Shown piece by piece: positions 1-64,000 of a stretch of DNA of 64,000 bases (position 1 is the stretch's first letter; every line of letters begins with the position of its first letter). The notes below the pieces were generated by a model. It was not told where the DNA came from, made no database searches, and was given only the letters and a program-made list of their open reading frames with translations. Location of the stretch: positions 1 to 64,000 of the forward strand of contig PGEI01000003.1 of assembly GCA_002894305.1 (NCBI GenBank), written 5' to 3'. A program made the translations under genes and the position numbers. This DNA comes from Comamonadaceae bacterium CD01. Lineage in GTDB: Bacteria; Pseudomonadota; Gammaproteobacteria; Burkholderiales; Burkholderiaceae_C.

Positions 1-78
1 GGTGAAGCGCAGACAGTGCTGTAGCACGACAAGCGAAGCCGACAAAGTAGTCGGCTGATATAGAAATGGAATAAATCA
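1..78. repeat. Two small inverted repeats flanking the IS630 remnant
   Basis: Two short hairpins lie side by side: gtgct/agcac at 16-20 and 23-27, and agccgac/gtcggct at 37-43 and 50-56. They sit immediately beyond the point where the transposase reading frame loses family similarity. They could be host sequence at the truncation junction, part of a decayed element end, or a terminator-like structure; there is no T-run to decide. Confidence 0.3.
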
Positions 79-557
79 TCATCGCTTCATGAAGTCGATC
101 AGGATGGCCGCGTTCATGGCCCCCTCGAAGACCTTGAAGCGAACCTTGCCCCGGCGGGTCACGCTGGAGATGATGGACAAGCCCTCACGGCGCTGGTTGA
201 CACGAATTTCCGGCGTCTGGCCCATCGGGGCATAGGAGCGGCCCCGCACGTCATCGGAGCGCAGTCCGGTTTCGTCGGCCCAGTGAATCTCGGCGCCTTC
301 GGCCTTGGCTCTTTGCTCGATGGCGGGGTACTGTTCATCGAGCCAGCGGCGCACAGCGACGGGTTGCTGCTCGTAGGCGCGCTGGATGGGCTTTTGCGGG
401 GTGAAGCCCCAGCGGCGCAGGTACAGGCCCACGCCCTGCAGCGTCAGACGCACACCGCAGCTGATCGGCCGCGATGGCCTCGTAGGTCCAGCCCGCGCGG
501 CGCAGCTTGATGACCTGGCGGCGTCGCTCTTGCCGCGCCTCAGGCGTGAGTTCTCAT
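79..557 (-). pseudogene. IS630-family transposase remnant (internally deleted and truncated)
   Basis: The open part encodes typical IS630 transposase sequence, including GVGLYLRRWGFTPQKPIQRA and a DDE-domain stretch with WADETGLRSDD, ending at LIDFMKR where a stop follows directly. A full IS630 transposase of this type is about 340 residues; here the C-terminal part with the later catalytic acidic residues is missing. The N-terminal helix-turn-helix part (RRRQVIKLRRAGWTYEAIAA) is present around 468-536 but in a different frame from the downstream part, and the roughly 60-70 residues normally between them are absent. This points to an internal deletion plus frameshift. The copy cannot make a working transposase. 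No intact terminal repeats were recognised. Confidence 0.85.
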
Positions 558-843
558 GTCGATTATTTCCATCAGGTTGATCTGAGGGCATGATGGACGA
601 TTTCAAGATATTTGATTTTCAATCAATAATGCCAAACGCTTGACTGTGGGCTGCGGGCGCGCGCGCCTTCAAGTCAGGGGGCACTCTTCCCAGCCGTCGG
701 GTCTCACTGTTCGTCGCAGCCGACCGCCTACGGCACCGACTGAATTCAGGGCGTTGCCCGCGCACGATCATGAAACCTTACGGGCCTCTCTGCATCCCAG
801 CCCCGTTTGCCATCGCGCCAGCCCTTGACTACAGTTGCCTGTT

Positions 844-1755
844 ATGCATAGCCTCTTCCCCGCGCTGGCGCGCGCCTGCTTGGTTTTGCTCGTCGCGAGC
901 GACTTTGCTGCGCTGCCGGCGCGGGCGGGCAACGCCATCGTCCTGGCCGATGAGCCGCCGGTGCTTATGCGCTGGCTTGACGAGGGGTATGCGGCGGAAT
1001 TTCGCAGCGACCGTGCGCTGGCCACGCAGCGTTACTGCGCCGCCGCGCGCGAGGGCAGCCTGGAGGGGCAGTACCGCCTGGGCCGTCTGCTGCTCAAGGG
1101 CGGCGTGACGGGCGAGCAGGCCCTGGCTACCGCCGTGCTGGCCTTGGCCGCCCAGCGGGGCCATGAAAAAGCGCGTGTTCTGCTGGCCGGCCAGCTGCCG
1201 GGCAACCGGTTACCCCGCTGCCTGCAGGGTGGAGCGCCGTTCTTGAACGGCCTCAACGCGGTGATCACGCCCGAAGAGGTGGAGCGCTACGTGGTGGCGC
1301 TTGCGCCGTGGCAGCAGCGCCAGGCCCGGCTGGTCCAGCGCCTGGCGCCGCACTATGCCGTCGATCCGCGGCTGGCGCTGGCCATTGTGCGGGTGGAGTC
1401 CAACTTTGACGCGCAGGCGCTGTCGCCGCGCAACGCCCAGGGACTGATGCAGCTGATCCCTGAAACAGCCGAGCGCTTCGGCGTGCGTGACGTCTGGAAT
1501 GCCGAGCAGAACGCACGCGGCGGCCTGGCTTATCTGCGCTGGCTGATCAAGCGCTTCGAGGGCAATGTGGAGCTGGTTTCCGCCGCCTACAACGCCGGCG
1601 AGGGAGCGGTGGAGCGCCACGGCGGCGTGCCGCCGTACGCCGAAACACGCACCTATGTCCAGCGCGTGCTGGCCTTTTACAGAACCTCACGCCACGTCGC
1701 CCCTAGCGCGCCGGAAACTCCCAAAGTCACCGTCCAGGCCCGCGCGCGTCCATGA
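844..1755 (+). CDS. Lytic transglycosylase, SLT domain, with Sel1-like repeat
   Basis: A 303-residue protein with an N-terminal signal peptide (basic start, hydrophobic core, ALPARAG cleavage region), so it acts in the periplasm on peptidoglycan. Residues ~50-115 resemble a Sel1/TPR repeat (EGQYRLGRLLLKGG). The C-terminal ~110 residues are a soluble lytic transglycosylase domain: the catalytic glutamate is E185 in VRVESNFDAQALS, followed by GLMQLIPETAERFGV and AAYNAGEGAV, the standard SLT motifs. Known family activity is non-hydrolytic cleavage of MurNAc-GlcNAc bonds. An in-frame TTG at 835 would add three residues; ATG 844 is preferred, although no clear Shine-Dalgarno is seen. The gene stands alone ahead of a sensor kinase. 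Confidence 0.9.
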   Translation: MHSLFPALARACLVLLVASDFAALPARAGNAIVLADEPPVLMRWLDEGYAAEFRSDRALATQRYCAAAREGSLEGQYRLGRLLLKGGVTGEQALATAVLALAAQRGHEKARVLLAGQLPGNRLPRCLQGGAPFLNGLNAVITPEEVERYVVALAPWQQRQARLVQRLAPHYAVDPRLALAIVRVESNFDAQALSPRNAQGLMQLIPETAERFGVRDVWNAEQNARGGLAYLRWLIKRFEGNVELVSAAYNAGEGAVERHGGVPPYAETRTYVQRVLAFYRTSRHVAPSAPETPKVTVQARARP

Positions 1756-1935
1756 CGCCACGGCTTGTTCCGCCAACCCGGTACATCCATATCGGCACAG
1801 GATTTACCATCGGTCACCCGGCCCGCACCCCATTGCCACCTCGCTCCTGCGCCCTTTTTGGTCTCTGCGTGTGGCGACGCGCCGGCCCTGCAGTCCGGTG
1901 ACCCGCCGCACATACTTCTTTCCGCAGCCGCCCCG

Positions 1936-4095
1936 ATGACCCACCCCGACCTGTCTTTCTTGCTGCGCAACCAGGAGGCTGCGCAAGCGCCCGCGCCGGC
2001 TACGCCGCCGCAGGAGCGGCGCGCGCCCGACCGGGTCAAGGGGCCGGTAGCCGACTTGATTGCCCAGCTGCGCACCGCGCAGCGTGAGCTGCAGGCACAC
2101 AACGAGGTGCTGCGCTACAGCCAGCAGGCGGCCGAGAGCGCCTCCGAGCGCTTCGAGGCGCTGTTTGCCGGCGTGCCGCTGGCGCTCATGGTGCTGGACG
2201 AGCACGACATGGTGGTGCAGGCCAATGCGGTGGCGCACCGGGCGTTTCAACCCGGCGAGGGCGATCGGCCGCTGGCCGCGCTGATGCCCTTCGTCAGCGC
2301 GGGCGACGCCGAGCGGGTGCGCCAGGCCTTTGCCGCCGCACGGCGCGACGGGCGCAGCGACAGCGCCGAGGTGGTGTTCGAGATCGGCAGCGGCCAGCAC
2401 ATCACCGGCGACCTGCACATCGCCTATCTGGAAACGCCCCAGGCCCAGGGGCCGCTGCTGCAGCAGTTTTTGTGCGCCGTGGTCGACCAGGGCCCGCTGA
2501 TTGCCGAGCGCCGCGCGCTGCAGCAGCGCAACGACCAGTTGCACTCCAGTGAGCAGCGGCTCGAAGCCATCATCAACTCGGCGCTGGACGCCATCATCAG
2601 CGTCGACGCACAGCGGCGCATCACCGTCTTCAACCCGGCCGCGGCCACGCTGTTCCAGTGCCCGGCCGGCCAGGCGCTGGGCGAGGAGCTGACACGCTTT
2701 CTGCCAGACGCCGAGCAGGCGCTGTCGTTCGCGCAGCTCACGACGCGGGCGCTGCTGGGCGAGATGCAGGCGAGCACCGCCACCGGTCAGCCGCTGGCGG
2801 TCGAGGTCAGCGTGGCGTTCGAGAGCCTGGCCGGCGACAACACGACGACCTTCTTCATCCGCGACCTGACCAGCCAGAAAAAGGCCGACCTGCGCCGCGG
2901 CGAGCTGGAGGCGCAGCTGCGCGAGTCGCACAAGATGCAGGCCGTGGGCACCATGGCCGGCGGCATTGCCCACGACTTCAACAACATCCTGCACGCCATT
3001 CTGGGCAACGTGGCGCTGGCGCATGCCGACGCCGCCGCATTGCCCGCAGGCAGCGCGCTGCTGGAGAGCCTGGCCGAGATCGAGAAAGCCGGCCGGCGCG
3101 CGCGCGACCTGGTGCACCAGATCCTCACTTTCAGCCGCAACGAGCCGCTGGCGCGCAGCGCCGTGCAAGTGGCCGCCACGGTGCACGACACCGCGCGCCT
3201 GCTGCGCGTGACGCTGCCGCCCAACATCGAGCTGCAACTGCACCTGCCGGCCACGTTGCCGCCAGTGCTGGCCGACGCCACGCAGCTGGAGCAGGCGCTG
3301 CTCAACCTGTGCACCAACGCGGTGCACGCGATTGGCCAGCAGCGCGGCCACATTGCGGTGCAGGCACGCGCGCTGCGCCCCGACGCCGCGCTGCGCGAGC
3401 GCCTGCGCCTGGCGCCGGGCAGCTACGTGGCGCTGAGCGTCAGCGACGACGGCCCGGGCATGGACGACGCGCTGCTGGCGCGCATCTACGAGCCTTTCTT
3501 CACCACCAAGCCCGTGGGCCAGGGCACGGGCCTGGGCCTGGCCGTGGTGCACGGCGTGGTGCGCAGCCACGGCGGCGCGGTCGACGTGCACAGCCAGCCG
3601 GGCGAGGGAACGCGCTTCACGCTGTACTTTCCGGTGGCCTCTGACGACGTGGACGACGACGCCGGTGCAGCGCCAGCGCCCCAGCCTGCCAGTGCAGCGC
3701 CGCCGGCCACGAGCGCCGCGCCAGCGGGCGGCCATGTGGTGTACGTCGACGACGACCAGGCGCTGGTCTTTCTGGTGCAGCGCCTGCTGCGCCGCCAGGG
3801 CCACCGCGTCAGCGGCTTTACCGACCCGCATCAGGCGCTGGCCTTCCTGCGCGAGCAGCCGCAGGCGGTCGACCTGCTGGTTACCGACTACAACATGCCG
3901 GGCTTCTCCGGCGTCGACCTGCTTCAGGCGGTGCGCGCCATACGCGCCGACCTGCCGGTGGCGCTGGCATCGGGCTATGTGACGGCCGACATCGAGCAGG
4001 CCGCGCGCGCCGCCGGGGCGCGCGCGCTGATACACAAGCCCAACGACGTGCAGGAGCTGTGCGCCACCGTCGATCGCCTGCTGCATGCCGGCTGA
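1936..4095 (+). CDS. Hybrid PAS sensor histidine kinase/response regulator
   Basis: A 719-residue cytoplasmic-looking hybrid kinase with no clear membrane segment. Order: short coiled coil (~40-70), PAS (~72-180), PAS (~209-320), dimerisation/phosphoacceptor domain with H346 in GIAHDFNNIL, HATPase domain with N box (NLCTNAVHAIG, ~457), G1 (DDGPGMD, ~505) and G2 (GQGTGLGLAV, ~529), a proline/alanine linker, then a receiver (600-719) with phosphoacceptor D651 in LLVTDYNMPG and conserved K701. It should autophosphorylate on histidine and pass phosphate to its own receiver; the signal and final output are unknown. An upstream TTG at 1765 keeps the frame open but gives a low-complexity extension unlike PAS kinases, so ATG 1936 was chosen. 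It overlaps the next gene by 11 bases. Confidence 0.88.
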   Translation: MTHPDLSFLLRNQEAAQAPAPATPPQERRAPDRVKGPVADLIAQLRTAQRELQAHNEVLRYSQQAAESASERFEALFAGVPLALMVLDEHDMVVQANAVAHRAFQPGEGDRPLAALMPFVSAGDAERVRQAFAAARRDGRSDSAEVVFEIGSGQHITGDLHIAYLETPQAQGPLLQQFLCAVVDQGPLIAERRALQQRNDQLHSSEQRLEAIINSALDAIISVDAQRRITVFNPAAATLFQCPAGQALGEELTRFLPDAEQALSFAQLTTRALLGEMQASTATGQPLAVEVSVAFESLAGDNTTTFFIRDLTSQKKADLRRGELEAQLRESHKMQAVGTMAGGIAHDFNNILHAILGNVALAHADAAALPAGSALLESLAEIEKAGRRARDLVHQILTFSRNEPLARSAVQVAATVHDTARLLRVTLPPNIELQLHLPATLPPVLADATQLEQALLNLCTNAVHAIGQQRGHIAVQARALRPDAALRERLRLAPGSYVALSVSDDGPGMDDALLARIYEPFFTTKPVGQGTGLGLAVVHGVVRSHGGAVDVHSQPGEGTRFTLYFPVASDDVDDDAGAAPAPQPASAAPPATSAAPAGGHVVYVDDDQALVFLVQRLLRRQGHRVSGFTDPHQALAFLREQPQAVDLLVTDYNMPGFSGVDLLQAVRAIRADLPVALASGYVTADIEQAARAAGARALIHKPNDVQELCATVDRLLHAG

Positions 4096-4792
4096 CCGCG
4101 CCGCGCTGCCGCCCACCGCGCCAGGCGACGTGCACTGCATCTACCAGGATGCCGACCTGCTGGTGCTGGACAAGCCCGCCGGCCTGCTGTGCGTGCCCGG
4201 GCGCGGCCCGGACAAGCAGGACTGCCTGAGCGCCCGCGCGCAGGCGCTGTGGCCTGATGCACTGGTGGTGCACCGGCTCGACCAGGCGACCTCGGGCCTG
4301 GTCGTCATGGCGCGCAGCCAGGCGGTGCAGCGCGCGCTGGGCCAGGCCTTTGCCGCGCAGCAGGTCGACAAGCGCTACCACGCCTGGGTGCATGGCAGCA
4401 TGCAGCCGCCGGCGGGCGAGGACGGCTGGGGCGAGATCGACGCACCGCTGGCCGCCGACTGGCCCAACCGCCCGCGCCAGCAGGTCGACTGGCAAAACGG
4501 CAAGCCCAGCCGCACGCTGTGGCGCGTGCTGGCGCACGATGCACGGCAACCAGCCACGCTGCTGGAGCTGCGTCCGCTGACCGGCCGCACCCACCAATTG
4601 CGCGTGCACCTGGCGCACGTCGGCCACCCCATACTGGGCGACGCGCTGTATGCCGGTGCCGCCGTGCAGGCGCTGGCGCCGCGCCTGTTGCTGCACGCCT
4701 GCGCGCTGGCGCTGGCCCATCCGGCGACCGACCAGCCCATGCTCTGGCTGTCACATACGCAGTTGCGCGTACACCGGGCGCCAGTACCATAG
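4085..4792 (+). CDS. rluA: RluA-family RNA pseudouridine synthase
   Basis: A 235-residue pseudouridine synthase of the RluA family, which isomerises uridine in 23S rRNA and/or tRNA. It has the signature HRLDQATSGLVV with catalytic D66, the early LVLDKPAGLLCVPGRG motif and the late GRTHQLRVHLAHVGHPILGD motif. No S4 domain is present. This short form is closest to the RluA type (23S U746/tRNA U32), rather than RluC or RluD, which carry S4. ATG 4085 lies inside the last codons of the kinase gene, so translation is probably coupled. The symbol is assigned by length and motif; specificity is not proven. Confidence 0.85.
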   Translation: MPADRAALPPTAPGDVHCIYQDADLLVLDKPAGLLCVPGRGPDKQDCLSARAQALWPDALVVHRLDQATSGLVVMARSQAVQRALGQAFAAQQVDKRYHAWVHGSMQPPAGEDGWGEIDAPLAADWPNRPRQQVDWQNGKPSRTLWRVLAHDARQPATLLELRPLTGRTHQLRVHLAHVGHPILGDALYAGAAVQALAPRLLLHACALALAHPATDQPMLWLSHTQLRVHRAPVP

Positions 4793-4796
4793 TGCG

Positions 4797-5570
4797 ATGA
4801 CTTCGCACCTGACCAACAACCTGACCATACTCACCGGCGGCTCGCGCGGCATGGGCCTGGCAATGGCGCAGCAACTGCTGCGGCCCGGCCACACCGTGAT
4901 CAGCATTGCCCGCAACGCCAGCGACACGCTGCAGGCCCCCGACGGGGCAACCCTGCTGCAGTGGCCGCTGGACCTGGCCGACGGCACGGCCGCCGCGCTG
5001 CGCCTGCATGACTGGCTGGTCGCGCAGCAACCCGGCCGCTACGCCAGCGCCACGCTGATCAACAACGCCGGCGCCATCCCGCGCATCGCACCGCTGGTGG
5101 CCAGTGGCAGCACGGCCGACCTGGCAGGTCTTGCCAGCGCGCTGCGCGTGGGACTGGAGGCGCCAATGCTGCTCACCGCCACCTTCCTGGACGCCACCGA
5201 GGGCTGGGGCGTGCCGCGCAAGGTGCTAAACGTCTCGTCGGGCCTGGGCCGGCGCGCCATGGCGTCGCAGGCGGCGTATTGCGCTGCCAAGGCGGGCATG
5301 GATCACTTCACCCGCTGCCTGGCGCTGGAAGAGGCGTCTCGCCCCGGCGGCGCCAAGGTGTGCTCGCTGGCGCCCGGCGTGATCGACACCGACATGCAGG
5401 TGCAGCTGCGCGGCGCCACCCAGGACGACTTTGCCGACGTGGACAACTTCACCCAGCTCAAGGAGCGTGGCCTGCTCAGCTCGCCGGCCGACGCAGCCGC
5501 GCGCGTACTGGCCTGGCTGAATCGCCCGGACTTTGGCGACAACCCGGTCGCCGACGTCCGCGAGGCCTGA
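4797..5570 (+). CDS. Short-chain dehydrogenase/reductase (sepiapterin-reductase-like)
   Basis: A 257-residue SDR. It has an N-terminal Rossmann cofactor motif (TGGSRGMGLAMA), the structural NNAG motif, the catalytic serine region (LNVSSGLG) and catalytic Y161/K165 in AAYCAAKAGM. The sequence style (Leu-rich middle, INNAGAIPRIAPL, late SLAPGVIDTDMQ) resembles bacterial sepiapterin/benzil reductase-type SDRs, which reduce carbonyls with NADPH; the substrate cannot be told. It starts four bases after the pseudouridine synthase stop. The frame is open further upstream into that gene, but ATG 4797 is the first start giving a normal SDR N-terminus. Confidence 0.82.
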   Translation: MTSHLTNNLTILTGGSRGMGLAMAQQLLRPGHTVISIARNASDTLQAPDGATLLQWPLDLADGTAAALRLHDWLVAQQPGRYASATLINNAGAIPRIAPLVASGSTADLAGLASALRVGLEAPMLLTATFLDATEGWGVPRKVLNVSSGLGRRAMASQAAYCAAKAGMDHFTRCLALEEASRPGGAKVCSLAPGVIDTDMQVQLRGATQDDFADVDNFTQLKERGLLSSPADAAARVLAWLNRPDFGDNPVADVREA

Positions 5571-5636
5571 CGCGGCGCGGACGCCGGCTTTCTTGACAAT
5601 CCCTTTCCATTCCAACCCTTTGACAGGAGCCCTCCC

Positions 5637-6821
5637 ATGACCCGTGACGTCGTCGTCGTATCTGCCGTTCGCACCGGCATCGGCACTTTTGGCGGCAGCC
5701 TGAAGGACGTGCCGCCCACGCAGCTGGGCGCCACCGTGGTGCGCGAGTCGCTCGCGCGCGCGCAGGTCGAGGGCAAGGACGTAGGCCATGTGGCGTTCGG
5801 CCACGTGGTCAACACCGAGCCCAAGGACATGTATCTCTCGCGCGTGGCCGCGATCGACGGCGGCTGCACCCAGGAGACGCCGGCGTTCAACGTCAACCGC
5901 CTGTGCGGTTCGGGCCTGCAGGCCATCGTGTCGGCCAGCCAGGCCATCCTGCTGGGCGACTGCGACATTGCGATCGGCGCCGGCGCCGAGAACATGAGCC
6001 GCGCGCCGTTTGCCAGCCTGACCAGCCGCTGGGGCGCGCGCATGGGCGACTTCAAGATGATCGACATGATGATCGGCGCGCTGCACGACCCGTTCAAGAA
6101 CGTGCACATGGGCGTGACCGCCGAGAACATCGCCGCAAAGTGGGGCATTACCCGCGAGGAGCAAGACGCGCTGGCGCTGCAAAGCCACCAACGCGCGCAA
6201 AAGGCCACCGAGGCCGGCTACTTCAAGGATCAGATCGTCCCGGTGGTGCTCAAGACGCGCAAGGGCGAGATGCAGTACACGGCTGACGAGCACTTCCGCG
6301 CCAACGCCACGATCGAGGACATGGCCAAGCTCAAGCCCGTCTTCCTGAAGGAAAACGGCACGGTGACCGCCGGCAACGCCTCGGGCATCAACGACGCAGC
6401 CGCCGCCGTCGTGCTGATGGACGCCAAGGCCGCCCAGGCGCGCGGTGCCAAGCCGCTGGCGCGCCTGGTGGCCTACGCGCACGCCGGCGTCGACCCTCAA
6501 TACATGGGCATCGGCCCGGTGCCTGCCACGCAGCTGGCGCTGAAAAAAGCCGGCCTGACGGTGCAAGATCTGGACGTGATCGAGGCCAACGAAGCCTTCG
6601 CCGCCCAGGCCTGCGCCGTCTCGCGCGACTTGGGGCTGGACCCCGCCAAGGTCAATCCCAACGGCTCGGGCATCTCGCTGGGCCACCCCATCGGCGCCAC
6701 CGGCGCGGTCATCACGGTCAAGGCGCTGTATGAGCTGCAGCGCATCCAGGGCCGCTACGCACTGGTGACCATGTGCATCGGCGGCGGCCAGGGCATTGCC
6801 GCGATCTTCGAGCGCATGTAA
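5637..6821 (+). CDS. bktB: Acetyl-CoA acyltransferase / beta-ketothiolase
   Basis: A 394-residue type II thiolase that condenses or cleaves acyl-CoA and acetyl-CoA. The nucleophile is C90 in NRLCGSGLQA, with H350 in GHPIGATGA and C380 in CIGGGQGIA completing the active site. The sequence recalls Cupriavidus BktB very closely (MGIGPVPAT, NEAFAAQACAV, VTMCIGGGQGIAAIFER), so a role in polyhydroxyalkanoate precursor supply or fatty acid/ketone oxidation is likely. ATG 5637 is preceded by a purine-rich ribosome site (aggag). A strong hairpin terminator follows, so the gene ends its transcription unit. Confidence 0.92.
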   Translation: MTRDVVVVSAVRTGIGTFGGSLKDVPPTQLGATVVRESLARAQVEGKDVGHVAFGHVVNTEPKDMYLSRVAAIDGGCTQETPAFNVNRLCGSGLQAIVSASQAILLGDCDIAIGAGAENMSRAPFASLTSRWGARMGDFKMIDMMIGALHDPFKNVHMGVTAENIAAKWGITREEQDALALQSHQRAQKATEAGYFKDQIVPVVLKTRKGEMQYTADEHFRANATIEDMAKLKPVFLKENGTVTAGNASGINDAAAAVVLMDAKAAQARGAKPLARLVAYAHAGVDPQYMGIGPVPATQLALKKAGLTVQDLDVIEANEAFAAQACAVSRDLGLDPAKVNPNGSGISLGHPIGATGAVITVKALYELQRIQGRYALVTMCIGGGQGIAAIFERM

Positions 6822-6840
6822 GAAAAAGCGCCCGCGAGGC

Positions 6841-6878
6841 AAAAAGGGGAGCGCGGCGCGGGCTGCACTCCCCTTTTT
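6841..6878 (+). terminator. Intrinsic terminator after the thiolase gene
   Basis: A perfect 11-bp stem (aaaaaggggag with ctccccttttt) encloses a 16-base loop and ends in five T residues, 20 bases after the thiolase stop. The A-run on the left arm means it may also work on the other strand. Confidence 0.8.
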
Positions 6879-6928
6879 CATGCATGCGTTCGTCATCCCT
6901 GCTGCGCAAGCGCTTGATTTATCAATAA

Positions 6929-6960
6929 AAAGGCCGCCAAGTTATTCCTTGGCGGCCTTT
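6929..6960 (-). terminator. Intrinsic terminator of ssrA
   Basis: Inverted repeat aaaggccgccaag (6929-6941) and cttggcggccttt (6948-6960), 13 bp perfect with a 6-base loop. Read on the minus strand it follows the tmRNA 3' end by 12 bases and is followed by a T-rich tract. Confidence 0.85.
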
Positions 6961-6971
6961 GTTTGGGCGGA

Positions 6972-7350
6972 TGGTGGAGCTGGCGGGAATTGAACCCGCG
7001 TCCGCAAGCCTTTACTGGACAGATCTACATGTTTAGCGTTCTGATTTGGATCTCGCCGCTCAAGTCGCGCAGACGCACGCTACCTGAACCGCCAGTACCC
7101 TTGGATCTCGCTGCGGGCCAAGGTACCCGGCACGCAGCCAGCTGATGTGAATTCCCTTGCAGCCTGGAGGTATTGCTACCCCCTTGCCCAGCCCATCAGC
7201 GTGCTGTTGCAAGGCTCACCGGTGTTTAAGCGGCGAGTGCGAAACGTTCGTCGTTTGCAGTTACTTTGATGAATGGAGATTTACGAGCGTCACTCAAGCT
7301 CGACATGCACCGCGCCAATTCCGAACCCACGTCGAAACCAGGACAGCCCC
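6972..7350 (-). ncRNA. ssrA: tmRNA (transfer-messenger RNA), one-piece form
   Basis: On the minus strand the RNA begins GGGGCUGUCCUGG and ends CAGCUCCACCA, with CCA encoded. The 5' GGGGCUG pairs with CAGCUCC to make the tRNA-like acceptor stem, and GGGUUCAAUUCCCGCC forms the T arm. The tag reading frame resumes at GCA (7258-7256) and runs to TAA at 7228-7226, encoding ANDERFALAA. This tag, added by trans-translation to stalled proteins, ends in the usual LAA degron. Length about 379 nt, contiguous (not the permuted two-piece form). It rescues stalled ribosomes with SmpB, whose gene is not in this window. Confidence 0.96.
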
Positions 7351-7362
7351 ATAGCGCCTATT

Positions 7363-8040
7363 TTAGTGCAGTCCCAGCAATTTCAAGAGATCGCGCGGGT
7401 TTTCTATCAGTGCGTCGGCGCCCCACTGCCGTGGCGTGGCGCCCGGGCCCAGGTAGCCGTACAGCGCGGCGATGGTTTTCATGCCGGCGGCGCGCCCGGC
7501 GATGATGTCGCGCTCGTCGTCGCCCACGTAGACGCACTGGCTGGCGTCGATACCGATGCGCGCGGCCGCCTCCAGCAGCGGAGCCGGGTGCGGCTTGGCA
7601 TACGCCGTGGTGTCGCCGCAGATGATGGTGCCGGCGCTGTGGAACCACGCCATGCGCGTGACGATGGGAAAGGCAAAGCGCTGGGTCTTGTTGGTCACCA
7701 CGCCCCAGCGCAGGCGCTGGCGGTTCAAGGCGTCGACGATCTGCGGTACATGGCCAAAGGGCTGGGTGCGCTCGTGGATGCAGCGCTCGTAGTTGCTGAA
7801 GAACTCTTCGCGCAGCGCATTGAAGTCGGGGTGTTCGGGCGTGATGTCGAATGCGGCGTTCAGCATGCCGCGCGCGCCCATGCCAGCCATGGGGCGGTAG
7901 ACGTCTTGCGGCAGCGACGGCAGGCCGCGCGCGGTGCGCATGCTGTCAACCGCGTGGCCCAGGTCGGGGGCGCTGTCGATCAGTGTGCCGTCTAGGTCGA
8001 ACAGCACCGCGCGGATGTTGGCGAAGGCAGCGGCCCTCAT
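7363..8040 (-). CDS. gph: Phosphoglycolate phosphatase (HAD family)
   Basis: A 225-residue HAD hydrolase. The nucleophile/general acid pair D15/D17 lies in LFDLDGTLIDS; later motifs are the VVTNK segment (motif II), the lysine of AYAKPHPAPLL (motif III), and the acidic GDDERD (motif IV). The cap domain between motifs I and II matches Gph enzymes, which hydrolyse 2-phosphoglycolate formed from DNA repair or photorespiratory-type chemistry. Its ATG overlaps the ubiG stop by four bases (ATGA), the usual ubiG-gph pairing in Burkholderiales, so both are translated from one mRNA. Confidence 0.9.
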   Translation of the reverse strand: MRAAAFANIRAVLFDLDGTLIDSAPDLGHAVDSMRTARGLPSLPQDVYRPMAGMGARGMLNAAFDITPEHPDFNALREEFFSNYERCIHERTQPFGHVPQIVDALNRQRLRWGVVTNKTQRFAFPIVTRMAWFHSAGTIICGDTTAYAKPHPAPLLEAAARIGIDASQCVYVGDDERDIIAGRAAGMKTIAALYGYLGPGATPRQWGADALIENPRDLLKLLGLH

Positions 8041-8750
8041 GCCGCGGGACGCCGGGTAGCCAGCAGGTAGTTGACGCTGGTGTCGCCGTCGAGCCAGTAG
8101 CGGCCGGTCACCGGGTTGTACTGCATGCCGCGCGTGTGCAGCACATCCAACCCGGCGTTGCGGCAGGCAAGGGCCAGCTCGCTGGGGCGGATCAGCTTGT
8201 TGTATTCGTGCGTGCCGCGCGGCAGCAGCTTGAGCAGGTATTCGGCCGCGACGATGGCCATGGCAAAAGCCTTGGCGTTGCGGTTGATGGTGGAGAAGAA
8301 CACCCAGCCGCCGGGCTTGACCAGCTGCGCGCAGGCACTGACGATGGACTGCGGGTCGGGCACGTGCTCCAGCATCTCCATGCAGGTGACGGTGTCGAAG
8401 CTGGCCGGGCTTTCCTTGGCCAGCGCCTCGGCACTGATCTCGCGGTAGCTGATATTGGGCGTGCCGGTCTCCAGCGCGTGCAGCTGGGCCACGCGCAGCG
8501 ACTTGGTTGCCAGGTCGATACCGGTGACCTGAGCGCCCTTGCGTGCCATGGCGTCGGCCAGAATGCCGCCGCCGCAGCCGACATCAAGCACCGTGCAGCC
8601 CTTGAGCGGCGCGAGCTGGTCGATCCAATCCAGGCGCAGCGGGTTGATCTGATGCAGCGGGCGGAATTCGCTGTCCGGATCCCACCAGTGGTGGGCCAGG
8701 TCGGAGAATTTGGCCAGTTCGGCCGGGTCGACGTTGACGGTTTCGCTCAT
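8037..8750 (-). CDS. ubiG: Ubiquinone biosynthesis O-methyltransferase
   Basis: A 237-residue SAM-dependent methyltransferase. Motif I is VLDVGCGGGILADAMA, with the typical UbiG start (AKFSDLAHHWWDPDSEFRPL) and later TCMEMLEHVPDP. UbiG carries out both O-methylation steps of ubiquinone (coenzyme Q) synthesis. The ATG at 8750 was chosen because the MSETVNVDPAELAKF start is standard for the family; upstream in-frame sequence is low-complexity. The gene lies directly upstream of gph with a four-base overlap. Confidence 0.93.
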   Translation of the reverse strand: MSETVNVDPAELAKFSDLAHHWWDPDSEFRPLHQINPLRLDWIDQLAPLKGCTVLDVGCGGGILADAMARKGAQVTGIDLATKSLRVAQLHALETGTPNISYREISAEALAKESPASFDTVTCMEMLEHVPDPQSIVSACAQLVKPGGWVFFSTINRNAKAFAMAIVAAEYLLKLLPRGTHEYNKLIRPSELALACRNAGLDVLHTRGMQYNPVTGRYWLDGDTSVNYLLATRRPAA

Positions 8751-8759
8751 GGGTCGATT

Positions 8760-8787
8760 CTCCCATGGCCACAGCGGGCCATGGGAG
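8760..8787 (-). terminator. Hairpin between uspA and ubiG
   Basis: An 11-bp perfect inverted repeat (ctcccatggcc at 8760-8770, ggccatgggag at 8777-8787) with a 6-base loop lies 10 bases after the uspA stop. No T-run follows on the minus strand, so it may be a factor-independent terminator of poor strength or an mRNA-stabilising hairpin. Confidence 0.5.
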
Positions 8788-8796
8788 GTGTGCAGA

Positions 8797-9237
8797 TCAG
8801 TCGCGCACGACCAGCACGGGCACGCGCACGACGCCCAGCACGCGCTGGGTGACACTGCCGAGCACCAGCTTTTCCAGGCCGCGGCGGCCGTGCGAGCCCA
8901 TGACGATCAGGTCGGCGCCCACGCTGTCGACGGCACGCACCACGCCGTCGTGCACCGCGTGGCCCTCGCCCACCATGGTCTCCACCTGCGCGACGCCGGC
9001 CTGGGTGATCGCCTCCTTGGCAGTGTCCAGCGCCGCATTGGCCTCGGCAGTAGCGGCGCTCAGGTACTGCGCCTGGCCATAGGCAAAGTCGGCGCCGACG
9101 CCGGTGAATGGGTACGGATCAATGACGTACAGCACGGTGACGGCGCTGCCAAAGGTCTTGGCCAGCGCGGCCGCGCGGGCGACAGCCTTCATGGCGGTTT
9201 CAGAGCCGTCGACCGGAACCAGGATGTGCTTGAACAT
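8797..9237 (-). CDS. Universal stress protein, single domain
   Basis: A 146-residue UspA-family protein. It starts MFKHILVPVDGSETA, and the C-terminal ATP-binding pattern G-2x-G-9x-G(S/T) appears as MGSHGRRGLEKLVLGSVTQ followed by VPVLVVRD, so it is of the nucleotide-binding UspFG-like type. Such proteins are induced by stress and help survival; the exact role is unknown. ATG 9237 has a GA-rich ribosome site. It is a single-gene unit on the minus strand followed by a hairpin. Confidence 0.88.
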   Translation of the reverse strand: MFKHILVPVDGSETAMKAVARAAALAKTFGSAVTVLYVIDPYPFTGVGADFAYGQAQYLSAATAEANAALDTAKEAITQAGVAQVETMVGEGHAVHDGVVRAVDSVGADLIVMGSHGRRGLEKLVLGSVTQRVLGVVRVPVLVVRD

Positions 9238-9317
9238 GAATACTCCTTGAAAGAGTGGTGGGTGAGGAAGAGACAGTGACAACCCTAGCACGACCACCGT
9301 AGTGGCCGCCTTGATTT

Positions 9318-10067
9318 TCAGCCATCGTCGCCCAAAAAAGTGCCGCGCCGGCAGGTCAGCACCAGGGTGTCGCGCCAACCGCCCTCGTGCAGCGGCTGGA
9401 TGGGCGTGGTCTCGTGCACCATGCGCGCGTCGTCCAGCAGCAGCAGCGACCAGGGGTCGGTCAGCGTGAAGCGCTGGCCGGCGGGGCGGGCGGCCTCGAA
9501 GATGCGTGTCTCGCCGCCTTTGATGCCGTGGCGCCCGACCATGAAGACGGCCACAAGGTCGACTCCATCGCGATGCGCGCCTTCGGGCGTGGGTCGGCCG
9601 ATGCCGCCGGCGGTGTCGATGCGGAACTGGTGCGCTTCGATGAACCAGCGCTCGGGCTGGGTGGCCAGCGCCTGCTGCGCCACGCCAGCCACGGCCTGCA
9701 CCAGCCGCTGCCAGGCCGGCTGCGCCAGCGTGGCTGCCTGCATGGGCGCAAACCAGCGCTGCATGCCGCCGTGCAGCGCGTTGTATTCCAGCGGCTGCCA
9801 GTGCGCGCGCGCCGGCGCCTGGGTGATCTGAGTGCCGTCGGCGATGAAGCAGGCATGGCGCCGGCGCCGGTAGCGCCCGCCGTCCTTGAGATGCTCGTCA
9901 GGTGGCAGGTCGTCCCAGTCGGGGGCGAGTTGCTGCAGTTCGGTCAGCGCGACACCGGCCCAGGCGGCCGTGTCGTGCGGCTGCAGCACGGCAAAGCCGC
10001 GCTCGCGCAATTGGGCGACAGCCTCTTCAGGCTGCACATAAGGAGGGGCAAAAGTGGGATAGGCCAT
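9318..10067 (-). CDS. 2OG-Fe(II) dioxygenase family protein
   Basis: A 249-residue protein of the 2OG-Fe dioxygenase group (PF10014-like). The metal-binding features are PEGAHRDGVDLVAV (His and Asp ligands) and the distal histidine in LLLDDARMVHETTPI, with GGETRIFEA between them, all hallmarks of this family. Some relatives hydroxylate free amino acids such as isoleucine; the substrate here is not known. The start MAYPTFAPPYVQPEEAVAQL at 10067 gives the family's normal length. It lies between uspA and the acyl-CoA ligase, with short gaps. Confidence 0.78.
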   Translation of the reverse strand: MAYPTFAPPYVQPEEAVAQLRERGFAVLQPHDTAAWAGVALTELQQLAPDWDDLPPDEHLKDGGRYRRRRHACFIADGTQITQAPARAHWQPLEYNALHGGMQRWFAPMQAATLAQPAWQRLVQAVAGVAQQALATQPERWFIEAHQFRIDTAGGIGRPTPEGAHRDGVDLVAVFMVGRHGIKGGETRIFEAARPAGQRFTLTDPWSLLLLDDARMVHETTPIQPLHEGGWRDTLVLTCRRGTFLGDDG

Positions 10068-10123
10068 GGGTGCCGAGCTTAGCGCCGCTGCGCGCCGCCG
10101 GCGCCCTACCCTGCGCCTGCACC

Positions 10124-11824
10124 CTACAGTTGGCCCTGGTTCTGCGCCTCCTGCAGCGTGCGCCACATCACCTTGCCGCTGCCGCTCTTGGGCAGCGCGT
10201 CGGCAAAGTGGATCTGGCGCGGCACCTTGTAGACGGCCATGTGCTCGCGGCACCAGGCGACGAGGTCTTCCTCGCTGACCTTGCCCTTGTGATCCGCTCG
10301 CAGCACGACGACGGCCTTGACGGTCTCGCCGCGGTAGTCGTCACTGGCCGAGATGACGCAGGCCTCCTGCACCGCCGGGTGTTTGAACATCAGTGCCTCG
10401 ACCTCGGCCGGCCAGACCTTGAAGCCGCTGGCGTTGATCATGCGTTTCAGGCGGTCGGTGATGAAGAAATAGCCCTCCTCGTCCACGCGGCCCAGGTCGC
10501 CGGTACGGAAGAACCGCTTGCCGTCCATTTCGAAGAACGCGGCGGCCGTGGCCTCGGGGTGCTTCCAGTAGCCGTCGAACACCTCGGGGCCGCAGACGAC
10601 GATCTCGCCCTGCTCGCCCTGGGCCACCTCCTTGAGCGTCTCGGGATCGACGACGCGCGCGTCGGTGCTCATGAACGGAATGCCCAGGCACTGCTGCTTG
10701 GGACGGTCGGGCGGGTTGCTGTGCGATGGCGCGGCGGTCTCGGTCAGGCCGTAGCCCTCGGCGTAGCGCAGGCCGTACTGATCCTGCAGGCGCTGGGCAA
10801 CGGCCTGGGGCATGGCCGCGCCGCCGCCGCCGATGCTCCTCAGGCTGGACAGGTCGAACTGGGAGAAATTCGGGCTGGCCATCAGGTCGATGATCATCGT
10901 CGGGATGTTGGTCCAGGCGGTCACCTTGTGGCGCGAGATCAGGCGCCCGGCCAGTTCGCGATCCCAGCGCGGCATCAGCACCAGCGTGGAGCCGCTGTAC
11001 AGCGTGGCGTGCATCACGCTGACCATGCCGGTGATGTGGAACATCGGCACTACGCATAGCGCCACGCCGTCGGACGAGCCCGTGCCCCACAGGCTGCTGG
11101 CCACCGCGTTGTGCATCAGGCTGCGGTGCGGGTGCATGCAGCCCTTGGGCAGGCCGGTGGTGCCGCTGGTGTAGGGCAGTACGGCCAGGTCGTCGGGGCC
11201 TGCATCGTGTGCCGGCGCGGCGCCACTGAATGCCAGCGCGTCGGCCCAGGCATGGGCCTGGCCACCCTGTAATGCCGGCAGCGGGTGCTGGGTGCACAGC
11301 CAGTCCTGCCAGGCGGCGGGCATGTCGCCCGCCTCGAGCGCCTGCGGGTCGAAGGCGTCTGTGTACTGGCTGGCCAGCAGGTGGGTGAGCCGCTGGTCGG
11401 CCGGCAGTGCATCGCTGGCCTTGGCCATCTCGCCGGCCAGGTCGGCGGTGGTGATGGCCACGCGCGCCTCGCTGTCCTCAATGTAGTGCCGCAGCTCCTG
11501 CGCCCGGTTCATTGGGTTGACCGGCACGACCACCGCGTTGGTGCGCAGGATGGCGAAGTGCGCCACCACCCATTGCGGGCAGTTCTGCATGTACAGCAGC
11601 ACCCGGTCACCCTTGCCCACGCCCCAGGCGGCCAGCTGCGCGGCCAGGCGCTCGGCCTCGTCGTGCAGCTGGCGGTAGCTGGTCTCGCGCCCCATGAACA
11701 CCAGCGCTGCCTTGTCCGGGTAGCGCCAGGCGTTGACGGCGACGTTGAACCACAGCGAGGTGGCGGGGGTAGTGATGGCGTGGGGCAGGCGCGCGGGCCA
11801 GAAGGCGTAATGGGGGCGGGTCAA
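10124..11824 (-). CDS. AMP-forming acyl-CoA ligase (long-chain fatty-acid type)
   Basis: A 566-residue ANL-superfamily enzyme activating a carboxylate to its CoA thioester via an acyl-AMP. Key motifs: phosphate loop YTSGTTGLPKGCMHPH, GYGLTETAAP, hinge FRTGDLGRVDEEGYFFITDR, and C-terminal catalytic lysine in GSGKVMWRTL. The most likely start is TTG at 11824, seven bases after a GGAG ribosome site; in-frame sequence upstream is non-coding in style. Medium- to long-chain fatty acids are the probable substrate, by family. The next gene diverges, leaving a 286-base promoter region. Confidence 0.85.
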   Translation of the reverse strand: MTRPHYAFWPARLPHAITTPATSLWFNVAVNAWRYPDKAALVFMGRETSYRQLHDEAERLAAQLAAWGVGKGDRVLLYMQNCPQWVVAHFAILRTNAVVVPVNPMNRAQELRHYIEDSEARVAITTADLAGEMAKASDALPADQRLTHLLASQYTDAFDPQALEAGDMPAAWQDWLCTQHPLPALQGGQAHAWADALAFSGAAPAHDAGPDDLAVLPYTSGTTGLPKGCMHPHRSLMHNAVASSLWGTGSSDGVALCVVPMFHITGMVSVMHATLYSGSTLVLMPRWDRELAGRLISRHKVTAWTNIPTMIIDLMASPNFSQFDLSSLRSIGGGGAAMPQAVAQRLQDQYGLRYAEGYGLTETAAPSHSNPPDRPKQQCLGIPFMSTDARVVDPETLKEVAQGEQGEIVVCGPEVFDGYWKHPEATAAAFFEMDGKRFFRTGDLGRVDEEGYFFITDRLKRMINASGFKVWPAEVEALMFKHPAVQEACVISASDDYRGETVKAVVVLRADHKGKVSEEDLVAWCREHMAVYKVPRQIHFADALPKSGSGKVMWRTLQEAQNQGQL

Positions 11825-12110
11825 GACAGACTCCAGGACAGGGAACAAAAACCGGCACCCAGCGTAGGAGCAGGTTCGCCGACGGGCATCGGGAACAGTC
11901 CCAGTGCGCAGTCCCGCATGTGACGGGCCGACGGGCGCCGCGGGGCGGCATGCGGACTGCATTTTTTGTAAGCGAGTGTCCGCGCAACGGCGCGAAGCCG
12001 GCTGCTTGCGCACGATGGACGACAATGCGCGTTTTTGATTCACGTTGCCGCCCGGCCCCCAGGCGCTGCAACGGCGGCGCCCACGGGCGCCCGGCACGTA
12101 GGGCAGTGGC
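11825..12110. promoter_or_regulatory. Divergent intergenic region, acyl-CoA ligase / 2-hydroxyacid dehydrogenase
   Basis: 286 bases between two divergent genes, so it must hold promoters for both. The plus-strand stretch near 11960-12045 is less GC-rich than its surroundings, but no confident -35/-10 pair, operator or riboswitch was recognised. Confidence 0.4.
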
Positions 12111-13118
12111 ATGAACATCATCATCCTCGACGATTACCAGGACAGCGTGCGCAAGCTGCAGTGCGCCGAGCGCCTGCAGAACTACCCGGCCAAGGTGTAT
12201 ACCAACACCGTCAAGGGTCTGGGGCAGCTGGCGGTGCGCTTGCGCGACGCGGACATCATCGTGCTGATCCGCGAGCGGACCCACCTGCCCCGCCAACTGC
12301 TGGAAAAGCTGCCGCGCCTCAAGCTCATCGCCCAGACCGGCCGCGTGGGCGGCCACATCGACCTGGCGACGTGCACCGAGCGCGGCATTGCGGTGGCCGA
12401 GGGTGTGGGCTCTCCGGTGGCGCCCGCCGAGCTGACCTGGGCGCTGATCATGGCGGCGATGCGCCGCCTGCCGCAGTACATCACCAACCTCAAGCACGGC
12501 GCGTGGCAGCAGTCGGGGCTGCGCGCCGCGTCAATGCCGCCCAACTTCGGCCTGGGCATGGTGCTGCGCGGCAAGACGCTGGGCATCTGGGGCTATGGCC
12601 GCATTGGCCAGATCGTGGCCGGCTACGGCCGGGCGTTCGGCATGAACGTGTGCGTGTGGGGCAGCGAGGCCTCGCGCGCCCGGGCGCTGGCCGACGGGCT
12701 GCAGGCGGCGAGCAACCGCGGCGATTTTTTTTCCAACTGCGACGTGATCTCGCTGCACCTGCGCCTGACCGACACGACGCGCGGCATGGTCACACTGGAA
12801 GACCTGTCGTGCATGAAGCCGACCGCGCTGCTGGTCAACACCTCGCGCGCCGAGCTGCTGGAGAACGATGCCCTGATCACCGCGCTCAACCGAGGGCGCC
12901 CGGGCATGGCGGCAATCGACGTGTTCGAGAGCGAGCCCATCCTGCAGGGCCACGCGCTGCTGCGGCTGGAAAACTGCATCTGCACGCCGCACATCGGCTA
13001 TGTGGAGCGCGACAACTACGAGCTGTACTTTGGCGCTGCCTTCGACAACGTGGTCAATTTCATCAAGGGGCGGCCGACCAACATCGTCAATCCGGGGGCG
13101 CTGCAGGTGCGCCGCTGA
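12111..13118 (+). CDS. D-isomer-specific 2-hydroxyacid dehydrogenase
   Basis: A 335-residue NAD-dependent dehydrogenase of the SerA/GhrA type. The Rossmann nucleotide site is GKTLGIWGYGRIGQIVAGYG. The catalytic triad is visible as Arg in LVNTSRAELL, Glu in IDVFESEPI and His in CTPHIGYV. The N-terminal IILDDYQDSVRKL start is typical of a D-2-hydroxyacid dehydrogenase subgroup common in Proteobacteria; the substrate is uncertain (phosphoglycerate-like or hydroxypyruvate-like). An eight-T run near 12725 does not break the frame. Its last 32 bases overlap the converging hypothetical gene. Confidence 0.85.
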   Translation: MNIIILDDYQDSVRKLQCAERLQNYPAKVYTNTVKGLGQLAVRLRDADIIVLIRERTHLPRQLLEKLPRLKLIAQTGRVGGHIDLATCTERGIAVAEGVGSPVAPAELTWALIMAAMRRLPQYITNLKHGAWQQSGLRAASMPPNFGLGMVLRGKTLGIWGYGRIGQIVAGYGRAFGMNVCVWGSEASRARALADGLQAASNRGDFFSNCDVISLHLRLTDTTRGMVTLEDLSCMKPTALLVNTSRAELLENDALITALNRGRPGMAAIDVFESEPILQGHALLRLENCICTPHIGYVERDNYELYFGAAFDNVVNFIKGRPTNIVNPGALQVRR

Positions 13119-13593
13119 GCGCGGCGTCCAGCTCCTGGGCAACGGCCTGCGAGACGCATTCGCGCACCAGCGCCTCCACCTCCTGGTGCAGCAGGCCCAG
13201 CAGCGGGCGCATCTGCTCGGCCACCACCCGGTTCAGCGAGGCCTGCATGCGCTCTTGCAGCTGTACGTCCACGCGCTGCATCACGCGGTGGATCAGCGCC
13301 TCTTCGTTCAGCGCCGGCAGCGCGGGTGGCTCGCCGGTCTGCTGCGCGGGTGCGGCGAATGGCGGCTCCTCGGTGGCCGGCGCCTCGTACTCCAACTCCC
13401 AGGCAGGTTCCGGCGCACGGCCGGGTATATCGGTCTCGTCCAGCAGCGCTTCGTGCGGCGGGTCGCCGTGCTCGTCGCCAACCGCATCCGGCACCACGGG
13501 CACAGCCAGCACGGCGTCGTCCGGCAGCTGTACGACCTCGGTCAGCGTCGGGATGAAGCGCGGCGGCGGAGGGTTGCTGCCGACCATGGTCAT
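13087..13593 (-). CDS. Hypothetical protein, proline/acid-rich with C-terminal helix
   Basis: A 168-residue protein not recognised. Residues 1-90 are rich in Pro, Glu and Ala and probably disordered; residues ~95-155 (EEALIHRVMQRVDVQLQERM and following) look like a long amphipathic helix or coiled coil. It has no signal peptide or membrane segment. Its ATG overlaps the holC stop by four bases, so it is the third gene of a pepA-holC operon. That position and the reading-frame coupling argue that it is real. It overlaps the converging dehydrogenase by 32 bases. Confidence 0.65.
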   Translation of the reverse strand: MTMVGSNPPPPRFIPTLTEVVQLPDDAVLAVPVVPDAVGDEHGDPPHEALLDETDIPGRAPEPAWELEYEAPATEEPPFAAPAQQTGEPPALPALNEEALIHRVMQRVDVQLQERMQASLNRVVAEQMRPLLGLLHQEVEALVRECVSQAVAQELDAALSGAPAAPPD

Positions 13594-14030
13594 GCCGGAT
13601 CGCGCCGCGGCGCCACGTCGTAGGTGGTGATGGTGTGGCCCTGCTCCTGGTACTGGCGCCAGCGCTGGCGCGCGCCGGTGCGGTCTTCGGCGTCACCCTG
13701 GCTCACGACCTCGACCAGCCGCTCGTACTGCGTAAAACCGTCCGGGATCTGCTGGCCCAGGTTGAGCAGCTGGCCACGCTCACCCCAGGCGCTCGGGTCG
13801 CGCACCAGCACGATGGGCGAGGCGCGCACCACGTCGGGCGGCGCGTCGTCCAGGCAGTGGGCGACGAAGTCGGTGGGCGCCATCTCCCACAGCGTGCGCT
13901 CCAGCCACTGCAGGTCGGCCTCGCTGCCAGTGATGGCCAGGCCCGCGCCGTTGCGCAGCGACTTGCGCGCGTAACGGCAGGCGTAGATGCGCCGGTCAGG
14001 CACGTTGAAATGGAACACCACCTCGGTCAT
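13590..14030 (-). CDS. holC: DNA polymerase III, chi subunit
   Basis: A 146-residue protein matching HolC: MTEVVFHFNVPDRRIYACRY at the N-terminus, ARKSLRNGAGLAI, and the WEMAPTDFVAHC segment are characteristic. Chi links the clamp-loader (through psi) to single-stranded DNA-binding protein at the replication fork. The gene starts 14 bases after the pepA stop, the classical pepA-holC order, and overlaps the following hypothetical gene by four bases. Confidence 0.9.
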   Translation of the reverse strand: MTEVVFHFNVPDRRIYACRYARKSLRNGAGLAITGSEADLQWLERTLWEMAPTDFVAHCLDDAPPDVVRASPIVLVRDPSAWGERGQLLNLGQQIPDGFTQYERLVEVVSQGDAEDRTGARQRWRQYQEQGHTITTYDVAPRRDPA

Positions 14031-14044
14031 GGCTTGCGCGCGCT

Positions 14045-15616
14045 TCAGACGGTCTTGCGCGGGCGGCGCGTGGCCTTGGCCGGCGCGGCCTTGGCCTTGT
14101 CGGCGGCGGTCTTTTTGGCGGCGGCTTTGGCCGTGGGCTTGGCGGGCGCCTTCTTGGCCCGAGTGCCCTCCTGTCCCGCCAGACCCAGCAGGTAGTGCAC
14201 CAGCAGGCCGACCGGGCGGCCCGTCGCGCCCTTGGCGGCGCCGCTCTTCCAGGCCGAGCCGGCAATGTCCAGGTGCGCCCACGGCGCGTCGCCGACGAAG
14301 CGCTGCAAAAACTTGGCCGCGGTGATCGAGCCCGCCGGACGGCCCGCGACGTTGGCCACGTCGGCAAACCGGCTCTTCAAGCCCTGGGCGTAGTCCTCGT
14401 CCAGCGGCATGCGCCAGCACAGATCCAGCGCCTCGTCGCCGGCGTCGGCCAGCTGCCGCGCCAGCGCGTCGTCGCTGGCGTACATGCCGCTGCGCAGAGC
14501 GCCCAGCGCGATCACGCAGGCGCCGGTGAGCGTGGCGATGTCGACCACCGCTGCTGGCTTGAAGCGCTTGGCATAGGCCAGCGCGTCACACAGCACCAGG
14601 CGGCCTTCGGCGTCGGTGTTGAGAATTTCGATGGTCTGGCCGTCCATGCTGGTGACCACGTCGCCGGGCTTGACCGCGCGGCCGTCGGGCATGTTCTCGC
14701 AGGCGGCAATCAGGCCGACGACGTTGATGCGCGGGCGCAGCAGCGCCAGCGCCTGGAAGGTGCCCAGCACGCTGGCGGCGCCGCCCATGTCGTATTTCAT
14801 CTCGTCCATCTCGGCGGCGGGCTTGAGCGAGATGCCGCCGGTGTCGAACGTGATGCCCTTGCCCACCAACACGACGGGCGCGTCCTTGGCATCGGCGCCG
14901 CTGTAGTGCAGCTCGATGAACTGCAGCGGCTCGGCCGAGCCTTGCGCCACCGCCTGGAACGCGCCCATGCCCAGCTTGGCCACCTCGGCTGGCCCGTGCA
15001 CGCGGCAGCGCAGGCCCGGCGCCTTGGCCAGCGCCCTGGCGGCCTTGCCCAGTGCGGTGGGCGTGGCGTGGTTGGCCGGGCGGTTGGCCCATTCGCGAGC
15101 GAACTCCACGCCTTGGGCGACTGCGACCGCCGCGTCGAACGCGGTGCGCACCGCGGCAGTCCTGGCGTTGGAAGCGCCCACGCTCACGCGCGAGAGCGCC
15201 CGCGGCTCGGTCTTGGTGGTCGTGGCGGTGTAGATGTAGCTGGCAGCTGCCGCCTCGCGCACCGCGGCGGCCACGGCCTGCGGCGCGGGCTCCCAGGCAA
15301 AGACGACGGCTGCGCGCGCGACGGCGCCGTCCTGCAACACGCCGGCGCAGCCCTGCAGCGCCTGCTGCACGCCGCGCGCGTCGCCGCTGCCGCAGCCCAG
15401 CAGCAGCACGCGGCGCGCCGCGATGCCCGGCGGCGCGTACAGCGCCAGCTGCTTGCCGGCCTGGGTTTTCCAGTCCTTGTGCTTGAGCGCCAGCGCCGCC
15501 AGCGACGACAGAGGATCCATCTGCGCGGCGAAGTCATCGCTGACCAGCACCAGCAGCGCGTCGCATGGGTGGGCCGCGGCATCGGCAAGCGCCATGGGCT
15601 TGAGTTCAAAGTTCAT
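14045..15616 (-). CDS. pepA: Leucyl aminopeptidase with lysine/alanine-rich C-terminal tail
   Basis: A 523-residue M17 aminopeptidase that removes N-terminal residues from peptides using two metal ions. The signature NTDAEGRLVLCDAL is intact, as are VGKGITFDTGGISLK and DMGGAASVLGTF, giving the usual metal and catalytic residues. After the normal catalytic domain end (GLAGQ), residues 483-523 form a tail of Lys, Ala, Pro and Arg resembling histone H1-like repeats (AKKAPAKPTAKAAAKK). PepA of E. coli also binds DNA in plasmid dimer resolution, so the tail may add nucleic acid binding; this is inference. First gene of pepA-holC-hypothetical, divergent from lptF. Confidence 0.93.
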   Translation of the reverse strand: MNFELKPMALADAAAHPCDALLVLVSDDFAAQMDPLSSLAALALKHKDWKTQAGKQLALYAPPGIAARRVLLLGCGSGDARGVQQALQGCAGVLQDGAVARAAVVFAWEPAPQAVAAAVREAAAASYIYTATTTKTEPRALSRVSVGASNARTAAVRTAFDAAVAVAQGVEFAREWANRPANHATPTALGKAARALAKAPGLRCRVHGPAEVAKLGMGAFQAVAQGSAEPLQFIELHYSGADAKDAPVVLVGKGITFDTGGISLKPAAEMDEMKYDMGGAASVLGTFQALALLRPRINVVGLIAACENMPDGRAVKPGDVVTSMDGQTIEILNTDAEGRLVLCDALAYAKRFKPAAVVDIATLTGACVIALGALRSGMYASDDALARQLADAGDEALDLCWRMPLDEDYAQGLKSRFADVANVAGRPAGSITAAKFLQRFVGDAPWAHLDIAGSAWKSGAAKGATGRPVGLLVHYLLGLAGQEGTRAKKAPAKPTAKAAAKKTAADKAKAAPAKATRRPRKTV

Positions 15617-15736
15617 AATCGGCGCTTTCCTTTTGAATTCCGTACAAAAAACGCTGCCGCAAGGCGTGCGGCAGTGCCCCGGCGGTTGCGGGCGCTGCCC
15701 TGACGCAGGACGCGCGCAGCCGTGTCGAGCCAGTCA
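15617..15736. promoter_or_regulatory. Divergent promoter region pepA / lptF
   Basis: 120 bases between divergent genes. It contains an inverted repeat ctgccgc/gcggcag (15654-15660, 15668-15674) in the middle. No clear sigma-70 boxes could be fixed by eye. Confidence 0.4.
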
Positions 15737-16831
15737 ATGTTATTCGATTCATCCTTGCGCAAGGAGCTCTCGCGCGGCTTTGGCGCCACCCTGGTCGTGC
15801 TCGTCACCGTGGTGATGACCATGATGCTGATCCGCACGCTGGGCCAGGCCGCGCGCGGCAACGTCGGCCCCTCGGATGTGATCCTGATCATGGGTTACAC
15901 CGTGCTCGGGCAGTTGCCGACCATCTTGAGCCTGAGCCTTTTCATCGCCGTCGTCGGCACGCTGTCGCGCATGTACCGCGACAGCGAGATGGCGATCTGG
16001 TTTGCCGCCGGCCAGGGCCTGGCGCGGCTGCTCGCGCCCATGCTGCGCTTTGCCGCGCCCATCATGCTGGCCGTGGGCGTGCTGGCGCTGGGCGTGTGGC
16101 CCTGGTCCAACCGTCAGATCGACGAGCTGCGCCAGCAGTACGAGCAGCGCGGCGACATCGACCGCATTGCGCCGGGCGAGTTCCAGGAGTCGTCGGACGG
16201 CTCGCGCGTGTTCTTCATCGACCGCGAGACGCCCGGCGCCGACGCGGCCAACAACGTCTTCATCGCCACGCGCGACGCCGGCAGCGAGACCGTGACCTCG
16301 GCGCAGAGCGCGCGCCTGCGCATGATCGACGGCGAGCGCACGGTCGTGCTCTACAACGGCGAACGCATGCAGGCCGCCAACGACGGCTCCCAGCTGCGCG
16401 TGAGCACGTTTGACGAATACCGCACACGCATCGACCCGGGCGGCAGCGCCAGCCGCAGCGACGGCGGCGTGCGCACCATCGACTCGCTGCAACTGCTGCA
16501 CGCCGACCAGCCAGTGCTGCGCGCCGAGCTGGGCTGGCGCCTGGGGCTGATGGCCGCGGTGCTCAACTTCGTCGTGCTGGGCCTGGCCGTGGCCAGCGCC
16601 AACCCGCGCGCCGGGCGCAGCACCGGCCTGATGTTTGCACTGCTGACCTTCGTCGTCTACTACAACCTGATGACCGTGGGCCAGAGCTGGGTGGGCGCGG
16701 GGCGCCTGAGCCTTGCGTCGTTCATGGCGCTGCTGCACGGTGGCGTGCTGGCGCTGGGCCTTCTGGTGCTGGCAGCGCGCCACAACCGCTGGTCGCCGCG
16801 CATGCCGTGGCGCCGCAGGAGCGCCGCATGA
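15737..16831 (+). CDS. lptF: LPS export ABC transporter permease LptF
   Basis: A 364-residue inner-membrane protein of the LptF/LptG family (YjgP/YjgQ). The start MLFDSSLRKELSRGFGATLV is standard for betaproteobacterial LptF, so ATG 15737 is preferred over the in-frame GTG at 15722. Membrane segments lie near residues 15-35, 55-75 and 95-115 and again as three helices in the C-terminal third, around a periplasmic beta-jellyroll. With LptG and the LptB ATPase it extracts lipopolysaccharide and hands it to LptC. Its TGA overlaps the lptG ATG by four bases. Confidence 0.92.
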   Translation: MLFDSSLRKELSRGFGATLVVLVTVVMTMMLIRTLGQAARGNVGPSDVILIMGYTVLGQLPTILSLSLFIAVVGTLSRMYRDSEMAIWFAAGQGLARLLAPMLRFAAPIMLAVGVLALGVWPWSNRQIDELRQQYEQRGDIDRIAPGEFQESSDGSRVFFIDRETPGADAANNVFIATRDAGSETVTSAQSARLRMIDGERTVVLYNGERMQAANDGSQLRVSTFDEYRTRIDPGGSASRSDGGVRTIDSLQLLHADQPVLRAELGWRLGLMAAVLNFVVLGLAVASANPRAGRSTGLMFALLTFVVYYNLMTVGQSWVGAGRLSLASFMALLHGGVLALGLLVLAARHNRWSPRMPWRRRSAA

Positions 16832-17931
16832 AGACGGTACGCCGCTGGATTTTTCGCGAAGTGCTCGTCGGCGTGGGTTTTGCCACGCTGGCCTTCATCG
16901 CGCTGTTCTTCTTTTTCGACATGGTCGACGAGATGCGCCGCGTGGCCCGCCTGGGCGCGCAGGTCTACCCGGTCTCGCACGCCCTGCTCTACGTGGCGAT
17001 GCGCCAGGCACAGCATGTCTACGAGCTGCTGCCCATCACGGTGCTGATCGGCACCATCTTCGTGATGGCGCGGCTGGCGCAAAGCTCGGAATTCACCATC
17101 CTGCGCACCAGCGGCCTGGGCCCGGGGCGGGCGCTTGGCACGCTCTTGCTGCTGGGCCTTGGCTTCACGGTGCTGACCTTCGTCGTGGGCGACTACGTGG
17201 CGCCGGCCACCGAGCGCGCCGCGCAGCTGGTGCAGTCCAGCAGCTCGGGGCCGCTGAGCAGCGGCGCCACCGGCGCCTGGCTCAAGGAGCGCCAGGGCGA
17301 GCATTCGCTGGCCGTGAACGTACGCAGCATCACGGCCGAGGGCCACATGCGCGGCATCCAGGTGTTCGAGTTCGACGGCCAGGGCCGCCTGGCGCAGACG
17401 CTGAAGGCCGCCGAGGGCGACGTGGCCAGCGACCACTGGCAGCTCAAGCAGGTCACGCGCACCACCCTGGTACCCGCCGGCGGCGACCAGCTGCGGGTGC
17501 AGCGCAGCCAGGACGCGCAGTGGGACTGGCCCAGCCGCATCTCGGCCGGCATGGTGGCGGCCGCCGTGGTCAAGCCCGACAAGATGGCCACCATCGAGTT
17601 GTACGGCTTCATCCGCCACCTGCAGGCCAACGGCCAGGCGGCGCAGCGCTACGAGATCGAGTTCTGGCGCAAGGTGTTCTACCCCTTGAGCTGCCTGGTC
17701 ATGGTGGTGCTGGCGCTGCCGTTCGCCTATCTGCACTTTCGCTCGGGCGGTATTGCCGGCTATGTGTTCGGCGGCGTGATGGCCGGCATCAGCTTCTTCT
17801 TGCTCAACAACGTCTTCGGCTTTGCCGGCAACCTGCAGAACTGGTCGCCCTGGCTGACCGCGGCCGCGCCGGGGTTGATCTACACCGCGCTGTCGCTGGC
17901 GGCCTTTGGCTGGCTGGTGCTGCGACGATAG
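16828..17931 (+). CDS. lptG: LPS export ABC transporter permease LptG
   Basis: A 367-residue partner of LptF with the same architecture: N-terminal helices (LVGVGFATLAFIALFFFFDM), periplasmic domain, and C-terminal helices (LVMVVLALPFAYLHF, GISFFLLNNVFGF). The NVFGFAGNL segment near the end is typical of LptG. The heterodimer LptFG forms the channel of the LPS export system. Translation is coupled to lptF through the ATGA overlap. Confidence 0.92.
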   Translation: MKTVRRWIFREVLVGVGFATLAFIALFFFFDMVDEMRRVARLGAQVYPVSHALLYVAMRQAQHVYELLPITVLIGTIFVMARLAQSSEFTILRTSGLGPGRALGTLLLLGLGFTVLTFVVGDYVAPATERAAQLVQSSSSGPLSSGATGAWLKERQGEHSLAVNVRSITAEGHMRGIQVFEFDGQGRLAQTLKAAEGDVASDHWQLKQVTRTTLVPAGGDQLRVQRSQDAQWDWPSRISAGMVAAAVVKPDKMATIELYGFIRHLQANGQAAQRYEIEFWRKVFYPLSCLVMVVLALPFAYLHFRSGGIAGYVFGGVMAGISFFLLNNVFGFAGNLQNWSPWLTAAAPGLIYTALSLAAFGWLVLRR

Positions 17932-17989
17932 CGGCGTATGGCTGCATGCTGCATTCGTTAGATGGATAACGCATAATTAAAGCAATCGT

Positions 17990-18007
17990 TATTTTTGTTT
18001 GGTTATG
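17990..18007 (+). promoter_or_regulatory. AT-rich motif overlapping the cysB start (possible CysB autoregulatory site)
   Basis: The 18-base string tatttttgtttggttatg ends with the cysB start codon. It differs by one base from tatttttgtttgtttatg at 25210-25227 in the sbp promoter region. Both lie in short AT-rich patches in otherwise GC-rich DNA. A CysB-binding role is inferred from position only. Confidence 0.4.
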
Positions 18008-18946
18008 AACCTTCACCAATTCCGCTTTGTCCAGGAAGCCGCGCGGCGCAACCTCAATCTGACCGAAGCCGCCAAGGCGCTGCACACCTCGCAGCCGGGC
18101 GTCTCCAAGGCCATCATCGAGCTGGAAGACGAGCTGGGCATCGACATCTTCGCGCGCCACGGCAAGCGGCTCAAGCGCATCACCGAGCCGGGCCAGCATG
18201 TGCTGCGCAGCATCGAACTGATCATGCGCGAGGTAGGCAACCTGCGGCGCATCGGCGAGCAGTACAGCGCGCAGGACAGCGGCACGCTGTCGATCGCCAC
18301 CACGCACACCCAGGCGCGCTACGTGCTGCCGCCAGCGGTGGCGCGCCTGCGCGAGATCTACCCCAAGGTCAACATCAGCCTGCACCAGGCCACGCCGCAC
18401 GAGGTGGCGCGCATGGTGCTGGACGAGGCCGCCGAGATCGGCATGGCCACCGAGTCGCTGGCCGACTACCCCGACCTGGTGACGCTGCCCTGCTACGAGT
18501 GGCAGCACGTGCTGATCGTGCCGGCCGCGCACCCGCTGGCGGCCAAGGAGCGCGTGAGCCTGGACGACCTGGCGCACGAGGCCTTGATCACCTACCACCC
18601 CTCGTTCACCGGGCGCAGCAAGATCGACCAGGCGTTCGCAACGCGCAAGCTGCAACCCAACGTGGTGCTCGAAGCCATCGACTCGGACGTCATCAAGACC
18701 TATGTGCGCCTGGGCCTGGGCGTGGGCATCATTGCCGAGATGGCGATGCGCGAGGCGCCCGCAGGCGACCTGGTGATGCGCCCGTTGAGCCATTTGTTCG
18801 GCACCAACGTGGCGCGCGTGGCGCTCAAGCGCGGCGCCTACCTGCGCAACTTCGTCTACAAGTTTGCCGAGCTGATCAGCGACCGCCTGAACCGCGACCT
18901 GATCGACCGCGCAATGGACGGCCACGTCAACGACTACGAGCTGTAA
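18005..18946 (+). CDS. cysB: LysR-type regulator CysB (sulfur assimilation)
   Basis: A 313-residue LysR-family protein. The N-terminal winged helix-turn-helix has the CysB-type sequence NLHQFRFVQEAARRNLNLTE and LHTSQPGVSKAIIELE; the co-inducer domain carries IATTHTQARYVLP, which in CysB/Cbl contacts sulfate/acetylserine, and YHPSFTGRSKID. CysB activates sulfate uptake and reduction when O- or N-acetylserine is present. The regulated operon sbp-cysTWA lies 2-7 kb downstream in this window. ATG 18005 was chosen; TTG 17999 adds only two residues. Confidence 0.93.
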   Translation: MNLHQFRFVQEAARRNLNLTEAAKALHTSQPGVSKAIIELEDELGIDIFARHGKRLKRITEPGQHVLRSIELIMREVGNLRRIGEQYSAQDSGTLSIATTHTQARYVLPPAVARLREIYPKVNISLHQATPHEVARMVLDEAAEIGMATESLADYPDLVTLPCYEWQHVLIVPAAHPLAAKERVSLDDLAHEALITYHPSFTGRSKIDQAFATRKLQPNVVLEAIDSDVIKTYVRLGLGVGIIAEMAMREAPAGDLVMRPLSHLFGTNVARVALKRGAYLRNFVYKFAELISDRLNRDLIDRAMDGHVNDYEL

Positions 18947-18948
18947 AC

Positions 18949-20100
18949 ATGACCACCCCCGCCTTCCCCAGCCGCCTGCCCGACGTGGGCACCACCATCT
19001 TCACCGTCATGTCGGCGCTCGCCGCCGAGCACCAGGCCGTCAACCTGGGCCAGGGCTTTCCGGACTTCGCCTGCGCCCCGGCGCTGGTCGACGCGGTCAC
19101 CCAGGCCATGCGCGAGGGCCACAACCAGTACCCGCCGATGGCCGGCATTCCTGCACTGCGCCAGGCGGTGGCGGACAAGACGGCGGCGCTGTACGGGCGC
19201 AGCTATGACGCCGAGCACGAGATCACCATCACCGCCGGCGCGACCCAGGCCATCCTGACCGCGGTGCTGTGCTGCGTGCAGCCGGGCGACGAGGTCATCG
19301 TGCTCGATCCCTGCTACGACAGCTACGTGCCCAACATCGAGCTGGCCGGCGGTCGCGTAGTGCGCGTGCCGCTGACGCCCGGAACCTTCCGCCCCGACTT
19401 TGCGCGCATCGCCGCGGCCATCACGCCGCGCACACGCCTCATCATCGTCAACAGCCCGCACAACCCCAGCGCCACCGTCTGGAGCGACGCCGAGATGCGC
19501 CAGCTCGAGGCGCTGCTGGCGCCCACCGACGTGCTGCTCATCAGCGACGAGGTGTACGAGCACATGGTGTACGACGGCGCGCCGCATTGCAGCGCGGCGC
19601 GCTACCCGGGCCTGGCCGAGCGCGCCTTCATCGTCTCCAGCTTCGGCAAGACCTTTCACGTCACCGGCTGGAAGGTGGGCACGGTGGCCGCGCCCGCCGC
19701 CCTGACGGTGGAATTTCGCAAGGTGCACCAGTTCAACGTGTTCACCGTGAACACGCCGATGCAGCATGGCCTGGCGCGCTACCTGGCCGACCCCACGCCC
19801 TATCTGCAGCTGCCCGCGTTCTACCAGGCCAAGCGCGACCTGTTCCGCCAGGGGCTGGAAGGCTCGCGCCTGCGCCTGCTGCCCAGCCAGGGCAGCTATT
19901 TCCAGTGCGTGGACATCTCGGCCGTCAGCGACCTGGGCGAGGCCGACTTCTGCCAATGGCTGACCCGCGAGGTGGGCGTGGCCGCGATTCCACTGTCGGC
20001 CTTCTACGGCGACGGGTTCGACCAGCGCGTGGTCCGTTTTTGCTACGCCAAGAAGGACGAGACGCTGCGCGCGGCCATCGAGCGGCTGCGCAGGCTGTGA
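18949..20100 (+). CDS. PLP-dependent aminotransferase class I (methionine-aminotransferase-like)
   Basis: A 383-residue fold-type I aminotransferase. The PLP lysine is K234 in SSFGKTFHVTGWKVG; the phosphate/pyridine contacts are visible as ITAGATQAI, NSPHNPSATVW and SDEVYEHMVYD; the C-terminal Arg region is VVRFCYAKKDETL. The sequence resembles the YbdL/methionine aminotransferase group, using methionine and aromatic amino acids with 2-oxo acid acceptors, which suits its place behind cysB (two-base gap). Substrate assignment is by similarity of style only. Confidence 0.82.
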   Translation: MTTPAFPSRLPDVGTTIFTVMSALAAEHQAVNLGQGFPDFACAPALVDAVTQAMREGHNQYPPMAGIPALRQAVADKTAALYGRSYDAEHEITITAGATQAILTAVLCCVQPGDEVIVLDPCYDSYVPNIELAGGRVVRVPLTPGTFRPDFARIAAAITPRTRLIIVNSPHNPSATVWSDAEMRQLEALLAPTDVLLISDEVYEHMVYDGAPHCSAARYPGLAERAFIVSSFGKTFHVTGWKVGTVAAPAALTVEFRKVHQFNVFTVNTPMQHGLARYLADPTPYLQLPAFYQAKRDLFRQGLEGSRLRLLPSQGSYFQCVDISAVSDLGEADFCQWLTREVGVAAIPLSAFYGDGFDQRVVRFCYAKKDETLRAAIERLRRL

Positions 20101-20105
20101 GTGGC

Positions 20106-20459
20106 ATGACCGACACCGCGCCGCCGACGATCGCCTGGGACGACTTCACCCGCGTGCAGTTGCGCGTGGGCCGTGTGGTCTCGGCCGAGGTATTCGCCCA
20201 GGCGCGCAAACCCGCCTACATCCTGCACGTGGACTTCGGCCCGGAGCTGGGCGTGAAGAAATCGAGCGCGCAGATCACCGCGCTGTACCAGCCCGAAGAC
20301 CTGGTCGGACGGCTGGTGGTGGCCGTGGTCAACTTTGCGCCCAAGCAAATCGGACCCATCATGTCCGAATGCCTGGTGACCGGCTTTCACGACGCGCAAG
20401 GCGCCGTCGTGCTGTGCGTGCCCGACGGCGAAGTGCCGCTGGGCACCCGGCTGCTGTAG
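20106..20459 (+). CDS. csaA: CsaA-like tRNA-binding protein
   Basis: A 117-residue protein made of one tRNA-binding OB fold, as in CsaA, YgjH and the C-terminus of MetRS. The conserved features are FTRVQLRVGRVV, the KKSSAQITALY segment and VVNFAPKQIGPIMSECLVTG. CsaA homologues bind tRNA non-specifically or act as export-related chaperones. It begins five bases after the aminotransferase stop and is probably co-transcribed with it. Confidence 0.85.
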   Translation: MTDTAPPTIAWDDFTRVQLRVGRVVSAEVFAQARKPAYILHVDFGPELGVKKSSAQITALYQPEDLVGRLVVAVVNFAPKQIGPIMSECLVTGFHDAQGAVVLCVPDGEVPLGTRLL

Positions 20460-20464
20460 CTCTC

Positions 20465-20534
20465 ATACGGTTTTGTATTCAAGCGCAGAACAAGGCGAAC
20501 CAACGCAGTTATACGTTTGAAGGCGAAACCGTAT
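20465..20534. repeat. Imperfect palindrome between csaA and dsbB
   Basis: Arms 20465-20485 and 20514-20534 match at 17 of 21 positions when one is reverse-complemented (outermost atacggttt/aaaccgtat perfect). The element fills the space between two converging genes and abuts the dsbB stop. It may be a REP-like unit or a bidirectional terminator. Confidence 0.55.
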
Positions 20535-21037
20535 CAGGCGCGGCGCAGGCCGCGCACGAGCAACGCCACCAGCACCAGCGCGAACGCGACGAACCACAGG
20601 AACGACCAGTTGGCGATCGAGCCACCCAGAAAGGTCCAATCAATCGCCGAGCAGTCGCCCGAGCCGCGGAAGATCATCGGGATGGCGCGGCTGATCGGGT
20701 AGCGCTCGACCAGTCCGTAGAAGTCGCGCCCGCAGGTGACGATCTCGGGCGGAAACCACTGCAGCCAGCTTTGGCGCGCGGCGGTGAAGGCGCCCAGCCC
20801 GCACGCCGCGATGGCCAGCACGCTGGCACCCATCCACCACGCGCGCGACGGCCGCAGGCTGCCCAGCAGCGCCAGCACCGCCAGCAGCACCAGCGCATAG
20901 CGCTGCACGATGCACATCGGGCAGGGCTCAAGCCCCACCACATGCTGCAGGTACAGCGCAAAGCCCAGCATGGCGAAGCAGGCCAGGCTGATCAGCGCCA
21001 GCGTGCGCCGCGGCGCGTTCAAGATCCAGTTCAACAC
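20534..21037 (-). CDS. dsbB: Disulfide bond formation protein B
   Basis: A 167-residue inner-membrane protein with four predicted helices. The first cysteine pair is CPMC in VGLEPCPMCIVQRY and the second is C...C between VTCGRDFYG and GSGDCSAID, both periplasmic, as in DsbB. It reoxidises the periplasmic thiol oxidase DsbA and passes electrons to quinone. It has its own start at 21037 with a weak ribosome site and ends inside the palindrome shared with csaA. Confidence 0.92.
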   Translation of the reverse strand: MLNWILNAPRRTLALISLACFAMLGFALYLQHVVGLEPCPMCIVQRYALVLLAVLALLGSLRPSRAWWMGASVLAIAACGLGAFTAARQSWLQWFPPEIVTCGRDFYGLVERYPISRAIPMIFRGSGDCSAIDWTFLGGSIANWSFLWFVAFALVLVALLVRGLRRA

Positions 21038-21094
21038 AGAAAATCCTTGGCAGGGACCGGCTGCGGGCCCCTGGGGATGAAGGCTTCACCCGTG

Positions 21095-22249
21095 TCAGAT
21101 GCCCGCGCCGTAATCGAGAAAGACAGTGGCACGCCTGGGGGTCACGACCAGGGTCTCGCCCTCGCGCAGCTCCATGTCGTGGAACTGCTGCGCCGGGATC
21201 TGCGCCTCGATCAGCGTGCCAGCCTGCGTATTGTCCTCGTCTTTGTACGCGCTTTGCGCAATGAGTTCCAACCGCGCCATGCCGCCGACGACGATGGCAC
21301 GATCCAGCTGCGCGAGGATGCCCCGGCCGCCGCCGGCCGCCGCCTCGGCGCCCTGGGCGGCGGGCCGCGCCACGTCCAGCTCGTGCGGGCGCACATAGGC
21401 CAGCGCGTCCAGTACCTCGCCCTGCTGCGCCCCTTCGCCCGAAGTTGGCATTGCCAGCTGCGTGCCGGCCAGCGTGTGGCCGTCGTCCAGCACCATGCGT
21501 CCGTCCTGGGCGCGGCCCCGGAACAGGTTGACGTCACCGAGAAAGCCGTAGACGAAGGGGCTGGCCGGGTGGTTCCACACCTCCTGCGGCGTGCCCTGCT
21601 GCTCGATGCGGCCCTGGTTGATCACGACGACGCGGTCGGCCACCTCCATGGCCTCCTCCTGGTCGTGCGTCACGAAGATGCTGGTCACGTGCAGCTCGTC
21701 GTGCAGGCGGCGCAGCCAGCGGCGCAGGTCCTTGCGCACCTTGGCGTCCAGCGCGCCAAAGGGCTCGTCCAGCAGCAGCACCTGCGGCTCGACGGCCAGC
21801 GCCCGCGCGAGCGCAATGCGCTGGCGCTGGCCGCCCGACAGCTGCGAGGGAAAGCGGTCGGCCACCCAGTCCAGCTGCACCAGCGTGAGCAGCTCCATCA
21901 CGCGGGCGCGGATCTGCGCTTCACTCGGGCGCTCGCGCCGCGGCTTCATGCGCAGGCCGAACGCGACGTTCTCGAACACGCTCATGTGCTTGAACAGCGC
22001 GTAGTGCTGGAACACAAAGCCCACGCCGCGCTCGCGCACATGCACCGGCGTCTGGTCGCGCCCGCTGAAGTGGATGCTGCCGGCGTCCGGCTGCTCCAGT
22101 CCCGCAATGATGCGCAGCAGCGTGGTCTTGCCGCAGCCCGACGGCCCCAGCAACGCCACCAGCTCGCCCGAGGCGATGTCCAGGTTCACGTCCTTGAGCG
22201 CGTGAAAGCGCCCGAAGTGCTTGTCGATATGGCGAATTTCGATGCTCAT
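21095..22249 (-). CDS. cysA: Sulfate/thiosulfate ABC transporter ATP-binding protein
   Basis: A 384-residue ATPase. Walker A is GPSGCGKTT, the signature [16 protein letters not shown], Walker [13 protein letters not shown], and the H-loop VTHDQEEA. The C-terminal ~120 residues form the TOBE-like regulatory domain ([21 protein letters not shown]). It energises sulfate and thiosulfate uptake by CysTW. ATG 22249 ([13 protein letters not shown]) is the family start. Last gene of sbp-cysT-cysW-cysA. Confidence 0.94.
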
Positions 22250-22286
22250 GCTCTTGAGCCTTTCAATGGGTATGCGTGGCCGCCAC

Positions 22287-23231
22287 TCAGGCAGCAGCCA
22301 CCCAGCGCGCGGCGCCGTTCTGGGGCGCTGCCGTGTCGGGCTGCGCCTGTGCATGGGGGTTTTCCGGCGGCAGGTCGACGGCCGCCAGCTGCTGCGCAGC
22401 CTTGAACTCGGCCACGGTCTTGATCGCCAGCGTTACCAGCGCCAGCAGCGCCAGCAGCGAGGCCGCAGCAAAGGCTGCCACCGACTGGTATTCGTTGTAG
22501 AGAATCTCCACGTGCAGCGGAATGGTGTTGGTCTGGCCGCGGATGTGGCCCGAGACCACCGACACCGCACCGAACTCGCCCATGGCCCGCGCATTGCACA
22601 GGATGACGCCGTACAGCAGCCCCCACTTGATGTTGGGCAGCGTGACGTGCCAGAAGGTCTGCCAGCCGCTGGCGCCCAGCACGGTGGCGGCCAATTCCTC
22701 GTCGTTGCCCTGGGCCTGCATCAGCGGGATCAGCTCGCGCGCGACGAAGGGGAAGGTGACGAACAGCGTTGCCAGCACGATGCCGGGCACCGCAAAAATC
22801 ACCTTCAGGTCGTGCGCGGCCAGCCAGGGGCCGAACCAGCCGTTGGCGCCAAAGACCAGCACGTACATCAGGCCGGCGACGACCGGCGAGATGGAGAACG
22901 GCAGGTCGATCAGCGTCACCAGCAGGGACTTGCCGCGGAACTCGAACTTGGCCACGCACCAGGCGGCGGCCACGCCGAACACCAGGTTCAGCGGCACGGC
23001 AATTGCCGCGGTGATGAGCGTCAGGCGGATGGCGGCCAGCGCGTCCGGATCGGCCAGGCCGGCCAGGTAGGCGGCCCAGCCCTGGCGCAGCGCCTCGGCG
23101 AACACTGCGGCCAGCGGCAGCACCAGGAACAGCAACACAAAGGTCAGCGCCAGCGCAATCAACAGCCAGCGCACCCAGCGCGGCTCGGTCGTGGCGCGCG
23201 CGCCCGGCGAAGAAGCGGCGGCGCGGCTCAT
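22287..23231 (-). CDS. cysW: Sulfate ABC transporter permease CysW
   Basis: A 314-residue inner-membrane permease with about six helices. The EAA loop, the contact to the ATPase, is visible as [20 protein letters not shown], and [18 protein letters not shown] is the CysW-specific stretch after it. The ATG overlaps the cysT stop by four bases. A poorly conserved C-terminal extension (~25 residues rich in Ala/Pro/Gln) follows the last helix. Confidence 0.93.
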
Positions 23232-24100
23232 GCGGTCATCCCCGTGCGTTTGCGCTGCCAGGACTGCAGCGCGTTGATCACCAACAGCATGGCGAACGAG
23301 ATCACCAGCATCACGCAGGCCACCGCGGTGGCGCCGGCAATGTCGTACTGCTCCAGCTTGCCTATGATGATGAGAGGCACGATTTCCGAGACCATGGGCA
23401 CGTTGCCCGCGATGAAGATGACCGAGCCGTACTCACCCAAAGCACGCGCAAACGCCATCGCAAAACCGGTGAGCAGCGCCGGCGCAATGCCCGGCAGCAG
23501 CACGTGCACGAAGACCTGCAAGCGCGACGCGCCCAGGCTGGTGGCGGCCTCTTCCAGCTCGGCCTCGCTGTCCTGCAGCACCGGCTGCACCGTGCGCACG
23601 ACGAAGGGCAGGCTGATGAAGACCAGCGCCACGACAACGCCCGCCGGCTCGAACGCCAGCTTGATGCCCAGCGGCTCCAGGTACTGGCCCACCCAGCCGT
23701 TGCCCGCCAGCAGCGTGGTCAGGGCAATGCCGGCCACCGCCGTGGGCAGGGCAAAAGGCAGGTCGACCAGCGCGTCGACCAGCTTCCTGCCCGGAAAGTC
23801 ATAGCGCACCAGCACCCAGGCCAGCAGCAGGCCGACGACCAGGTTGATGCCCGCCGCCAGCAGAGACGCGCCAAACGTCAGCCGATAGGCCGCCAGCACG
23901 CGCGGTGCGCTCACCGCCTGCCAGAACTCCTGCCAGGTCAGGCTGGAGGACAGCGCCACCAGCGCGACCAGCGGCACCAGCACGACGACGCTGAGCATGA
24001 ACACCGTGTAGCCCAGCGTGAGCCCGAAACCGGGCAAGGCGCGCCGCCCCCGCGGGCGCGCGCCCACGGCACGGCCGCCGCCCCATGTCAAAGTACCCAT
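23228..24100 (-). CDS. cysT: Sulfate ABC transporter permease CysT
   Basis: A 290-residue inner-membrane permease, partner of CysW. It has the EAA-type loop [20 protein letters not shown] and [16 protein letters not shown], the CysT signature. Helices begin at ~25 after a basic N-terminus. The pair forms the sulfate/thiosulfate channel fed by Sbp and driven by CysA. Confidence 0.93.
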
Positions 24101-24142
24101 GGCAAAAAACCTGTAATCAAGCCGTATCAGCCGCGCGCGGCC

Positions 24143-25141
24143 TTATTGCGCCTGGTAGATCTGGTCGAACAAGCCGCCGTCGTTGAAGTGCACCTTCTGC
24201 GCCTCGCTCAGGCTGCCGAAGTACTTGGAGACCGCGAACTGCGTGATCGGCTTGAACTGGTCCTGGTGCTTCTTGAGGATGGCCTCGGAGCGCGGGCGCA
24301 CGGCGTGCTTGGCGGCAATCTCCTGCGCTTCGTCCGAGTACAGATAGTCCAAATAGGCCTTTGCCAGCTCGCCCGAGCCGCGCTTGGCGACCGTGCGCTC
24401 GACGACGGCCACCGGGTTCTCGGCGGTGATGCTCACCGACGGGTAGATCGCGTCGACCTTGCCCTTGCCGAATTCACGCTCGACCGACACCACCTCGGAC
24501 TCGAAGGTGATCAGCACGTCGCCCACGCCGCGCTGCAAAAAGGTGGCCGTCGCGTCGCGCCCGCCCTTGGCCAGCACCTGCACGTTCTTGAATACCTGGG
24601 TCACGAAGTCCCTGGCCTGGGTGTCGTCGCCGCCTTGCTCACGCACGCTGCCCCAGGCAGCCAGGTAGGCGTAGCGGCCGTTGCCGCCGGTCTTGGGGTT
24701 GACCACGACGACCTTCACATCCGGGCGCACCAGATCCTTCCAGTCCTGGATGTTCTTGGGGTTGCCATGGCGCACCAGGAACAGCATGGTCGACGCGGTG
24801 GGCGCCGCGTCGTGCGGGAACTTGCTGGCCCAGTCCTTGGCAACGACTCCCTTGTCGGCCAGGAACTGCACATCGGTCGTGGTGTTGAAGGTCACGACGT
24901 CGGCCTCCAGGCCGTCGTTGACCGCGCGCGCCTGGGCGCTGGAGCCGGCGTGCGACTGGTCGATCTTCACGTCCTTGCCGGTCGTCTTCTTGTAGTGGGC
25001 GACGAAGGCCTGGTTGTAGTCCTTGTAGAACTCGCGCGCCACGTCGTAGGAGACGTTGAGCAGCTTGTCCTGCGCCAGGACGGAGCCGGCCAGGGTGAGC
25101 GCAAAGGCGGCAACGGCGGTGGAGAGAAGGTGTTTTTTCAT
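24143..25141 (-). CDS. sbp: Sulfate-binding periplasmic protein
   Basis: A 332-residue periplasmic solute-binding protein with a clear signal peptide (MKKHLLSTAVAAFALTLAGS, cleaved after VLA). The mature start KLLNVSYDVAREFYKDYNQA and QSHAGSSAQARAV are the sulfate-binding signatures, with GGNGRYAYLAAWG later on. It delivers sulfate (possibly thiosulfate) to CysTW. ATG 25141 is preferred; an in-frame ATG at 25153 adds four residues. First gene of its operon, with an AT-rich upstream region. Confidence 0.93.
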   Translation of the reverse strand: MKKHLLSTAVAAFALTLAGSVLAQDKLLNVSYDVAREFYKDYNQAFVAHYKKTTGKDVKIDQSHAGSSAQARAVNDGLEADVVTFNTTTDVQFLADKGVVAKDWASKFPHDAAPTASTMLFLVRHGNPKNIQDWKDLVRPDVKVVVVNPKTGGNGRYAYLAAWGSVREQGGDDTQARDFVTQVFKNVQVLAKGGRDATATFLQRGVGDVLITFESEVVSVEREFGKGKVDAIYPSVSITAENPVAVVERTVAKRGSGELAKAYLDYLYSDEAQEIAAKHAVRPRSEAILKKHQDQFKPITQFAVSKYFGSLSEAQKVHFNDGGLFDQIYQAQ

Positions 25142-25189
25142 CACAGATCGCATGCAGTCAAAAGGAATGCAGCGATTGTGCGAAGCGCG

Positions 25190-25245
25190 CTTCAAAACTC
25201 AAACGACTGTATTTTTGTTTGTTTATGTTCGATTCGAATATGAAA
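25190..25245 (-). promoter_or_regulatory. AT-rich control region upstream of sbp
   Basis: This patch is markedly AT-richer than its surroundings. It contains tatttttgtttgtttatg (25210-25227, plus-strand reading), which is 17 of 18 identical to the sequence overlapping the cysB start. By position it is a candidate CysB-controlled promoter for sbp-cysTWA. Confidence 0.45.
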
Positions 25246-25259
25246 CCCTGGCCGCGCCA

Positions 25260-26180
25260 TCACCCAGCGGATGCAGCCAGGCTGTTGCGCCCGGGCATGG
25301 TCTCGCCCAGAAAGTCCAGAAAGGAGCGCACCGACGGCGCCAACCCGCGGCGCGTGGCGAACACCGCGTGCACGATGCCCTGGGGCGGCGACCACAGCGG
25401 CAACACGCGCAGCAGGCGACCGTCGGCCATCTCCTCGTGACACATGTAGTCGGGCAGCATGCCCACGCCGGTGCCCGCCAGCGCGGCAAACTTGAGCGTC
25501 AGCAGGTCGTCGACCACGTAACGCGGGCTGTGGCGCACCGTCTGCGGCGCGCCATGCGGGCCCACCAGCTCCCAACTGGCCTGGCCGTCCTGGCTGGAGG
25601 AGGCAATGCTGTCCATCTGCGCCAGCTCCTGCAGCGTGATGGGCGTGCCCTGGCGCTCCAGCAGCTGCGGGCTGGCCACCAGCACCTGGCGCGCAACGTC
25701 AAGCCGCTTGACGACCAGGCTGGCGCTGTCGTCCAACGAGCTGCGCACGCGCAGTGCAATGTCAACGCCCTCCTCGACGACGTTGACCGGGCGGTTGTTC
25801 ACCTCCATCTGCACGCGCACCTCGGGGCAACGCTGCAGATACAGCGGCATCAGCTCGCCCAGCACCGTCTGCGCCAGCGTGACCGGGCAGGTCACGCGCA
25901 GCAGCCCGCGGGGCTCTGACTGCACCTGCGTCACCGCGTCGTGGCCGGCCTGCGCCGCCTCGCGCACCGTCAGGCAGTGCTGCAGAAACAGCCGCCCGGC
26001 GTCGGTCAGCGACAGCTGGCGCGTGGTGCGCTGCAGCAGCCGTGCGCCCAGGCGCGACTCCAGCTCGGAGATGCGGCGCGACAACCGCGACTTCGGGATG
26101 CCCAGCGCGCGCCCGGCAGCGGCAAAGCCTCCGCGCTCGGCCACCTCGGCAAAGTAATACATGTCGTTGAGATCCTGCAT
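25260..26180 (-). CDS. LysR-family transcriptional regulator
   Basis: A 306-residue LysR regulator. The N-terminal helix-turn-helix reads DMYYFAEVAERGGFAAAGRA and LGIPKSRLSRRISELE, and the C-terminal domain is a normal periplasmic-binding-protein-like inducer fold. The group resembles regulators set divergently next to oxidoreductases. It is divergent from azoR across 135 bases, so control of azoR is the likeliest job; this is inferred from position. The inducer is unknown. Confidence 0.85.
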   Translation of the reverse strand: MQDLNDMYYFAEVAERGGFAAAGRALGIPKSRLSRRISELESRLGARLLQRTTRQLSLTDAGRLFLQHCLTVREAAQAGHDAVTQVQSEPRGLLRVTCPVTLAQTVLGELMPLYLQRCPEVRVQMEVNNRPVNVVEEGVDIALRVRSSLDDSASLVVKRLDVARQVLVASPQLLERQGTPITLQELAQMDSIASSSQDGQASWELVGPHGAPQTVRHSPRYVVDDLLTLKFAALAGTGVGMLPDYMCHEEMADGRLLRVLPLWSPPQGIVHAVFATRRGLAPSVRSFLDFLGETMPGRNSLAASAG

Positions 26181-26315
26181 GGCCGCATTATTGTCCTACC
26201 TGCAGAACAATCAATCACAATTTCACGTGCTTATCACCAATTCAAAGCCAATCGATAATTGCTGCATCGCAACATCCTCCCGCCCTTCGGGGCGTCTTGT
26301 TTTTCAGGAGCTTTC
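26181..26315. promoter_or_regulatory. Divergent lysR-azoR promoter with UUCG hairpin before azoR
   Basis: 135 bases between divergent genes, AT-richer in the middle, as expected for a LysR-controlled promoter. At 26281-26294 lies cgccc-ttcg-gggcg, a 5-bp stem with the very stable UUCG tetraloop, followed by a T-rich stretch (tcttgttttt) and then the azoR ribosome site caggag. It could act as an attenuator or protect the mRNA. Confidence 0.5.
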
Positions 26316-26966
26316 ATGAAACTGCTGCACATCGACTCGGCCATCACCGGCGAACAATCGGTCTCCCGTCAAATCACCCAGGCCATCGCCAACGCATGGC
26401 ACAAGACCCACCCGACGGGACAGGTCGAGCACCTGGATCTGGTGAAAGATGCGCCGGCGCACCTGACCATGGACGCCATGTCGCCGCGCACCGGCCAGAC
26501 CGATGGCTTCACCGAAGCGCAGCTGCGCGAGAACGCCCTGTCCGAGCAGCTGGTGTCGCAGTTCCTGGCCGCCGACGTCGTGGTGATCGGCGCGCCGCTG
26601 TACAACTTCAGCATCCCGACGCAGCTCAAGGCCTGGATCGACCGCATCGCCCAGCCGGGACGCACCTTCCGCTACACCGCCAACGGCCCCGAAGGCCTGG
26701 CCGGCGGCAAGACCGTGATCGTGGCGCTCAGCCGCGGCGGCATCTACTCGACCACCGAGGAGGGCCGCGCACGCGAGCACCAGGAAACCTATCTGCAGAC
26801 CATTCTGGGTTTCTTCGGCGTGACCGACGTGCGCATCGTGCGTATCGAAGGCACGGCTCTGGGCGCGCAGGAGCGCGAGCAGGCGATTGCCAAGGCGCTG
26901 GGCACGGTCGATCAACTCGTCAAGCCGCAGGCCGCCAACCAGGAGCAGATGGCCGAGGTCGCGTAA
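26316..26966 (+). CDS. azoR: FMN-dependent NADH-azoreductase
   Basis: A 216-residue flavodoxin-fold quinone/azo reductase of the AzoR/AcpD family. Features: [20 protein letters not shown] with the FMN phosphate-binding serines, and [20 protein letters not shown], which contacts flavin and quinone, with SRGGIYS later. It reduces quinones and azo bonds by two electrons from NADH, protecting against electrophile and thiol stress. ATG 26316 follows a good ribosome site (caggag). A strong terminator follows. Confidence 0.92.
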
Positions 26967-26990
26967 AAATCATTGGCCTTACCCGCCAGC

Positions 26991-27016
26991 AAGCCAGCCC
27001 GCCGGGCTGGCTTTTT
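26991..27016 (+). terminator. Intrinsic terminator of azoR
   Basis: Stem aagccagccc/gggctggctt (10 bp, 3-base loop gcc) followed by a run of T, 24 bases after the azoR stop. Confidence 0.85.
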
Positions 27017-27081
27017 CATGGGCGCGGCAGCGCAAAGACCGCAGGACGGCACGGCCCATGCCGCGTGCTTACCATCAGCCT

Positions 27082-28509
27082 ATGAACGACAGCGAAATGC
27101 CCGGACCCAGCCCGACAGACGGCGCCCCTGCGGCAGGCGGTCAGCCCCCGGTGCGCCGGGTACTGGTGTTTTGCATCGTCTCGCTGGCGCTGTTGATGAT
27201 GTCGGTGGATTCGACCATCGTGGCAACCGCCTTGCACGCGCTGCAGCAGGATCTGGACACCAGCGTCAACTGGGCCGGCTGGACCATCACCGCCTATGCC
27301 TTCGGCTTCGTGCTGATGCTGCCCATCAGCGGGCGCATGAGCGAGCGCTACGGTCGCCGGCGGGTATTCCTGGGGTCGGTCGTCGTCTTCACCATCGCAT
27401 CGCTGCTGTGCGGGCTGACCAGCAACATCGTGGTGCTGGTGGCGCTGCGCGCGCTGCAGGCCGCCGGCGGCGCCGGCTTCACGCCGTCGGCCACAGGCAT
27501 CGTGGTCGACCACTTTGGCGACGCGCGCGACCGCGCGGTCGGGCTGTTCGGCAGCATCTTCCCGATCGGCGCGATGATCGGCCCGATTTTTGGCGGCCTG
27601 TTCGTCAACTACTGGAGCTGGCGCGGCGTGTTCTTCGTCAATCTGCCACTGGGCCTGGCGGTGCTGGCGCTGTCGCTGCGCTACATCCCGCGCGACCCGC
27701 CACTGCAACTCAAGGCCGCGCCGCCGCTGGATCGCCTGGGCATGGTGCTGCTGGCCGTGGCGCTGCTGGCCGGCATGCTGGTCACCAGCTTTCTGGGCGA
27801 GCACCATATGCCGCTATCGCCTCTGCAGCTGCTGGCGCTGGCCGCCGTGGCGCTGGCCTGCGGCTGGTGGTTTTTGCGCCATATCGACCGCACGCCCGAG
27901 CCCTTCATCGCGCCGCGCCTGGTGCACGGCACGGGCTTTGGCGCGGTCAACCTGGTCAACATGATTTACGGCGGCATCACCATCGGCTCCATGGTGCTGC
28001 TGCCGCTGTACGCCACCAACCGCTACGGCATGGACGCGCTGGACGCGGGCACGCTGCTGATGGCGCAGGGCGCCGCCTCCATCACCATGTCGACGCTGGC
28101 CACTGCGGTACTGCGGCGCACCGGCTACCGCGCGCCGCTGTACCTGGGCGGCACGCTCAGCGCGCTGGGCATGGTGCTGGTGGCGCTGGCGCCACCCTGG
28201 GGCCTGGGCGCGCACGGCTGGCTCACCGCGGCGGCGCTGATCGTCGGCGTCGGCGCCGGCGTGGTCAACCCGGCCAGCCGCAACGCCGGGCTGCAACTGG
28301 CGCCGGAGCAATCCTCATCGATCGCCGGCCTGCGCTCTCTGTGCTTTCAGGCCGGCACCATCGTCGTGATCTCGCTGGCCACCGCCGTGCTGGCCCACTC
28401 CGCCACCCCGGGCAGCGGCCAGGCCTGGGTCTACGCGGGCGTCGCGGCGCTGCTGCTGGTCTGCCTGCCGCTGATACGCCGCATTCCGGAGCACCATGGC
28501 GCGTGGTAG
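27082..28509 (+). CDS. MFS transporter, DHA2 (EmrB/QacA) type
   Basis: A 475-residue membrane protein with about 14 predicted helices, typical of proton-driven drug exporters of the EmrB/QacA group. Motif A appears as GRMSERYGRRRVFLGS in the loop after helix 2, the first helix has the conserved DSTIVATALHAL (motif D1), and motif C-like glycines occur in GSIFPIGAMIGPIFGG. There is no EmrA-like membrane fusion partner alongside. The substrate is unknown. ATG 27082 starts after the azoR terminator. Confidence 0.85.
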   Translation: MNDSEMPGPSPTDGAPAAGGQPPVRRVLVFCIVSLALLMMSVDSTIVATALHALQQDLDTSVNWAGWTITAYAFGFVLMLPISGRMSERYGRRRVFLGSVVVFTIASLLCGLTSNIVVLVALRALQAAGGAGFTPSATGIVVDHFGDARDRAVGLFGSIFPIGAMIGPIFGGLFVNYWSWRGVFFVNLPLGLAVLALSLRYIPRDPPLQLKAAPPLDRLGMVLLAVALLAGMLVTSFLGEHHMPLSPLQLLALAAVALACGWWFLRHIDRTPEPFIAPRLVHGTGFGAVNLVNMIYGGITIGSMVLLPLYATNRYGMDALDAGTLLMAQGAASITMSTLATAVLRRTGYRAPLYLGGTLSALGMVLVALAPPWGLGAHGWLTAAALIVGVGAGVVNPASRNAGLQLAPEQSSSIAGLRSLCFQAGTIVVISLATAVLAHSATPGSGQAWVYAGVAALLLVCLPLIRRIPEHHGAW

Positions 28510-28516
28510 ATGGGTT

Positions 28517-28545
28517 AAAAAACAAAGGGCCGCATCGCGCGACCC
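28517..28545 (-). terminator. Intrinsic terminator of metNIQ
   Basis: Read on the minus strand: gggtcgc-gcgat-gcggccc (7 bp with one G-U pair) then tttgtttttt, 39 bases after the metQ stop. It lies between converging genes and may also stop MFS transcription. Confidence 0.7.
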
Positions 28546-28584
28546 CACATCACGTCCGTAGTCAGCGCTACATCCGTCGGCGTC

Positions 28585-29385
28585 TCACCACCCCGCCAGC
28601 ACCGAGCCCTTGAACTGCTCGTTGATGAACTTCGCAATCGTGTCGTTCTGGTAGGCCTTGCGCAGTTGCGCCACCCAGGGCTTGTCCAGGTCGGCCTGGC
28701 GCACCACCATGATGTTGACGTAGGGGCTGTCGGCCGCTTCCATCGCGATCGCGTCGGTCTTGGGGTTGAGCCCGGCCGAGATCGCAAAGTTGGTGTTGAT
28801 CGCCGAGGCGTCCAGGTCGTCGAGCGAGCGCGGCAGCTGGGCGGCGTCCAGCTCGATGAACTTGAGCTTCCTGGGGTTGCTCACCACGTCCAGCGGCGTG
28901 GCCTTCAGCCCCGCGCCGTCCTTGAGCTTGATCAGCCCCTGCGCCTGCAGCAGCAGCAAAACGCGCCCGCCGTTGGTCGGGTCGTTGGGGATGCCAAAGC
29001 GCGCGCCTTCCTTCAGGTCGGCGAGCTTCTTGATCTTCTTGGAGTACAGCCCGATCGGGAAGTTGACCGTATTGAACGCGACGGCGAACGGGTAGCCGCG
29101 ATCCTTGACCTGCGCGTCCAGATAGGGCTTGTGCTGGTAGCTGTTGGCATCCAGGTCTCCGGCGGCCAGCGCGGCGTTGGGCTGCACGTAGTCGCTGAAC
29201 TCGATGATCTGGATGTTCAGCCCCTCGCCGGCGGCCACCTTCTTGACCTGCTCCATGATCTGCGCGTGCGGGCCGGCGGTCACGCCGATCTTGAGCGTCC
29301 TGTCCTGCGCCACGGCGCCCAGGGACAGGCCCGAAGCCAGGGCCAGCGCCAGGCCCGACTGCAGCAGGGTTCGTTTGGAAATCAC
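28585..29385 (-). CDS. metQ: Methionine ABC transporter substrate-binding protein
   Basis: A 266-residue NlpA/MetQ-family binding protein for D/L-methionine. The GTG at 29385 is the preferred start because a GAGAAAGG ribosome site sits seven bases upstream; a TTG at 29406 is the alternative. The signal peptide LALALASGLSLGAVAQ ends in an AxA-type site and has no lipobox cysteine, so unlike E. coli MetQ it should be a soluble periplasmic protein. Family features include EFSDYVQPNAALAAGDLDAN and PNDPTNGGRVLLLLQ. Last gene of metN-metI-metQ. Confidence 0.9.
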   Translation of the reverse strand: MISKRTLLQSGLALALASGLSLGAVAQDRTLKIGVTAGPHAQIMEQVKKVAAGEGLNIQIIEFSDYVQPNAALAAGDLDANSYQHKPYLDAQVKDRGYPFAVAFNTVNFPIGLYSKKIKKLADLKEGARFGIPNDPTNGGRVLLLLQAQGLIKLKDGAGLKATPLDVVSNPRKLKFIELDAAQLPRSLDDLDASAINTNFAISAGLNPKTDAIAMEAADSPYVNIMVVRQADLDKPWVAQLRKAYQNDTIAKFINEQFKGSVLAGW

Positions 29386-29503
29386 GTCTGTGCCTTTCTC
29401 GTTCAATCACAACCAAAACGACGCCCATGATAGGCGCCGCGCCGGCCCGAAACCGTGCCAGGATCAGACCGTTTGGTGATAAGCAAATGTGGAGGCAGCC
29501 GCC

Positions 29504-30169
29504 TCAGCGGTGCGACAGCCGGCGCACCGCCCAATCGCCAAAGCTCTGGATGATCTGCACGAAGACGATCAGGATCACGACGACGGCCAGCATCACGTCG
29601 GGCAGAAAGCGCTGGTAGCCGTAACGGATGCCCAGGTCGCCCAGGCCGCCGCCGCCCACGGCGCCGGCCATGGCCGAGTAGCCGGTCAGGCTGACGAAGC
29701 TGATGGTCAGGCCCGCGACGATGCCCGGCAGCGCCTCGGGCAGCAGCACCTTCCAGACGATCTGCCAGGTACTCGCGCCCATCGACTGCGCTGCCTCGAC
29801 CAGGCCGTTGTCCACCTCGCGCAACGCGGTCTCGACCAAACGCGCGATGAAGGGCGCAGCCGCCAGCGTCAGCGGCACGACGGCAGCCCAGGTGCCGATC
29901 GAGGTGCCGGTGATCAACCGCGTGAACGGAATGATGGCCACCAGCAGAATGATGAAGGGCGTGGAGCGCACCGCGTTGACGATGCCGCCGACGACCGCGT
30001 TGAACGGCCGGTGGGCCAGAATTCCGCCCGCGTCGGTGAGCCGCAGAAACACGCCCAGCGGAATGCCGACCAGGCCGCCGATCACGCCCGACAGGCCGAC
30101 CATCAGCACCGTCTCCCACAGCGAGACGGCAAACAGCTCCAGCATCATTGCGGAAAAATTCTCGAACAT
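29504..30169 (-). CDS. metI: Methionine ABC transporter permease
   Basis: A 221-residue inner-membrane permease with five or so helices. The ATPase-contact EAA loop is EAAQSMGASTWQIVWKVLLP, followed by LTGYSAMAGAVGGGGLGDLG, the MetI signature. It forms the methionine channel with MetN. It starts 12 bases after the metN stop. Confidence 0.93.
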   Translation of the reverse strand: MFENFSAMMLELFAVSLWETVLMVGLSGVIGGLVGIPLGVFLRLTDAGGILAHRPFNAVVGGIVNAVRSTPFIILLVAIIPFTRLITGTSIGTWAAVVPLTLAAAPFIARLVETALREVDNGLVEAAQSMGASTWQIVWKVLLPEALPGIVAGLTISFVSLTGYSAMAGAVGGGGLGDLGIRYGYQRFLPDVMLAVVVILIVFVQIIQSFGDWAVRRLSHR

Positions 30170-30181
30170 CTGCCGCTCCCC

Positions 30182-31228
30182 CTATGCACCCACTTCGACC
30201 GTGCGAACCTGCACGCCCTGGATGCGCAGGTAGTCGATTGCCGCGCCGATATGCGCCATTGCGCCGCTGGCGTAGACCGCCAGCGAGCCAAACGTCTGCT
30301 CCTGGATCTCGTCGATCTGCCCGTGCAGGATGGACAGATCCAGCCCCAGCTCGCGGATCAGGTGCGACAGGATGGGCTCGTACGCCTGCTCGCCCGCATA
30401 CGACAGGCGCAGCAGCTGCCCCGACTGCCCCGGCGCCAGCCGCGCGGCCAGCTGGCGCACGCGCGCCAGCACGCTGGCGGGCAGTTCCTGCGGCACGATC
30501 TCGTCGATCAGGCTCTTGGTGATGTCCTCGCGCGGGCGGGTGAACACGTCGATGACCGAGCCCATCTCGACGATGCGCCCGGCCTCCATCACCGCCACGC
30601 GGTCGGCAATCTGCTTGACCACCTGCATCTGGTGCGTGATCAAGACCACGGTCACGCCCAGGTCGCGGTTCACCTGCCGCAGCAGATCCAGGATGGAGCG
30701 CGTCGTCTCGGGGTCGAGCGCACTGGTCGCCTCGTCGGATAGCAGCACCTTGGGGCGGCTGGCCAACGCTCGGGCAATGCCCACGCGCTGTTTCTGCCCG
30801 CCGCTGATCTGCGCCGGATAGCGGTCTGCCAGATGCGCCAGGCCCACCAGGTCGAGCAGCGGTGAGATGCGCTCGCGGATCTGCGCCGCGCTCATGCCGG
30901 CCAGCTCCAGCGGCAGCGCCGCGTTGTCGTAGACGGTGCGCGACGACAACAGGTTGAAGTGCTGGAACACCATGCCGATCTCGCGCCGCGCCTGGCGCAG
31001 CTGGGCGCCCTGCAGCTGCGTCAGCTCGCGCCCGTGCACCGTCACGGTGCCGCGCGTGGGCCGGTTGAGCAGGTTGATCACACGCACCAGCGAGCTCTTG
31101 CCCGCACCCGAGCGCCCGATGATGCCGAACACCTCGCCCGGCGCGATGTGCAGGTCGACGCCGCGCAAAGCCTCGACCGGGCCTTGCGGGCCCTGGTAAA
31201 TCTGGGTAATACCCTTGAGATCGATCAT
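30182..31228 (-). CDS. metN: Methionine ABC transporter ATP-binding protein
   Basis: A 348-residue ATPase. Walker A is GRSGAGKSS, signature [15 protein letters not shown], Walker [17 protein letters not shown]-loop LITHQMQV. Residues ~265-348 form the NIL/C2 domain ([19 protein letters not shown]) that binds methionine and inhibits uptake when internal levels are high. ATG 31228 ([12 protein letters not shown]) is the family start. First gene of metNIQ. Confidence 0.94.
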
Positions 31229-31456
31229 GGATGGTGACAATGCCGCGGCGCGCAGGACGGCCCGCGCGGCCGGGGCAGAGGAAAGACGGGCCATCGACAA
31301 AGCGCCGGCAATGCAGCTGCCGCCCGTCGTGGAAAAGCCGGCTATTTTAGCCAGGTCACCGCCAAGACACCTGCCACGGCATGCGGCACCAAGCACCGCG
31401 GGCGCAATGCGACAATCGGCGCAAACCCTGAAACCGCTCCACGACAAAGGATTCCC
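31229..31456. promoter_or_regulatory. Divergent intergenic region metN / yggX
   Basis: 228 bases with promoters for both directions implied. No SAM riboswitch, MetJ-box array or convincing promoter boxes were recognised. Confidence 0.35.
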
Positions 31457-31729
31457 ATGGCACGCATGGTTCACTGCATCAAGCTCGGCCGCGAGGCCGA
31501 AGGCCTGGCCGCCCCGCCCTACCCCGGCGAGCTGGGCAAACGCATCTGGCTGCAGGTGAGCAAAGAGGCCTGGCAGGACTGGCTGCGCCACCAGACCATG
31601 CTGGTCAACGAAAACCGCCTGAACATGGCCGACGCCAGCGACCGCAAATACCTGGCCGCGCAGATGGAGCGGCACTTCTTCGGCGACGGCGCCGACGCAG
31701 TGGCCGGCTACACCCCACCCGAGGCCTGA
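31457..31729 (+). CDS. yggX: Fe(2+)-trafficking protein YggX
   Basis: A 90-residue protein matching the YggX family over its full length: [14 protein letters not shown] with the conserved cysteine, [12 protein letters not shown], and [17 protein letters not shown]. YggX protects iron-sulfur clusters from oxidation and moves ferrous iron. ATG 31457 follows an aaagga ribosome site. A long palindrome begins at its stop codon. Confidence 0.93.
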
Positions 31730-31891
31730 GAGGCTGAGAGGAAATTCCCCGTGCCCGCTTTACACGCCAAAACACCGCCACTCTGCGTTGCAAATACTCG
31801 CCATAGCCCGAGCTATGGCTGCGTTTTGCGCCTCGATTGGCGGCATTTTGACGCGTCTCTCGGGCTCGGCCAATTTACTCTCAGCCTCTGA
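31727..31891. repeat. 165-bp full-length imperfect palindrome (MITE/REP-like)
   Basis: The outer arms aggctgagaggaaatt (31731-31746) and aatttactctcagcct (31872-31887) match at 15 of 16 positions as inverted repeats, and similarity continues inward in both arms (acacgccaaaacaccgccac against the complement of gattggcggcattttgacgc). The centre is gccatag-cccgag-ctatggc near 31799-31818. The whole unit can fold into one long hairpin. It sits just after yggX and 30 bases before mnmC. Confidence 0.75.
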
Positions 31892-31921
31892 TTCCCGCAA
31901 AGGCGCACAACGCCCCTTCGC

Positions 31922-33781
31922 ATGAGCGAACCCCTCTCCTGGCTGCCCGACGGCACGCCCTACAGCCCGCGCTTTTCCGACCGCTACCGCAGCAGCGCCC
32001 ACCACGGGCTCAATCAGGCGCGCCAGACCTTTGTGGCCGGCTGCGGCCTGCCCGCGGCCTGGGCCGGCCAGGCGCAGTGGCGCGTGCTGGAGACCGGCTT
32101 TGGCCTGGGCCTGAACTTCCTGGCCACCTGGGCCGTCTGGCGCGCCGACCCCGCGCGCCCTGCCCTGCTGCATTACAGCGCCTGCGAGGCCTGGCCGGTG
32201 GCCGCGGCCGACCTGCTGCGCGCCGCGCCGCCCGACCCCGAGATCACCGCGCTGGCGCAGCAACTGGCCGCGCAGTGGTGGGGACTGCTGCCGGGCGTGC
32301 ACCACCTGCAGTTCGACCGCGGGCGGGTGCAGCTGACGCTGCTGGTCGGCGACGCGCAGGCGCTGCTGCGCCAGCAGCAGCCCCCGGCCGACAGCGTCTA
32401 CCTGGACGGCTTTGCCCCGGCACACAACCCCGAGCTGTGGAGCATGCACACCCTCAAAGCCGTTGCGCGCTGCTGCCACCGCGGCACGCGCGCGGCCACC
32501 TGGTGCGTGGCGCGCAGCGTGCGCGAATCGCTCACGCAATGCGGCTTCGAGGTGCGCAAGGTGGATGGCACGCCGCCCAAGCGCGCCAACCTGCAGGCCA
32601 GCTACAACCCGCGCTGGGAACCTAAAACTGGCCACCCGCCACTGCCGGCGGTCACGCTGCCCGCCGGGCGGCGCGCGCTGGTCGTGGGCGCCGGCATCAG
32701 CGGCGCCTGCGTGGCCGCGCAGCTGGCGCAGCGCGGCTGGCAGGTGCAGGTGCTGGACGCCCGCGCCGCTGCGGCGCAAGGCGCGTCGGGCATTCCGGCC
32801 GGCGTTTTCTCGCCGCACGTCTCGCCCGACGACAGCCTGCTGTCGCGCCTGACGCGCGCCGGCGTGCGCGCCACGCTGGCCACGCTGCAGCAATGGGCGG
32901 GCGACCTGTGCGGCCAGGCCTGGCTGGACAGCGGCGTGCTGGAGCACGGCGTCGAGGCGCCGCCGCGTCTGGCCTGGAGCGACGGTGAGGGGCTGGAGTG
33001 GAGCGCCCCGGCCACGCCAGAGCAGCTTGCCGCCAGCGGCCTGCCCCTTGACGCGCCCGGCTGCTGGCACGCACGCGGCGGCTGGATTGCGCCGCACGCG
33101 CTGGTACGGCGCCTGCTGGCGCAGCCCGGCATCACGCTGCACACCGGCGCCGCCGTGCAGCAGTTGCAGCGCAGCGCACACGGCCTGTGGCAGGCACGCG
33201 ATGCGCAAGGCACGGTGCTGGCCGAGGCCGACCTGGCCGTGCTGTGCGCCGGCGCCGGCAGCAACGCGCTGCTGGGCTGGCATCTGCAGCCGTTGCGCGG
33301 GCTGATGAGCTTTGGCGCCTGGCCAGCGGCAAGCGCGGCGCCGCGCCCGCAGCACCCGATCAACGGCCATGGCAACTTTCTGCCCACCATTGCACTGCCC
33401 GACGGCAGCAGCGGCTGGGCCGTCGGGTCGACCTTCGAGCGCGACGAAGACCGCCTGCCGCTCACCGCTCGGGAAGTCGAACAGGCCCACGGCGCCAACC
33501 ACGAACGCCTTCTCGCCCTCGCGCCGCAGCAGGGCGCGGCACTGGCCGCCGCGTTCGGCCAGGCCCAAGGCTGGGCCGGCGTGCGCTGCGCCGCGCCCAA
33601 CCACCTGCCCGTCGTCACGCCACTCGATGAGAGCGCCAGCCTGTGGGCCTGCACCGCCATGGGCGCGCGCGGCCTGACGCTGGCACCGCTGTGCGCCCAG
33701 CTGCTGGCCGCGCGCCTGCACGGCGAGCCGCTGCCGCTGGACAGCCGCCTGGCGCGGGCCATGGACAAATGCCCCACATGA
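31922..33781 (+). CDS. mnmC: Bifunctional tRNA wobble-uridine enzyme MnmC
   Basis: A 619-residue fusion. Residues 1-~235 are the SAM methyltransferase (MnmC2): RVLETGFGLGLNFLATW and VYLDGFAPAHNPELWS. Residues ~250-619 are the FAD oxidoreductase (MnmC1): ALVVGAGISGACVAAQLA is the dinucleotide site and GASGIPAGVFSPHVSPDD is characteristic. It converts cmnm5(s2)U34 to nm5 and then mnm5(s2)U in tRNAs. Length and order match E. coli MnmC. ATG 31922 is the family start. Confidence 0.93.
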   Translation: MSEPLSWLPDGTPYSPRFSDRYRSSAHHGLNQARQTFVAGCGLPAAWAGQAQWRVLETGFGLGLNFLATWAVWRADPARPALLHYSACEAWPVAAADLLRAAPPDPEITALAQQLAAQWWGLLPGVHHLQFDRGRVQLTLLVGDAQALLRQQQPPADSVYLDGFAPAHNPELWSMHTLKAVARCCHRGTRAATWCVARSVRESLTQCGFEVRKVDGTPPKRANLQASYNPRWEPKTGHPPLPAVTLPAGRRALVVGAGISGACVAAQLAQRGWQVQVLDARAAAAQGASGIPAGVFSPHVSPDDSLLSRLTRAGVRATLATLQQWAGDLCGQAWLDSGVLEHGVEAPPRLAWSDGEGLEWSAPATPEQLAASGLPLDAPGCWHARGGWIAPHALVRRLLAQPGITLHTGAAVQQLQRSAHGLWQARDAQGTVLAEADLAVLCAGAGSNALLGWHLQPLRGLMSFGAWPAASAAPRPQHPINGHGNFLPTIALPDGSSGWAVGSTFERDEDRLPLTAREVEQAHGANHERLLALAPQQGAALAAAFGQAQGWAGVRCAAPNHLPVVTPLDESASLWACTAMGARGLTLAPLCAQLLAARLHGEPLPLDSRLARAMDKCPT

Positions 33782-33864
33782 GTGCCATTGCCCACCCCGC
33801 TTTGCGCCGCGCCGCCGGTGGTGCCACACTCGACGCCAGCCATGAACCGACAGGAGAGCGCACC

Positions 33865-34734
33865 ATGAGCACCGCCGACACCGTTTTTGCCTGCCTCGAT
33901 GGCCTGGACACGACCGACGCCATCGTCGACGGCGCACTGTGGGCCGCCCGGCGCCTGCAGGCGCCGCTGACGCTGCTGCACACCCTGGCGCGCCCCGAGC
34001 CGCTGCCGCCGGTGGGCGACTACAGCGGCGTGATCGGCATGGGCGCGCAGGACATATTGATGCAGCGCCTGAACACGCTGGACGAAGAACGCGTCAAGCT
34101 GGCGCAGGAAGCGGCCGAGCGCATGCTCGACAGCGCCAGCGCCCGCATTGCCGACGAGCCCCTGCCCGCGCCGGTGCAGACGCTGCTGCGCCAGGGCGAG
34201 CTGACCGAGGTGCTGCTGGAAAACGAAGCCGCGGCGCGCCTGTTCGTGCTGGGCAGCAACCGCCGCCCGGGCAAGGCGCGCAAGCTGCGGCTGGACCACA
34301 ACGTCGAGAGCGTGGTGCGCAACGTGCGCCAGCCGGTCATGGTGGTGACCGAGCCCGGCTTCATCGCGCCCGGGCACTTCGTCATCGCCTACGACGCCAG
34401 CGCCACCGCGCAGCGCGCGGTCGAGGTGCTGGCGCGCAGCCCATTGCTGCGCGGCATGCCGGGCATGCTGGTCATGGTGGGCGAGGCCACGCCCGAGATG
34501 CTGCAGCGCCTGGAAGACGCGCAGGCGCACCTGAAGGCAGCGGGCTTCGAGGTCGGCACGCGCATACTCCCCGGCCTGCCCGAGGAGGTCATTCCCGCGC
34601 TGCTGCAGGACATGGGCGATGCGCTGCTGGTGCTCGGCGCCTACGGCCACTCGCGCATCCGCCACCTGATCGTCGGCAGCACCACGACGGCGCTGCTGCG
34701 CCTGTCCAGTGCTCCGGTGCTGGTGTTGCGCTGA
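33865..34734 (+). CDS. Universal stress protein, tandem two-domain
   Basis: A 289-residue protein with two UspA domains (residues ~5-150 and ~170-289). Only the second keeps a clear ATP-binding pattern (GAYGHSRIRHLIVGSTTTAL, then PVLVLR); the first has LFVLGSNRRPGKARKLRLDH, a degenerate version. This is the UspE-like tandem layout. ATG 33865 is preceded by caggag. An in-frame ATG at 33781 overlapping the end of mnmC is less likely. Confidence 0.86.
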   Translation: MSTADTVFACLDGLDTTDAIVDGALWAARRLQAPLTLLHTLARPEPLPPVGDYSGVIGMGAQDILMQRLNTLDEERVKLAQEAAERMLDSASARIADEPLPAPVQTLLRQGELTEVLLENEAAARLFVLGSNRRPGKARKLRLDHNVESVVRNVRQPVMVVTEPGFIAPGHFVIAYDASATAQRAVEVLARSPLLRGMPGMLVMVGEATPEMLQRLEDAQAHLKAAGFEVGTRILPGLPEEVIPALLQDMGDALLVLGAYGHSRIRHLIVGSTTTALLRLSSAPVLVLR

Positions 34735-34768
34735 TCCACCTTCCCCCCGTCCACAGTCGGGCGCCCGG

Positions 34769-36415
34769 TCAAGGCGCCCGCGCCGCCTCCACCAGCGTGC
34801 GCGTATAGGGGTGGCGCGGCGCGTCCAGCACCTGGCGCCAGGGGCCCGCTTCCACCACTTCGCCGTCCTTCATCACGATGACCTGGTGCGCCATGGCGCG
34901 CACCACGGCCACGTCGTGGGTGATGAGCAGATAGGCCAGGCCGCGCTCTTTTTGCAGGCGCTGCAAGAGCTGCAGCACCTGCTGCTGGATGGTCACGTCC
35001 AGCGCGCTGGTGGGCTCGTCGAGCACCAGCAGGTGCGGATCCAGCACCAGCGCGCGCGCGATCGCCAGGCGCTGGCGCTGCCCGCCCGAGAATTCATGCG
35101 GGTAGCGCGACAGCAGCGCCGGGAACTGCGCCTCGGCGAGTCCCACCTCGGCCAGCAGCGCGCGCACGCGCTCGCGGCGCTCGTTCACACTCAGATGACG
35201 CTGGTGCACGCGCAGGCCCTCGCCGACGATTTCCTCGACCGTGAGGCGCGGCGACAGCGACGAAAACGGGTCCTGGAACACCACCTGCACCCGCCGACGC
35301 AGCGCCTGGTTGTGCGTGCCGTTGTGCTGCGCCGGCTGGTGCCACTGCTGGCCCGCCACCTGCAGCTGGCCGCTGCTGGGCAGCAGCCCCAGCAGCGCCT
35401 GCGCCAGCGTGGACTTGCCCGAGCCCGACTCGCCCACCACGCCCAGGGTCTGCCCTGCGTCGATGCGAAAGCCCGCGCCCTTGACCGCGATGAACTCGCC
35501 CTTGGAAAACCACCCGCGCAGGCCAGCGATCAGTACCGGATAGGCCACGCGCAGCCCCTGTGCCTGCGCGGCCGGCGCATCGCTGCCGCCGGGCAGGCCG
35601 GCCGCCTCGACCACGTCGCGCCTCGGTGTGCTGCTGATGAGCCGCCGGGTATAGGCGTGCCGGGGCTGCTCGAACAATGTGCTGCACGGCGCGGTTTCCA
35701 CCAGATGGCCGGCCTCCATCACCGCGACGCGGTCGGCAAAACGGCGCACCAGCAGCAGATCGTGGGTGATGAGCAGCACCGCCATGCCGGTCTGGCGCTG
35801 CAGGTCGGTCAGCAAATCAAGAATCTGCCCGCGCAGGCTCACGTCCAGCGCGGTCGTGGGCTCGTCGGCCAGCAGCAGCTTAGGCGCACTGGCCAGTGCC
35901 ATGGCGATCACTGCGCGCTGGCGCTGCCCTCCCGACAGCTGGTGCGGGTAGCTGCCGGCGCGCCGCGCGGGCTCGGGCAGGCCGGTGCGCGCCAGCAGCT
36001 CGATGGCTGATTGCAGTGCCTGCGCGCGCGTGAGCGCCTGCTTGAGCACCAGCACCTCGACGATCTGCGCGCCCACGCTCATCAAGGGGTTGAGCGCGGT
36101 CATCGGCTCCTGGAACACCATGGCCACGTCGCTGCCGCGCACGCCGCGCAATTCGCGCTCGCTCAGCTGCAGCAGGTCGCGCCCTTCAAACACGGCCTTG
36201 CCGCTGATCTGCGCGTCGGCCACCAGGCGCAGCAGCGCCAGCGCGGAGATGGTCTTGCCCGAGCCGGACTCGCCCACCAGCGCAAGTTTTTCGCCAGCGG
36301 CTATGTCGAAGTCCACACCGTGCACCACCTCCTTGGCACCAAAGCGCACGCGCAAATCGCGCACCTGCAGCAGCGGCGCGCCCGCGCCCTGGACCGGCTG
36401 TGCGGCGGCGCTCAT
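34769..36415 (-). CDS. yejF: Peptide ABC transporter, duplicated ATP-binding protein (YejF-like)
   Basis: A 548-residue protein with two full ATPase domains. First: Walker A GESGSGKTI, signature [29 protein letters not shown]. Second: Walker A GESGSGKSTLAQALL, signature FSGGQRQRLAIARAL, LLVLDEPTSALDV. Each ends with the Opp/Dpp-type C-terminal segment (PRHAYTRRL; PRHPYTRTL). This fused layout is YejF, which powers uptake of microcin C-like or other short peptides through YejBE. The ATG overlaps the yejE stop by four bases. Confidence 0.9.
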   Translation of the reverse strand: MSAAAQPVQGAGAPLLQVRDLRVRFGAKEVVHGVDFDIAAGEKLALVGESGSGKTISALALLRLVADAQISGKAVFEGRDLLQLSERELRGVRGSDVAMVFQEPMTALNPLMSVGAQIVEVLVLKQALTRAQALQSAIELLARTGLPEPARRAGSYPHQLSGGQRQRAVIAMALASAPKLLLADEPTTALDVSLRGQILDLLTDLQRQTGMAVLLITHDLLLVRRFADRVAVMEAGHLVETAPCSTLFEQPRHAYTRRLISSTPRRDVVEAAGLPGGSDAPAAQAQGLRVAYPVLIAGLRGWFSKGEFIAVKGAGFRIDAGQTLGVVGESGSGKSTLAQALLGLLPSSGQLQVAGQQWHQPAQHNGTHNQALRRRVQVVFQDPFSSLSPRLTVEEIVGEGLRVHQRHLSVNERRERVRALLAEVGLAEAQFPALLSRYPHEFSGGQRQRLAIARALVLDPHLLVLDEPTSALDVTIQQQVLQLLQRLQKERGLAYLLITHDVAVVRAMAHQVIVMKDGEVVEAGPWRQVLDAPRHPYTRTLVEAARAP

Positions 36416-37458
36416 CGGTCGGCCTTTCGCGGATCGAGCGCGTCGCGCAGCGCGTCGCCCATGAAGGTCAGCAGCAGCAGTGTGATGACCAACACCGCAA
36501 AGGTGAAGATGGAGATCCACCACGCGTCGATGTTGTTCTTGCCCTGGCTGAGCAGCTCGCCCAGGCTGGGCGTGCCGGGCGGAACGCCCAGGCCGAGGAA
36601 GTCCAGCGAGGTCAGCGCCAGAATGGCCGCGCTCATGCGAAACGGCAAAAAGGTGACCACCGGCACCATCGAGTTGGGCAGGATGTGGCGCCAGATAATG
36701 TGCCGGTTGGGCACGCCCAGCGCCCGCGCCGCCTTGACGTAATCGAGCTGGCGATTGCGCAGAAACTCGGCGCGCACATAGTCCGACAGCCCCATCCAGC
36801 CGAACAGCGACAGCAGCGCCAGCAGCAGCGCCACGCTGGGCGCGAACACCGCGCTGAAGATGATGAGCAGGTACAGCTCGGGCATCGAGCCCCAGATCTC
36901 GATGAAGCGCTGAAAGGCCAGGTCGACCTTGCCGCCAAAAAAACCCTGCACCGCGCCGGCCGCAATGCCCAGCACCACGCCAACGGTGGTCAGCGCCAGG
37001 CCGAACAGCACGCTGACGCGAAAGCCGTAGATCAGCTGCGCCAGCAGGTCGCGCCCGCGGTCATCGGTGCCCAGCCAGTTGTCGCGCGACGGGCCCGACG
37101 GGTTGGGCGCCTTGGCAAAGTAGTTCAGCGTGTTGCTGCCGTAGGGGTTGACCGTGTAGAGCGCCCAGTTGTCGCCCTCGGTGATTTTTTGCCGGACATA
37201 GGGGTCGAGGTAGTCGGCGGGTGTGCTGAAGTCGCCGCCAAACGTCGTCTCCGGGTAGTCGTGCAGCATCGGAAAGTAAGTCTGCCCCTGGTAGCGCACG
37301 ACGAGCGGGCGATCGTTGCTCACCAGCTCGGCGCACAGGCTGAGCAGCACCAGTGCGCAAAACAGCAACAGGCTCCAGTAACCCAGGCGGTTGCGCTTGA
37401 AACGCAGCCAGGCGCGGCGCGCGGGAGACAGGCTGGGCGTCGGCGCGTCGTCAGCCAT
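36412..37458 (-). CDS. yejE: Peptide ABC transporter permease (YejE-like)
   Basis: A 348-residue permease of the oligopeptide type: N-terminal helix (YWSLLLFCALVLLSLC), a long periplasmic loop with FPMLHDYPETTFGGDF and LGTDDRGRDLLAQLIYG typical of YejE, then five helices with the EAA loop KAARALGVPNRHIIWRHILP. ATG 37458 lies inside the last eight bases of the PIN-domain gene upstream, so translation is probably coupled to it. Confidence 0.92.
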   Translation of the reverse strand: MADDAPTPSLSPARRAWLRFKRNRLGYWSLLLFCALVLLSLCAELVSNDRPLVVRYQGQTYFPMLHDYPETTFGGDFSTPADYLDPYVRQKITEGDNWALYTVNPYGSNTLNYFAKAPNPSGPSRDNWLGTDDRGRDLLAQLIYGFRVSVLFGLALTTVGVVLGIAAGAVQGFFGGKVDLAFQRFIEIWGSMPELYLLIIFSAVFAPSVALLLALLSLFGWMGLSDYVRAEFLRNRQLDYVKAARALGVPNRHIIWRHILPNSMVPVVTFLPFRMSAAILALTSLDFLGLGVPPGTPSLGELLSQGKNNIDAWWISIFTFAVLVITLLLLTFMGDALRDALDPRKADR

Positions 37459-37879
37459 GGCTCGCGTCCGCCAGCAGGTTGTGAAAAGGCTCACGGCTCT
37501 TGAAGCGATAGGCGCCGAGGCCGCGCTCGTCAGTGGTCAGGATGCGACCGTGGCCCAGGTGCTCGGCCAGCAGCACCAGCGAGCCGTCGGCCAGGTCCAT
37601 CGGCAGACTGGCGTAACGCTGCATCAGGTGCGCCAGTCGCTCGGTTTGCGGCGCGTCCCACTGCCAGACGGCAATGCCGCCGGCCGCCACATCGCGCAGC
37701 AGGGCCTGCGCGGCGTCGGTGCCAATCCAGCGCGTAAGCAGGTGCGTGGCTTTGGTCAGCACCGGCCAGGTGGTAATCCAGCCCTCGCCCTGCGTGTGCA
37801 GTACCCCGGTGGCGCGGCTGTGCCAAGCGTCGTCGGAGTCTGCCAGCGCGTAGAAGAAGCCAGCGTCGACGATGATCAC
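37451..37879 (-). CDS. PIN-domain protein, VapC-like toxin with altered active site
   Basis: A 142-residue PIN-domain protein, the family of Mg-dependent RNases that serve as toxins. Catalytic acidic residues are expected at D5 (IIVDAGFFYAL), a glutamate in the TTWPVLTEA motif, and aspartates in PMDLADGSL (D95, D98) and ILTTDERG (D117). Here the second position is lysine (K43 in TTWPVLTKA), which would weaken metal binding. Start and stop overlap both neighbours: TGATG with the RHH gene, eight bases with yejE. It may be an inactivated or repurposed toxin held in the operon. Confidence 0.82.
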   Translation of the reverse strand: MIIVDAGFFYALADSDDAWHSRATGVLHTQGEGWITTWPVLTKATHLLTRWIGTDAAQALLRDVAAGGIAVWQWDAPQTERLAHLMQRYASLPMDLADGSLVLLAEHLGHGRILTTDERGLGAYRFKSREPFHNLLADASHG

Positions 37880-38253
37880 GCGTCGCCCGCCCGGGACGGT
37901 TTTTCAGGTTTGGAGGCGGCAGGCGGCTGGGCTGCATAGGGCGTCACCGGCTCATGCACAGCTGGCGCGCGGTCGTGGTGCTTGTTGCCCCATCCCTCGG
38001 CCAGACGCGTCTTGTAACTGCCGGCCACGTCGGTCCGGCCGCTGCGGCCCTTGCCGACGAACGCCGCGAAGTGCGCCAGGCCCCCGCGTCGCGCCCGCAC
38101 CTGTTCATAGTAGTACTGCACGCTGGTGCGCAGCACCTCGCTCACGCCCAGACCAGTGGCTTCGGCCAGGTAATTGAGCTGCTGCTCGGCTTCGCCCTCG
38201 AAACGCGCATTGACCCGCATGGCCGACTTCCCGGAAAGATGTTTGTCATGCAT
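37876..38253 (-). CDS. Ribbon-helix-helix antitoxin-like protein
   Basis: A 125-residue protein (114 if it starts at the in-frame ATG 38220). Residues ~12-50 look like a ribbon-helix-helix DNA-binding fold (MRVNARFEGEAEQQLNYLAE, TGLGVSEVLRTSVQYYYEQV). The region GKGRSGRTDVAGSYKTRL resembles the toxin-wrapping tail seen in antitoxins paired with PIN toxins. The last ~40 residues are Pro/Ala-rich. It overlaps the PIN gene and lies 12 bases after yejB, so it is transcribed with the transporter. Family-level identification is by pattern. Confidence 0.78.
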   Translation of the reverse strand: MHDKHLSGKSAMRVNARFEGEAEQQLNYLAEATGLGVSEVLRTSVQYYYEQVRARRGGLAHFAAFVGKGRSGRTDVAGSYKTRLAEGWGNKHHDRAPAVHEPVTPYAAQPPAASKPEKPSRAGDA

Positions 38254-38265
38254 TGTATGACGAAC

Positions 38266-39300
38266 TCAGTCGAATTTCACGCGCGGATCGACCCACACGT
38301 AGCACAGGTCGCTGATCAGCTTGGTCACCAGGCCGATCAGCGTGAACAAATAGAGCGTGCCCAGCACCACCGGATAGTCGCGGCGGATCACGCTCTCATA
38401 GCTCAGCAATCCCAGGCCGTCGAGCGAGAACAGCGTCTCGATCAGCAGCGAGCCGGTGAAGAACGCGCCGATGAAGGCCGACGGAAAGCCGGTGACGATG
38501 GGAATCAAGGCATTGCGAAACACATGGCCCCACAGCACCTGGCGCTCGCTCAGCCCCTTGGCGCGCGCGGTCAGCACATATTGCTTGCGGATTTCTTCGA
38601 GAAACGCGTTCTTGGTCAGCATGGCCGTCACTGCAAAACTGCCCGCCACCATGGCTGTGACCGGCAGCGTGATGTGCCACAGATAGTCGACGATGCGCGC
38701 GCCCCAGGCCAGCTCGTCCCAGTTGCTGGAGGTGAGCCCGCGCAGCGGAAACCACTGCAATTGCCCGCCAAACACCACCAGCAGCGCCACGCCCAGCACA
38801 AAACCCGGAATGGCATAGCCCACGAGGATGATCAGCGTCGTCACCAGGTCGAAGCGCGAACCCGCGCGCACCGCCTTGGCCACGCCCAGCGGCACGGCCA
38901 CCAGGTAGCTGATGAAGAAGGTCCACAGCCCCAAGCTGATCGAGACCGGCATCTTCTCCTTGACCAGCTGCCACACGTCCTTGTTCTGAAAGAAGCTGCG
39001 CCCCAGGTCGAAGCGGGCGAACTGCCCCAGCATCTGCACGAAACGCTCGTGCGCCGGCTTGTCGAAGCCGTAAAGCTTCTTGATCTGCGCGAGGCGCTGC
39101 GTGTCCACCCCCTGAGCGCCGCGGTAGGCCATGCCCGCCCCCTCGGCACCGCCGTGGCCCGCAGCGCCAGCCTTGGCCTCGGCCAGGTACTGCTCCACCG
39201 GCCCGCCGGGTACAAACTGAATCACCACAAAGGTGAGCAACAGCACGCCAAGCAGCGTGGGCAGCATCAGCAGCAGGCGTTTGACGATATAGGCCAACAT
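38266..39300 (-). CDS. yejB: Peptide ABC transporter permease (YejB-like)
   Basis: A 344-residue oligopeptide-type permease starting MLAYIVKRLLLMLPTLLGVL, with LTFVVIQFVPGGPVEQYLAE, a YejB-specific long loop (KKLYGFDKPAHERFVQML, FFQNKDVWQLVKEKMPVS), and the EAA loop TARAKGLSERQVLWGHVFRN. First gene of the operon in this window. The usual upstream binding-protein gene yejA is absent: the next gene upstream is on the other strand. Confidence 0.92.
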   Translation of the reverse strand: MLAYIVKRLLLMLPTLLGVLLLTFVVIQFVPGGPVEQYLAEAKAGAAGHGGAEGAGMAYRGAQGVDTQRLAQIKKLYGFDKPAHERFVQMLGQFARFDLGRSFFQNKDVWQLVKEKMPVSISLGLWTFFISYLVAVPLGVAKAVRAGSRFDLVTTLIILVGYAIPGFVLGVALLVVFGGQLQWFPLRGLTSSNWDELAWGARIVDYLWHITLPVTAMVAGSFAVTAMLTKNAFLEEIRKQYVLTARAKGLSERQVLWGHVFRNALIPIVTGFPSAFIGAFFTGSLLIETLFSLDGLGLLSYESVIRRDYPVVLGTLYLFTLIGLVTKLISDLCYVWVDPRVKFD

Positions 39301-39462
39301 GGGTGGTCATTATCATGACAAGCCGGCCCCGCCAGCGGCAAGGCGTGTGCCATGCACCGCGCACGGGCGCATCCCCCGATGCGCGGCAAGCCGCAGCGAA
39401 TGACCTTGTTTGACAAAAATGGGCAGCCACCGGGCGCACGCACTTCTACACTTACGCCGCCC

Positions 39463-39729
39463 ATGCCCCTGTCCACCGCCACTACCGCCATGCGCCGACG
39501 CTTCGTCGGCTGCGTCGCCGAAGCGTGCGGCCTGGGCGCGCGGGCCGCCCACTCACCCTGGCACTTCGTGGCGCGCACGGAAGCCTCGCTGGCCCATGCC
39601 AACGCCCTGGTGCACGCAGCGCTGCAGGCGGGCTTCGACCAGATTAGGCGCGACGGGCAATTCGTCCGCACCTGGGAATACCGCCGCAAGCGGCCCACAC
39701 GCCACCTGCTGCTGCAGCCGGTCGGGTGA
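39463..39729 (+). CDS. Small hypothetical protein
   Basis: An 88-residue basic protein not recognised. It is rich in Arg and His (RRRFVGCVAEACGLGARAAH, ending WEYRRKRPTRHLLLQPVG), with no signal peptide or membrane segment. An earlier in-frame ATG at 39352 exists, but the added part is low-complexity. Its stop overlaps the GTG start of the diguanylate cyclase gene by four bases (GTGA), which favours a real, co-translated gene. Confidence 0.5.
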   Translation: MPLSTATTAMRRRFVGCVAEACGLGARAAHSPWHFVARTEASLAHANALVHAALQAGFDQIRRDGQFVRTWEYRRKRPTRHLLLQPVG

Positions 39730-40940
39730 GCGGCAGAAAGCCCTGCGCCGTGCCCCATTCGTCCCGAACGCTCCACGCCCGCTTCGTGCGCCAGCTGCTG
39801 CCCGTGCTGACGCTGGCCTTCGTGCTGGCGGCGCTGGGCACCGCGTGGGTCAACCTGCGCCACCAGCGCAGCGACGCAGAAAACCAGCGCCAGCAGACGC
39901 TGCAGGTCTTTGGCACCGCACTGTCCAAACCGCTGCGGGACTGCGACAGCGCCACCGCCACCAGTATTGCCCAGGCCATGCTGCTGCAGCCCCAGGTGCG
40001 CAGCGTCACCGTCGAAGACCAGTGCGCGCAAAGCCTCATCCAGACCGGCGCCGCAACGCGAGCGCCCTCGTCCGACCTGCTGCATGCCCCCCTGCACTAC
40101 GTGGACGAGGCGGGCGCCCGGCACCCGGTCGGCGAGCTGCGCATCGGCTTTGCACCCGTGTCGTTCATCGACTCCGCCTTCGAAACCCTGGCCCTGCAAC
40201 TGGTGATCTTCATCGCCATGCTGCAAGCGGTCATCACCAGCGCCGCCTGGGCGCTTGAGCGCATCATCGGCCAGCCCCTGCACCTGCTGCGCCAGGCCAT
40301 GCGCAGCCACCGCACGCTCGAATCCGTGCCCGCGCATTGGGCCGCCGAGATCACCGAAGTCGCACAGACCTACAACACCCAGGTCAACGAACTGCAGCGC
40401 CTGGCGCACTACGACGCGCTGACCGGCCTGGCCAACCGCACCCTGTTCGACTCCCACCTGCAGCGCTGCCTGCGGCGCGTGCAACGCCGCGAAAATGCGC
40501 TGCACGTCCTGGTGCTGGACCTGGACGACTTCAAGCCCATCAACGACCGCCACGGCCACCAGGCGGGCGACCTGGTGCTGCAAACCATTGCCGCTCGCCT
40601 GCAGGCCATGGTGCGCCCCACCGACATGGTCGCGCGGCTGGGCGGCGATGAATTCGTCATCGTGCTGAGCGGCGGCGAAACCGACCCCGCGCTCGACGCG
40701 CACGCCCTGCTCCAGCGGCTGCAACACAGCATTGCCCAACCCATCGCCCATCGCCATGGGCAACTGCAAGTCCACGCCAGCGTGGGCCTGGCCACCTACC
40801 CGCACGACGGCAATACCGCCCAGGCCCTGCTGGCGCACGCCGACCAGGCCATGTACGCAGCCAAGGGCGGCGCCACGCCGCGCGCCGGCATCCCAAGGCA
40901 AGACGCCGCGTGGACACGGCAGCAGGTTGGCAATCGTTGA
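39726..40940 (+). CDS. Membrane-bound diguanylate cyclase (GGDEF)
   Basis: A 404-residue protein: helix (~23-42, LLPVLTLAFVLAALGTAW), a periplasmic sensor region (~45-155), second helix (~158-180), a short HAMP-like linker, and a GGDEF domain (~235-390). The active site is RLGGDEFVIVLSGGE and the inhibitory I-site RPTD lies five residues before it, so c-di-GMP synthesis with product feedback is expected. The signal is unknown. The start is GTG at 39726, coupled to the small upstream gene. Confidence 0.87.
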   Translation: MSGRKPCAVPHSSRTLHARFVRQLLPVLTLAFVLAALGTAWVNLRHQRSDAENQRQQTLQVFGTALSKPLRDCDSATATSIAQAMLLQPQVRSVTVEDQCAQSLIQTGAATRAPSSDLLHAPLHYVDEAGARHPVGELRIGFAPVSFIDSAFETLALQLVIFIAMLQAVITSAAWALERIIGQPLHLLRQAMRSHRTLESVPAHWAAEITEVAQTYNTQVNELQRLAHYDALTGLANRTLFDSHLQRCLRRVQRRENALHVLVLDLDDFKPINDRHGHQAGDLVLQTIAARLQAMVRPTDMVARLGGDEFVIVLSGGETDPALDAHALLQRLQHSIAQPIAHRHGQLQVHASVGLATYPHDGNTAQALLAHADQAMYAAKGGATPRAGIPRQDAAWTRQQVGNR

Positions 40941-41023
40941 CCATGTCCGCCCGTGCCTTGCTGCAACAATGCGCGCTTGCAGCCGCGCCATGGGGCGCGG
41001 CGCAGCACAACCCAGGAGAAAAC

Positions 41024-41365
41024 ATGGCTGGCAAGTTCGAACTCAAGAAATCCAAGAACGACAAATTCCACTTCAACCTGCACGCCGGCAATGGCCAGGT
41101 CATCCTGACCAGCGAGATGTACGAGGCCAAGGCCAGCGCGCTCAACGGCATCGAGTCGGTCAAAAAGAACGGCGCCGAAGCCGCCCGCTACGAAAAGCTC
41201 ACCGCCAAGGACGGCTCGCCCTACTTCGTGCTCAAGGCCACCAACGGCCAGGTCATCGGCCAAAGCCAGATGTACTCCGGCGAAGCAGCGCGCGACAACG
41301 GCATCCAATCCTGCATCAACAACGCGCCGGGCGCGGTGGTGGACGATCAGACCGCTGCCGCCTGA
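41024..41365 (+). CDS. YegP/UPF0339 family protein (tandem DUF1508)
   Basis: A 113-residue protein made of two DUF1508 repeats: GKFELKKSKNDKFHFNLHAG with GQVILTSEMYEAKASALNGI, then ARYEKLTAKDGSPYFVLKAT with GQVIGQSQMYSGEAARDNGI. Each is a ~50-residue beta-hairpin-rich unit. The function of the family is unknown. ATG 41024 follows a strong aggaga ribosome site. A terminator follows. Confidence 0.9.
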   Translation: MAGKFELKKSKNDKFHFNLHAGNGQVILTSEMYEAKASALNGIESVKKNGAEAARYEKLTAKDGSPYFVLKATNGQVIGQSQMYSGEAARDNGIQSCINNAPGAVVDDQTAAA

Positions 41366-41394
41366 GAATTGGCGGGGGCGAGTACAAAAGACGG

Positions 41395-41434
41395 CAAGGC
41401 CGCTTCCTCGGAGAGGACAGCGGCCTTGGTTTTT
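41395..41434. terminator. Bidirectional terminator between the DUF1508 gene and ppc
   Basis: Stem caaggccgct (41395-41404)/agcggccttg (41419-41428), 10 bp, followed on the plus strand by gttttt and on the minus strand by a weaker T tract. It separates two converging genes. Confidence 0.8.
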
Positions 41435-41450
41435 GGCGCAGCGGCGCAAA

Positions 41451-44294
41451 TCAACCCGTATTGCGCAACCCCGCCGCAATCCCATTGATGCAGATGTGAA
41501 TACCGGTGCGCACGCGCTCGTCGCCCTGGCCGGCGCGCCAGCGGCGGATCAGCTCGACCTGCAAGTGGTGTAGCGGGTCGATGTAGGGAAAGCGGTGGCG
41601 TATCGAGCGCGCCAGCGCGCTGTTGTGCGCCAGGCGCACCTTGTTGCCGGTGATGCGTTCCAGCGCCTCGGTGGTGCGCTGCCATTCCTGCTCGATGGCG
41701 CCAAACACCTGCTTGCGCAGGCGCGCGTTGCCGACCAGCTCGCTGTAGCGCTTGGCCAGTGCCAGGTCGCTCTTGGCCAGCACCATGTCCATGTTGGACA
41801 GCAGCGTGCTGAAGAATGGCCACTGGCGGTGCATCTTGCGCAGCAGCGCCAGCTGCGCCTTGGGGTCTTTGCCGGGCGCGTCGATGAAGGCCTGTACGGC
41901 CGAGCCAAAGCCGTACCAGCCGGGCAGCGTCAGGCGGCACTGGCCCCAGCTGAAGCCCCAGGGAATGGCGCGCAGATCCTCGATCTTCTGGCTGGCCTTG
42001 CGCGACGCGGGGCGCGAGCCGATGTTCAGTTCGGCGATCTCGCGGATCGGCGTGGCGCTGAAGAAGTAGTCGGTAAAGCCCGGCGTGTCGTACACCAGCG
42101 CGCGGTAGGCGGCCATGCTGGCGCGCGACAGCTGCTCGGCCGCCGCCAGAAACGCGGGCGTGGCGGGCTTGGTGGGCTGCAGCAGCGTGGCCTCCAGCGT
42201 CGCGGCGACCAGCGTCTCCAGGTTGCGCCGGCCGATCTCGGGGTTGGCGTATTTGCTGGCGATCACCTCGCCCTGCTCGGTCAGGCGGATCTGCCCGCGC
42301 ACCGTGCCCGGCGGCTGCGCCAGGATGGCCTGGTAGCTGGGGCCGCCGCCGCGCCCCACGGTGCCTCCGCGGCCATGGAACATGCGCAGGCGGATGTCCT
42401 GGCCGCTGTTGCGTGCGTTCACTTCGTCGAACAGCGCCACCAGCGCGATCTCGGCGCGGTACAGCTCCCAATTGCTGGTGAAGATGCCGCCGTCCTTGTT
42501 GCTGTCGCTGTAGCCCAGCATGATGTCCTGCTCGGCGCCGCCGGCGCGCAGCAGGTCAAGCACGCCGTCGATGGCGTAAAAGCCCCGCATGATGCCGGCG
42601 GCGTTGCGCAGGTCTTCGATGGTCTCGAACAGCGGCACGGCGATGAGCTCGGCGCGCGCGTCGGCGTCGCCCAGCGCGCCGTGCATCAGGCCCACCTCTT
42701 TTTGCAGCAGCAGCACCTCCAGCAGGTCGCTCACCGTCTCGGTGTGGCTGATGATGTAGTGGCGAATCGCCTCGCGCCCGTGGGCGCGCAGCAGGTCGCG
42801 CGCGGCCTCGAAGATGGCCATCTCGTGCGCCGTGTGCTCCGAGTACTGCAGGCCGATGACGCGCAGCGGCCGTGCGTCGCGCAGCAGGCGCTGCAGCAGC
42901 TGCTGGCGCGCGTCCTCGTCCAGCGCGCCGTAGTCGGGCGTGATGCGCGCGCTGGCCAGCAGCTCGGTGATCACGCGCTCGTGCTGGTCCGAGCTTTGGC
43001 GCAGGTCCACCGTCGCCAGGTGAAAGCCGAAGACCTCGGCCGCGCGGATCAGCGGGTGCAGGCGCTGCAGCGCCAGCGCGCTGCCCTGGTGCGAGTCCAG
43101 CGACGCCTCGATGACACGCAGGTCGGCCAGAAAGTCCTGCGCGCTGGCATAGGCCGGGCGCTGCGCCAGCGCATGCAGCGCCGATTCGCCCCCGGTCAGC
43201 TGCGTGAGCGTGGCCGCCAGGCGCGCGTAGATGCCCGACAGCGCGCGGCGGTAGGGCTCGTCGCTGCGGTGCGCGCTCAGGTCGCCCGAGGCGTCGGCCA
43301 GCGCGGCCAGCGCTGGCGTGACCTGCACCAGCTTGGACGACAGCGACAGCTCGCGCCCGAGCTGGTTGACCTCTTGCAGATAGTGGTGCAGCGCCACGGC
43401 GCACTGGCGCCCCAGTGCCAGGCGCAGCGTGTCGGCGCCCACGTTGGGGTTGCCGTCGCGGTCGCCGCCGATCCACTGGCCCATGCGCAAGAAGCTGGCC
43501 ACGGGCTGGCCGGCGCCCAGTGCCGCCTCCAGGTCGGCGTACAGCCGGGGGATTTCCTGCAGGAACGTGTATTCGTAATAGCTCAGCGCGTTCTCGATCT
43601 CGTCGGCCACCGTCAGCCGCGTGTAGCGCAGCAGCCGTGTCTGCCACAGCTGGGCCACGCGTGTGTGCAATTGCTCGTCGTTGGCCTGCAACTGGCGCGG
43701 GGTCAGCGTGTCACGCGCAGCGTTGTACAGCTGGGCGCGCGCCTGGATGTCGTCGCGCTCGGCCAGCAGCTGGGCGATGTCGCGCTCCGAATCCAGGATG
43801 CTCTTGCGCTGCACCTCGGTGGGATGGGCGGTGAGCACGGGCGATACATAGCTGGTCGCCAGCGTGCGCGCCACCGCGTCGGGCGTGATGCCGGCCCAGC
43901 GCAGGCGCGACAGCGCCACCTCGATGCTGCCCTCCTGCTGGCTGCCGGCGCGCTCGTGCACCGCGCGGCGGCGGATGTGGTGGCGATCCTCGGCCAGGTT
44001 GGCCAGGTGGCTGAAATAGGTGAAAGCGCGTATCACGCTCACCGTCTGGTCGCCGCTGAGCGACTTGAGCAGTTTTTTGAGCGCGCGGTCGGCCGCCAAG
44101 TCCTGGTCGCGGCGAAACGCCACCGACAGCTGGCGCACCTGCTCGACCAGCGCATAGGCGGCCTCGCCCTCCTGCAGGCGGATCACGTCGCCCAGAATGC
44201 GCCCCAGCAGGCGGATGTCGCGGATCAGCGGAGCGTCCTTGTCGGCCTTGCGGACGGGCGTCTCCTGCGGTGCTGCGTCGTTGGGTGCTGCCAT
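41451..44294 (-). CDS. ppc: Phosphoenolpyruvate carboxylase
   Basis: A 947-residue enzyme making oxaloacetate from PEP and bicarbonate, replenishing the TCA cycle. The two signatures are intact: [15 protein letters not shown] with the catalytic histidine (~H157), and [20 protein letters not shown] with the second active-site segment. The C-terminus ends in NTG, the expected -NTG end of bacterial PEPC. The length is normal. It is divergent from hemC, with a 100-base promoter region between. Confidence 0.96.
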
Positions 44295-44394
44295 GGCGGG
44301 TCTCTCGGGTCAGTGTCGCGATATTGCAGCGCAGCATGCTAGCATTCCCGGCGGCCCTCGCCCGTGAAGGCCGCAGTCTGTTTGCAGCCGTTCC

Positions 44395-45324
44395 ATGACC
44401 TCCAGCCCCACTCCCCCTTCCCGCATCACCATCGCCACCCGCGAGAGCCAGCTGGCCCTGTGGCAGGCCGAGCACGTGCAGTCACTGTTGATCGCGCGCG
44501 GCCACCAGGCCGGCATTCTGGGCATGACCACGCGCGGCGACCAGATCCTGGACCGCACGCTGTCCAAGGTGGGCGGCAAGGGCCTGTTCGTCAAAGAGCT
44601 GGAGGTGGCGTTGCAAGAGGGCAACGCCGACATTGCGGTGCACTCGCTCAAGGACGTGCCCATGGAGCTGCCCGCCGGCTTTGCGCTGGCCTGCGTGATG
44701 CTGCGCGAAGACCCGCGCGACGCTTTCGTCTCGCCGCACTACGCGCGCCTGCAGGATTTGCCGCAGGGCGCGGTGGTCGGCACCTCCAGCCTGCGCCGCC
44801 AGGTGCTGCTGCAGGCGCTGCGCCCCGACCTGAAGATAGAGCCGCTGCGCGGCAATGTACAGACGCGCCTGCGCAAGCTCGACGAGGGCCAGTACGCGGC
44901 CATCGTTCTGGCGGCCGCGGGCTTGAAGCGCCTGGGCCTGCACGAGCGCATCCGCAGCGTGTTCGAGCCCACCGAGATGCTGCCCGCCGCCGGCCAGGGC
45001 GCGTTGGGCATAGAGATTCGCGCCGACCGCCAGGATCTGATCGACACGCTGGCACCGCTGGCCGACGAGCGCACCTGGCTCACTGTGACCGCCGAGCGCG
45101 CGGTCAGCCGCGCCATGGGCGGCAGCTGCTCCATGCCGCTGGCCGCGCACGGCCAATGGCAGGACGACACGCTGGCGCTGCACGCCGCCTGGGGCGACCT
45201 GGAAGGCGGCCAGCCGCTGGTGCGCGCCCAGGGCCAGGCGCCGGTTGCCACGCTGGCGCAGGCCGACGCGCTGGGGCTTGAAGTGGCCGCGCGCCTGCAG
45301 GCGGGCGGCGCGCGCAAGGCATGA
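44395..45324 (+). CDS. hemC: Porphobilinogen deaminase (hydroxymethylbilane synthase)
   Basis: A 309-residue enzyme joining four porphobilinogen units. The dipyrromethane cofactor is anchored at C245 in [12 protein letters not shown]; substrate contacts are [37 protein letters not shown] and TSSLRRQ. It is the first gene of a four-gene haem operon; its stop overlaps hemD by four bases. Confidence 0.95.
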
Positions 45325-46130
45325 GCCCGGTCGTCGTCACCCGGCCCGCGCGCGACGCCGCGCAATGGGTGGGCGACCTGCAGGCGCTGGGCATAGACGC
45401 GCTGGCGCTGCCGCTGATCGACATCCACGCGGTCAGCACCGCGCCGCTGCAGCAGGCGCTGGTGCAGGCCCGGTTGCACGCACAGGCCGGCCGCTACCAG
45501 GCCATCATGGTCGTCAGCGGCAACGCGGCGACGCATTTCTTCACGCCCGCACTCGTGGCGGCGCTGGCCGCACAGCCCGGGGGCGGCACCCGCATCTGGG
45601 CGCCCGGCCCCGGAACGGCCGGCCAGCTGCAGGCGCTGGGCCTGCCGCCCGGCTGCATCGACAGCCCCGCCGCCGACGCACGGCAGTTCGACTCCGAATC
45701 CCTGTGGCAGTCCGTCGGCCCGCGAGTGGGCACGGGCACGCGCGTGCTCGTCGTGCGCGGCACCAGCACCCCGGCGCTCGAAGGCGGCAACGGCCGTGAC
45801 TGGCTGGCCGCTCGCATTGCCGCGGCTGGCGGCCAGGCCGACTTCGTCGCCGCCTACGAGCGCGCCGCCCCCGCCTGGAGCAGCGCCGACCTGCAGCAGC
45901 TGCGTGCGCTGCTTGCCAGCGACCCGCTGTGGCTGCTGAGCAGCTCCGAGGCGCTGAGCCACCTGGTCGCCGCGCTGCCCAGGCACGACTGGAGCGCCTG
46001 CCGCGCGCTGGCCACCCACCCGCGCATTGCGCAAAGCGCCACCGGCCACGGTTTTGGCCGGGTGCTGCAATGCCGTCCCACCCTGGCCGACGTGGCCGCA
46101 TCGATAAAATCCGAGCATGAGCGCCGATAA
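45321..46130 (+). CDS. hemD: Uroporphyrinogen-III synthase
   Basis: A 269-residue enzyme closing and inverting ring D of the tetrapyrrole. HemD is poorly conserved, but [20 protein letters not shown] at the start, [11 protein letters not shown], and SSSEALSHL near the end fit the family. It sits between hemC (ATGA overlap) and hemX (14-base overlap), which makes the assignment firm. Confidence 0.9.
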
Positions 46131-47214
46131 CCCCCTGCCCTCCCCGCCGCCACCGGCGCCCTCCTCCACGCATGGTGGTGGCGGCTCCGCGCTGGCGATG
46201 GCCATCATTTCCCTGCTGGCCGTGGGCGCGCTGGCGCTGTCGGCACTGCTGTGGCAGCGCCTGGCATCCATCCAGGAGCAGCTGGCGCGCCAGAGCGCCG
46301 AGACCGGCGCCCAGGCCATCGAGGCGCGTACCGTCGCGCGCGAGGCGCAGGATCTGGCGCGCGACAGCTCCGCCAAGCTCACCGTGCTGGAGACGCGCGT
46401 GGGCGAGGTGGCGCTGCAGCGCAGCCAGCTCGAAGAGCTGATGCAAAGCCTGTCTCGCTCGCGCGACGAGAACCTGGTCGTCGACATCGAGGCCGGCATT
46501 CGCCTGGCGCAGCAGCAGGCGCAGCTGACCGGCAGCCTGCAGCCGCTGCTGGCCGCTCTGCACAGCGCCAGCCAGCGCATCGAACGCGCGTCGCAGCCGC
46601 GGCTGACGCCGGTGCTGCGCGCCATGGCCCAGGACACCGAGCGCCTGGAGCGCGCCAACGTCACCGACACCGCCGGGCTGCTCGGCCGCCTGGACGACCT
46701 GGTGCGCCAGGTGGGCGATCTGCCCCTGCGCAATGCCGCAACCACGGCCCAGGCACTGCACGGCCCGGCGGCGCGGCCGGGCGGCGAGGCTGCCGATGAG
46801 GCGCCCGCGCAGGACAAGCCCGCCGACGCTGCCGCCACGCCGCCGTGGCAGGCCTGGCTGCAGCGCGCCTGGACCGGCGTGCGCGACGAAGCGCTGACGC
46901 TGGTGCGCATTCAGCGCATCGAGCACCCCGACGCGGTGCTGCTGGCGCCCGAGCAGGCCTTCTTCCTGCGCGAAAACCTGAAGATGCAGCTGCTCAACGC
47001 CCGCCTGAGCCTGCTGGGCCGGCGCACCGGCGCGGCGCGCGCCGACCTGGCCTACGCCTACAGCGTCATGGTCAAGTACTTCGACCCCACGTCGCGGCGT
47101 ACCCAGAACGCGCTGCAGGCGCTACAGCAGCTGCAAGAGCACATGACCGCGTCCGACACGCCCACGCTGGACGACACCTTTGCCGCGCTGGCCACGGCCG
47201 CCGCCGGCCGCTGA
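46117..47214 (+). CDS. hemX: HemX family membrane protein
   Basis: A 365-residue protein with one N-terminal membrane helix (~residues 25-48), preceded by a Pro-rich cytoplasmic segment and followed by a coiled coil (~50-115). The rest is the periplasmic HemX domain (YAYSVMVKYFDPTSRRTQNAL near the end). It is often annotated as uroporphyrin-III C-methyltransferase, but it has no methyltransferase motifs and probably serves haem synthesis or trafficking in a way not yet clear. Confidence 0.85.
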   Translation: MSADNPLPSPPPPAPSSTHGGGGSALAMAIISLLAVGALALSALLWQRLASIQEQLARQSAETGAQAIEARTVAREAQDLARDSSAKLTVLETRVGEVALQRSQLEELMQSLSRSRDENLVVDIEAGIRLAQQQAQLTGSLQPLLAALHSASQRIERASQPRLTPVLRAMAQDTERLERANVTDTAGLLGRLDDLVRQVGDLPLRNAATTAQALHGPAARPGGEAADEAPAQDKPADAAATPPWQAWLQRAWTGVRDEALTLVRIQRIEHPDAVLLAPEQAFFLRENLKMQLLNARLSLLGRRTGAARADLAYAYSVMVKYFDPTSRRTQNALQALQQLQEHMTASDTPTLDDTFAALATAAAGR

Positions 47215-47260
47215 CCCCCCCGCTCTCCCGCCACCTCTTTCACGGACAGGACACACCCCC

Positions 47261-48541
47261 ATGCGCGCAGCTCTCTGGTTTCTGGCCCTGTTTGGCGCCG
47301 CCGTCGCGGTGGCGCTGTTTGCCGGCAACAACCAGGCTGTGGTCACCGTGTTCTGGCCGCCCTGGCGCATCGACCTGGCGCTCAACCTGGTGCTGATCGC
47401 GCTGCTGGTGGGCTTCATCGTCGTGCATTCGGCTCTGCGCGGCATGGCGGTGCTGCGCGCGCTGCCCCAGCAGACCCGGCGCTGGCGCGTGATGCAGCGC
47501 GAGCGCACCATGCACGGCGCGCTGCTGGGCGCCTACTCCTACATGCTGTCCGGGCGCTACCTGCGCGCGCGCAAGGACGCGCTCACTGCCATAGGCCAAT
47601 CACAGGCGCTGGAGCAGCTGCGCGAGAGCGACCCGCACACGCGCCAGATGCGCGCGCTGGCGCACCTGATCGCGGCCGAGTCGTCGCACGCGCTGCAAGA
47701 CCGCGAAACCCGCCAGACGCACCTGGAGCAGGCGCAGCAGACGATTGCCGAGCACACCAGCGACAGCGAGCGCGAATTTGGCGAAGGCCTGCAGCTGCGC
47801 GCCGCGCGCTGGGCGCTGGACGACCGGGACGCCGAGTCCGCGCTGGAGCAGCTGGCCAGCCTGCCCGCCGGCACGGCCCGGCGCACGCTGGCGCTGCGCA
47901 CCCGCCTGAAGGCCGCGCGCCACACCCAGCAGACCGACCTGGCGCTGGAGACCGCACGGCTGCTGGCCAAGCATGGCGCCTTTGCCCCGTCCGTGGCCGA
48001 CACGCTGACGCGCTCGCTGCTGCTTGAACAAATCCGCGGCACACGCGACACGCACCAGCTCCTGCGCATCTGGCAGCAGCTGGACGCCGCCGAGCGCAGC
48101 CACCCCGACATCGCCACGCGCGCGGCGCAGCAGCTCTCGCGCCTGGGCGGCGAGCCGGCGCAGGTGCGCCAGTGGCTCACCCCCGTCTGGCAGGCGCTCA
48201 GCGGCCAGGGCGAGCCGGACTTCAACGACGCGCAATGGCTGCGTCTGGTGCGCACGCTGGAGCGCAACATGCAGGATCTGGAGGACGACTGGCTCGCCCG
48301 CATCGAGTCGGCGCAGCGCGCCCGCCCGCGCGAACCCCACCTGCAATACCTGGCCGCGGCAGCCTGCATGCACCGCCAGCTGTGGGGCAAGGCCCAGCAG
48401 GGCTTTGCCCGCGCGGTGCAACAGCTGCGCGACGAGCGCCTGCGCGCCAGCGCCTGGCGCCATCTGGCCGAGCTGGCCGAGCAGCGCGGCGACGGCGACG
48501 AGGCGGTGCACGCCTGGAAGCAGGCGGCACTGCTGCGCTGA
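47261..48541 (+). CDS. hemY: HemY-family TPR membrane protein
   Basis: A 426-residue protein with two N-terminal membrane helices (ALWFLALFGAAVAVALFAG and the one near residues 40-62) and a long tetratricopeptide-like helical domain. This is the proteobacterial HemY of hemCDXY operons, which helps coordinate late haem synthesis. It is not the Bacillus HemY protoporphyrinogen oxidase. ATG 47261 is the family start, 46 bases after hemX. Confidence 0.9.
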   Translation: MRAALWFLALFGAAVAVALFAGNNQAVVTVFWPPWRIDLALNLVLIALLVGFIVVHSALRGMAVLRALPQQTRRWRVMQRERTMHGALLGAYSYMLSGRYLRARKDALTAIGQSQALEQLRESDPHTRQMRALAHLIAAESSHALQDRETRQTHLEQAQQTIAEHTSDSEREFGEGLQLRAARWALDDRDAESALEQLASLPAGTARRTLALRTRLKAARHTQQTDLALETARLLAKHGAFAPSVADTLTRSLLLEQIRGTRDTHQLLRIWQQLDAAERSHPDIATRAAQQLSRLGGEPAQVRQWLTPVWQALSGQGEPDFNDAQWLRLVRTLERNMQDLEDDWLARIESAQRARPREPHLQYLAAAACMHRQLWGKAQQGFARAVQQLRDERLRASAWRHLAELAEQRGDGDEAVHAWKQAALLR

Positions 48542-48903
48542 CCCCGGCGGGCTTTTCCCGCCTCCACCGCAGGGCGCTCGCCCGGCCAAAAATCAAGGCG
48601 ATTTGCCGCGCGCCCGCTCCGGCCCGCTTTCCCGCTCGGCCGGGCGCGTGCGCTTGCCTGGCCACTCCACTCGATATTGCGCCGCAGCACTACCACATTG
48701 CGGCCAAACGGTACTTGGCATAAGTCAATGGAGACAGCGCCATCAACATGGGCATGTTGCACTGCATCAAGGCCGATTGAGGCGCAATCTTAGAATCGCT
48801 GGCACCATGCGGTAACAGGCTTTGTTGCTCCGTTATTTGCAGTGGATCAAAACCAGGCGCATGCATGCGCCTGCAGGGTTAAAAAACGAAAGGAACCACA
48901 GCG
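48542..48903 (+). promoter_or_regulatory. Leader region of the cbb3-like oxidase operon with FNR/Anr box
   Basis: This 362-base gap holds a weak hairpin just after hemY (ggcggg/cccgcc, 48546-48562). The palindrome ttggc-ataa-gtcaa at 48715-48728 matches the FNR/Anr consensus TTGAT-N4-ATCAA at most positions, 175 bases before the first oxidase gene. A CATGTT at ~48753-48758 is correctly spaced for a -10 box if the FNR site is centred at -41.5. This predicts induction at low oxygen. Confidence 0.6.
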
Positions 48904-50559
48904 ATGGACAGCGCCCTCCTGAGCCTGTTGGCTGCCTTCCTGCTCTCGATCATTGGACTGTTCGTCTTCATATGGTCGTTGCGCAAGGGGCTGCTGGTCG
49001 AAAATCCCAAGGCCGCATCGGCCATCTTCGTCAAGGGAGAGATCGGTCATATCGACGATCCCGCACTGGGCACCCAGCAGCAGGAGCGCTTCCAGCACGC
49101 GGCGGCCGAGCCGGGCGACGAGCGACACGTCCCGGACGCCCAGGAGCTGCAGGACCGCCTGGCCGCCGACCGCTCCAGCGCGTTTCCGGTGTTCATGTTC
49201 ATCGCGTTCGCCTGCATGTGGCTGCTGTTCGGCGGCATCGCCGGACTGACGGCATCGCTCAAGCTGCACCTGCCCGACTGGCTGGTCAGCGAAGCCTGGA
49301 TGACCTTTGGCCGCATGCGCACCATGCACCTGACGGCCGTGCTCTACGGCTGGATCACCAACGCCGAGCTGGGCATCATCATCTGGCTGATGCCGCGCCT
49401 GCTGCGCACGCCTCTGTTCGGCTCGATGTGGATCATGATGGGCGGCGCGCTGGTCAACGTGGCCATTGCCGCGGGCGTGGGCGCGATTGGCGCGGGCTGG
49501 ACCGACGGCCTGGAGTACCTGGAAATGCCCTGGCAGATCGGTATCTTCTTTGCCGCCGGCATGGTCTGCATCATCGGCCCGGTGCTGTACACGCTGGTCA
49601 ACCGCAAGGTCGAGTCGCTGTACGTGACCACCTGGTACCACACGGCCGCGCTGCTGTGGATCACCTCGCTGTTCATCGTCGGCAAGATTCCCGGCGTGCA
49701 ATTCGGCGTGCAACAGGCCGCGATGAACTGGTGGTATGGCCACAACGTACTCGGCCTGTGGTTCACGCCCGTGGCCGTCGGCGCCATCTACTACTTCCTG
49801 CCCAAGATCATTGCGCGGCCGATTCGCTCGTACAACCTGTCCATCCTGGGCTTCTGGACGCTGGCCTTCTTCTACGCCCAGGTCGGTGGCCACCACCTGG
49901 TGGGCGGCCCGGTGCCGGGCTGGCTGATCACGCTGTCCATCGTGCAGAGCATGATGATGATCATTCCGGTCCTGGCCTTCGCGATCAACATGGCGCTGAC
50001 GATGAAGGGGCGCATGCACCTGTCACGCTACTCGCCGGTGCTGCGCTTCATGATGTTCGGCGGCTTCATGTACATGATGTCGTCGCTGCAGGGCTCGTTC
50101 GAGGCGCTGCGCTCGGTGCAGCAGGTGGCGCACTTCACGCACTACACCGTGGCCCACGCCCACCTGGGCGCCTATGGATTCGTCACCATGGTGCTGTTCG
50201 GCGCCATCTACTTCATCATGCCGCGCATCGTGCACTGGGAATGGCCGTACCCGCGCCTGATCTCGCTGCACTTCTGGCTGGCCGCCATCGGCATCCTGAT
50301 CTACTTCATCTTCCTGTCCTACGGCGGCTGGCTGCAGGGCCTGGCCATGCTCGATCCGGCGCGTCCGTTCATCGACTCCGTCCTGGTCACCATGCCCTAT
50401 CTCAAGTGGCGCAGCCTGGGCGGTGCCCTGATGGTGGCCAGCCACATCGTCTTCGTCTACCACTTCCTGGTCATGGCGCTGCGCTTTGGCCCGGATCGCA
50501 CGGGCGCAGCCCTGTTCTCGAGCCAACCCAAGGCCATGGAGATCGTTCATGGAAAATGA
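48904..50559 (+). CDS. ccoN: cbb3-type (C-family) oxidase subunit I with CcoS-like N-terminal segment
   Basis: A 551-residue membrane protein. Residues 1-~35 form a helix ending FIWSLRKGLL, like CcoS; ~35-90 is a soluble linker; from ~97 a 12-helix haem-copper oxidase core. Ligands: H142 (low-spin haem, TMHLTAVLYGW); Y278-H280 in WWYGHN (cross-linked Tyr and CuB histidine); H330-H331 (GGHHLV, CuB); H418 and H420 (AHAHLGAYG, haems). The helix-VII tyrosine supports oxygen reduction rather than NO reduction. Subunit I of canonical cbb3 is ~475 residues, so the N-terminal extension is unusual. First of five overlapping or adjacent genes. Confidence 0.88.
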   Translation: MDSALLSLLAAFLLSIIGLFVFIWSLRKGLLVENPKAASAIFVKGEIGHIDDPALGTQQQERFQHAAAEPGDERHVPDAQELQDRLAADRSSAFPVFMFIAFACMWLLFGGIAGLTASLKLHLPDWLVSEAWMTFGRMRTMHLTAVLYGWITNAELGIIIWLMPRLLRTPLFGSMWIMMGGALVNVAIAAGVGAIGAGWTDGLEYLEMPWQIGIFFAAGMVCIIGPVLYTLVNRKVESLYVTTWYHTAALLWITSLFIVGKIPGVQFGVQQAAMNWWYGHNVLGLWFTPVAVGAIYYFLPKIIARPIRSYNLSILGFWTLAFFYAQVGGHHLVGGPVPGWLITLSIVQSMMMIIPVLAFAINMALTMKGRMHLSRYSPVLRFMMFGGFMYMMSSLQGSFEALRSVQQVAHFTHYTVAHAHLGAYGFVTMVLFGAIYFIMPRIVHWEWPYPRLISLHFWLAAIGILIYFIFLSYGGWLQGLAMLDPARPFIDSVLVTMPYLKWRSLGGALMVASHIVFVYHFLVMALRFGPDRTGAALFSSQPKAMEIVHGK

Positions 50560-51199
50560 AGTCAAACTGACCGCAGGCGCGATGGCCACTTTTGCCATCG
50601 CGGTCTCCGCCCTGGTCATCCTGCCCTACATCCAGGTGCACGACGTCAAGCCGACCGAGGGCGTCAAGCCCTATACCAGCGCCGAGCTGCGCGGACGCGC
50701 CAGCTACATCGCCAACGGCTGCATGTACTGCCACAGCCAGCAGCCGCGCTCGGAGAGCTTTGCGCCTGCCGACTCCCAGCGCGGCTGGGGCCGTGCCTCG
50801 GTGCCGGGCGACTACGTGTACGACAGGCCCCACCTGCTGGGCAGCATGCGCACCGGGCCTGACCTGCTGAACATCGGCGTGCGCCAGCCCAGCAAGGACT
50901 GGCAACTGGGCCACCTGTACCAGCCGCGCGCCTATGTGCAAGAGTCCATCATGCCGTCCTACCCCTATCTGTTCGACATCAAGGACAAGGCCGAGCAGGA
51001 TGAGGAAGTCGTCAACCTGCCGCCGGGCGTGGCGCCTGCGGGCAAGGTCGTCGTGCCCAAGCCTGAGACACTGGATCTGGTGAAGTACCTGCAGGCGCTC
51101 AAACGCAATTACCCGGTGCTGCCCCCGCAGCCACGCGAGGCCGAAGGTGCCAAGAGCTCCGCGGCGCCTGCGGGCGACACGGCTGCGCCTGCAGTCTGA
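50549..51199 (+). CDS. ccoO: CcoO-like monohaem cytochrome c subunit
   Basis: A 216-residue membrane-anchored cytochrome c. One helix (~10-28) precedes VKPYTSAELRGRASYIANG and the haem site C58-M-Y-C61-H62; SQQPRSES and VYDRPHLLGSMRTGPDLL are the CcoO hallmarks. It is about 216 residues against ~200-220 for CcoO. The C-terminal tail is Ala/Pro-rich. It starts inside the last 11 bases of subunit I. It carries electrons to the oxidase. Confidence 0.88.
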   Translation: MENEVKLTAGAMATFAIAVSALVILPYIQVHDVKPTEGVKPYTSAELRGRASYIANGCMYCHSQQPRSESFAPADSQRGWGRASVPGDYVYDRPHLLGSMRTGPDLLNIGVRQPSKDWQLGHLYQPRAYVQESIMPSYPYLFDIKDKAEQDEEVVNLPPGVAPAGKVVVPKPETLDLVKYLQALKRNYPVLPPQPREAEGAKSSAAPAGDTAAPAV

Positions 51200-51212
51200 A
51201 AGGAGGGTCACG

Positions 51213-51809
51213 ATGAGCCAACAACCAGATATCGACGCACAAAAACGCGAAAACGAAGACCCCGAAGAGGCCATCCGCCCGATGCCGATCAGCGCCTTGC
51301 TGATCGCGCTGGTGATGGTGGTCTGGGCCGTGGTCTACATCATCCGCTCCGAACCGCTGGGCCTGTCGCAGTATGGCGACCAGCGCACGCTGGCCGAGCT
51401 CTCGGGGCCGGCCGCACCTGCTGCCGGCGCCGCCGTCGACGGCAAGGCCATTTTTGCCGCGCAGTGCGCCGCCTGCCACCAGGCCAACGGCGCCGGCCTG
51501 CCGGGCGTGTTCCCGCCGCTGGACGGCTCCGAATGGGTGCACGGCGAGCCCCGCGTGCTGGCCAACATCCTGCTGCACGGCATCACCGGCGAGATCACAG
51601 TCAAGGGCAACAAGTACCAGGGCGCCATGCCCAGCTTTGCCCAGCTGTCGGACGCCGAGCTGGCGGGCGTGGCCACCTACATCCGCACCAGCTGGTCCAA
51701 CAAGAACGACCCGCTGGACGCCGACCTGTTTGCCGAGGAGCGCAAGGCCGGAGCCGACCGCACGACACCCTTCGAGGGTGAAGACGCGCTCAAGGCCTTG
51801 CTGAAGTAA
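51213..51809 (+). CDS. CcoP-like monohaem cytochrome c
   Basis: A 198-residue protein with one N-terminal helix (~26-44) and a single cytochrome c domain: haem site C85-A-A-C88-H89, methionine ligand in GAMPSFAQLSD. Canonical CcoP carries two haems c and is ~300 residues, so this is a half-size version. ATG 51213 is preceded by a strong aaaggagg ribosome site. It is the likely electron entry point from soluble cytochrome c or the bc1 complex. Confidence 0.85.
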   Translation: MSQQPDIDAQKRENEDPEEAIRPMPISALLIALVMVVWAVVYIIRSEPLGLSQYGDQRTLAELSGPAAPAAGAAVDGKAIFAAQCAACHQANGAGLPGVFPPLDGSEWVHGEPRVLANILLHGITGEITVKGNKYQGAMPSFAQLSDAELAGVATYIRTSWSNKNDPLDADLFAEERKAGADRTTPFEGEDALKALLK

Positions 51810-51811
51810 GC

Positions 51812-52471
51812 ATGCTGCGCACCGCCCTGGCCTGCCTGCTCACCCTGCTGGCCGGCTGGGCGGCGGCCTCCTGGCTGACCTACGACTTTCAGGCCTGGAC
51901 CGACGAGGATGCACGCCGCCTGGAGGTGGCGTTGCGCCCGGTGCCCGCTCCGTCCGTGGCCGTCGACGGCGCGGACGTACCCGCAACCACCCTGCCCGCA
52001 CTGTTGGCCGGTGGCAGCGGCACGGACGGACACGCGGGCGTGACGATCGCCGACTTCTTCTACACCCGCTGCCAGACCGTCTGCCTGTCGCTGGGCAGCA
52101 GCTTCCAGCAGCTGCAGCAGGCACTGCAGCAAGAACCCAACCCTGGCGTGCGCCTGCTGTCGATCAGCTTTGACGGCGCCCACGACGCACCGCAAGTGCT
52201 TGCCCCCTATGCTGACAAGCTGCAGGCCGACCCGCGGCTATGGCGTTTCGCACGCGTGCCCGACCCGGCGCAGCAACAGGCATTGCTGGCACGCCTGGGA
52301 GTGGTGGTCATTCCCAACGACTTTGGCGACTACGAGCACAACGCCGCACTGCTGGTCTTTGACGGCCAGGGCCGCATGGTGCGCGTCTTCGATCTGGCCG
52401 AGCAGCAGCTGGCGCTGAACTACGCCCGCCACCTGGCACGCCAGCAGCACGCCGGCGCACCGCAATCATGA
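51812..52471 (+). CDS. SCO1/SenC/PrrC-family copper chaperone
   Basis: A 219-residue thioredoxin-fold protein anchored by an N-terminal helix (LACLLTLLAGWAAASWL). The copper ligands are C87-x3-C91 in TRCQTVCLSLG and H176 in GDYEHNAALL, all three SCO residues present. SCO proteins load copper into or keep thiols reduced in oxidase subunits. It starts two bases after the CcoP-like gene. The C-terminal half is divergent from typical SCO. Confidence 0.86.
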   Translation: MLRTALACLLTLLAGWAAASWLTYDFQAWTDEDARRLEVALRPVPAPSVAVDGADVPATTLPALLAGGSGTDGHAGVTIADFFYTRCQTVCLSLGSSFQQLQQALQQEPNPGVRLLSISFDGAHDAPQVLAPYADKLQADPRLWRFARVPDPAQQQALLARLGVVVIPNDFGDYEHNAALLVFDGQGRMVRVFDLAEQQLALNYARHLARQQHAGAPQS

Positions 52472-53100
52472 TGCGGCCACCATGGCCGCAAGCGGCCCGC
52501 CTGACCGCCTGGCTGACGCCACGGCGTCAGGCGCTTGCCGGCCTGTGCCTCGCCGTGGTGCTGCTATGGCCTGCCGCCCGTCACGCACTGGAAGCGAGCA
52601 TGTGGCGCCACATGGTGCTGCAGTTTCCCCTGCTGATGGCCAGCGGCGCGCTGCTGGCCGTCGCCCTGCCCGAGCGGCTGCGTCGCTGGGTGATGAGCTG
52701 CAACACCCACGGCATTGCCGGCCTGGTCTGGATCAGCGCGGCGCTGGCCGTGCTGATGATCCCCCGCGTGCTCGACCTGGCCCTGTACCGCAGCGACATC
52801 GAAGTGGCCAAGTGCGCCGCGCTGCTGCTGGCCGGCGTCGCCCTGCGCCTGTCCTGGCGCCCCGCCGGACTGATCATCCAGGGCTTTTTTCTGGGCAACC
52901 TCCTGATGATGATGGTCGTCGTCGGCCAGCTCTACATCGACTCGCCCCTGCGCCTGTGCAACGCCTACCTGCTCGACGACCAGCAGCGGCTGGGCCAGTG
53001 GCTGATCTCGTTGGCCGCTTTTGTGGGCCTCACTTGGCTGGCAAACGCCACCTGGCGGCTGATCCAACGTGACGAAGCACGGCTGGCGCAGCAGTCCTGA
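52468..53100 (+). CDS. CtaG-like membrane protein (probable oxidase assembly)
   Basis: A 210-residue membrane protein with about five helices. Residues near MWRHMVLQFPLLMASGALL and the late LLDDQQRLGQWLISLAAF recall caa3-type CtaG proteins (HM..H..L..M and the DQQLGG-like segment), which help insert copper into haem-copper oxidases. The match is by pattern only. ATG overlaps the SCO stop by four bases, so it is the last gene of the oxidase operon and most likely an assembly factor. Confidence 0.6.
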   Translation: MMRPPWPQAARLTAWLTPRRQALAGLCLAVVLLWPAARHALEASMWRHMVLQFPLLMASGALLAVALPERLRRWVMSCNTHGIAGLVWISAALAVLMIPRVLDLALYRSDIEVAKCAALLLAGVALRLSWRPAGLIIQGFFLGNLLMMMVVVGQLYIDSPLRLCNAYLLDDQQRLGQWLISLAAFVGLTWLANATWRLIQRDEARLAQQS

Positions 53101-53150
53101 CGAATACAGCTTCACGACAGCGCGCTCACGCTCCAAGAAGCCGCCATACG

Positions 53151-53948
53151 CTACGCGCCCAAGGATAGGTTGAAAAAATCCGCCATGGCCATTAATTGAC
53201 CATCCAGCATGTGCTGCCCCGCATGGGCCTGGGCGCCGCATGCGCACGCGGCGGCCAGCAGCGCGGTGTCGCGCATCACGGCCTCGCACACCAGCATGCC
53301 CGGCCGCAGTGTCTCGAGCGGCAGCGGCGCGGGATCATCGTCGTGCAGCCCGAGGGCCGTTGCGTTGATGACCACGTCAAAGCCCCTCGCATCGGCCGCC
53401 CCGCCGCGCATGGCGACGCCCGGCAGCGCCGGGGCGATGCGCGCCAGCGCCTCCTCGGCCCGCGCCATGGAGCGGTTGTAGAGCACCAGCTCGGCCGGGC
53501 GCTCGCGCCCCACGGCGTAGGCGATGGCCTTGCCCGCCCCGCCCGCGCCCAGCAGCAGCACGCGCTTGCCGGCCAGGCCGTGGCCCTGCTGCCTCAGGCC
53601 CGCGACGAAGCCGTCACCATCGAGGTTGCCGCCCAGCCAATGGCCGCGCGCGCCATCCCAGCGCAACACGTTGGCGGCGCCGACCAGGCGTGCCGCCGGG
53701 GTCAGCTCGCCGCAATGCGCGACCACCGCCTCCTTGTGCGGGATGGTGACCACCAGCCCGGCCAGGTTCTGGCAGCCCGCCAGTCCCGCCAGCAGCGCCG
53801 GCAGCTGCGGCGGCGCCACATGCAGCGGCACGCACACGGCGTTGTGGCCCTGGCGCGCCATGGCCGCGTTGAAGAGCTGCGGCGTGCGCACATGGGCGAT
53901 AGGGTCGGCGACGATGCCGACCACCCGGGTCTTGCCGTCGATCTCCAT
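53151..53948 (-). CDS. Shikimate dehydrogenase-like protein (divergent AroE)
   Basis: A 265-residue AroE-family NAD(P)-dependent dehydrogenase. The nucleotide site is GAGGAGKAIAYAVG, with NRS (YNRSMARAE) after the second strand suggesting NADPH. K72 (TIPHKEA) and D110 (GGNLDGDGF) of the catalytic pair are kept, but the two substrate serines of the AroE motif NPxxHSxSP are changed (DPIAHVRTP: V20, T22), so ordinary shikimate synthesis is doubtful. It is the last gene of the large catabolic operon, which favours a role in oxidising a polyol or hydroxy-acid. Confidence 0.8.
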   Translation of the reverse strand: MEIDGKTRVVGIVADPIAHVRTPQLFNAAMARQGHNAVCVPLHVAPPQLPALLAGLAGCQNLAGLVVTIPHKEAVVAHCGELTPAARLVGAANVLRWDGARGHWLGGNLDGDGFVAGLRQQGHGLAGKRVLLLGAGGAGKAIAYAVGRERPAELVLYNRSMARAEEALARIAPALPGVAMRGGAADARGFDVVINATALGLHDDDPAPLPLETLRPGMLVCEAVMRDTALLAAACACGAQAHAGQHMLDGQLMAMADFFNLSLGA

Positions 53949-53951
53949 GGC

Positions 53952-55400
53952 TCAGATACCGGCCATGTTGATGTACTTGACAACGAGGTAGTCCTCGATG
54001 CCGTAGCGCGAGCCCTCGCGGCCTATGCCCGACTGCTTCACGCCGCCAAACGGCGCCACCTCGTTCGAGATCAGGCCGGTGTTCACACCCACCATGCCGT
54101 ACTCCAGACGCTCGGCCACGCGCCAGACGCGGCCCAGGTCGCGCGCGTAGAAGTAGCTCGCCAGGCCGAACTCGGTGTCATTGGCCAGAGCCACAACCTC
54201 GTCCTCGGTCTCGAAGCGGAACAGCGGCGCCAGCGGGCCAAAGGTTTCCTCCTTGGCCACCGCCATGCCCTGCGTGACATCGGCCAGCACCGTGGGCTCG
54301 AAGAACGACTGGCCCAACGCGTGGCGCTTGCCGCCCGTGAGCACGCGCGCGCCCTTGGCGGTTGCGTCGGCAATATGCTCCTCGACCTTGGCCACGGCCT
54401 TGGCATCGATCAGCGGACCTATGCGTACGCCGTCCTGCAGGCCATCGCCCACCTGCATAGCCTGCACGGCGGCGACCAGCTTTTGCGCGAACGCGTCGTA
54501 CACCTTGGCGTGCACGTACAGGCGGTTGGCGCATACGCAGGTCTGGCCGGCATTGCGGTACTTGGAGACGAGAGCCCCCTCCACGGCGGCGTCCAGGTCG
54601 GCGTCCTCGAAAACGATGAAGGGCGCGTTGCCGCCCAGCTCCATCGACACCTTCTTGATGGTCGCGGCCGTCTGCTGCATCAGCGTGCGCCCCACCTCGG
54701 TCGATCCCGTGAAGGTGAGCTTGCGCACCAGCGGGTTGGTGGCCAGCTCGGTGCCGATGTCGCCCGCCGCGCCGGTCACCACCGACAGCACGCCAGCCGG
54801 AATGCCGGCGCGCTCGGCCAGCACGGCCAGCGCCAGGGCGGTAAGCGGCGTCTGCGAGGCCGGCTTGACCACCATGGTGCAGCCTGCGGCCAGTGCCGGC
54901 CCTGCCTTGCGCGTGATCATCGCGGCTGGGAAGTTCCACGGCGTGATGGCGGCGCACACGCCGATCGGCTCCTTGGTGACGACGATGCGCTGGCTGGCCA
55001 CCGGCGCCGGAATGGTGTCGCCATAGACACGCTTGCCCTCCTCGGCAAACCATTCGATGAAGGATGCGGCGTAGGCGATCTCGCCCTTGGCCTCGGCCAG
55101 GGGCTTGCCCTGCTCCAGGGTCATGATGGTCGCCAGATCATCCTGGTGCGCCATGATCAGCTCGAACCAGCGCTTGAGCAGGGCCGCGCGCTCCTTGGCC
55201 GTGCGCGCGCGCCAGGCGGGCCAGGCGCGGTTCGCGGCCTCTATGGCCTGGCGCGCGTGGGCGGCACCGAGCTTGGGCACGCTGGCGATATGCGCGCCCG
55301 TGGCGGGATTCGTCACGGCAATGGTCTGCTGCGCGCCCAGCCACTGGCCGTCGATGAAGCACTGCTCGCGCAGCAGCGATGGGTCTTTCAAATTCCACAT
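53952..55400 (-). CDS. gabD: NAD(P)-dependent aldehyde dehydrogenase, succinate-semialdehyde type
   Basis: A 482-residue aldehyde dehydrogenase. The catalytic cysteine lies in [15 protein letters not shown], the general base in [10 protein letters not shown], and the cofactor segment is [11 protein letters not shown] with [12 protein letters not shown]. The C-terminal [20 protein letters not shown] is the succinate/glutarate-semialdehyde dehydrogenase ending. It oxidises a C4/C5 semialdehyde to the diacid. ATG 55400 follows ggagcaac. Its place in a catabolic operon means the real substrate may be another aldehyde. Confidence 0.85.
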
Positions 55401-55420
55401 GGTGTTGCTCCTTGAATGCG

Positions 55421-56164
55421 TCAGCCGGCCATGTACAGGCCGCCGTTGACATGGATGACTTCGCCGGTGATGAAGCTGGCGGCGCTGCTGCACAGGAAGC
55501 CGATCACGCTGGCGATTTCCTCGGGTTGTCCCAGGCGCTTGAGCGGTGTTTGCTCTATCGACTCCTGGCCGCGCCTGGCGATCAGCTCATTGGTCATTGG
55601 CGTGGCGATGACGCCGGGCGAGACGGCGTTCACGCGCGTCTTCGGGCCCAGCTCGCGCGCCAGCGAGCGGGTCAGGCTCAGGATCGCCCCCTTGGACGCG
55701 CTGTAGTGCGCGTTGTAATAGGCGCCCCGATGCGCGGCCAGCGAACTCAGGTGCACGATGGAGCTGCCGTCGCGCAGCACGGCAATGGCGCGCTGGCACA
55801 GATAGAACACGCCGTCGAGGTTGATGGACAGGGTCTGGCGCCACTGCGCGTCGGTCATCTCCCTGACCGGCTGCGCCAGGTACAGGCCGGCCGAGGGCAC
55901 GAGGTAGTCGATGCCGCCAAAGCGCTCACGCGCCACATCCACGGCCTTCTGCGAATCCTCGGGGTCGGCCGCATCCATGCGCAGGCAGGCCACGCGCCGC
56001 GCTACATCGCCGCCCAGGGTCTGGGCAAAGCCCTCCAGCCCGGCCAGGTCGATATCGGTCAGCACCAGGTTGGCGCCATGGGCATAAAACAGCCTGGCCA
56101 CCTCGCGGCCAATGCCGCCGTTGGCACCGGTCAGCAGCAACGTCTTGTCCTGAAAGTCGTACAT
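55421..56164 (-). CDS. Short-chain dehydrogenase/reductase
   Basis: A 247-residue classical [16 protein letters not shown] cofactor loop, an aspartate at the end of strand 2 (LTDIDLAG) favouring NAD(H), Ser in [11 protein letters not shown], catalytic Tyr/Lys in [10 protein letters not shown], and the C-terminal [14 protein letters not shown]. SDRs of this type oxidise secondary alcohols. It lies between the aldehyde dehydrogenase and E3 genes, with gaps of 20 and 15 bases. Confidence 0.86.
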
Positions 56165-56179
56165 AAGAAAATCTCCTGG

Positions 56180-57586
56180 TCAGATATGCAGGGCCCGGCC
56201 GTAGGCAGCCAACACTGCCTCGTGCATGGATTCGGACATCGTGGGGTGAGGAATGATGGTGGCCATCAGGTCGGCCTCGGTGGTCTCCAGCGTCTGCGCG
56301 ATGGCAAAGCCCTGGATCATCTCGGTGACCTCCTCGCCCACCATGTGCGCGCCCAACAGCTCGCCGCTGCCCGCGTCGAACACCACCTTGGCAAAGCCAG
56401 CGGTGGCGCCCATGGCAATCGCCTTGCCGTTGGCGCCAAAGGGGAACTTGCCCACCTTGACCTTGTGGCCCGCGGCCCTGGCCTGGGCCTCGGTCAGGCC
56501 CACACTGGCCACCTGCGGGTGGCTGTAGGTGCAGGCGGGCACGCGCCTGGGGTCGAGCGCGTGCGGTGCCAGGCCGGCAATATGCTCCACGCACATCACC
56601 CCCTCATGGCTGGCCTTGTGCGCCAGCCAGGGCGGCCCCGCCACATCGCCTATGGCGTACACGCCCGGCTCGGCGGTGCGGCATTGCGCATCGGTGACGA
56701 TATGGGTCTTCTCCACCTGCACGCGGGTCTTTTCCAGGCCCAGGTCTTCCACGTTGCCGACGATGCCCGCGGCTACCAGCACCACGTCGGCCTGCAGCTG
56801 CAACCGGGCCTTGGCGGCGTCCTGGGCCTGCAGCGTCACCTCCCAGCCATTTTTGCCGCGCTGCGCCTGGGCCACGGCCATGCCGGTGTGAATGGCGATG
56901 CCCTCGCGCTGCAGACTGGCGGCCACCTGGGCGGAGACTTCCTCGTCCTCCACCGGCAGGATGCGCCCCGCCATTTCCACCACCGTGACCTCAGCGCCCA
57001 GCGTGCGGTAAAAGCTCGCGAACTCTATGCCTATGGCCCCCGCGCCCACGATCAGCAGGCGCTTGGGCAGGGCGGGCGGGGTCAGCGCCTCGCGGTAGGT
57101 CCACACGCTCTGGCCGTCGCTGGGCAGCTGCGGCAGCTGGCGCGCCCTGGCGCCCGTGGCCAGCACGATGTGCTTGGCCCTGAGTGCCGGGGACACGCCA
57201 TCCGCGCCTGAGACGGACACCGCGCCCGCGCCCTGCAGGCGGGCATGGCCGGTAAACACCTTGACGCCGTTCTTCTTCATCAGGTGCGCGACGCCCTTGT
57301 TGAGCTGCACCGCGACGGCGCGCGAGCGCGCCACCATGGCCGCCAGATCGGCCTGGGGCGCGGCGGCCTGCACGCCGAACTGCGCGGCATTGCGCACCAG
57401 GCGCAGCACGTCGGCCGAGCGCAGCAGCGCCTTGGTCGGTATGCAGCCCCAGTTCAGGCAGATGCCGCCGAGCTGCGCCTTTTCCACCAGCGCGGTCTTC
57501 ATGCCCAGCTGCGCGGCGCGGATGGCGGCCACGTAGCCGCCCGGGCCACCGCCGATGACCAGCAGATCGAATGTTTCCTGTGCCAT
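56180..57586 (-). CDS. lpdA: Dihydrolipoyl dehydrogenase (E3)
   Basis: A 468-residue flavoprotein. FAD site GGGPGGYVAAIRAAQ, redox disulfide GGICLNWGCIPTKALL, NAD site GAGAIGIEFASFY, and the C-terminal active-site region HPTMSESMHEAV (histidine-glutamate pair) are all intact. It reoxidises the lipoyl group of the E2 encoded just upstream in the operon. ATG 57586 has a strong ggaggcg ribosome site. No lipoyl domain is fused to it. Confidence 0.94.
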   Translation of the reverse strand: MAQETFDLLVIGGGPGGYVAAIRAAQLGMKTALVEKAQLGGICLNWGCIPTKALLRSADVLRLVRNAAQFGVQAAAPQADLAAMVARSRAVAVQLNKGVAHLMKKNGVKVFTGHARLQGAGAVSVSGADGVSPALRAKHIVLATGARARQLPQLPSDGQSVWTYREALTPPALPKRLLIVGAGAIGIEFASFYRTLGAEVTVVEMAGRILPVEDEEVSAQVAASLQREGIAIHTGMAVAQAQRGKNGWEVTLQAQDAAKARLQLQADVVLVAAGIVGNVEDLGLEKTRVQVEKTHIVTDAQCRTAEPGVYAIGDVAGPPWLAHKASHEGVMCVEHIAGLAPHALDPRRVPACTYSHPQVASVGLTEAQARAAGHKVKVGKFPFGANGKAIAMGATAGFAKVVFDAGSGELLGAHMVGEEVTEMIQGFAIAQTLETTEADLMATIIPHPTMSESMHEAVLAAYGRALHI

Positions 57587-57597
57587 GACGCGCCTCC

Positions 57598-58833
57598 TCA
57601 GACCAGCATGGACAGCGGCGACTCGATGGCGCGCTGGAACGCCGCCAGCCACTGCGCTGCCAGCGCGCCATCGATGGCGCGGTGGTCCACCGACAGCGTG
57701 CAGCGCATCACCGTGCCCACCTTGAGCTCCCCGCCCTCCACCACGGGCTGCTGCCGCGACGCGCCCACAGCCAGGATGGCGGCCTGCGGCGGGTTGATGA
57801 TGGCGGCGAACTCGCCCACGCCGTACATGCCCAGGTTGCTCACGCTCATGCTGCCGCCCTGGTATTCGTCGGGGCGCAGCTGGCCGGCACGGGCGCGCGC
57901 GGCCAGGTCGGCGATCTCGGCGCTGATCTGCGACAGCGTCTTGCCGTCGGCCGCGCGCACGATGGGGGTGATCAGGCCGGCGTCGGTGGACACGGCCACG
58001 GCGATGTCGGCCTGCTGGTACTGGCGCATGGCTGCGTCGGTCCAGCCCACGTTGGCCTGCGGCACCTCGCGCAGCGCCACGGCCACCGCGCGCACGATGA
58101 AGTCGTTGACCGAGATCTTGCGGCTCGCGCCGGCATTGATCTCGGCGCGCAGCGCCAGCAGGCGCTCCATGCGGCAATCGACCGAGAGGTAGAAATGCGG
58201 GATGGTGGACTTGCTCTCGGCCAGGCGCCGGGCGATGGTGCGGCGCATAGTGCTGTGCGGCACCTCGGTATAGCCGGCGCCGCTGGCGGGCGCAGGCGCA
58301 GACACTGCGGCCGCGGCCGCAGGCTGGCTGGCTGCGCGCTCGATGTCGATCTTCACGATGCGGCCATTCGGGCCACTGCCGGCCAGGCCCGCCAGCGCTA
58401 TGCCGCGCTGCGCCGCCAGGCGCCGCGCCAGCGGGCTGGCGCGCAGGCGCTGGCCTGCATCGCTTGAGGCCGCGGTCACGGGGGCAGTCACGGCGGCAGG
58501 CGCGGGTGCCGCGGACTGCTGCTGGGTCGGTGCGGCCGTAGGCGCTGCGGCGCCGGCGGCCTGCAGCAATGCGTCCACATCCGCAACCGTCTCCCCCTGG
58601 GCCAGCAGCACGGCGATGGGCGCGCCCACCTCGACCTCCTGGCCCGCCTGCACCAGCAGGCGCCCCAGCACGCCGGCGGCTTCGGCGTTGAACTCGACCA
58701 CGGCCTTGTCGGTTTCGATCTCGGCCAGGCAGTCGCCCGCGGCCACGGTGTCGCCCTCCTGCCGCGTCCAGGCGGACAAGGTGGCATGAGTGGAATTGGC
58801 TGCCACTTCGGGCATGCGCAGCAAGGTAGCCAT
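57598..58833 (-). CDS. 2-oxo acid/acetoin dehydrogenase E2 acyltransferase
   Basis: A 411-residue E2. Residues 1-~80 form one lipoyl domain with the lipoylated lysine in ETDKAVVEF; an Ala/Pro linker; a peripheral-subunit binding domain (RASPLARRLAAQRGIALAGL, ~130-165); then the catalytic domain ending in DHRAIDGALAAQWLAAF with the active-site histidine. It moves the acyl group made by E1 to CoA. The single lipoyl domain and short length resemble AcoC and BCKDH-type E2. Confidence 0.9.
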   Translation of the reverse strand: MATLLRMPEVAANSTHATLSAWTRQEGDTVAAGDCLAEIETDKAVVEFNAEAAGVLGRLLVQAGQEVEVGAPIAVLLAQGETVADVDALLQAAGAAAPTAAPTQQQSAAPAPAAVTAPVTAASSDAGQRLRASPLARRLAAQRGIALAGLAGSGPNGRIVKIDIERAASQPAAAAAVSAPAPASGAGYTEVPHSTMRRTIARRLAESKSTIPHFYLSVDCRMERLLALRAEINAGASRKISVNDFIVRAVAVALREVPQANVGWTDAAMRQYQQADIAVAVSTDAGLITPIVRAADGKTLSQISAEIADLAARARAGQLRPDEYQGGSMSVSNLGMYGVGEFAAIINPPQAAILAVGASRQQPVVEGGELKVGTVMRCTLSVDHRAIDGALAAQWLAAFQRAIESPLSMLV

Positions 58834-58834
58834 G

Positions 58835-59320
58835 TCAAACGCTCCTGTTCTTCAAATCATTGCGGTAGCTGGCGATGTCGGCGTACTGCACGAGCTCCAG
58901 CACATGGCCCTCGGGGTCGCGGCAAAACGCCAGGTAGGTGCCGGGGCGCACCTCGACGCGCTCGGGGCCGGTCAAAAACTCCACCCCCTCGGCCCGCAGC
59001 CGCGCCATGGCGGCGTTGATGTCCTCGACGATGAACGTCAGGTAGCTGGCATTGGGTTGGGCCAGGATGGGGCCCACTTGCTGGGCAGCCGGCGCGGAAT
59101 CCACCGGGGCCAGCAGCTTGATGCGCTCGCCATGGCTGGTCTGCAGGCGCACCACGGTGTAGCCGCCATCGGCCAGCGCCGCCTGGCGCGCCTTGTCGGC
59201 GGGCACGAAGACCTCGCTGACAAAGCGGCAACCCAGCGCGTTTTCATAAAACGCCCGCATGCGCGGCAGATCCCGCACGCCCAGGCCCACTTCCAGGGGG
59301 GCCATCATGTTCATGCTCAT
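58835..59320 (-). CDS. VOC-family (glyoxalase/dioxygenase fold) protein
   Basis: A 161-residue protein with two beta-alpha-beta-beta-beta repeats of the vicinal oxygen chelate superfamily: LEVGLGVRDLPRMRAFYENA at the start, YLTFIVEDINAAMARLRAEG and FCRDPEGHVLELVQYAD at the end, with a terminal Glu metal ligand. It may be an isomerase, lyase or dioxygenase acting on an intermediate of the pathway. It lies between the E2 (one-base gap) and E1 genes, an unusual insertion in a dehydrogenase-complex operon. Confidence 0.82.
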   Translation of the reverse strand: MSMNMMAPLEVGLGVRDLPRMRAFYENALGCRFVSEVFVPADKARQAALADGGYTVVRLQTSHGERIKLLAPVDSAPAAQQVGPILAQPNASYLTFIVEDINAAMARLRAEGVEFLTGPERVEVRPGTYLAFCRDPEGHVLELVQYADIASYRNDLKNRSV

Positions 59321-59337
59321 GCTGTACTCCCCTGCCC

Positions 59338-61527
59338 TCAGGCGCGGCCCTGCTCACGCATGACCAGCCGCAGCCCGGCGACGACCTCCTCGGTGCGCGC
59401 CGCGGCGGCGCGCTCCAGCACCTTGGAGATGCTGGGCGAGGCCTCGGCGCCGGTCACGCGCTGCACCGGCTGGTCCAGCCAGTCGAAGCAGCGGCGCTGG
59501 ATCTCGTCGGCCAGCCAGCCGCCATACGATGTGCCACGCGCGCCCTGCTCCACGATGAGCACGTTGTTGGTCTTTCGGATGCTGGCCTCGATGGTGTCCC
59601 AGTCCAGGCTGGCACGATCGAGCCAGCGCAGATCCACCACCTCGGCATCTATGCCGGTCTGCTCCACGGCCTCCAGCGTGTGCTGCACCATGGACAAATA
59701 GGTCAGCACCGTGACGGCCTGGCCGCCACGGCGCACCGCGGCCTTGCCTACGGGAATGATGTAGTCCAGGTCCTCCACCGGCGCCGCGCCCTGGCTGTTG
59801 TACAGATCCACATGCTCGATCACCAGCACCGGATCCTTGCAGGCCAGCGCAGCGTTCATCAGCCCCACATAGTCGAACGGCGTGGACGCGGCCACGATGC
59901 GCCAGCCCGGTGCGGTGGCGAAGATGCCGGCCGGGTCCATGGAATGCTGCGAGCCATAGCCCGTGCCCATGGCCACCTTGGTGCGCAGCACCAGAGGCAC
60001 CTCGAAGCCGCCGCCGAACATGTGGCGCGCCTTGCCGATCTGGTTGAACACCTGGTCGGCCGCCACCCACATGAAGTCGGGGTACATGAATTCGATCACC
60101 GGCTTGTAGCGCCCGTCCATGGCGAGGCCCCCGCCCAGACCGGCGAAGGCGTTCTCGCTGATGGGGGTGCCCAGCACACGATCCGGGAAGCGGTCGCGCA
60201 GGCCCCGCGTGGCGCCGTTGGTGCCACCCTTGAGGCGGTGCACGTCCTCGCCCATGACGACGATGGAGGCGTCGGTCTCCATGCGGCGGTTCATCACGTC
60301 GGCCACCACGTCCACGAACTTGCGCTGCTCGGTCTTGCCGGCAAAGCTGCCGGCTTCCTCGGCGCGCAGGCCCTGCAGCTCGCTCAGGTCGCCACGCACG
60401 CCCACGTCGCGGAAGTCCGGGCTGGGCCAGAGTTCGGGGCGGATGCGGCGCTTGCCCGGCTTGCCCGTGGGATCCATCTCCAGCAGCTCAGCGCTGGCCT
60501 GGGCCATGGCGTCCTTGATGCGCTGGCGCAGCGCCTGGGCATCGTCCTCGGTGAGCAGGCCGCGCTCCTGCATCCGGGCTTCGAGCAGCGCGATCGGGTC
60601 GCGCGCACGCCACTGCTGCTCCTCATCCTTGCTGCGGTAGCCAAAGGCGCTGCCGGGGAAGGGGCCGTTCTGGTGGAAGAAGCGGTAGACATCGGCCTCG
60701 ATCACCGTCGGACCCTTGCCCGCGCGCATGTGCGCCAGGGCCTCCTGCATGGCCAGGTGCACGGCCAGCGGGTCCATGCCGTCAACCTTCCAGCTTTGGA
60801 TGTTGAAGGCCAGGCCGCGTGCCGACAGGCGCGTCTCGGCCGTGGACTCCTCCACCTTGGTAGAGACGGCGTAGCGGTTGTTTTCGATGAAGAAGCACAG
60901 CGGCAGCTTCCAGGCGGCCGCCAGGTTCATGGTCTCCAGCACCGACCCAATGTTGACCGCGCCGTCGCCAAAATAGGTCACGGCCACGGCATCCGTGCCC
61001 GCATGCCTATGCGCCCAGGCCGCGCCGGCCGCCAGCGGCACGCCTCCACCCACGATGGCGTTGGTGCCCAGGGCGCCGGCCTCCACCCACTGCAGGTGCA
61101 TGGAGCCGCCGCGGCCATGGCAGAAGCCCTGATCCAGCCCCAGGATCTCGGCCAGCGTGCGCTGCAGCAGGTTCTGCACCTCGCCGCTAAACCCTGCCTT
61201 GGGATCGAGCCCCTGCGGTGCAATATGGCCCAGCGCCTTGGAGAGGAACTGGTGATGGCCACGATGCGAGCCGTTGATCTGGTCGGCCGTGGTCAGGCCG
61301 ACGATGGAGCCAGCCGCGCCACCCTCCTGACCAATACTGGAGTGCGCGGGGCCGTGCACCAGGCCCTCGCCCGCCAGGTCCAACACGCATTCCTCGAAGC
61401 CGCGGATGACATGCATGTGCGTCAGCAGCGTGCCCAGGAGGACGGGATCGGCCTGCGCCCAGTCCTCGGCGGTGGTGGCAATCTCGACCCAGTCGCTTGC
61501 GGGGGTCAGCGGTGTACGTATCGTCAT
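59338..61527 (-). CDS. Fused E1 alpha-beta thiamine-diphosphate dehydrogenase
   Basis: A 729-residue protein joining both E1 subunits. Residues ~1-370 are E1-alpha: ThDP site GDGAVNIGSVLETMNLAAAW followed by FFIENNRYAVST, and CHGRGGSMHLQWVEAGALGT. Residues ~400-729 are E1-beta: VVMGEDVHRLKGGTNGATRG, GTPISENAFAGLGGGLAMDG and EFMYPDFMWVAADQ. It decarboxylates a 2-oxo acid or cleaves an acetoin-like ketol and passes the acyl group to lipoyl-E2. The E1-alpha part resembles acetoin and branched-chain types. ATG 61527 was chosen as the first start before the ThDP domain. Confidence 0.9.
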   Translation of the reverse strand: MTIRTPLTPASDWVEIATTAEDWAQADPVLLGTLLTHMHVIRGFEECVLDLAGEGLVHGPAHSSIGQEGGAAGSIVGLTTADQINGSHRGHHQFLSKALGHIAPQGLDPKAGFSGEVQNLLQRTLAEILGLDQGFCHGRGGSMHLQWVEAGALGTNAIVGGGVPLAAGAAWAHRHAGTDAVAVTYFGDGAVNIGSVLETMNLAAAWKLPLCFFIENNRYAVSTKVEESTAETRLSARGLAFNIQSWKVDGMDPLAVHLAMQEALAHMRAGKGPTVIEADVYRFFHQNGPFPGSAFGYRSKDEEQQWRARDPIALLEARMQERGLLTEDDAQALRQRIKDAMAQASAELLEMDPTGKPGKRRIRPELWPSPDFRDVGVRGDLSELQGLRAEEAGSFAGKTEQRKFVDVVADVMNRRMETDASIVVMGEDVHRLKGGTNGATRGLRDRFPDRVLGTPISENAFAGLGGGLAMDGRYKPVIEFMYPDFMWVAADQVFNQIGKARHMFGGGFEVPLVLRTKVAMGTGYGSQHSMDPAGIFATAPGWRIVAASTPFDYVGLMNAALACKDPVLVIEHVDLYNSQGAAPVEDLDYIIPVGKAAVRRGGQAVTVLTYLSMVQHTLEAVEQTGIDAEVVDLRWLDRASLDWDTIEASIRKTNNVLIVEQGARGTSYGGWLADEIQRRCFDWLDQPVQRVTGAEASPSISKVLERAAAARTEEVVAGLRLVMREQGRA

Positions 61528-61559
61528 ATCGTGTTCCTGTCTGTTTTGCGTGAGCGGAT

Positions 61560-62390
61560 TCAATAGCCTTGCGCCAGCCAGCCGCCGTCGGAGACGAGGG
61601 CATGGCCGGTGATGAAGGCGGCGGCGTCCGAGGCCAGGTACAGCGCGGCCTCGGCCATTTCCTCGGGGCGCCCGAGGCGGTTCATGGGCGTCTTGCCGCA
61701 CAGCTCGGCACCATTGATGACGCCGCGCGCCATCAGGTCGTCCATCAGGGCCGTGTGCGTGTAGCCGGGGCAGATGGCGTTGACGCGGATGCGGTGCTGC
61801 GCCCATTCGGCTGCCAGGCATTTGGTGAGCGAGACCACGCCGGCCTTGGCCGCGCAATAGGCCAGGCGATTGGCCGAGCTGGACAGCCCCCAGATCGAGG
61901 CCGTGCTCAGGATCACGCCGCCGCCCTGGCTTGCCATGCGCCGGCCGGCGGCCTGCGCGCAGTAAAAGACGCCGGACAGGTCGATGTCGATGGCACGGCG
62001 CCATTCGGCGGGCGTGAGCTCCAGCGAGGGCTTGTTCATCGAGATGCCAGCGTTGTTCAGCAGGATGTCGATGCGGCCGAAGCGCGCCTCGGTCGCGGCG
62101 CAGGCGCGCTCCACCGCCTCGTCGTCGGCGATCGAGGCCTGCACGATGTCCACCTCGACGCCGGGAAAGGCTTGCTGCAGCTGCGCGCACGTCTGCTCCA
62201 GCGCCGCCTGGTCAATGTCGAGCAACATCAGGCGTGCGCCGTGGCGGGCGAAGGCATGGGCCATGGCGCGGCCTATGCCGCTGCCCGCGCCGGTGTTGAG
62301 CACCACCCTGCCCGCCAGGCCAGGATAGCTGGCCGTGGCAAAGGGCTGGGCGCCGGGGTAGCCAAGGGGGATAGGGGTAGGAGTCGTCAT
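61560..62390 (-). CDS. Short-chain dehydrogenase/reductase
   Basis: A 276-residue SDR: NTGAGSGIGRAMAHAFA, D at strand 2 (LLDIDQAAL) favouring NAD, NNAGISMNKPS, the STASIWG serine, catalytic Tyr/Lys in AYCAAKAGVVSL, and ITGHALVSDGGWL. An N-terminal extension of ~25 residues (PIPLGYPGAQPFATAS) precedes the fold. It resembles diacetyl/acetoin- or 3-oxoacyl-reductase-like SDRs. ATG 62390 overlaps the livF stop by four bases. Together with the second SDR it suggests two alcohol oxidation steps. Confidence 0.86.
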   Translation of the reverse strand: MTTPTPIPLGYPGAQPFATASYPGLAGRVVLNTGAGSGIGRAMAHAFARHGARLMLLDIDQAALEQTCAQLQQAFPGVEVDIVQASIADDEAVERACAATEARFGRIDILLNNAGISMNKPSLELTPAEWRRAIDIDLSGVFYCAQAAGRRMASQGGGVILSTASIWGLSSSANRLAYCAAKAGVVSLTKCLAAEWAQHRIRVNAICPGYTHTALMDDLMARGVINGAELCGKTPMNRLGRPEEMAEAALYLASDAAAFITGHALVSDGGWLAQGY

Positions 62391-63109
62391 ACGGCAAGCC
62401 AATCGGTCATGAGTTGTGGGTTGGAGGTGAGCTCTTGCGGCGTGCCTTCGAACACGATGCGGCCATGGCCCATCACGCACACGCGGCTGGAGACCTTGAG
62501 CGCGATGGCCAGCTTCTGCTCGACCAGCACCACCGACACGCCCTTGCTGTGGATGTCCTTGATGACCTCGCCCACCACCTGCACGATCTTGGGCGCCAGG
62601 CCCTCGGTGGGCTCGTCGATCAGCATCACCAGCGGATTGCCCAGCAGCGAGCGGCACATGGTCAGCATCTGCTGCTCGCCGCCCGACAGGCTGCCGGCCC
62701 GGGTGTTGCGCCGCTCCTTGAGGCGCGGGAAGTAGTCGAACATCTGCTCCACGCTCCAGCGCGTGCGCCCGGCGGGCGCTTTTTGCTCGCCCATGCGCAG
62801 GTTCTCGTCCACGGTGAGGTTGTGGAACACCTCGCGCTCCTCGGGCACGAAGGCCACGCCGGCGCGGCAGATCTCGAACGAGCGCGCACCGGCTATCTTT
62901 TTGCCCTGCAACGTGATCTGGCCATCCGAGGGCTCGACCAGCCCCATGATGGTCTTCATGGTGGTGGAACGGCCAGAGCCGTTGCGCCCCAGCAGGCTCA
63001 CCACCTCACCCGGTGCGACGTGAAAGTCCACCCCGTGCAGGATGTGGCTCTTGCCATAGTGGGCATGCACACCCTTGAGCTGCAGCAAGGCTTGTGTGTT
63101 GATGCTCAT
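62387..63109 (-). CDS. livF: Branched-chain-type ABC transporter ATP-binding protein LivF
   Basis: A 240-residue HAAT-family ATPase. The signature LSGGEQQMLTMCRSLL and Walker B VMLIDEPTEGLAP are normal, and the family-specific FVPEEREVFHNLTVDEN is present. Walker A reads GRNGSGRSTT, with arginine (R47) instead of the canonical lysine. This K-to-R variant seems to recur in LivF-like proteins and is not proof of loss. It is a component of a branched-chain amino acid/amide or aromatic compound uptake system. ATG 63109 overlaps livG by four bases. Confidence 0.9.
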   Translation of the reverse strand: MSINTQALLQLKGVHAHYGKSHILHGVDFHVAPGEVVSLLGRNGSGRSTTMKTIMGLVEPSDGQITLQGKKIAGARSFEICRAGVAFVPEEREVFHNLTVDENLRMGEQKAPAGRTRWSVEQMFDYFPRLKERRNTRAGSLSGGEQQMLTMCRSLLGNPLVMLIDEPTEGLAPKIVQVVGEVIKDIHSKGVSVVLVEQKLAIALKVSSRVCVMGHGRIVFEGTPQELTSNPQLMTDWLAV

Positions 63110-63867
63110 GCCGCCACCTCCTCGCCCAGATAGGCTTCCTTGACCTTTTGGTTGTTGCGGATCTCGTCGGGCGTGCCGGTGGCGATCACCTGGCCATAGA
63201 CCAGCACGCTGATGCGGTCGCACAGCGAGAACACCACGTCCATGTCGTGCTCCACGATGAGCAGCGAGCGGCCCTGGGTCACCTGCTTGATGAGCTCGAC
63301 CGCATAATCGGTCTCCTCGTGCGACATGCCGGCCATGGGCTCGTCCAGCAGGATGACCTGGGGGTCGGAGGCCAGCGCCATGGCGATTTCCATCGAGCGC
63401 TGCTCGGAGTACGACAGCTCTCCGGCAATCGCGTCACGCCGCGCGGCCAGGCGCACCTGCTCCAGCAAACGCTCGGTCTCCTCGCGCACCTTGGGGTAGC
63501 TGCCGATGAAGCGCCACAGCGTGTTCTGCACGCCATGGCGGCGCATCACGGCCAGGCGCAGGTTCTCGTATACCGACAGCTTGGGGAAGATGTTGGTGAT
63601 CTGAAACGAGCGCGCCAGTCCCAGGCGATTGATGCGCTGCGGGCTTGCGCCCTGGATGTCGTGGCCGTCGAAGTGGATGCGCCCGCTGGTCGGCACGTAG
63701 TGGCCCGAGATCAGGTGGAACACCGTGGACTTGCCCGCGCCGTTGGGGCCGATCAAGGCATGGCGCTCGCCGGCGCGCAGCTCCAGGTCCACGCCGCGGA
63801 TGATCTGCGTCTCGCCGAAGGCCTTGTGCACATCGGTCAGGGTCAGAATGGGTTGCATTGCATTCAC
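63106..63867 (-). CDS. livG: Branched-chain-type ABC transporter ATP-binding protein LivG
   Basis: A 253-residue ATPase. Walker A GPNGAGKSTVFHLISG, signature LSYSEQRSMEIAMAL (the LivG-type variant), Walker B VILLDEPMAGMSHEET, H-loop IVEHDMDVVF. The start is GTG at 63867, six bases after a perfect aggagg ribosome site; the ATG at 63858 is spaced too far. It partners LivF. The GTGA overlap couples it to the permease gene upstream. Confidence 0.92.
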   Translation of the reverse strand: MNAMQPILTLTDVHKAFGETQIIRGVDLELRAGERHALIGPNGAGKSTVFHLISGHYVPTSGRIHFDGHDIQGASPQRINRLGLARSFQITNIFPKLSVYENLRLAVMRRHGVQNTLWRFIGSYPKVREETERLLEQVRLAARRDAIAGELSYSEQRSMEIAMALASDPQVILLDEPMAGMSHEETDYAVELIKQVTQGRSLLIVEHDMDVVFSLCDRISVLVYGQVIATGTPDEIRNNQKVKEAYLGEEVAA

Positions 63868-64000
63868 AGCACACCTCCTTGCGCGCCGGCCATCGCACTG
63901 GCATCCGCGCGCTGCGCCTCGGCACGCTCGAGCAAAGCCGCCCACATGCGCCGTGTTGCAACCACCAACGCCGCACCAACACCGCACAGCACGAGGGGAA
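63864..64000 (-). CDS. livM: LivM-type permease, C-terminal end (cut by window edge)
   Basis: Only the last 44 codons are inside the window: a hydrophobic end (PLVLCGVGAALVVAT) followed by a charged, Ala-rich tail finishing AQGGVL. The order permease-livG-livF and the four-base stop/start overlap make it the branched-chain-type permease, most likely LivM, which usually precedes livG. The rest lies beyond 64000. Confidence 0.7.
   Translation of the reverse strand, partial: PLVLCGVGAALVVATRRMWAALLERAEAQRADASAMAGAQGGVL

Follow-up and report, generated by a model that had tools for sequence, protein, structure and literature searches.

A conserved operon for a divergent cbb3-like haem-copper oxidase with candidate assembly genes of its own in Comamonadaceae bacterium CD01

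The stretch of DNA analysed here (the window) comprises 64,000 nt of Comamonadaceae bacterium CD01 (assembly GCA_002894305.1; contig PGEI01000003.1, positions 1-64,000). At 48904-53100 it carries an operon of five genes, all on the plus strand and with intact open frames, as the initial annotation had listed. The genes are predicted to encode the catalytic subunit I of a divergent C-family haem-copper oxidase (48904..50559, 551 aa), a FixO/CcoO-type subunit II with one haem c (50549..51199, 216 aa, ATG start), a single-haem c552-like cytochrome as subunit III (51213..51809, 198 aa), a SCO/SenC-type copper chaperone (51812..52471, 219 aa) and, as gene 5, a CtaG-like polytopic membrane protein (52468..53100, 210 aa). 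The start of subunit II overlaps the end of subunit I by 11 nt, and because the intergenic gaps are at most 13 nt the operon has no space for ccoQ or ccoH as genes of their own, in agreement with the earlier view that ccoQ is missing. Genes of the hemC-hemD type lie upstream in the window; tblastn finds such genes beside the operon in only one of 80 loci (L110), and we therefore dropped them as conserved partners. A scan of 103 upstream regions for FNR sites (TTGAY-N4-RTCAA) found zero perfect sites, and matches at 8 or 9 of 10 positions occurred in 48 of the 103 regions, compared to ∼22 in mononucleotide shuffles and 40 of 80 coding-region controls.

Subunit I matches Pfam COX1 (PF00115, 1e-79), its closest PDB sequence is the CcoN chain 3mk7_A (1.7e-56), and the top Foldseek matches of its predicted structure are likewise CcoN chains (E about 1e-19). 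Its score against the ccoN equivalog model TIGR00780 is 258.8 bits, below the cut-off of 583.15, and its identity to standard CcoN of the same family is 30-36%. Phylogeny had been proposed as the check on whether this protein lies outside ordinary CcoN. Indeed, in our tree the subunit I clade groups apart from all 35 standard CcoN compared, with moderate support (87/66 for 31 rows, 93/94 with L225 added) and with long branches flagged by the program. Thus, judged by sequence, subunit I is a C-family haem-copper oxidase that is separate from ordinary CcoN.

The residues expected of an oxygen reductase are retained in subunit I. Using a residue register relative to P. stutzeri 3mk7 taken from the PDB sequence alignment, we find that H142, H280, H330, H331, H418, H420 and Y324 are identical in all 31 non-redundant members and in all 35 standard CcoN, and the same is true of Y296, Y297, S309, Y310, S313 and Y390; we take these to be the haem ligands, the CuB ligands, the cross-link Tyr and K-channel-type residues. 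At the position corresponding to P. stutzeri E323, 28 of the 31 members have Q and the other three have E. Haem-copper NO reductases typically lack the active-site Tyr at the CcoN position and have a Glu four residues after the corresponding His. The probable qNOR of this genome has F in the Y324 column, while all 31 members have Tyr. In subunit I, Gly stands four positions beyond H280. Because all haem, CuB, cross-link and examined K-channel-type residues are kept, the enzyme most likely reduces O2. None of the five operon proteins has a Pfam match to COX2, the CuA subunit.

The N-terminus of subunit I is unusually long. The stretch before the first haem-b His is 117-167 residues (median 141) in the 31 members, and the two remaining groups of the comparison have medians of 62 and 63; a misread start was ruled out, since the extension is clade-wide. 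The first ∼42 residues (residues 1-42, 48904..49029, plus strand) seem to resemble the membrane protein CcoS/FixS. The FixS model (PF03597) matches 24 of 25 N-termini at E up to 1 (best 2e-5), four of 29 rows having been left out of the N-terminal tests: L067, in which the automatic start call shortened the N-terminus, L072, which meets a contig end, and L074 and L075, in which the extension is absent. The N-terminus from the window scores E 0.018 and 15.2 bits, below the cut-off of 23.1. Profile alignment with hhalign gave CcoS/FixS a moderate probability of 66% (E 5.6e-5) over 39 of 42 profile columns; the best of 13 control profiles reached 19.9% over 16 columns. When FixS was searched in six frames across 60 genomes, the N-termini of two relatives ranked next after the real CcoS genes (0.004 and 0.007), and that of the window (E 0.153) fell among chance-level matches. 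In the predicted structure, the N-terminal helix is of low confidence (10-residue means of 47-66 across residues 1-50).

Subunit II is a clear FixO protein (PF02433, 127 bits against a cut-off of 29.6; 9.5e-37), closest to 3mk7_B (6.2e-30), with the haem-c motif C58MYCH. Subunit III matches Cytochrom_C (PF00034, 1.3e-14), likely carries one membrane anchor, and has the motif C85AACH, that is, exactly the C85-C88-H89 haem site first reported. This is its single CXXCH, and the count is also one in 27 of 29 relatives, the exceptions being L052 with three and L075 with two. The initial description of this subunit as ‘CcoP-like’ was right in that it is a cytochrome c with one haem, but the haem domain is nearer to the cytochrome domain of copper nitrite reductase (8.8e-28) and to Thermus c552 (3.2e-23) than to CcoP (9.5e-9), and its 48.1 bits against TIGR00782 are below the cut-off of 179.95. 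Since its closest solved relatives are the nitrite reductase domain and c552, ‘CcoP-like’ overstates the kinship, and on this evidence ‘c552-like membrane cytochrome’ is the more fitting name for subunit III.

The last two genes are candidates for copper delivery. The SCO protein exceeds the SCO1-SenC cut-off (PF02630, 34.0 bits versus 22.8; 3.4e-8), and its CxxxC and distal His (C87, C91 and H176) are invariant in 22 of 22 proteins. Gene 5 alone gives no match in Pfam, but hhalign aligns it with CtaG proteins at 92.8% (E 4.1e-7, 188 columns), compared to 0.5% for reversed CtaG and 0.1% for an unrelated membrane profile, which upholds its earlier designation as CtaG-like. With E values up to 1 allowed, Caa3_CtaG (PF09678) finds three of 20 gene 5 members (best 0.036, under the cut-off), and a PF09678 search of the genome itself gave no match at E ≤ 0.001. 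A likeness to DUF1404 is seen in nine of the 20 members; searching 200 genomes from the phylum with DUF1404 gave nothing at E ≤ 1e-4. The predicted structure is helical and membrane-type (pLDDT 95.7), with no Foldseek match at E ≤ 0.001, and a fold comparison returned low-Z helical matches only (best Z 5.2), which has no bearing on fold novelty. Thus, gene 5 is by profile comparison a distant CtaG relative and a probable CuB-site assembly factor. It had been argued that factors of both kinds normally serve aa3/caa3 oxidases; for SCO this argument is weak, since two reports have SCO serving cbb3 as well (PMC8267372, PMC6431628). One states that SCO acts for C oxidases (PMC6431628); in the other, CcoS and SCO are of importance to the activity of cbb3, which fell in Campylobacter when an operon encoding SCO and PCuAC was deleted (PMC8267372).

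The arrangement is widely conserved. The five-gene order is kept in all 20 same-family loci and the five-gene set in 75 of 80 named genome-collection loci, with all five misses stopping at contig ends; we therefore ruled out chance or misassembly, because the order recurs across families. The operon is thus, by its gene content, an independent, conserved type, and it is common to many soil and water bacteria; no relative was found in viral contigs. In three basal plasmid members a P-type ATPase is encoded close by and neither an SCO nor a CtaG-like gene was found, so not every member of the clade needs this pair. Two annotated records name the genes just ‘cbb3-type cytochrome c oxidase subunit I/II’, and for this reason the oxidase type is easily overlooked.

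The genome also has a standard cco locus, with a two-haem CcoP, on another contig, which answers the question raised at the outset of whether one exists, and the standard maturation set CcoG/CcoI/CcoS is present. Similarly, among the 21 genomes of the family that have the operon, 20 carry a standard-type CcoN, and the one that does not, G045, is 86% complete. Using CcoG, CcoP and CcoI of this genome as queries, we found no match of at least 60 bits beside 80 related loci (flanks of up to 8 kb per side). The original statement that ccoGHIS are missing accordingly stands for separate genes but not for the CcoS-like part, which is fused to subunit I. The sub-cut-off ccoN score, the position in the tree and the coexistence with a standard locus all favour the original proposal that this is an oxidase type of its own within the C family, accompanied by dedicated assembly genes. 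Neither outcome named at the outset as counting against that proposal was encountered, as subunit I does not fall inside ordinary CcoN and the two-haem CcoP belongs to the standard locus.

A minority of relatives have neighbours related to nitric oxide. Of 93 distinct loci, which are not all independent because some are related, 25 have genes of the NnrS, Rrf2 or truncated-haemoglobin type at a distance of at most 6 kb, and at least two kinds are present in 11. Genes were assigned through their BLAST clusters, from each of which one or two members were checked (NnrS 3.9e-109, Rrf2 8.4e-35, group III truncated haemoglobin 2ig3 1.5e-10). NnrS is at most 1 kb upstream of the operon in five of 21 family genomes, compared to ∼0.02 cases expected by simple arithmetic from 35 NnrS copies in about 89 Mb. 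The window and 68 of the 93 loci have no such neighbours, and the three NnrS genes of this genome are all on other contigs. At a threshold of 0.001, neither Pfam nor NCBIfam gave a match for the haemoglobin-type protein of L127. The Rrf2 protein examined fitted RirA (128.8 bits) better than NsrR (114.8), and neither score reached its cut-off. These neighbours hint at work under nitric oxide, a role suggested by the minority of relatives and not by the window.

We consider it probable that the operon encodes an independent oxygen reductase of the C family (cbb3-like), the second in this genome, with maturation factors supplied alongside it, a reading that builds on the gene content, conservation, residues and kinship apparent from sequence. 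Electrons would enter through the membrane-anchored c552-like cytochrome and pass to the haem of the FixO-type subunit and then to the low-spin haem b; O2 would be reduced at the haem b3-CuB site with its Tyr324-His280 pair, the K-channel presumably supplying protons. The CcoS-like helix, SCO and the CtaG-like protein would be dedicated cofactor-insertion parts, the latter two loading copper, so that there would be less or no need for CcoG/H/I/S. The standard maturation genes of the same genome could nevertheless serve both enzymes, and if the SCO, the CtaG-like protein and the extension had minor or other roles, the operon would encode a divergent cbb3 isoenzyme still reliant on CcoG/CcoI/CcoS. 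The presence of that set here, the standard-type CcoN in nearly all family genomes with the operon and the FixS and CtaG scores below cut-off are consistent with such reliance, but we consider it unlikely, given an extension that is clade-wide and SCO and CtaG-like genes kept beside the oxidase in 75 of 80 loci, the other five being cut off at contig ends.

A further possibility, which we hold as tentative, is an enzyme for life with NO, either an NO-tolerant or an also NO-reducing oxidase whose synthesis NO would control; an independent, self-maturing oxygen reductase could have this as its physiological role. The neighbours in 25 loci, the closely upstream NnrS genes and the kinship of subunit III to copper nitrite reductase point in this direction, and the P. 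stutzeri cbb3 is described as reducing NO to N2O (PMC8780969). However, most loci and the window lack such neighbours, the haemoglobin-type protein of L127 has no family match and the Rrf2 protein scores higher with RirA than with NsrR, the catalytic Tyr is retained with Gly four after H280, and a cbb3 oxidase is cited as strongly NO-inhibited (PMC6472365). A decayed or non-respiratory protein, or one that is chiefly an NO reductase without O2 activity, might explain the low ccoN score, but is very improbable when ligands, Tyr and examined K-channel-type residues are invariant in 31 divergent members and the frames are intact. Rather speculatively, the independent oxygen reductase may represent a distinct C-family subtype that absorbed CcoS, uses A-type-like CtaG and SCO loading and a nitrite-reductase/c552-like donor, and supports NO-tolerant or NO-consuming respiration.

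The maturation of cbb3 oxidases, which serve life at low oxygen as its high-affinity enzymes, has been studied through ccoGHIS; the operon described here specifies a little-noticed relative of these oxidases. In the titles and abstract openings searched, a set with subscription papers largely outside it, we found no description of the operon, of a CcoS-CcoN fusion or of NnrS beside a cbb3-like oxidase. New here are the CcoS-like N-terminus, the c552/nitrite-reductase-like third subunit and the NO-gene neighbours in a minority of loci. If our reading is correct, the function of CcoS becomes testable, since a copy fused one-to-one to its oxidase could be removed or relocated, as does whether CtaG-type copper insertion works on a C-family CuB site, and the NO neighbourhood adds a reason to keep a second C-family oxidase.

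Compared to standard cbb3 (CcoNOQP; P. stutzeri 3mk7, R. capsulatus 6xkw), the operon has the same subunit I fold, a FixO-type subunit II and the same haem, CuB, Tyr and examined K-channel-type residues, but differs in the CcoS-like fusion, the single-haem c552-like third subunit, the Q found mostly at the E323 position, and the adjoining SCO and CtaG-like genes in place of ccoG, ccoP and ccoI. CcoS/FixS, the best Pfam match for 24 of 25 N-termini, likewise has a single membrane helix at its N-terminus and a comparable short motif after it, but is a separate protein of ∼50 aa, whereas here the segment is fused to subunit I and scores under the Pfam cut-off. With the Caa3_CtaG and SCO/SenC systems, the operon shares the alignment of gene 5 to CtaG and the CxxxC and His of SCO, but here these are tied by position to a C-family rather than an A-family oxidase. 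Finally, the cytochrome domain of three-domain copper nitrite reductase and Thermus c552 are akin to the haem domain of subunit III, which differs in that it stands alone, follows a membrane anchor and is encoded in an oxidase operon.

The operon at 48904-53100 on the + strand encodes a real and conserved type of C-family oxidase, a separate one as the initial annotation had proposed, and its sequence points to an enzyme that probably works as an O2 reductase and relies largely on maturation factors of its own. The five close-packed genes all run in one direction and lie where that annotation had placed them: subunit I (48904-50559; Pfam COX1), subunit II (50549-51199; FixO), the third subunit, a cytochrome c (51213-51809; Cytochrom_C), an SCO protein (51812-52471; SCO1-SenC) and gene 5 (52468-53100), which had no match in a single-sequence Pfam search. 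Upstream in the same direction, 44395-48541 holds what we take to be hemC- and hemD-type genes and two more open frames; the first gene downstream (53151-53948) is on the opposite strand.

The operon is an additional oxidase rather than a broken copy of a sole one, since contig C111 of the same genome carries a standard set: a ccoN (TIGR00780, 787.2 bits), a FixO match (283.7 bits), a 308-aa cytochrome bearing two CXXCH motifs, and proteins of 488 and 801 aa in the CcoG and CcoI positions, which we presume to be CcoG and CcoI. A stand-alone gene for FixS, the Pfam name for the CcoS family, also belongs to this C111 set. The genome encodes six COX1-family proteins, the remaining ones being an aa3-type protein (C170), a 784-aa protein (C33) that, from its size, we assume to be a probable quinol NO reductase, and two on C206. 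These last two (566 and 479 aa) lie outside the window in one cluster (L009, C206:1-13910) of unusual composition, with a COX2-like protein, an SCO protein, a cytochrome b fused to ferredoxin/FlpD domains and another fused to a Fer2/FAD/NAD reductase.

Relatives of subunit I with ≥55% identity are found in 21 of 150 genomes drawn from the family (own genome counted); the next-best family matches, at ≤36% identity, are standard-type CcoN, which 20 of these 21 genomes also carry. In the phylum sample, 6 of 398 genomes (own counted) match at E ≤ 1e-80. The best 80 of more than 80 loci in a scan of named genomes come from Comamonas, Acidovorax, Polaromonas, Ramlibacter, Cupriavidus, Massilia, Duganella, Alcaligenes, Castellaniella, Azoarcus, Methylotenera and other genera, and include subunit I in 80, subunit II in 79, the cytochrome c in 78, and SCO and the CtaG-like gene in 75 each; the five incomplete loci (L109, L128, L129, L138, L173) each stop at a contig end. 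All five genes are present in 20/20 same-family loci (L053-L072) and on plasmids of Azoarcus KH32C and C. metallidurans CH34. At the plasmid loci of Paraburkholderia, Indioceanicola and Paracoccus, neither SCO nor the CtaG-like gene was matched, and a CcoI-similar P-type ATPase lies downstream. Because the locus sets overlap, the 105 loci, five plasmid loci included, reduce to 93 distinct ones.

On Paraburkholderia plasmid pBN2 (L049:8819-12812), the oxidase genes are followed by a P-type ATPase of the copper type, a SorA-like sulfite dehydrogenase (560.8 bits, below the cut-off of 600) and a cytochrome c, which suggests that sulfite is an electron source there. An additional SCO and CtaG-like gene pair lies ∼3 kb downstream of the operon at L061:11107-12190, and msrB and msrA directly follow it in Azoarcus KH32C (L048:10110-11074). 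At twelve Alcaligenaceae-type loci (L141-L163), the neighbourhood tends to stay fixed, with what we take to be thyA-type genes upstream and a ∼229-aa protein downstream in all 12.

Within 6 kb of the operon, NnrS-type genes occur at 11, Rrf2-type at 17 and truncated-haemoglobin-type at 14 of the 93 distinct loci, with one or more kinds at 25 and two or more at 11; all are lower bounds, because the gene caller missed some genes, such as the NnrS of G028. Neighbours were assigned by BLAST cluster and identity was tested on single members, which bore out NnrS, Rrf2 and, at L070, group III truncated haemoglobin; the haemoglobin-type member at L127 had no Pfam or NCBIfam match at 0.001. The tested Rrf2 protein fell short of both NsrR (114.8 bits, cut-off 182) and RirA (128.8, cut-off 193). 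Between the cytochrome c and SCO genes lies an Rrf2 gene at L120, L131 and L137 and a haemoglobin-type gene at L062, L067, L070 and L161; in 5/21 family genomes (G028, G042, G062, G067, G070), NnrS precedes subunit I by less than 1 kb. One study describes NnrS as regularly included in NO-responsive regulons (PMC1274295). The window's own operon has no NnrS-, Rrf2- or truncated-haemoglobin-type neighbours, and thus an NO-related role is a lead about this kind of oxidase and not a finding on the operon itself.

The third subunit has the haem motif C85-C88-H89 as originally described. Among solved structures it best matches the C-terminal cytochrome domain of copper nitrite reductases (8.8e-28) and Thermus c552 (3.2e-23), with CcoP weaker at 9.5e-9; the NCBIfam ccoP model gives 9.2e-13 (48.1 bits, cut-off 179.95). 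Of 29 relatives, 27 have a single CXXCH, whereas L052 carries three and L075, a distant one, two. We read the third subunit as a cytochrome of another kind that was recruited in the place of CcoP, rather than a shortened CcoP.

The SCO family CxxxC and His are kept in 22/22 SCO proteins. With Pfam at E up to 1, 9 of 20 gene-5 relatives match DUF1404 (best 4.4e-5) and 3 match Caa3_CtaG (best 0.036), and the own genome has no Caa3_CtaG match at E ≤ 0.001. A gene-5 profile of 36 relatives matched the phylum's CtaG-family proteins at 92.8% (E 4.1e-7, 188 columns; controls 0.5% and 0.1%), the CtaG side being drawn from 12 matches with three partial ones left out and the mis-framed L231 dropped. The CtaG label therefore stands, as distant kinship. 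The accompanying argument that SCO belongs to aa3 oxidases falls in view of two papers (PMC6431628, PMC8267372).

Across the members, subunit I has a median of 141 residues ahead of the first haem-b His, compared to 62-63 in other groups. At E up to 1, FixS matches 24 of 25 of these N-termini (best 2e-5) and every other Pfam family at most 2; the window's own copy scores 0.018, under the cut-off. In six-frame FixS searches of 60 genomes, member N-termini were the top two after real CcoS genes (0.004, 0.007), and the window's (0.153) was in the range of chance-level matches. Against a profile of 29 stand-alone CcoS (misplaced row L083 left out), the N-terminus matched at 66% (E 5.6e-5, 39/42 columns), and 13 controls (a reversed profile, three other membrane segments and nine subunit I stretches) gave 0.1-19.9%. 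We regard homology of this N-terminus to CcoS as quite likely, rather than proven. In Campylobacter, according to a published account, ccoS deletion abolishes cbb3 activity (PMC8267372).

In a tree that combines 31 non-redundant members with 35 standard CcoN and 13 further divergent rows, one branch separates the members from the rest (support 87/66; 93/94 with L225 included) and another does so for standard CcoN (83/88); the deep order is unsure because the program warned of long branches. With the ccoN model in 120 phylum genomes, intact standard CcoN score at least 592 bits, compared to 259 for the window; the split gene of G244 scores below the intact ones. A second low-scoring population (226-249 bits) is mostly families f39 and f59. 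A second non-canonical C-family group (L216-L223, L227-L229; ∼468 aa) has no N-terminal extension; three of its K-channel-type columns read H, G and A, and its FixO protein is ∼314 aa long. Among the matches listed, some have a stand-alone CcoS-like gene (FixS 0.003 and 0.035 in the two tested) and a 170-aa COX1 fragment nearby.

The predicted subunit I model (pLDDT 77.8, pTM 0.85) is closest to CcoN chains (E ∼1e-19), then NO reductases (∼1e-10). In the register of the P. stutzeri cbb3 structure 3mk7, H142, H280, H330, H331, H418, H420 and Y324 are identical in 31/31 members, 13/13 divergent rows and 35/35 CcoN; following published cbb3 work, we take H142 and H420 to bind low-spin haem b, H418 haem b3 and H280, H330 and H331 CuB, with Y324 as the cross-link. 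Y296, Y297, S309, Y310, S313 and Y390 are identical across members and CcoN, and the f39/f59 rows have H, G and A in place of Y310, S313 and Y390. The position of P. stutzeri E323 is Glu in 35/35 standard CcoN but Gln in 28 of 31 members, with Glu in L130, L137 and L146.
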